From Lutibacter sp. UBA4458 (GTDB taxonomy: Bacteria; Bacteroidota; Bacteroidia; Flavobacteriales; Flavobacteriaceae), in the NCBI GenBank assembly GCA_002390165.1, contig DGOU01000177.1:2413-24727 (forward strand): DNA of 22,315 nt. The letters run 5' to 3'. Of this stretch, positions 1 through 22,315 are shown piece after piece. The notes below the pieces were generated by a model. The model was not told the origin of the DNA. It saw only the letters and a program-made list of their open reading frames with translations, and made no database searches. A program made the position numbers and the translations under genes. Position 1 is the first letter of the stretch, and every line of letters starts with the position of its first letter.

Positions 1-1083
1 TTATCTTTTAATAATTTCTCTATAAAAAATATCTTTAAAAAAGAAGCTTATACGCCGCTTCCAATGGGAGATGGACAAAAATTAGCATTACGACTTCAAA
101 AAAGTAGGTATTATACCACTTCAAGTTTTTCATTTACCGAGCCTTGGTTAGGTGGTAAAAAACCACAATCTTTATCTTTCTCTATCTATAATTCTAAACA
201 ATTTAGATACGATTATACTACTAACCGAGTAGATAAAGACCAACGGTTAAATATTGTTGGAGCAACAGTTGGATTAGGTAAACGCTTACAATGGCCGGAT
301 AACTATTTTACTTTATCACAAAGTATTAGTTACCAATTATACGATTTAAAAAACTATCCTATTTCTACGTTCTCTTTTTCAACAGGAACCTCAAACAATT
401 TAGCATATAGTATTACTTTTGGAAGAAATTCTTCTGGTCCAAATCCTATATTTCCTAAATCGGGTTCCGATATTAGTATTGGTGCTAAATTAACTTTCCC
501 TTATTCCTTAGTTAATAAAAAAGACTACACTAATTTACCTGATTTAGAAAAATACAAATGGTTAGAATATTATAAAACTAGTTTTAAAGCTAAATGGTAC
601 ACCGCATTAAGTAAAGATTTAGTAATAATGACCAATACTGAGTTTGGTATTTTAGGAAGTTATAATAAAAAATTGGGAGACTCTCCTTTTGAACGTTATT
701 TTGTTGGTGGCGATGGTATGGCAACATTTCAATTAGATGGTAGAGAAACTATTGGACTTAGAGGTTATGAAAACGGTAGACTGTCTGAAATTGATGGAGG
801 TACTATATATAACAAATTTCAAATGGAACTTAGATACCCAATTACTTTAAAACCTTCTGCATCCATATATGTATTAGGATTTTTAGAAGCTGGTAATTCC
901 TATAATGGGTTCAAAAATTTCAACCCTTTTGAACTTAAAAGATCCGCAGGATTTGGAATAAGAATATTTATGCCTGCCTTTGGTATGTTAGGAATTGATT
1001 TTGCAAACGGATTTGATCCATTACCTGGTCAAACACAAAAATCTGGATGGCAAACTCACTTCATTATCGGGCAACAATTTTAA
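1..1083 (+). CDS. bamA: BamA-family outer membrane assembly protein, C-terminal part (5' end outside window)
   Basis: This is the C-terminal beta-barrel part of the Omp85/BamA protein that inserts beta-barrel proteins into the outer membrane. The frame is open from base 1, so the upstream POTRA-encoding part lies outside the window; the first ATG (64) is internal. About 360 residues are visible, made of alternating aromatic and polar strands. The sequence IGLRGYENGR corresponds to the conserved (V/L)RGY/F loop-6 motif of the family, and the protein ends in aromatic GQQF, a typical terminal barrel-strand signal. Two OmpH/Skp-like chaperone genes follow directly, the usual partners of BamA in Flavobacteriia. 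TamA or another Omp85 member is possible, but the neighbourhood favours BamA. Confidence 0.9.
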   Translation, partial: LSFNNFSIKNIFKKEAYTPLPMGDGQKLALRLQKSRYYTTSSFSFTEPWLGGKKPQSLSFSIYNSKQFRYDYTTNRVDKDQRLNIVGATVGLGKRLQWPDNYFTLSQSISYQLYDLKNYPISTFSFSTGTSNNLAYSITFGRNSSGPNPIFPKSGSDISIGAKLTFPYSLVNKKDYTNLPDLEKYKWLEYYKTSFKAKWYTALSKDLVIMTNTEFGILGSYNKKLGDSPFERYFVGGDGMATFQLDGRETIGLRGYENGRLSEIDGGTIYNKFQMELRYPITLKPSASIYVLGFLEAGNSYNGFKNFNPFELKRSAGFGIRIFMPAFGMLGIDFANGFDPLPGQTQKSGWQTHFIIGQQF

Positions 1084-1094
1084 TATAATTGAGT

Positions 1095-1134
1095 TATATT
1101 TGTAGATGATTTTTAAAATTGGCACGGTTTTTTC
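1095..1134 (+). promoter_or_regulatory. Probable promoter region for the ompH pair
   Basis: A perfect Bacteroidota -7 box, TATATTTG, lies at 1095-1102. Just downstream, 1119-1134 reads TTGGCACGGTTTTTTC. This carries a perfect sigma-54 -24 element (TTGGCACG) with a degenerate -12 element (TTTC instead of TTGC) at the correct 12-bp phase. The ATG at 1151 follows at about the distance expected for a very short leader. Which element is used cannot be decided from sequence. Confidence 0.45.
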
Positions 1135-1150
1135 TTAATACCTTATAAAT

Positions 1151-1936
1151 ATGATAAAGAAAGTTCTTTTAATTCTAGTTTTAGTTGTTAGCCTTAACTC
1201 TTTTGCCCAAAAACCTCAAAGAATTGGTTTTATTGATATGGAGTATATTTTGGAAAACATACCAGAATATGTTGAAGCACAAGCTAAAATAAATGCTAAA
1301 GCTATTACTTGGCAAAACAAAATTGAAAAACAACAAAAGGAAATTGACGATTTAAAAGCTGAACTTAATAACGAAAAAGAGTTATTAACTAAAGAATTAA
1401 TTGCAGATAAAGAAGAGGACATTGATATAAAAGCGTTAGACTTAAAAAAATTACAGGCAGCGTATTTTGGTACTAAAGGCGATTTGTATTTTTTACGCCA
1501 ACAGTTGGTAAAACCAATTCAAGATTTGGTGTATAATGCAATACAAGATATAGCAACCAAACGTAGATACGATTTTATATTAGATAACTCTAGTGATTTA
1601 GTTATGTTGTATTCTAATAAAAAATATAACATCAGCGATTTAGTTATTAAAAGCATAACACGTTCTAAAAAAGTAATGGCCGCTAATAATAAAAAAGCCA
1701 AAAAAGGAAAAAAAACTGTGACACCAGTAGCTGATATAAGTGAAAAAGCCCAACAAAAATTAGATACTAGAGCGCAAAGAAAAGCAGATTTACAGAAAAA
1801 AATTGAAGAAAAAAGAGCTGCACAACTTAAAAAAAGAGAAGAATTAAAAAAAGCTATAGAAGATAAAAGACAAGCAAGAATAAAACAAATAGAAGACGCT
1901 AAAAAAGCAAAAGAACAAAAAAAAGAAGATAATTAA
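1151..1936 (+). CDS. OmpH/Skp-family periplasmic chaperone with long charged C-terminal extension
   Basis: This is an OmpH/Skp-like chaperone, a family that holds unfolded outer-membrane proteins in the periplasm on their way to BamA. Residues 1-20 form a Sec signal peptide ending in SFAQ, followed by IGFIDMEYILENIPEY, the typical start of the family. A long helical coiled-coil arm spans about residues 40-110, and the closing core (YDFILDNSSDLVMLYSNKKYNIS) about 139-165. The family is usually about 165-175 residues long. Here another 85 or so residues (about 176-261) follow, almost entirely Lys, Glu, Arg, Ala and Gln, predicted to form a highly basic helix. It lies 18 bp before a second OmpH gene and directly after bamA, so joint function in outer-membrane biogenesis is likely. 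Confidence 0.9.
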   Translation: MIKKVLLILVLVVSLNSFAQKPQRIGFIDMEYILENIPEYVEAQAKINAKAITWQNKIEKQQKEIDDLKAELNNEKELLTKELIADKEEDIDIKALDLKKLQAAYFGTKGDLYFLRQQLVKPIQDLVYNAIQDIATKRRYDFILDNSSDLVMLYSNKKYNISDLVIKSITRSKKVMAANNKKAKKGKKTVTPVADISEKAQQKLDTRAQRKADLQKKIEEKRAAQLKKREELKKAIEDKRQARIKQIEDAKKAKEQKKEDN

Positions 1937-1954
1937 TTTAAACAATCACTAAAA

Positions 1955-2455
1955 ATGAGAAAATTTAAAAACTTAGTATTAATTGCAATAATCACTTTAG
2001 GTTTTACTGCAGCAAATGCGCAACAAAAAATAGGACATATAAGCACAGACCAATTGTTGAGCTTAATGCCTGAAACAAAAGTAATGAATGCTGAATTAGA
2101 AAAATTAAGCAAAACTTACGAAACAGAACTTAAAGCTGAACAAACTAAATTGCAAGCTAAATTAAAAAAGTATGATGGTGAAGCTAAAACTCAATCTGAC
2201 GAAGTAAACCAACAAAGAGGTGTTGAAGTACAACAAGATCAACAAAAATTGTATCAATCTTCACAAGCTGCAAGAGACGATTTATCTAAAAAAAGAAATG
2301 AAAAATTAAAACCAATTTTAGATAAAGCTAAAAAAGCAATTGATGCCGTAGCTAAGGAACAAGGCTATACTTATGTATTAGAAGCTTCTACCTTAATTGT
2401 TGCAAATGGTACCGATTTATTACCTGCTGTAAAAACTAAATTAGGAATTCAATAA
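1955..2455 (+). CDS. OmpH/Skp-family periplasmic chaperone (second copy)
   Basis: This is the second OmpH/Skp-type chaperone, of normal family length (166 residues). A signal peptide (residues 1-22, ending ANAQ) is followed by KIGHISTDQLLSLMPE, which matches the start of the preceding paralogue. A coiled-coil arm rich in Lys, Glu and Gln follows, then the closing core GYTYVLEASTLIVANGTDL. The start lies 18 bp after the previous stop, so the two are very probably cotranscribed, and a strong terminator follows 20-50 bp downstream. The role is inferred from the family: a periplasmic holdase delivering proteins to BamA. Confidence 0.93.
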   Translation: MRKFKNLVLIAIITLGFTAANAQQKIGHISTDQLLSLMPETKVMNAELEKLSKTYETELKAEQTKLQAKLKKYDGEAKTQSDEVNQQRGVEVQQDQQKLYQSSQAARDDLSKKRNEKLKPILDKAKKAIDAVAKEQGYTYVLEASTLIVANGTDLLPAVKTKLGIQ

Positions 2456-2472
2456 AAAAGTTGATTTCAAAT

Positions 2473-2507
2473 AAAAAAAATCCTGCAATTGCAGGATTTT
2501 TTTTTAC
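2473..2507 (+). terminator. Intrinsic terminator after the bamA-ompH-ompH block
   Basis: A perfect palindromic stem (TCCTGC-AATT-GCAGGA, 2481-2496) is flanked by an A run on the left and a T run on the right. It can therefore act in both directions, but it sits 3' of the second ompH gene. Confidence 0.9.
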
Positions 2508-2537
2508 TTTTATTTATCGATTTAAAGAAACATAAAT

Positions 2538-3329
2538 TTGAACAGTAAACAACCTATTGGATTATTTGATTCAGGTATTGGTGGCACTTCTATTTGGAAA
2601 GAAGTACACAAACTATTACCAAATGAAAATACTATATACCTATCGGACAGCAAAAATGCTCCGTATGGCGAAAAGCCTAAGGAAGAGATTTTAAGATTAA
2701 GTATTAAAAATACTGAACTTTTAATTGATAAAGGTTGCAAATTAATAATTGTAGCTTGCAATACAGCTACTACAAATACCATCGATTATTTACGAAAAAA
2801 TTATGATATTCCCTTTATTGGTATTGAACCTGCTATAAAGCCTGCAGCGTTATTTAGTAAAACTGGTGCTGTTGGAGTTTTAGCAACTAAAGGAACGTTA
2901 AGTAGTAAATTATTTGAAAAAACATCTTCAAAATTTGCTAATAATATAATTACTATAGAACAAGATGGAGAAGGCTTAGTTCCTTTAATTGAAACTGGAA
3001 AACTTAACTCTAAAGAAACTAATGAATTATTGTTAACGTATTTATCCCCAATGCTAAAGTATAATTTAGATTATTTAGTATTAGGCTGTACGCATTACCC
3101 ATATTTAATTCCTCAAATTAAAAAAATTGTTGGTGAAAATGTAAAAATTATTGACTCTGGCGAAGCTGTTGCTAAACAAACTAAAGCTATTTTAGAAAAA
3201 CATCATTTACTTTCTGACTCCTCACTAGAGCCTAAATTTGATTTTTATACCAATGGCTCATTAGCTATTTTGCAAAATATTTTAGAAGATGTAAAAGAAG
3301 AAATTTTAACAAAAAAGTTGGATTTTTAA
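2538..3329 (+). CDS. murI: Glutamate racemase
   Basis: This enzyme interconverts L- and D-glutamate, supplying D-Glu for peptidoglycan in the cytoplasm. The full-length protein (263 residues) carries the N-terminal motif IGLFDSGIGG (residues 7-16), with catalytic Cys74 in VACNTATTNT and catalytic Cys184 in LGCTHYPYL. D11/S12 and the conserved APYG (41-44) are also present. The start appears to be TTG at 2538, because no in-frame ATG lies before the conserved IGLFDSGIGG. The gene has its own leader after the ompH terminator. The BamA-OmpH-OmpH-MurI order is familiar from Flavobacteriia. Confidence 0.96.
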   Translation: MNSKQPIGLFDSGIGGTSIWKEVHKLLPNENTIYLSDSKNAPYGEKPKEEILRLSIKNTELLIDKGCKLIIVACNTATTNTIDYLRKNYDIPFIGIEPAIKPAALFSKTGAVGVLATKGTLSSKLFEKTSSKFANNIITIEQDGEGLVPLIETGKLNSKETNELLLTYLSPMLKYNLDYLVLGCTHYPYLIPQIKKIVGENVKIIDSGEAVAKQTKAILEKHHLLSDSSLEPKFDFYTNGSLAILQNILEDVKEEILTKKLDF

Positions 3330-3429
3330 AATTATTCTTACTTTGTACAATAATTAACATGGATGAATCTAATAGGTAAATTACCAATAGTGCGTAACTT
3401 CTTCTAAGTTCAAAAACAACATTCAATTG

Positions 3430-4284
3430 TTATTTTAATTTCTTATACATCCTTACCAATCCGAATTCATATATTGAATAAATTTGGTGGTCGCAATAGA
3501 ACCGCCTCCTTAAAAATTTAGTAGAAAATAAAATTTCATATAGTTATTCAAATGTAATGAGCGTGGATGAATATTGCCATCCACCCATTAGCTAAACAAT
3601 CTTATTCCTATCCCATTCTATTCAACATATATGAAACGAATCAGCAAATATTCCTTGTTTTAATTTGTAGGATGCTGCTCCCATACTTGCAGGTAAATTT
3701 GATTCATCTGCATAATGAATATTTGCCTCAACAACTGCATCATCTTTAGAACCATATAACTCTAAAATATCAATTTCTCCCGATTGTAGCCATGGCGTAT
3801 CCCCACCATTTTCATTGATGTTTGCGCCAAGCATCCAAAATGCAGACCTAATACCTTTCCCTTTGGGAAGTTTAATACGTGCAGCAATCTTTCCATATTT
3901 CCATGAATGCTTATTGGCGGTATGTAATCGAGCGGATGTGTATTGGTTCATCCCTTGAACATTACTCTCATGAATAGCTTTAATAACAAGGCAACCATCA
4001 CTAACATAGGCATAGTTACTACTGTTTGTATAACATTGCCATTCATCATTAAAACGTCCTGCTTTCTCTACTTGAAAATTCCAGTTATTTAAATCCAAAG
4101 TGTCTTTATCAAACTCATCTGACCAAGCTAATTTCCATGCCTCAACTGGATTATAGGCGTCCTCATTTTGATTTGAAAAAGATTTTACTTCTTTATTCTG
4201 ATTGCCTTTGTTTTCTTTCTTTTTCTTGTCAACACATGAAAATATTGCTAAAGAGTCCATAGATATAATTAAAACTGTTGTCAC
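3430..4284 (-). pseudogene. Decayed GH16-family beta-glucanase (laminarinase-like) lipoprotein
   Basis: The GH16 family hydrolyses beta-glucans such as laminarin, usually as a surface or periplasmic lipoprotein. A 220-codon open stretch (3622-4284) has a lipoprotein signal ending in the lipobox IFSC (Cys17), the GH16 start AWSDEFD (53-59), EWQCYT, and the intact catalytic motif GEIDILE (E170, D172, E175). It stops at FHIC-TGA (3622-3624). Past that stop the family sequence goes on in the same frame (IEWDRNKIV, stop TAG 3592-3594, LMGGWQYSST, stop TAA 3544-3546). It then shifts frame (KFYFLLNF, then a stop, then GGGS) and ends in the original frame with VRMYKKLK and TAA at 3430-3432, a typical GH16 C-terminus. 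The start is also damaged: the open frame begins with GTG, and the position where ATG-AAA-AAA would be expected reads AAT-AAA-AAA (4296-4288). The coding capacity is clearly broken. Confidence 0.88.
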
Positions 4285-4327
4285 TATTTTTTTATTTTAT
4301 GATATTTTTTAAAAACAAATTTTAAAA

Positions 4328-4438
4328 TTATTGAAATTTTAAAGTATCAATTGCTTGGTAAAAAATCCATTGAAACAAATTTAAGAAAAGTAATAAATAA
4401 CCAATAAGAAGAATACTAGTATTTAAGAAATTAGCTAA
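4328..4438 (-). pseudogene. C-terminal remnant of a duplicate of the adjacent membrane-protein gene
   Basis: The minus strand holds a 36-codon open stretch ending at TAA 4328-4330. It reads LANFLNTSILLIGYLLLFLNLFQ and then WIFYQAIDTLKFQ. The first part matches the C-terminal membrane segment of the neighbouring gene at 4469-4873 (KFINGIILVIGCMLLLLNLFQ). Stops lie just upstream and no start is present. It is best explained as the surviving tail of a tandem duplicate. Confidence 0.65.
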
Positions 4439-4525
4439 TTAATGATTAAAATATTTAAAAATTCCAAATTACATCAATTGAAACAAATTTAAGAGAAGTA
4501 ACATACAACCAATAACCAGTATAAT
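4369..4525. repeat. Imperfect direct repeat, about 49 bp, offset 108 bp
   Basis: 4369-4417 and 4477-4525 match at about 40 of 49 positions, including an 18-bp perfect run. The second copy is the 3' coding end of the gene at 4469-4873; the first lies in the gene remnant. This supports a tandem duplication. Confidence 0.75.
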
Positions 4526-4873
4526 ACCATTTATAAATTTCCATAATTTTGCTGATACTTGTAAGTTTATGCTACTGAAAATAATTCCTATTAAACAAAA
4601 AACTGAGGATAGATATGCGGTAACATTTTGACCATGCATAAATTCAGGGAAATAGCTTTTAAAAATTACTACTCTATCAGTTTGATTATCTGCTAATTTG
4701 AAAACATAAACCCATAAACCTTGTATGATAAAAGGAATTGAAATTAATAAAGCTCCTAAAATTGTCAATAATTTCAATGGATATGATGATAATTTAATTT
4801 CTCCAAAGGGTTTAACTATTTTATTAGGTGACTTATAGTAATATTTTCTTATCCTATAAACGCTAAATAACAA
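4469..4873 (-). CDS. Small integral membrane protein of unknown function, start uncertain
   Basis: I do not recognise this protein. From the first usable start (TTG at 4873) it has 134 residues with three hydrophobic segments: about residues 32-56 (LKLLTILGALLISIPFIIQGLWVYV), 86-104 and 111-131. The frame is open upstream as far as 4948, with coding-like sequence LLFELIGPIIDLTLLFSVYRIRKYY, which looks like another membrane helix plus a positive-inside loop, but there is no ATG, GTG or TTG to start it. The gene may use CTG at 4930 or another rare start, or have lost its own start. The upstream open frame overlaps the 3' end of the 4935-5315 gene. A damaged C-terminal duplicate lies just downstream. 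Confidence 0.55.
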   Translation of the reverse strand: MLFSVYRIRKYYYKSPNKIVKPFGEIKLSSYPLKLLTILGALLISIPFIIQGLWVYVFKLADNQTDRVVIFKSYFPEFMHGQNVTAYLSSVFCLIGIIFSSINLQVSAKLWKFINGIILVIGCMLLLLNLFQLM

Positions 4874-4934
4874 AGTCAGATCAATAATAGGACCTATTAA
4901 TTCAAAAAGAAGTGAATTATTAGTATTCAGAGTT

Positions 4935-5315
4935 TTATAAAAAGCCCATTAATATCCAATTAACAGCAGCTTCCATTGTTGAGAATGGTTTTATTTTTAA
5001 TTCCCTTTCCTTTTCTTCCCCTAAAAAAGGAAAAATAATTGTTTTTGGAGTATCTGAAATAACTGCAAGTTTAATTTTCTTTATATAATCCTGTTTTTTT
5101 AAGTAATCTATAAGGGTTTTAAAATGTTCCATATCCATGATAAGCTCACAACCAGATAAATTATTTATCACTCCCTTAATTTTCTTATCAATTAGCTTAT
5201 TGTCATGCAAATACTCCCACGAATCAATAATATCCTTAACACTAACTTTTCCAATAAAATTTCTTATTAATATAGATTCTGGATATGCATTATGTTTTTC
5301 ATAAACTATACTCAT
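4935..5315 (-). CDS. Small cytoplasmic protein, possibly STAS/SEC14 (SpoIIAA-like) fold
   Basis: This 126-residue soluble protein has no signal peptide. It shows alternating beta/alpha blocks: SILIRNFIGKVSVKDIIDSWEYL, KGVINNLSGCELIMDMEHFKTLIDYL, KKIKLAVISDTPKTI and ending KPFSTMEAAVNWIL. The closing pattern FSTxEAAxxWI is like the last helix of small SpoIIAA/STAS-like proteins, which is the main reason for the guess. The ATG start at 5315 has a perfect -7 box (TAATTTTG) upstream at 5342-5349. It may be cotranscribed with the membrane-protein gene that follows it. No specific function can be given. Confidence 0.75.
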   Translation of the reverse strand: MSIVYEKHNAYPESILIRNFIGKVSVKDIIDSWEYLHDNKLIDKKIKGVINNLSGCELIMDMEHFKTLIDYLKKQDYIKKIKLAVISDTPKTIIFPFLGEEKERELKIKPFSTMEAAVNWILMGFL

Positions 5316-5341
5316 TCTGGCATATAATTGTTTTAACTTTT

Positions 5342-5349
5342 CAAAATTA
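5342..5349 (-). promoter_or_regulatory. -7 promoter box TAATTTTG upstream of the STAS-like gene
   Basis: This is a perfect TAnnTTTG match on the minus strand, 26 bp before the ATG at 5315. No clear -33 element was seen. Confidence 0.45.
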
Positions 5350-5466
5350 ATGAAAACAAATTACATATAACTGTTTAAAAAACTATAAAACGATACCTTT
5401 ATGCTCTATTTTTAACAAATAATCGAGTAATGATATCATAAACTAAATTGTAAAACCTGACTATTG

Positions 5467-5976
5467 TTATTTATACCAACTAGCATATTTTACATAATTA
5501 TCGGCAATTCTATTAATTTCACCAGAAACTAATTCCTGACTAATATCTTTTATTTTTTTTGCAGGAATTCCTGCATAAATACTTCCAGATTTTATATGCG
5601 TTCCTTTGGTTACTACTGATCCTGCCGCAATAATGGAATTGCTTTCCACAACACAATCATCCATAATAATAGCTCCCATTCCTACCAAAACATCATCATT
5701 AATGGTACAACCATGTACCATTGCATTATGACCAATAGAAACATTATTTCCAATATTGGTAGGTGATTTTTTGTAAGTAGCGTGTATTATAGCACCGTCT
5801 TGCACATTAACTTTATTGCCCATTTTTATGTAGTGAACATCGCCTCTAATTACGGCATTGTACCAAATACTACATTGGTTACCCATGGTAACTTGACCAA
5901 TAATAACTGCGTTTTCGGCAATAAAACAATCTATTCCAAAAACAGGTTTTACACCGTTTAATTCTTTAATAATCAT
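5467..5976 (-). CDS. Gamma-carbonic anhydrase family hexapeptide-repeat protein (YrdA/PaaY-like)
   Basis: This is a left-handed beta-helix protein with [LIV]-G-x4 hexapeptide repeats over about residues 10-135 and a C-terminal helix. Members form trimers with a metal bound between subunits. The three metal-binding histidines of the gamma-carbonic anhydrase family are all present: H65 (AIIHATY), H83 and H88 (IGHNAMVHG). R44 and D46 (VIRGD) and Q59/D60 (NVQDG) are also in place. The length (169) is normal for the YrdA/CaiE/PaaY group. Carbonic anhydrase activity is not proven for many of these proteins, so the family name is safer than the enzyme name. It starts 22 bp after the PorP-like gene and is probably cotranscribed with it. 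Confidence 0.93.
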   Translation of the reverse strand: MIIKELNGVKPVFGIDCFIAENAVIIGQVTMGNQCSIWYNAVIRGDVHYIKMGNKVNVQDGAIIHATYKKSPTNIGNNVSIGHNAMVHGCTINDDVLVGMGAIIMDDCVVESNSIIAAGSVVTKGTHIKSGSIYAGIPAKKIKDISQELVSGEINRIADNYVKYASWYK

Positions 5977-5998
5977 TTAGTATATTTTTTTGATAGTT

Positions 5999-6970
5999 TT
6001 AAAAAGATGCATTTATGTTTGGGCATCCACTGCTACGAGGAGCTTTACATAAAAAGTTCCAACCCAATGATATTTGATGATAACCTGCATCATCAAATAA
6101 TATATCGCCCGTTTGTTTGGTATAGGTATAGGAAACCATATAATTTTTATAATTAACACCTATAATTGGAGTAATATAATTTAAATCCAGTGTACCCGCA
6201 TTATCAAAGCTTTTACGATAAGAAAAAGCTGCCCAAAGTTGGGCATTAGCTACTTTTTTATACACTTTCATATTAAAATCTGCAAATTTTTCACCTGTTC
6301 GTTCTATTGCTTGCATCATTACGGAAGGTTCAAATTGGAGGTTTTTACTTTCTCCAAAATAATAACCAAGCGTAATTAAATACCTCCTTAAATTTAACGA
6401 TTCAAATTTAGAATTATATAAACTTCGTGCATTTAACATTATATTTTTCGCTGTAAAATAGGAGAAAAAACCTTTATTATGGTACGCCATACCAAAATCT
6501 GCATTAAAATAACTTTCACTTCTAACAATTTGTGAAATAACTGGATCCGGAATTACAAATGTACTTTCATCCACGGAATTATTTACTGCCATTAAGGACA
6601 AAGCAAAGGAAAGTTGATTAACATCATCTGGTCTGCTTAAGTTTATATGATAAGCAAAAGTGCCTTGAAATCCTTGTTGCGAATGGTATCCGTTTTTATC
6701 ATTAAACAAAATAAAACCGAGGCCAATATTATCTCCAATTCTATTATGAGCACTTAATGTTTGTAAGGATGGTGCATCATTAACACCACTCCATTGGCTG
6801 CGAGCTGTTACTCTTAATTTACCACAATTACCAATTCCTGCAGCTGCAGGATGTACCAAATACACATTGTCCGATAAATAATCAGAATATATAGGCAAAG
6901 TTTCTTGTGATCTTCCTAAAAAAGAGGATAAACCTGTTAAAACAAATATAATTAACTGTATATTTTTCAT
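5999..6970 (-). CDS. PorP/SprF-family type IX secretion-associated outer membrane protein
   Basis: This is a PorP/SprF-family protein of 323 residues. Members are outer membrane beta-barrels linked to type IX secretion and gliding adhesins in Bacteroidota. The signal peptide covers residues 1-22 (ending GRSQ). The family start PIYSDYLSDNVYLVHPAAAG follows, then SQWSGVNDAPSLQTLSAHNRIGDNIGLGFILFND and the closing DAGYHQISLGWNF. The ATG at 6970 was chosen over an upstream TTG at 6988 because it gives a normal signal peptide and lies 15 bp after a perfect -7 box. sprF genes often follow a giant adhesin gene, but none is present here, so its secretion partner is unknown. Confidence 0.92.
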   Translation of the reverse strand: MKNIQLIIFVLTGLSSFLGRSQETLPIYSDYLSDNVYLVHPAAAGIGNCGKLRVTARSQWSGVNDAPSLQTLSAHNRIGDNIGLGFILFNDKNGYHSQQGFQGTFAYHINLSRPDDVNQLSFALSLMAVNNSVDESTFVIPDPVISQIVRSESYFNADFGMAYHNKGFFSYFTAKNIMLNARSLYNSKFESLNLRRYLITLGYYFGESKNLQFEPSVMMQAIERTGEKFADFNMKVYKKVANAQLWAAFSYRKSFDNAGTLDLNYITPIIGVNYKNYMVSYTYTKQTGDILFDDAGYHQISLGWNFLCKAPRSSGCPNINASF

Positions 6971-6985
6971 TATGAAAATAAAATC

Positions 6986-6993
6986 CAAATATA
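6986..6993 (-). promoter_or_regulatory. -7 promoter box TATATTTG upstream of the porP/sprF-like gene
   Basis: A perfect TAnnTTTG box lies on the minus strand 15 bp before the ATG at 6970, predicting a very short leader. It serves the PorP-like gene and probably the carbonic-anhydrase-like gene behind it. Confidence 0.6.
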
Positions 6994-7231
6994 AGACTAT
7001 ATATTAAAACTCTTATGCAGTAGTTTTAGTATTTAATCTAATTAAAAAAGAGAAAGTAAGTCATTTCTATTTCCTTATTTCACTATATAAATTCTATTTC
7101 TAAATTACGTAATTTCAGCATATTAAAAATTATTATTAAATATTTTTTCTTAATTTTATATAAATAAAACAAAAAAACATAAAGTTGTCCAATTTAGCAA
7201 TACTATCTTTACCTAAATAAATAACCCTATT

Positions 7232-7621
7232 ATGAATTATTATTTTAGTACAATACTTAAAAACACAACATTTGAAGTTGCTAAAGAAAAAGTTACTGCA
7301 GCATTAAAAGAAGAAGGTTTTGGTGTTTTAACCAATATTGATGTAAGAAAAACATTTAAAAAAAAGTTGAATGTTGATTTTAGACCTTATGAAATATTAG
7401 GAGCCTGTAATCCTCACTTTGCTTATAAAGCTTTATCTGCTGAAGATAAAATTGGTATTATGCTACCTTGCAATGTAGTTATTGAAGAAAATGAAGATGG
7501 CGCTATTGTGGTTTCTGCGGTAGATCCAATAGCATCAATGGGAGCAGTTAAAAATAACAACTTAGAAGAAATTGCTAAAGAAGTTCAACAGAAACTAAAA
7601 AGAGTAATTAATAATCTATAA
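7232..7621 (+). CDS. DUF302 domain-containing protein
   Basis: This 129-residue cytoplasmic protein belongs to the DUF302 family. The hallmarks are the N-terminal TTFEVAKEKVTAALKEEGFGVLTNIDVRKTFKKKL, then the core RPYEILGACNPHFAYKALSAEDKIGIMLPCNVVIEENEDG. Cys residues in GACNP and LPCNV are in family positions. The biochemical role of DUF302 is not established; members often lie near redox or metal genes, and a metal-efflux set follows here. A likely -7 box TATCTTTA lies at 7204-7211 with a TTG 16 bp further up, giving a short leader. Confidence 0.93.
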   Translation: MNYYFSTILKNTTFEVAKEKVTAALKEEGFGVLTNIDVRKTFKKKLNVDFRPYEILGACNPHFAYKALSAEDKIGIMLPCNVVIEENEDGAIVVSAVDPIASMGAVKNNNLEEIAKEVQQKLKRVINNL

Positions 7622-7665
7622 TATTCATTTTAACATACATTTAATAGGGTATAAATAATAAATTA

Positions 7666-7673
7666 TATCTTTG
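7666..7673 (+). promoter_or_regulatory. -7 promoter box TATCTTTG of the copper-efflux region
   Basis: A perfect TAnnTTTG box ends only 10 bp before the ATG at 7684. If used, the transcript would be leaderless or nearly so. No clear -33 element was found. Confidence 0.6.
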
Positions 7674-7683
7674 TGAAAATACA

Positions 7684-8097
7684 ATGAAAGAATTTAGTAA
7701 AAAAATAGGTGCAATTTTAATGGCATTAGTAGTTGTTTTATCTACGATGTCATTTACCGTTAGCCAACATTATTGTGGTGATGAACTAATGGATAGCGCC
7801 CTATTTTCAAAAGCTGAATCTTGTGGAATGGACATGTCTATTTCAACACAAAAAGATTGTAGTATTTTAACTAAAAATTGTTGTAAAGATGTTGTGAAAC
7901 AAATTAAAGGTCAAAATGAGATAAAAACAAATCTCACTACAATTTCGTTTAATCAACAAGTATTTACTGCTTCTTTTATAATTACTTATATAAATTTATT
8001 TGAAGGGTTAGATACAAATATCATTCCTTTTAAAAATTACTCCCCTCCTTTACTGGTCAGTGACATACAAGTTACTAACCAAGTTTTTTTAATCTGA
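7684..8097 (+). CDS. HYC_CC_PP-family small exported protein
   Basis: This 137-residue protein has an N-terminal hydrophobic signal segment (about residues 8-26). It carries the three marks that name the family: HYC (29-31), a CC pair (66-67, in NCCKD) and a PP pair (in YSPPLL near residue 119). Cys47 and a GMDM motif add further possible metal ligands. Function is unknown. Cys, His and Met richness, export and position just ahead of cusA suggest a periplasmic or membrane-attached role with copper or silver. It is probably transcribed from the -7 box at 7666-7673, and cusA follows after 109 bp. Confidence 0.88.
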   Translation: MKEFSKKIGAILMALVVVLSTMSFTVSQHYCGDELMDSALFSKAESCGMDMSISTQKDCSILTKNCCKDVVKQIKGQNEIKTNLTTISFNQQVFTASFIITYINLFEGLDTNIIPFKNYSPPLLVSDIQVTNQVFLI

Positions 8098-8121
8098 TTT
8101 TAAAATTTTAACTACTATTAA

Positions 8122-8145
8122 TTAGCTAAGTTTTTACTTAACTAA
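8122..8145. promoter_or_regulatory. Imperfect inverted repeat between the HYC_CC_PP gene and cusA
   Basis: Ten-base arms (TTAGCTAAGT and ACTTAACTAA) differ at one position around a TTTT loop. It could be a weak hairpin or an operator for the cus genes. There is no T run after it, so it is a poor terminator. A TACATTTA -7-like box at 8164-8171 lies further down, before the ATG at 8207. Confidence 0.35.
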
Positions 8146-8206
8146 CTGCTGTATTTATATGTTCTACATTTAGAATATATCGTTTAAAATTTTAAATTTT
8201 TTTACA

Positions 8207-11200
8207 ATGCTTAATAAAATAATTCGCTATTTTCTTGAAAACAAGTTAATAACATTTATGTTACTTTTTTCCTTTATTATCGGGGGAATTGTAACCGCTC
8301 CTTTTAACTGGGAGACTTCATTAATTGAAAGAAGTCCTGTACCTGTTGATGCCATACCTGATATTGGTGAAAACCAACAAATTGTATTTACAGAATGGAT
8401 GGGACAATCACCTCAAGATATTGAAGATCAAATTACCTATCCTTTAACCACTGCTTTACTTGGAATTCCTGGTGTAAAAACAATTCGGAGCAATTCTATT
8501 TTTGGATTATCAAGTATTTATATCATATTTAATGATGATGTAGATTTTTACTGGAGTAGAACCCGAATATTAGAAAAATTAAATTCGTTACCTCCTGGAA
8601 CTGTTCCTAATGAAGTAAAACCAGCTTTAGGACCTGATGCAACCGCATTAGGACAAGTGTATTGGTATACTTTAGAAGGTAGAAATCCAAAAACAGGGAA
8701 ACCAAACGGCGGTTGGGATCCTCAAGAATTAAGAACCATTCAAGATTTTTATGTACGTTATTATTTAACTGCTGCTAGTGGCGTTTCAGAGGTTGCCTCT
8801 ATTGGTGGATTTTTAAAAGAATATCAGATTGAAATTGATCCTGATGCTATGAAAGCCAATAATGTAGATGTAAAAATGATTATGAATGCTGTAAAAAACA
8901 GCAATTTAGATATTGGCGCACGTACGTTGGAATTTAATAAAGTTGAATATTTGGTTCGTGGTTTGGGCTATATTAAAAACTTATCCGATTTAGAAGAAAG
9001 TGTAGTAACCGTAAATAATAACGTTCCTATTCGTTTAAAAGATGTTGCCAAAATACAATTTGGCCCAGCTACACGAAGAGGTGGCTTGGATAAAAGTGGT
9101 GTGGAAGCTGTTGGCGGTGTTGTAGTAGCTCGTTACGGTGCAAATCCGTTAGAAGTAATTCAGAATTTAAAAAAGAAAATTTCAGAAGTTGCTCCAGGAT
9201 TACCTTCCAAAACATTAGCGGATGGAACGGTATCTAAAATAACCATTGTGCCTTTTTATGATCGCTCTGGTTTAATTCATGAAACTTTAGGAACCTTAGA
9301 ATCCTCCCTTTCTCACGAAATTTTAATTAGCATTCTAGTTGTTATTGTATTAGTTTTAAATCTTAGAGCATCGGTATTAATTTCAACATTATTACCTGTT
9401 GGAGTTTTAATGACTTTTATATTAATGAAGTTTTTTAATGTTGATGCTAATATTGTAGCTTTATCAGGTATCGCTATTGCTATTGGGGTCATGGTTGACG
9501 TGGGAATTGTATTTACCGAAAATATTATTCGACATTTAGAAATGCCTGAAAATCATGGTGCTTCAAGAAAAAAACTAGTCCAAATTATTTATGCTGCTAC
9601 GGTTGAAGTTGCATCGGCAATTATGACTGCCTTAGCAACTACGATTGTTAGTTTTTTACCAGTTTTTGCAATGCAAGCATCCGAAGGAAAACTATTTAGA
9701 CCTTTAGCATTCACCAAAACATTTGCTTTAGTTTCTTCTTTATTTATAGGAATTATGTTTATACCGGCAATAGCACAAGTATTATTCTCTATAAAAATAG
9801 ATAAAAAGAGAACTAGCCGAATTTTCAATTCATTATTAATAGGTTTTGGAATTGTATTTTTAATAGCCTACGGAAGTGTAATTGCTTTAGCTTTAGTTGC
9901 GTTTGGAGTAAACAATTTGTTAACTCAGGTATCCGAACGTTCTTTCTTAAAAAACAGAATTAAGTTACCTTATTCTGAAAAGATTGCTAATTATATAAAT
10001 ATTGCAATTACCGTTTTAATTGTAGTTTACTTTTTAACCGTAGAATGGATGCCTTTAGGAGCATCAAACTCAACATTTGTTAATTTTATTTTTGTCATTT
10101 TAATTGTTGGGGTTGTTTTAGGATTGTTAATGACTATTGTTCATTTCTATGATGTAGTTTTAAAATGGTGTTTAGAAAATAAATGGAAATTCCTTTCCAT
10201 TCCTATTATAGTTGTTTTCTTTGGAGCTACCATTTGGTTGGGCTTTGGTAAAGTATTCGGTTTTATGCCAAACTTTGTAAAAACCAACAGCGCATGGAAT
10301 AGTTTAGAAAGTAAACTCCCAGGTATTGGTAAAGAATTTATGCCTGCTTTAGATGAAGGCTCCTTTTTATTAATGCCAACTACCATGCCTCATTCTGGAA
10401 TTACAGAAAATATGGAAGTAATAGCAACTATTAATAAACATATGAATGCTATTCCTGAAATAGCTACATCTGTAGGCAAATGGGGACGCGTAAACTCTGC
10501 TTTAGACCCTGCTCCTACTTCTATGTTTGAAAATACTATTAACTATATTCCAGAATATATTTTAGATGAAAACGGAAGAAGAGTACGCTTTAAAGTAAAT
10601 AAAGAAGAGGCTTTTGTTTTAAAGGATGGCTCCACTTATAAATACAATAAAGACAAATATCGTAAAATTTCTAAAGAAGAACTTACAAAAGATGAAGATG
10701 GAGAATATTTTAGACAATGGCGACCAAAAATTAAAAAAGCAGACGATATTTGGAAAGAAATTGTAAAACATTCTAAATTTCCAGGGTTAACTTCTGCTCC
10801 AAAATTACAACCTATTCAAACACGTTTAATCATGTTGTCTACCGGAATGCGAGCTCCTATGGGAATTAAAGTTTTCGGTCCAACATTAGAATCTATTGAA
10901 AAAGTTGGTTATCAATTAGAAAGTTTATTAAAAGAAGTACCAAGTGTAAACCCTTCTACCGTTTTTGCAGACAGAGTTGTTGGAAAACCTTATTTGGAAA
11001 TAAAATTAAACCGACAAGCAATGTCTAGATATGGTTTAACCATAAAAGATATGCAAATGCAATTATCCGTAGCTATTGGTGGAAAACAATTAACCACCAC
11101 TGTTGAAGGTAGAGAACGTTTTCCTGTACGAGTTCGTTATGCACGTGAATTTAGAGATAATCCTGAAGATATCAAGAAAATTTTAATTCCAACTCCAGCA

Positions 11201-12046
11201 GGTGTTCAAGTTGAATTAGGGGAATTAGCATCTATTGAATATAGACGCGGGCCACAAGTTATTAAAAGTGAAGATACTTTTTTAACAGGATATGTAATTT
11301 TTGATAAGAAAGAAGGACATGCAGAAACCAATGTAGTAGAAGCTGCTCAAAAATTAATTAAAGATAAAATAGATTCTGGCGAATTTAAATTACCAGCAGG
11401 TGTTACTTATCGATTTACAGGAAATTATGAAAATCAAATTAGAGCCTCTAAACGTTTAATGTTAGTTGTTCCAATTTCATTAATTTTAATTCTGTTGATT
11501 TTATATTTTCAATTTAAACATATTTTGCCATCCTTAATGGTGTTTACAGGAATTTTTGTAGCCTTTTCAGGTGGTTTTATTATGATTTGGTTATACGGAC
11601 AAGATTGGTTTTTAAACTTCAGTTTTGCAGGAATACCTATGCGAGATTTATTTCAGCTCCATACTATTAACTTAAGTGTTGCGGTTTGGGTAGGATTCAT
11701 AGCATTATTTGGTATAGCCACCGATGATGGGGTTATTATGGGAACTTATTTAACCCAAGTTTTTGAAGAAGAAAAACCAAAAACCGTTAAAGACATTAGA
11801 GCTTCCATTTTACACGCAGGATCTAAAAGAGTACGACCAGCAATGATGACTGCAGCAACTGCGATAATTGCACTAATACCAGTACTTACCGCAACGGGTA
11901 AAGGAGCTGATGTTATGGTACCAATGGCAATTCCATCTTTTGGTGGTATGCTTTTACAAGTAATGACCATGTTTGTGGTTCCTGTACTTTACAGTATGTG
12001 GAAAGAACATAATTTAAAGAAAGAATTAAAAAAAATACAAGTTTAA
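8207..12046 (+). CDS. cusA: CusA/CzcA-family heavy-metal RND efflux pump, probably Cu(I)/Ag(I)
   Basis: This is the inner-membrane RND transporter that drives metal export by proton antiport through a tripartite pump. The N-terminal helix is followed by the porter domain, DVGIVFTEN in the proton-relay helix, and a second membrane bundle ending near residue 1270. The three methionines that bind Cu(I)/Ag(I) in E. coli CusA (M573, M623, M672) have clear counterparts: M723 (LLMPTTM), M773 (PAPTSMFENT) and M876 (LIMLSTGM). The first two are again exactly 50 residues apart, which favours Cu/Ag over Zn/Co. At 1,279 residues it is about 230 longer than the E. coli protein. About 150 residues are added before M723, including extra hydrophobic segments (about 540-675), and a charged insert of about 54 lies between M773 and M876. 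Long forms are common in Bacteroidota. A TolC-family gene follows after 10 bp. Confidence 0.95.
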   Translation: MLNKIIRYFLENKLITFMLLFSFIIGGIVTAPFNWETSLIERSPVPVDAIPDIGENQQIVFTEWMGQSPQDIEDQITYPLTTALLGIPGVKTIRSNSIFGLSSIYIIFNDDVDFYWSRTRILEKLNSLPPGTVPNEVKPALGPDATALGQVYWYTLEGRNPKTGKPNGGWDPQELRTIQDFYVRYYLTAASGVSEVASIGGFLKEYQIEIDPDAMKANNVDVKMIMNAVKNSNLDIGARTLEFNKVEYLVRGLGYIKNLSDLEESVVTVNNNVPIRLKDVAKIQFGPATRRGGLDKSGVEAVGGVVVARYGANPLEVIQNLKKKISEVAPGLPSKTLADGTVSKITIVPFYDRSGLIHETLGTLESSLSHEILISILVVIVLVLNLRASVLISTLLPVGVLMTFILMKFFNVDANIVALSGIAIAIGVMVDVGIVFTENIIRHLEMPENHGASRKKLVQIIYAATVEVASAIMTALATTIVSFLPVFAMQASEGKLFRPLAFTKTFALVSSLFIGIMFIPAIAQVLFSIKIDKKRTSRIFNSLLIGFGIVFLIAYGSVIALALVAFGVNNLLTQVSERSFLKNRIKLPYSEKIANYINIAITVLIVVYFLTVEWMPLGASNSTFVNFIFVILIVGVVLGLLMTIVHFYDVVLKWCLENKWKFLSIPIIVVFFGATIWLGFGKVFGFMPNFVKTNSAWNSLESKLPGIGKEFMPALDEGSFLLMPTTMPHSGITENMEVIATINKHMNAIPEIATSVGKWGRVNSALDPAPTSMFENTINYIPEYILDENGRRVRFKVNKEEAFVLKDGSTYKYNKDKYRKISKEELTKDEDGEYFRQWRPKIKKADDIWKEIVKHSKFPGLTSAPKLQPIQTRLIMLSTGMRAPMGIKVFGPTLESIEKVGYQLESLLKEVPSVNPSTVFADRVVGKPYLEIKLNRQAMSRYGLTIKDMQMQLSVAIGGKQLTTTVEGRERFPVRVRYAREFRDNPEDIKKILIPTPAGVQVELGELASIEYRRGPQVIKSEDTFLTGYVIFDKKEGHAETNVVEAAQKLIKDKIDSGEFKLPAGVTYRFTGNYENQIRASKRLMLVVPISLILILLILYFQFKHILPSLMVFTGIFVAFSGGFIMIWLYGQDWFLNFSFAGIPMRDLFQLHTINLSVAVWVGFIALFGIATDDGVIMGTYLTQVFEEEKPKTVKDIRASILHAGSKRVRPAMMTAATAIIALIPVLTATGKGADVMVPMAIPSFGGMLLQVMTMFVVPVLYSMWKEHNLKKELKKIQV

Positions 12047-12056
12047 AATTAGAAAA

Positions 12057-13304
12057 ATGAACCTAAAAATTTATACTATAATTTTCATCAGTTTGTTGCT
12101 ATTAGTTAGTACAACTTCTTTTAGCCAGTCTAATCTTGAAAGTTATTTAAAAACAGCAGCCAAAAATAATTCTGAATTAAAAGCAACATTCAGTGAATAT
12201 ATGGCTGCCATGGAAAAAGTACCTCAAGTAGGTGCGTTACCTGATCCACAAGTTGCTTTTGGTTATTTTATTGAACCAGTTGAAACACGGGTTGGACCTC
12301 AAAAATGGAAATTTAATTTAGCACAAAATTTTCCTTGGTTTGGTTTATTAGAAGCAAAAGAGAATGTAGCAACTGAAATGGCAAATGCCAAATTTGAAAA
12401 ATTTGAGAATGCAAAATCTAATCTATTCTTTGAAGTAAAAACAGCTTTTTACAATTATTATTTTATGGATAAAGCTATTAAAATCACCAAAGAGAACATG
12501 GATATTTTACAAGTTTTCAAACGCTTATCTTTAGTTAAAATTGAAGCTGGAAAAGCGTCTATTGTTGATGAATTACGCGTTGAATTAGAGTTGAATGATT
12601 TAGAAAATCAATTGGCATTATTTGTAGATACCAAAAATACGATTCAAACAAAATTTAATAACTTATTAGCAAGAGAGGTTTCAAAAAACATTATGATACC
12701 AGATACTTTGTGGCAAGACGAATTACCATTTGACAAATTAAATATGTTAGATGAAATTTACGCTGAAAACCACCAATTAAAAAGTTTAGATCATAAATTA
12801 AATGCTTTTGTAAACCAAGAAGTAGTTGCTAAAAAAGAAGGATTGCCAAAATTTAATATTGGATTAAATTATACGGTAGTTGATAAAAACCCTTCTTCAA
12901 CAGCAATTGACAATGGCAAAGATGCTTTTTTGTTTCCTTCCGTAGGAATTAAAATACCTGTTTTCAGAAAAAAATACAAAGCATTAATTAAAGAAGCCAA
13001 GCTATTACAAGAAGCGGTAACCAATAAAAAAGAGGATAAAAAAAATGTATTAAGTTCTATTAACACCGCTGCTTACAAAGATTTTAGCGATGGTGATAGA
13101 AGAATAGCATTAAACAAAAAACAAGCGCAAATAGCAAAAAAAGTACTAGACGTATTAATCACTTCTTATTCAACAAATGCAACAAATTTTGAAGAAGTTT
13201 TACGTATGGAACGTCAATTATTAAAATATGAATTAGCTTATCAACAAGCTCTAATCGATAAAAATGCTGCTGTAGCATTTATGCACTATCTAATTGGAAA
13301 ATAA
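12057..13304 (+). CDS. TolC-family outer membrane efflux channel (CusC-like)
   Basis: This is the outer membrane exit duct of the metal pump. Its 415 residues begin with a signal peptide (1-24, ending TSFSQ), followed by two long helical-hairpin repeats typical of TolC proteins: about residues 28-200 and 230-412. The family features GALPDPQVAFGYF, KWKFNLAQNFPWFG and PSVGIKIPVFRKKYKALIKEA mark the two strand-helix junctions. The start is 10 bp after cusA, and the stop is 10 bp before the chosen start of the adaptor gene, so the three pump genes form a tight operon. Specificity is set by context, not by this protein. Confidence 0.94.
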   Translation: MNLKIYTIIFISLLLLVSTTSFSQSNLESYLKTAAKNNSELKATFSEYMAAMEKVPQVGALPDPQVAFGYFIEPVETRVGPQKWKFNLAQNFPWFGLLEAKENVATEMANAKFEKFENAKSNLFFEVKTAFYNYYFMDKAIKITKENMDILQVFKRLSLVKIEAGKASIVDELRVELELNDLENQLALFVDTKNTIQTKFNNLLAREVSKNIMIPDTLWQDELPFDKLNMLDEIYAENHQLKSLDHKLNAFVNQEVVAKKEGLPKFNIGLNYTVVDKNPSSTAIDNGKDAFLFPSVGIKIPVFRKKYKALIKEAKLLQEAVTNKKEDKKNVLSSINTAAYKDFSDGDRRIALNKKQAQIAKKVLDVLITSYSTNATNFEEVLRMERQLLKYELAYQQALIDKNAAVAFMHYLIGK

Positions 13305-13314
13305 AATCAATAAT

Positions 13315-14631
13315 ATGAAAAAATATAAAAATTATATCATAGGAATCGGTATTTTAATACTCGGAATTATTTTAGGAAACGTGTTTTCTAGAGATAATAC
13401 CAAACCTTCACATAATGAAGAAGAACACCATTTTGTACAAGATCCTATTACAAAACTATGGACCTGTTCTATGCACCCACAAATAAAAATGGAAAAACCA
13501 GGAAAATGTCCAATCTGTGGAATGACACTTATCCCCATTGATGATAGCGCAGCTACTGATGAAAAGATAGAGTCAAATGAAATTGTTTTAACCCCTGAAG
13601 CAATTCAGTTAGCAAATATTCAAACTTCTATTGTTAAAAAAGCAAATGCAGTAAAACAAATTCGTTTATTAGGCAGAGTTAAACCAGATGAAAGGCGATT
13701 ATACTCACAGGTATCTCATATTCCAGGACGAATTGAACGCTTGTATGTAAACTTTACCGGTGAAAAAGTTTACCGAGGACAAAAAATTGTTCGTATTTAT
13801 TCTCCTGAATTAATTACCGCTCAAAAAGAATTATTTGAAGCAATTAGGTCCCGAGCTATTTATCCTCAATTATATACAGCGTCTCGTAATAAATTAAAAT
13901 TATGGAAACTATCTGACAAACAAATAAGTGCCATTGAAAAATCTGGAAAAGTTCAGGAACAAATAGATATTTTATCTGATTATTCTGGCTACGTAATGAA
14001 AAGAAATGTAGAGCTTGGAGATCATATAATGGAAGGAAGTAACTTATTTGATATTGCAGATTTAAGCAGTGTTTGGGTCATGTTTGAAGCTTATGAATCC
14101 GACATACCGTGGATTCAAGTAGGAAACACTGTGGATTTTAAAATAAGTGCAATTCCAAACAAAAATTTTAAAGGTAAAGTTACTTATATCGATCCTTTTG
14201 TTTCATCAAGTACAAGAGTTGCTAAAGTAAGAATTGAACTTAAAAATCCAGGTAGTAAATTATTACCTGAAATGTATGCTAATGGTATAATTAAAGCGAC
14301 ATTAACCCATGTTAAAAATGCTATTATAGTTCCTAAAACAGCAGTACTTTGGACAGGTAAAAGAGCCGTTGTTTATGTTAAAGTTCCGCATGAAAAAACC
14401 ATTTCATTTGTGTACCGTGAAATTATTTTAGGGCAAGATATGGGTGATTTTTACATTGTAGAAAAAGGTTTAAAAGAAGGTGAAGTTGTAGCAACAAACG
14501 GTGTGTTTAGAATTGATGCATCCGCACAATTAATTGGTCAAAAAAGTATGATGAGCCCAACTGGTGCATCCGGAAATTCTGGTAGTATGGCAGGAATGGA
14601 TATGGGTGAAAAAGATAAAATAAAAGACTAA
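13315..14631 (+). CDS. cusB: CusB-type periplasmic adaptor with N-terminal heavy-metal-binding domain
   Basis: This is the membrane-fusion protein that links CusA to the outer membrane channel. A single N-terminal anchor helix (residues 8-24) is followed by a His/Glu patch and a heavy-metal-binding domain, WTCSMHPQIKMEKPGKCPICGM (49-70; C51, M53, H54, C65, C68, M70). The lipoyl/hairpin and beta-barrel domains follow (about 100-360). The C-terminus is Met-rich (SMAGMDMG), a possible extra Cu(I) site. The ATG at 13315 was chosen because the upstream TTG at 13294 would overlap the previous gene and add seven polar residues before the anchor. The cys-rich domain and Met-rich tail agree with a Cu/Ag pump. 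A strong terminator closes the operon. Confidence 0.94.
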   Translation: MKKYKNYIIGIGILILGIILGNVFSRDNTKPSHNEEEHHFVQDPITKLWTCSMHPQIKMEKPGKCPICGMTLIPIDDSAATDEKIESNEIVLTPEAIQLANIQTSIVKKANAVKQIRLLGRVKPDERRLYSQVSHIPGRIERLYVNFTGEKVYRGQKIVRIYSPELITAQKELFEAIRSRAIYPQLYTASRNKLKLWKLSDKQISAIEKSGKVQEQIDILSDYSGYVMKRNVELGDHIMEGSNLFDIADLSSVWVMFEAYESDIPWIQVGNTVDFKISAIPNKNFKGKVTYIDPFVSSSTRVAKVRIELKNPGSKLLPEMYANGIIKATLTHVKNAIIVPKTAVLWTGKRAVVYVKVPHEKTISFVYREIILGQDMGDFYIVEKGLKEGEVVATNGVFRIDASAQLIGQKSMMSPTGASGNSGSMAGMDMGEKDKIKD

Positions 14632-14647
14632 AATTAGTCAACAAAAT

Positions 14648-14686
14648 AAAAAAACTCAGGATTGCATGCAATCCTGAGTTTTTTTG
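14648..14686 (+). terminator. Intrinsic terminator of the cus operon
   Basis: A perfect stem (ACTCAGGATTGC / GCAATCCTGAGT) is flanked by A and T runs. It is symmetrical and so may also stop the convergent minus-strand gene ending at 14739. Confidence 0.92.
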
Positions 14687-14738
14687 AGCTTACACAATTA
14701 ATAAGATATTGTCAATTTTTTAAACTTAGTTTTAAAAA

Positions 14739-15566
14739 TTATTCTAACATCCACTTAAAAAGTTCTTTTTCGTTATTTATAGACCAAGAGAAATAATCAT
14801 TTTCAGGCAACTTTTCTAAAGATTGTATTTTCTCACCTGAATTGCGCCCTTTTTTTAAACTTTCGGATAGTTTTTTTAAATAAAAAATATTTTTATTCGT
14901 GTAATTATCCTGTTCATTAGCTCTATTTAATTCCCAATCAGGATAAGAATAAACTCTAAACTTAGTATTTAATAACTCAAAAACATTTTGAATAGAACTC
15001 GATTTTAAAACATATGGTGAATGTTTTTTTATAAACTCATAATCATTCTTTAAATTGTTATTTTCATTATTAAATACTGATATAGCAAAAGTTATCATGG
15101 TTAGTGGTTTACTTTTTAATTGACTAGGAGTTGTTTTTACAACTTTTGTGAATAAATTAAATAGGCTTACCGTAGAGTCTATAATAAAAGCTCCTTTTGG
15201 CTGAATTTCATGTGATGTTTTAATCAAATAATTACTTAACCTTAACACAACATTTCCGCCTCCAGAATAACCACCAATAAATAGGTTATCCTTTTTTAGT
15301 TTATTAACTTTAATTATAGCATTTAATAAAAATACAATTTTTTCACATTCCTTTTTTGTAACGTAAAAATGTAATTTTAAATTCATAAAAAGTAAGGAAA
15401 TCCCATTTTCAATAGCAAATTTCACAATGTTATAGTCAAAAATTGAATGTACATTATTACTATATTTATCTGCAAAAAAAACTAACAAACCTTGTTTATT
15501 ATTTGGAATAACCAGCTTATAATCCTTAGTAATAATAGTTTTAAAATCTTCTTCTTCTTTTTTCAA
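14739..15566 (-). CDS. Alpha/beta-hydrolase-like protein of unknown substrate
   Basis: This 275-residue protein has no signal peptide. FIGGYSGGGNVVLRLSNYL (about residues 96-114) is a nucleophile-elbow motif (G-x-S-x-G) with Ser as the candidate nucleophile, and FIIDSTVSLFNLF and KFRVYSYPDWELN look like later strands of the fold. No helpful His or Asp of a triad could be fixed with confidence. The start is probably TTG at 15566, since the frame upstream has no ATG before a stop. Many Bacteroidota carry similar unnamed hydrolase-like proteins; the substrate cannot be told. It lies alone, convergent with the cus operon. Confidence 0.7.
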   Translation of the reverse strand: MKKEEEDFKTIITKDYKLVIPNNKQGLLVFFADKYSNNVHSIFDYNIVKFAIENGISLLFMNLKLHFYVTKKECEKIVFLLNAIIKVNKLKKDNLFIGGYSGGGNVVLRLSNYLIKTSHEIQPKGAFIIDSTVSLFNLFTKVVKTTPSQLKSKPLTMITFAISVFNNENNNLKNDYEFIKKHSPYVLKSSSIQNVFELLNTKFRVYSYPDWELNRANEQDNYTNKNIFYLKKLSESLKKGRNSGEKIQSLEKLPENDYFSWSINNEKELFKWMLE

Positions 15567-15866
15567 AACAATGTTTTTTTTGCTTATTATATTTTATTCG
15601 TAAAATTGTAATTTGCATATTATTTTTATGGTAAATAATAGCCTGTAATAATTTAAATAAAAAAGGGGTGAAATAAATATTGAGGTAAATGAAATGATTA
15701 TTTTTAATTTAGATTTTTTAAAAACAATTAATCGATTTTAAATATACAAATTTTTGATTTAAATAGCAATCTTAATCGTTTCTAATAAAAAGCTACTAGC
15801 TAAAAAACACAACCCAATTAAGGATTGTGTTTTTTAGCTAGTAGCTTTATTTGTTCTTACAATCAT
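15567..15866. other. AT-rich intergenic stretch
   Basis: Apart from the long hairpin at 15789-15848, I see no gene, RNA or repeat in this stretch. It should contain the promoter of the hydrolase-like gene, but no clear TAnnTTTG box was found. Confidence 0.5.
15789..15848 (-). terminator. Very long hairpin ending the small secreted-protein array
   Basis: Two perfectly complementary 24-nt arms (15789-15812 and 15825-15848) enclose a 12-nt loop that can add two more G-C pairs. The hairpin starts 18 bp after the stop of the last small secreted-protein gene. Runs of A and T inside the arms and a T-rich tail on the minus strand fit a terminator. It is unusually long and could act from both sides. 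Confidence 0.8.
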
Positions 15867-16190
15867 TTATTCTAGAGTAGCAATAAGCGGTACTATTGGA
15901 TATAATATTTTAGTTGGTTTTATTAATTTAGGAATATCCGTTTCTATTTTTTGTACAAAATGCTTTGACATCTTAAAATTAACATTTAATATATCTGCTT
16001 TTTTGAAATCGTTTAAATATAAATCTTTTTTTTCTGTATTCTTTTTTTGAATTAAAACTGTCGGATCTATTTTTAAATTATTAATTTCAGAATTCTTAAT
16101 GGTACTAAAATTACTATTCTTTAAATTTGTTGCAAATAAACCTGCTGAACCAATTACCAAGGCTAATGCCAATAATTTAAATTTTTTCAT
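15867..16190 (-). CDS. Small secreted protein of unknown function (array member 1, divergent mature part)
   Basis: I do not recognise the mature protein. It is 107 residues long with a signal peptide nearly the same as its two neighbours (MKKFKLLALALVIGSAGLFA). The rest is Lys- and Asn-rich (for example LKIDPTVLIQKKNTEKKDLYLNDFKKADILNVNF) and shows no clear match to the other two mature parts. The 5' leader AAACCTATTAATC before ATG, the -7 box (TAATTTTA, 16226-16233) and the upstream inverted repeat (16255-16274) are shared with the other copies. It may be a diverged paralogue, or an unrelated gene that gained the shared promoter and signal peptide. Confidence 0.75.
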   Translation of the reverse strand: MKKFKLLALALVIGSAGLFATNLKNSNFSTIKNSEINNLKIDPTVLIQKKNTEKKDLYLNDFKKADILNVNFKMSKHFVQKIETDIPKLIKPTKILYPIVPLIATLE

Positions 16191-16225
16191 GATTAATAGG
16201 TTTATAGTTATTAATTGGTTTAGAT

Positions 16226-16274
16226 TAAAATTAGTTAAATTTGAAATGAAATGCTACTACATAAACTGGTAGGA
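16226..16274 (-). promoter_or_regulatory. Operator-promoter A: CTAC-N8-GTAG plus TAATTTTA
   Basis: The core inverted repeat CTAC-N8-GTAG is at 16257-16272 (full 20-bp span 16255-16274, with outer bases partly lost). Exactly 21 bp separate it from the minus-strand -7 box TAATTTTA at 16226-16233. The same layout is found before the two neighbouring genes. Confidence 0.7.
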
Positions 16275-16283
16275 TTTAAAGAT

Positions 16284-16619
16284 TTAACTTCCTTTAAATT
16301 GAATAGGAATTTTAAATACCCTATGCGTTTCTACCGGAGCATCAATTTTCATTCCGTTTACATTTTTTCTAATATAATTTAATACTTCACGGTTTTTATT
16401 GTCAACATCTAAGACAATAATTTTGCCAGAATTATCAAATTTCAAGGTAACAAGTACTGTGAAATCTTCGGTAAGGTCCATTTCATGTGCTGCGGTAAAT
16501 AGCTCAGAAATCTGACTATTAATTACTTCTACAGGAACATCTGGTAGATCAGTACTTTTTGCAAATAAACTTGTTGTTGCAATTACGAAGGCTAATGCCA
16601 ATAATTTAAATTTTTTCAT
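16284..16619 (-). CDS. Small secreted protein, array member 2
   Basis: This 111-residue protein has a signal peptide (1-20, MKKFKLLALAFVIATTSLFA) and a mature domain starting DLPDVPVEVINSQISELF. The second half (VLVTLKFDNSGKIIVLDVDNKNREVLNYIRKNVNGMKIDAP) has a beta-beta-alpha pattern that recalls the TonB C-terminal fold. That likeness is only my reading of the pattern. It is about two-thirds identical to array member 3, without gaps. Small exported proteins of this look occur in other Flavobacteriaceae, to my knowledge without assigned function. It has its own operator-promoter. Confidence 0.85.
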   Translation of the reverse strand: MKKFKLLALAFVIATTSLFAKSTDLPDVPVEVINSQISELFTAAHEMDLTEDFTVLVTLKFDNSGKIIVLDVDNKNREVLNYIRKNVNGMKIDAPVETHRVFKIPIQFKGS

Positions 16620-16694
16620 GATTAATAGGTTTTTAGTTAATAGTTAAAAGTTGGTTTTAGTTAATTGGTTAATGAATAAAATTATTTTGTTTTA

Positions 16695-16743
16695 TAAAAT
16701 TAAGCTTGTTAATTAAATGATGCAACTACACAAAATAGTAGTT
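16695..16743 (-). promoter_or_regulatory. Operator-promoter B: AACTAC-N8-GTAGTT plus TAATTTTA
   Basis: A perfect inverted repeat (6-bp arms, 8-bp spacer) lies at 16724-16743, 21 bp from the minus-strand -7 box TAATTTTA at 16695-16702. The repeat stands in for a -33 element and would be centred near -42. Confidence 0.8.
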
Positions 16744-16753
16744 TTACTTTTTT

Positions 16754-17089
16754 TTAAGATCCTTGAAATCTTAATGGAACAATAAATACTCGGTCTAATT
16801 CTACAGGTGCATCAATTTGTTTGTTATTCATGTTTTTTCTAATATAATTTAAAACATCTCTGTTTTTAGAATCTATTTTTAAAACAATAATTCTCCCGTT
16901 TTCATCAAATTTAAAAAGTACATTTACTGTTTTATCATAGGTTATTGGTAACTTATGTTTAGTGGTAAATAATTCTGATACCTGATTATTAATTACTTCT
17001 ACAGGTACATCCGGTAGGTCAATACTTTTTGCAAATAAACTTGTTGTTGCAATTACGAAGGCTAATGCCAATAATTTAAATTTTTTCAT
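16754..17089 (-). CDS. Small secreted protein, array member 3
   Basis: This 111-residue exported protein is a close paralogue of member 2. The signal peptide is the same through residue 22 or so, and the mature part reads DLPDVPVEVINNQVSELF, then VNVLFKFDENGRIIVLKIDSKNRDVLNYIRKNMNNKQIDAPVELDRVF. About 59 of 91 mature residues match. It is the first gene of the array next to the divergent kinase gene. Its stop is only 10 bp from operator B of the next gene, and no separate terminator is seen between members, so transcripts may run on to the long hairpin at 15789-15848. Confidence 0.87.
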   Translation of the reverse strand: MKKFKLLALAFVIATTSLFAKSIDLPDVPVEVINNQVSELFTTKHKLPITYDKTVNVLFKFDENGRIIVLKIDSKNRDVLNYIRKNMNNKQIDAPVELDRVFIVPLRFQGS

Positions 17090-17138
17090 GGTTAATAGGT
17101 TTTAGTTAATTTAATAATTTTGTTGGTTTTTAGTTATG

Positions 17139-17187
17139 TAAATGTACCCTACAAAAAAAAGTAAATCAACTACACAATATTGTAGTT
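17139..17187 (-). promoter_or_regulatory. Operator-promoter C: AACTAC-N8-GTAGTT plus TACATTTA
   Basis: A perfect inverted repeat lies at 17168-17187, 21 bp from the minus-strand -7 box TACATTTA at 17139-17146, serving the gene that starts at 17089. On the plus strand no -7 box lies at the same distance. The site therefore seems aimed at the small gene and not at the divergent kinase gene, although it lies in their shared spacer. Confidence 0.8.
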
Positions 17188-17309
17188 TTTACAAGTATGT
17201 CCTAAAAAATAACGGTTATTTAGTTTATTTCATTTATATTTATTTTCAAAATATTTAACATTTTATAAAAAACTTATCATTATTAGCCCCATTTAATAAT
17301 TTGTATATT

Positions 17310-20300
17310 ATGTGGCGAAATTGGTATAAAACGGCAGTCTTTCTTCTCTTTATAATTCTTTCATTTGTAGATGTTCAATCTCAAGAATATGACTATATTT
17401 TTAATGAAACTAAAAATACAAAGCTTCAAAACCACAGTATAACTAGTATAGTTCAAGATTTAAATGGTTTTTTATGGATAGGAACTAATTTAGGATTATA
17501 TAGATATGATGGATACGACTTTACTCCTTTTAACATTTCGTCTAAACCTTCGCAATTAGATAATCATATAACCACTTTATTAACGCACAACGAAAATTTA
17601 TGGATTGGATCAGATCAGGGAATTCATATTTTAAACACAACTAATTATAAAATTACAAGTTTAACCAACCATAAAAATGATACAACAAGCATACCTATAA
17701 ATATGGTATCCAAATTATATAAAGATAAACAGAATACTATTTGGGTTTGCTATAACACAAACCAAATAAGTAAATATTTAGGCAATAACCAATTTAAAAA
17801 TTTTACAATTTCAAGCTTGTCTGCTGATTTTAAATTAGATAATATTTTTGAAACCTTTGGCAATTCCTATATTTTAAAATTTAGCAATAACAAAACTAAA
17901 ATTACTAAAATTATTAGAGCTCGTTTAATTAATAATAAATTCTATATCAAAACACTAAAGAAAATAAATTATGGAAATAATGTATTATTTAACTTTGATT
18001 ACAAAATTTATTTAATCGAAAATAATAACATCTTTAGTTATAATAGTTTTATTGATGGATTTAAATTAACACCTTCATTTTTTAATAATACTCTTGATTT
18101 TCAAGTAGCAACCTACTTTAAAAAAAACGCTATTTATTTAGGAACAAGTAAAAGTAGTTTTTACAAATTATCGTTTGGTAAAAACATTTCAATGGTTAAT
18201 ACCATTATAGACCAAAACAATAGCAGGGTTAATAATTTTTTAGTAGATAAATCTGGAATTTTATGGGTAGGCACATCATCTGGTTTATACAAATTAAAAA
18301 AACAAAAAAAACTTTTTAATACATATTTATACAATAATCAATTAAATAAAGAAAATGAAATCAGGTCCATAATTCAAGATTACAAAGAAAACATTTATGC
18401 TATAAACCAAAATGACATTTTTCAATACAATTTTACAACTAAAAAGTTTGATAATTTAAATTGGTTGAATAACATAAATTCAACACCTTTTACAATCTGT
18501 GAATATGACAACAATAATTTTCTTGTAGGTTTTCAAGGAGGAGGAATTGGAATTTATAATAAAAAAACAACTAGTTTAAAAAATTATTTTGAAAATAAAT
18601 CAACTGTTAGTAGTAGTGTTTTAAAACTTTTTAAAGACAAAAATAATATAGTCTGGATTGGAACTTTAAATGGCTTAAATTATTATGATCAGAAAAAAGA
18701 TACACTTATAAAAAACCTAAATCTAAGCAAAGACCATTTAAAATCTGATATTATTTTTGATATTAAATTAGATAGTGAAAACAACCTTTGGGTTGGTACA
18801 AATAACGGTCTATTTAGTTTAAAAGTTGATTATTCAACTAATCCTTTAACCATTAATTCCTTTAAAATTAAAAACCTCCCTTATGAAATTCATTCTATAT
18901 TAATAAATAAAAATATTTTATGGCTAACCACTAAATTTAATGGATTATTAAAATATAATACAAGCACAAAAAAAACCATCCTTTTTAACGAGTCTAAAGG
19001 ATTGAGTGTAAATACTACATATTCTATACTTCCTGGAAAAAGAAATGAACTTTGGATTGGAACTTCATTTGGGTTATCTCGTTTTGACACTATTCAAAAT
19101 GAATTTATGAATTTTTTTGATTATAACGGACTTGCAGGTAGTCAATCTAATTCTTTTTCTCAACTAAAAACTAAAACAGGTCAATTATTTTTTGGTGGTA
19201 AAAACGGAATTACCTCTTTTTTTCCTGTTCAAATCGCAATAGATTCAACTAATTACCCCTTAAATTTGGTTAATATTAATTGGTATAACACTAATAAAAA
19301 ATCAAACACAATTAAAACAAAAATAAACAACCAACGCTTTACTGAGTTAAAAATACCTTTTAATAATGCCTTTATTACGTTTGAATTTTCTTTAGCAGAT
19401 TATTTTAAACCAACTAAAAATCATTTTAAATATCGATTAAATGGCTTTTTAAACGAATGGAAAATACTGAACAACACCAACAAACTTTCTTATACAAATA
19501 TACCTCCCGGAAAATATCTTCTTGAAGTTTTAGCCTTAAATGCAGATGGGAATTGGAATAAAGAAACATTAAGATTACCAATTACAGTAAATCAAATTTA
19601 CTACAAACGTTGGTGGTTTATTTTAGCGATTGCCCTTTTCTTTGGATTACTATTATTTTTAATAAGAAAATACGAACTAAGCCACATTTTAAAAATGGAG
19701 AATTTAAGAATACGAATAGCGCGTGACTTACACGATGAATTAGGAAGCATTTTAACAGGAATAGCAATTAAATCTGATTTACTTCTTGAAAAAATAAAAT
19801 TTAATTCTAAAAAAGAAATATTAAAGGTAATATCTGAACAAAGCAGAATTGCAGTAGATTCCTTAAGTGATATAGTTTGGGCTATAGATTCTAAAAATAA
19901 TAGTATTCAAGAATTATCGGATAGAATGGAAAGTTTAATGTATCAATTTCTATCTCCATTAAATATTTCTATTACTTATCAAACACTACAAAACATTAAA
20001 AATTTGGAAATAAACCAAGACTATAGACAACATGTATTCTTAATTTTTAAAGAAGCAATTACAAACATTATAAAACATTCCAATGCCAGTCTTGTTTTTG
20101 TTTCTATGGTAAAGAAAAAATCATCTATTAAATTAACCATTGCAGATAATGGAACTAAAATTACTACTAGCAAAAGTAATTTAAATGGAAATGGAATTAA
20201 CAACATGACCTTACGCGCAGAAAAAATTAAAGGAAAAATTAAATTTTCTAATGATAATGGTTATACTGTTGAATTAAATTTTCCTTATAAAAATATATAA
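17310..20300 (+). CDS. Membrane sensor histidine kinase with beta-propeller sensor and HisKA_3 core
   Basis: This is the sensor of a two-component system. The signal peptide is at about residues 1-25. A large extracytoplasmic part (about 26-690) holds at least nine Reg_prop-type repeats of the pattern hhxDxxGxLWIGTxxGL. A Y_Y_Y domain follows (about 695-765; KYRLNGFLNEW, TNIPPGKYLLEVLA), then one membrane helix (768-787). The cytoplasmic core has an H-box of the NarX/DegS type, ARDLHDELGS, with H808 as the phosphorylated residue, then the N-box EAITNIIKH (915-923) and G-box residues ADNG (945-948) and GNGINNMTLRAEKIKG. It lacks the receiver and AraC domains of hybrid (HTCS) systems, so a separate regulator is needed; that gene follows directly. 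ATG 17310 was preferred to TTG 17301. Propeller sensors of this class often detect glycans, but the ligand is unknown. Confidence 0.95.
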   Translation: MWRNWYKTAVFLLFIILSFVDVQSQEYDYIFNETKNTKLQNHSITSIVQDLNGFLWIGTNLGLYRYDGYDFTPFNISSKPSQLDNHITTLLTHNENLWIGSDQGIHILNTTNYKITSLTNHKNDTTSIPINMVSKLYKDKQNTIWVCYNTNQISKYLGNNQFKNFTISSLSADFKLDNIFETFGNSYILKFSNNKTKITKIIRARLINNKFYIKTLKKINYGNNVLFNFDYKIYLIENNNIFSYNSFIDGFKLTPSFFNNTLDFQVATYFKKNAIYLGTSKSSFYKLSFGKNISMVNTIIDQNNSRVNNFLVDKSGILWVGTSSGLYKLKKQKKLFNTYLYNNQLNKENEIRSIIQDYKENIYAINQNDIFQYNFTTKKFDNLNWLNNINSTPFTICEYDNNNFLVGFQGGGIGIYNKKTTSLKNYFENKSTVSSSVLKLFKDKNNIVWIGTLNGLNYYDQKKDTLIKNLNLSKDHLKSDIIFDIKLDSENNLWVGTNNGLFSLKVDYSTNPLTINSFKIKNLPYEIHSILINKNILWLTTKFNGLLKYNTSTKKTILFNESKGLSVNTTYSILPGKRNELWIGTSFGLSRFDTIQNEFMNFFDYNGLAGSQSNSFSQLKTKTGQLFFGGKNGITSFFPVQIAIDSTNYPLNLVNINWYNTNKKSNTIKTKINNQRFTELKIPFNNAFITFEFSLADYFKPTKNHFKYRLNGFLNEWKILNNTNKLSYTNIPPGKYLLEVLALNADGNWNKETLRLPITVNQIYYKRWWFILAIALFFGLLLFLIRKYELSHILKMENLRIRIARDLHDELGSILTGIAIKSDLLLEKIKFNSKKEILKVISEQSRIAVDSLSDIVWAIDSKNNSIQELSDRMESLMYQFLSPLNISITYQTLQNIKNLEINQDYRQHVFLIFKEAITNIIKHSNASLVFVSMVKKKSSIKLTIADNGTKITTSKSNLNGNGINNMTLRAEKIKGKIKFSNDNGYTVELNFPYKNI

Positions 20301-20325
20301 AACTACCTATTCATGTAGTTTTATA
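20296..20325 (+). promoter_or_regulatory. Operator-like inverted repeat D / possible attenuator between kinase and regulator genes
   Basis: The stretch 20301-20320 is AACTAC-N8-GTAGTT, the same as operators B and C, but the arms extend to a perfect 11-bp stem (20296-20306 and 20315-20325). A T-rich run follows at 20331-20341. It may be an operator for the regulator gene, a terminator behind the kinase gene, or both. The nearest -7-like box (TATATTAT, 20341-20348) is weak and 20 bp away, not 21. Confidence 0.65.
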
Positions 20326-20374
20326 CTATCTTATTTTTTTTATATTATAAAACATTAAAACAAAAACCTATATT

Positions 20375-21001
20375 TTGAAAATTGCAATAGTAGAAGACCA
20401 TAGAATTATTAGAAACGGATTAGAACTTTACTTTAAAAGTATTCCCGATTTTAATTGTGATATTGCAGTAGAATCAGTTGAAGATTTCCTTAAATGTATA
20501 GTGAATAGCCCAGAAATTGATGTTGTTTTATTGGATATAAACTTACCAGGAATGACTGGTATTGAAGGAATTCACCATATAAAACATCAATACCCTAACA
20601 TATCTATAATTATGCTAACCATTTATAAAGATGAAAAACACGTTTTTGATGCTTTAAAAGCTGGTGCAGATGGTTATTTATTAAAAAACACACCACTAAA
20701 AACTATTAAAAAAGGTTTATTACAAATATTAGAAGAAGGTGCACCTATTTCCCCTTTAGTAGCAAAAAAAGTTATTAATTTTTTCAATCCACAAAAAAGA
20801 AATAAAAAGAATGGATTTGAAGAATTAACTGCCCGAGAAATTGAAGTATTACATGCAATGTCAGAAGGATTAGCCGCAAAAAATATTGCAGATAAATTAT
20901 TTGTTTCTATTGATACCGTTAGGTTTCACACAAAAAATATTTACAAAAAATTACAAGTAAACAGTAAACTAGGAGCTGTAAAAAAATATTTGATTAGATA
21001 A
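20375..21001 (+). CDS. NarL/LuxR-family response regulator
   Basis: This is the partner DNA-binding regulator of the kinase encoded just upstream. The receiver domain (1-118) carries the acidic pair E7/D8, phosphorylated D54 (VVLLDINLPG), T82 and K104. The C-terminal LuxR-type helix-turn-helix (about 148-205) reads LTAREIEVLHAMSEGLAAKNIADKLFVSIDTVRFHTKNIYKKLQV. The start is TTG at 20375; it places MKIAIVEDH right where the family begins and no ATG is near. The inverted repeat 55-74 bp upstream matches those before the three small secreted-protein genes, so autoregulation and control of that array are likely. NarL-type proteins bind as dimers to inverted repeats, which fits. Confidence 0.96.
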   Translation: MKIAIVEDHRIIRNGLELYFKSIPDFNCDIAVESVEDFLKCIVNSPEIDVVLLDINLPGMTGIEGIHHIKHQYPNISIIMLTIYKDEKHVFDALKAGADGYLLKNTPLKTIKKGLLQILEEGAPISPLVAKKVINFFNPQKRNKKNGFEELTAREIEVLHAMSEGLAAKNIADKLFVSIDTVRFHTKNIYKKLQVNSKLGAVKKYLIR

Positions 21002-21060
21002 ATTATAACACCTTATTACTTCAATTTAATTTAAAACTCTAAAATTGATATAATATTTTT

Positions 21061-21068
21061 TACATTTG
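21061..21068 (+). promoter_or_regulatory. -7 promoter box TACATTTG upstream of the aminopeptidase gene
   Basis: A perfect TAnnTTTG match lies 48 bp before the ATG at 21117. No clear -33 element at the usual distance was found, and the AACTAC-N8-GTAGTT repeat is absent. Confidence 0.55.
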
Positions 21069-21116
21069 AATAGATAATTATAACCAATATTTAAGTAAAA
21101 TAACATCTAACCTTTT

Positions 21117-22315
21117 ATGAAAACACTCTATTTAATTGTATTTTTTTTTCTTGTTATTAACTTTAGTTATTCGCAAAAAGAAGCCAAGTTATTTACTCAT
21201 GCAGATACGCTTAGAGGTTCAATAACTCCAGAAAGAAGTTGGTGGAATGTACTTAAATATGATATTACTATTGAACCAAATTACACTCAAAAAACCCTTA
21301 AAGGATTTAACAAAATCACCTTTAAAGTAATTCAAGAAAACCACAGCTCATTTATGCAAATAGATTTGCAAAAACCTATGCAAATAGATAGCATTTTATT
21401 AAATGAAAAATCAAAATTAGAGTTCTTTAGAGAAGGTAATGTTTTCCATGTTTCCACTAAAAATCAAGTTTTAAACCAAGAAAACACCGTAAAAATATAC
21501 TTTCAAGGAAAACCAAAAATAGCGGTAAATCCGCCTTGGAATGGAGGTTGGTCATTTATTAAAGATAAATTAGGAAGACCTTGGATGACGGTTACATGTC
21601 AAGGTTTAGGAGCTTCGGTATGGTATCCTAACAAAGACCATCAAAGTGATGAACCTGATAATGGAGCCTCTTTAACCATGATAGTTCCTAATAATTTAGT
21701 TGGAGTAGCAAATGGCAGACTTAAATCTAAAACCTTAAATAATAATGGTACAACCAGTTACACTTGGGAAGTTAAAAACCCAATTAACAATTATGATATT
21801 ATTCCTTATATAGGTAAATACGTTAATTTTAATGAATCCTATCCAGGATTAAAAGGGAAATTAGATTTAAATTATTGGGTGATAGATTATAATTTAGAAA
21901 AAGCTAAAAATTATTTACCCAAAGAAGCTCGCAACACTTTAAATAGCTTTGAATATTGGTTTGGTCCCTACCCTTTTTATGAAGATGGTTATAAATTGGT
22001 AGAAACAAAACATTTAGGCATGGAACATCAATCTGCCATTGCTTATGGAAATCAATTTAAAAAAGGATATTATGGAAGTGACTTGTCGGGAACAGGTTTT
22101 GGCTTAAAATGGGATTATATTGTGGTGCATGAAAGTGGCCATGAATGGTTTGGTAATAGTATTACTAGTAAAGATATTGCGGATATGTATATTCATGAAA
22201 GTTTTACCGATTATAGCGAAACTTTATTTGTAGAATATATGTTTGGTAAAGAAGCTGGCAACCAATACAACTTTGGTTTAAGGCGCAATATAAAAAATGA
22301 CAAACCAATTATTGG
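21117..22315 (+). CDS. M1-family zinc metallopeptidase (aminopeptidase), 3' end outside window
   Basis: This is the N-terminal 399 codons of an exported M1 (gluzincin) aminopeptidase. A signal peptide (1-20, ending NFSYSQ) is followed by the beta-sheet N-terminal domain (RSWWNVLKYDITIEP and on). The substrate-binding motif appears as LGMEHQSAIAY (the family GxMEN, with His for Asn). The zinc site HESGH (338-342) and the third ligand E361 lie at the normal 18-residue spacing (HExxH-x18-E); E339 is the catalytic base. The frame is open to the window edge with no stop. The protein probably works in the periplasm or outer membrane on peptides. The start follows the usual signal-peptide form. Confidence 0.94.
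   Translation, partial: MKTLYLIVFFFLVINFSYSQKEAKLFTHADTLRGSITPERSWWNVLKYDITIEPNYTQKTLKGFNKITFKVIQENHSSFMQIDLQKPMQIDSILLNEKSKLEFFREGNVFHVSTKNQVLNQENTVKIYFQGKPKIAVNPPWNGGWSFIKDKLGRPWMTVTCQGLGASVWYPNKDHQSDEPDNGASLTMIVPNNLVGVANGRLKSKTLNNNGTTSYTWEVKNPINNYDIIPYIGKYVNFNESYPGLKGKLDLNYWVIDYNLEKAKNYLPKEARNTLNSFEYWFGPYPFYEDGYKLVETKHLGMEHQSAIAYGNQFKKGYYGSDLSGTGFGLKWDYIVVHESGHEWFGNSITSKDIADMYIHESFTDYSETLFVEYMFGKEAGNQYNFGLRRNIKNDKPII

Follow-up and report, generated by a model that had tools for sequence, protein, structure and literature searches.

The locus examined here, from the marine Lutibacter sp. UBA4458 (draft genome 2.47 Mb, 69.9% complete), raises the question of what an inverted repeat, AACTAC-N8-GTAGTT, does where it recurs beside the genes of a sensor kinase, a NarL/LuxR-type response regulator and three small secreted proteins. 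An earlier note on the window (the whole 22,315-nucleotide stretch of DNA analysed) had proposed that the repeat is the binding site of the regulator and that the small proteins are its output. The motif, its spacing, its rarity, its co-occurrence with the regulator and the domain content of the encoded proteins have been established computationally, and it is highly probable that the repeat is an operator through which the adjacent regulator would activate the small periplasmic-protein genes as well as its own gene; binding, activation, phosphorylation, feedback and the cue are put forward as predictions from sequence (Table 1).

Table 1. Features of the Lutibacter sp. UBA4458 locus, in window coordinates.
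Feature	Position	Strand	Details
Predicted operator copy 1	16255-16274	-	Core CTAC-N8-GTAG at 16257-16272; full 20-mer with 3 mismatches; upstream of 15867-16190
-7 box TAATTTTA	16226-16233	-	21 bp from copy 1
Family B small secreted protein, 107 aa	15867-16190	-	Likely output
Predicted operator copy 2	16724-16743	-	Perfect 20-mer; core at 16726-16741
-7 box TAATTTTA	16695-16702	-	21 bp from copy 2
Family A small secreted protein, 111 aa	16284-16619	-	Likely output; predicted fold possibly like the TonB/TolA C-terminal domain
Predicted operator copy 3	17168-17187	-	Perfect 20-mer; core at 17170-17185; in the divergent gap between small genes and kinase
-7 box TACATTTA	17139-17146	-	21 bp from copy 3
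Family A small secreted protein, 111 aa	16754-17089	-	
Sensor kinase, 995 aa	17313-20300	+	Reg_prop repeats, Y_Y_Y, HisKA_3, HATPase_c (slightly below cut-off)
Predicted operator copy 4	20301-20320	+	Perfect 20-mer; core at 20303-20318; immediately 3' of the kinase stop codon
Candidate imperfect -7 box TATATTAT	20341-20348	+	20 bp from copy 4; based on comparison with relatives
NarL/FixJ-type response regulator, 208 aa	20375-21001	+	TTG start; Response_reg and GerE

The coordinates given in the earlier note for four cores and three minus-strand TAnnTTTA boxes were all verified, as were the three perfect 20-mers and the distance of exactly 21 bp between repeat and box for all three small-gene copies; its four cores stand, but a fifth exists at 7463-7478, which lies inside the 7232-7621 reading frame and has no box. 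The perfect 20-mer has no further copy in the window, as claimed, and its three copies in the whole draft genome all lie at the locus (3/3). First-order Markov simulations of the window (1000 runs) gave means of 0.077 cores, 0.001 full 20-mers and 0.001 cores followed by 23 bp and the box, against 5, 3 and 3 in the window itself. Copies scattered across the genome, which the earlier note had named as evidence against its proposal, did not appear when the draft genome was scanned: the core followed by N20-26 and TAnnTTTR occurs three times, always at the locus (control, 1), with one such site in front of each small secreted gene and a spacing of 21 bp every time. Near-matches of the 20-mer are at background level, because eight one-mismatch copies elsewhere in the draft genome compare with 18 for a reversed-pattern control allowing up to one mismatch. 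Comparison with relatives adds a fuller motif that the earlier note did not contain, AACTACAT-N4-ATGTAGTT, of which the window copies are a degenerate form; the inner AT of the relatives' sites is absent from them.

The spacing between repeat and promoter box was compared in 25 cores collected from the window and nine relative regions, of which 23 were aligned (window 7463 and L057:3691, both without a box, were left out). Of the 23, 19 have the box at exactly 21 bp and three have it at 20 bp, and the one aligned core without a consensus box is window copy 4. A Bacteroidetes -7 box that spans -12 to -5, as stated in PMC9723704, places the site centre near -43.5 by geometry from predicted starts, close to the earlier estimate of -42. 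The arrangement thus matches the class II type (centre near -42, fixed spacing to the -7 box) in its geometry, with 21 bp in 19/23, and a position near -43 is compatible with activation. The same geometry bears on the alternative that the regulator binds but represses, such that an active kinase-regulator pair switches off the small genes together with that of the regulator. Negative autoregulation is common, and a site that spans roughly -53 to -34, directly beside the -33 region, could obstruct RNA polymerase; against this, a blocking operator is expected to drift more than the fixed 21-bp spacing does, that spacing suggests contact with RNA polymerase, and NarL-family regulators near this position are usually activators, so that repression is considered unlikely.

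The core followed by 20-21 bp and the box yields 22 matches in 38 genus genomes, 22/22 at the locus, and the genomes concerned are the eight regulator-positive ones and G016. The site is therefore found at the locus in 8/8 regulator-positive genomes versus 1/30 others (Fisher p = 2e-7, a value that ignores kinship among the genomes and overstates independence because they are related). The exception, G016, carries four sites in a draft that is 62% complete, has a contig ending within the kinase gene and yielded no regulator. The signal is the concentration of all 22 matches in one locus rather than the match count, given a raw count of 22 versus 21 for the reversed-pattern control, which is a different word with its own frequency; a loose pattern likewise gave 36 raw matches versus 43 for the control in 37 genus genomes (G060 left out). 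The strict form, CTACAT-N4-ATGTAG with 20-22 bp and the box, has 18 matches, every one at the locus, in 7/38 genus genomes (reversed-pattern control, 0), and two matches in two of 397 family genomes (control, 1), one of them the locus in L. litoralis. Among the 28 other regulator-negative genus genomes scanned, nine show isolated off-locus matches once the spacing is relaxed to 18-22 bp; the 13 inspected, out of 14, all fall in open frames 100 codons or more in length, and no such regulator lies near any of these 13. The proposal that repeat and box track the regulator in related genomes is accordingly borne out, and loss of the repeats in a relative that keeps the regulator, which would have spoken against it, was encountered in none of the eight regulator-bearing genomes found in the genus.

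These distributions also bear on whether the palindrome might be the operator of another, unlinked regulator, such as a one-component repressor, whose operators are likewise palindromic and located at promoters. This is quite improbable, since the NarL-type protein is the sole recurring transcription regulator recognised by eye at the relatives' sites, the sites follow its presence in the 8/8 versus 1/30 proportion given above, and the palindrome lies upstream of the regulator gene itself in 8/8. In L. litoralis the site lies upstream of secreted genes of another kind, which indicates that the site follows the regulator and not one small-protein family. Each locus has two to five small genes, and most of them have their own site (17/21 in the seven loci holding families A or B), and the 4/21 without one would need co-transcription or be unregulated. 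As far as the genomes indicate, the regulatory module is self-contained and occurs in a subset of Lutibacter.

The regulator combines a receiver domain (PF00072, 82 bits versus a cut-off of 30.2) with a C-terminal GerE helix-turn-helix (PF00196, 61.5 versus 23.5 bits), and its D54, T82 and K104 are invariant across eight orthologues. Close orthologues occur in 8/38 Lutibacter genomes (75-83% identity), and none was found outside the genus at E<=1e-55, a limit adopted because paralogues are abundant, among the best 10 first-look candidates per genome scored in 299 family genomes; relatives in 2030 plasmid records all fall below 60% identity, the family's expected background. In the kinase, HisKA_3 scores 32.8 bits (cut-off 24) and HATPase_c 25.6, slightly under its cut-off of 26.4, which is passed in L054 and L057; the propeller is absent from two Lutibacter versions.

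Beyond the earlier note, copy 4 can be placed in the regulator gene's own promoter region, where the window genome has no consensus box. The palindrome upstream of this gene in all eight genomes (up to two core mismatches allowed) has a perfect core in 5/8 and one or two core mismatches in 3/8, and a consensus box lies 19-21 bp beyond it in 7/8, i.e., in all seven relatives. In the window, copy 4 is part of a longer stem of 11 bp with a U-rich stretch after it (-9.6 kcal/mol, z -4.1), a form that would suit an RNA hairpin, such as a terminator between the kinase and regulator genes. That the palindromes are RNA hairpins is nevertheless very improbable: the window has no Rfam match at gathering scores, the long stem is not conserved in relatives (by eye), and the remaining copies lie upstream of a -7 box and hence outside the mRNA of the gene that they precede.

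The putative outputs are of two kinds. The repeats do precede three small secreted genes, as the earlier note had it, but the 15867-16190 product belongs to a family other than that of the remaining two, with a similar signal peptide and no Pfam or NCBIfam match at 0.001. The 16754-17089 and 16284-16619 products are 71% identical (both family A), and the predicted fold of this family may resemble TonB/TolA C-terminal domains, with weak Foldseek E-values. PF03544 gave no match to the two window proteins at 0.001 (none for 16287-16619 at 0.1), and hhalign comparison with two TonB C-termini from the same genome (probability 0.7%, E 0.076) gave no support for TonB_C sequence homology. A 300-aa protein with a C-terminus matching family A has no Pfam domain above cut-off. 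Family A is the main small-protein family and is widespread in Flavobacteriaceae, where it stands elsewhere mostly behind ECF-like promoters. The 40 family-A regions compared that lie outside such loci (3 of L. litoralis and 37 of other genera, chosen for the most part as best-scoring matches rather than at random) contain no matching regulator or kinase; L181, L188 and L205 (3/40) have a single core copy each, and no core followed by a box precedes the family-A gene in these three or in the rest of the 40. Another inverted repeat, present as GTAGTGTAACACACTAC or in a closely similar form in L188, L197 and L200, was rejected as an operator, as a T run follows it and it looks, by eye, like a terminator of the preceding gene.

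In the favoured model, the propeller/Y_Y_Y part of the kinase would sense a periplasmic cue and lead to phosphorylation of the regulator, a dimer of which would bind AACTAC(AT)-N4-(AT)GTAGTT, centred near -43 beside the -33 region of a sigma-A (TAnnTTTR) promoter. The bound regulator would activate that promoter, its targets being the small periplasmic-protein genes nearby as well as its own gene, with positive feedback as the expected result. In the NarL/FixJ class, a palindrome of about 16-20 bp near -40 is a common operator layout, and the domains are like those of NarL/FixJ (LuxR-type, GerE-domain) regulators with HisKA_3 kinases, whereas the Bacteroidetes -7 promoter type and the small uncharacterised periplasmic targets set this system apart from typical ones. 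The lux box, too, is an inverted repeat of 20 bp that has its centre close to -42 and adjoins a promoter (sigma-70), but the GerE domain of LuxR is carried on a pheromone receptor and that of the present regulator on a receiver-domain protein. With the HTCS of Bacteroidetes polysaccharide loci, in which a Reg_prop and Y_Y_Y sensor, a histidine kinase and an AraC-type regulator are fused, the locus shares the periplasmic sensor and the kinase; here, in contrast, kinase (995 aa) and regulator (208 aa) are each encoded by a gene of their own, the regulator is NarL-type, and no SusC/SusD-like reading frame was recognised by eye in 14739-22313. A literature search on the locus and regulator type, with the motif letters not among its terms, returned no report of the fuller motif or the locus, nor any that defines an operator for a flavobacterial NarL-type regulator.

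Since genome sequences yield the motif, its spacing to a Bacteroidetes promoter, its rarity and its list of targets, binding and activation could be tested with few constructs. The comparison suggests that the same small-protein family is under two promoter types. One possible, though doubtful, reading is that family A proteins are free-standing periplasmic TonB/TolA-CTD-like domains whose role in Ton/Tol-type energy transduction is that of soluble partners or decoys, and that in one Lutibacter group the ECF promoter was completely replaced by a sigma-A promoter plus operator under a dedicated, autoregulated two-component switch, the output family being kept. In any case, a widespread, uncharacterised family of small periplasmic proteins now has a predicted link to a sensor.

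A locus spanning positions 15867-21001 of the window, which derives from a draft genome of 2.47 Mb (263 contigs, 69.9% complete), contains small secreted-protein genes, a kinase gene and a regulator gene (see table). The earlier note had described a palindrome, AACTAC-N8-GTAGTT, lying at a fixed distance from -7 boxes and, within the window, with full copies at this locus alone, and its copies, spacing and confinement are borne out: three perfect 20-bp copies occur in the window, and the three copies that precede small genes each have a TAnnTTTA box at a distance of exactly 21 bp. The four reported sites with the core CTAC-N8-GTAG are likewise present, although the window holds five cores, the fifth within a reading frame at 7463; simulated windows averaged 0.077 cores, 0.001 full copies and 0.001 box-linked copies. 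Genome-wide, the draft has three perfect 20-mers and three core-plus-box matches, every one at the locus, while one-mismatch copies stay at background level (eight outside the locus; the reversed pattern, allowing at most one mismatch, gives 18). Elsewhere in the window, 8207-14631 carries large efflux genes of the RND type that probably export metals: inspection by eye suggests a CusA-like gene and an outer-membrane factor, and Pfam identifies an HlyD/HMBD adaptor.

Genes and repeat copies of the two-component locus (window coordinates)
Feature	Position	Strand or placement	Length	Domains or type
Small secreted-protein genes (n = 3)	within 15867-21001	minus
Sensor kinase gene		divergent from small genes	995 aa	Reg_prop, Y_Y_Y, HisKA_3, HATPase_c
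Regulator gene		after kinase gene	208 aa	NarL/FixJ-type
Repeat copies 1-3	16255-16274, 16724-16743, 17168-17187	upstream of small genes
Repeat copy 4	20301-20320	kinase-regulator gap

Close orthologues of the regulator (E<=1e-60; 75-83% identity) were found in 8 of 38 genus genomes, and same-genus carriers include L. litoralis, L. agarilyticus, Lutibacter sp. HS1-25, a Lutibacter MAG and one Bacteroidetes bacterium. In the test that the earlier note proposed, the motif tracks this regulator: the core followed by 20-21 bp and TAnnTTTR is present in 8/8 regulator-positive genomes vs. 1/30 others (Fisher's exact test, p = 2e-7, uncorrected for relatedness), the lone positive among the 30 without a found regulator, G016, being 62% complete with a contig edge inside its kinase gene. 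All 22 matches lie at the locus, against a reversed-pattern count of 21; laxer spacing, scanned in 37 genus genomes (G060 left out), gave 36 matches, of which 22 fall at the locus and 14 outside it, vs. 43 for the reversed pattern. As the raw number of loose matches is no higher than this control, the case depends on where the matches lie. Thirteen of the 14 off-locus matches were fetched; all 13 fall inside open frames that are 100 codons or longer, and no such regulator lies near any of them. The strict form, CTACAT-N4-ATGTAG plus box, yielded 18 matches in 7/38 genus genomes, every one at the locus and with none for the control, and two in 397 family genomes from 237 genera (control 1), one at the L. 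litoralis locus and one in genome G109, where a long FtsZ-like frame ends.

Alignment of 23 of the 25 cores from the window and nine fetched regions, omitting the box-less cores at window 7463 and L057:3691 (L. agarilyticus locus), gave the form AACTACAT-N4-ATGTAGTT in relatives, with core invariance built in by selection of sites on the core; the inner AT is little retained in the window copies. The box lies at 21 bp in 19/23 sites and at 20 bp in 3/23, and its consensus is absent from one, window copy 4. If the box spans -12 to -5, as reported for the sigma-A -7 box TAnnTTTG of F. psychrophilum (PMC9723704), the repeat would occupy about -53 to -34, centred near -43.5. The omitted copy at L057:3691-3706 matches AACTACAT-N4-ATGTAGTT perfectly; it precedes a secreted-protein gene and lies ~1.3 kb ahead of the small genes of that locus.

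The kinase-regulator gap carries a palindrome in 8/8 genomes, with a perfect core in five and 1-2 core mismatches in three (the L. litoralis and L. agarilyticus loci and L059), and in 7/8 a consensus box lies 19-21 bp further on, the window having only an imperfect one; the best reading of copy 4 is therefore a predicted autoregulatory site. Within another family of the same order, region L214:5353-7320 (genome G053) has a GerE-domain regulator gene surrounded by palindromes of the form CTACAC-N4-GTGTAG with TAnnTTTR boxes. One precedes a gene that may encode a FeeM-like N-acyl amino acid synthase (under the Pfam cut-off) and another, 1.1 kb further, a TonB-receptor-like gene (by eye); this array may represent a distinct LuxR-type signalling system whose operator is similar.

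Local two-component regulons are an already known kind of locus; searches of open-access literature found no account of this operator, of its confinement to one locus or of its association with a small-protein family whose predicted fold is TonB/TolA-like. The motif is very probably read by the regulator that the earlier note named. The kinase would sense a periplasmic cue, upon which the phosphorylated regulator would bind the palindrome as a dimer and activate the adjoining sigma-A promoter, raising the output of the small periplasmic proteins and its own.

Two small secreted-protein families, A and B, are found repeatedly behind the sites, and 17/21 of their genes at seven loci (window, L055-L059 and L061) have their own exact-core site. 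Family-B proteins (15867-16190; L055-L061) share a C-terminal tail, mostly ...PxIxxKE; many small genes follow a common 5' leader near TAACTAAAAA...TAATCA-ATG (e.g., 16190-16213), and an ECF-like GTAAC-N14-20-[A/C]GTC promoter pattern lies upstream of 33/49 family-A genes in regions L173-L212. The L. litoralis site lies upstream of genes for two secreted proteins of another kind, neither of which matches a Pfam family above its cut-off. The kinase orthologues of this species and of L. agarilyticus have no Reg_prop propeller but retain Y_Y_Y and the kinase core. Site and regulator thus stay paired while sensor and targets vary.
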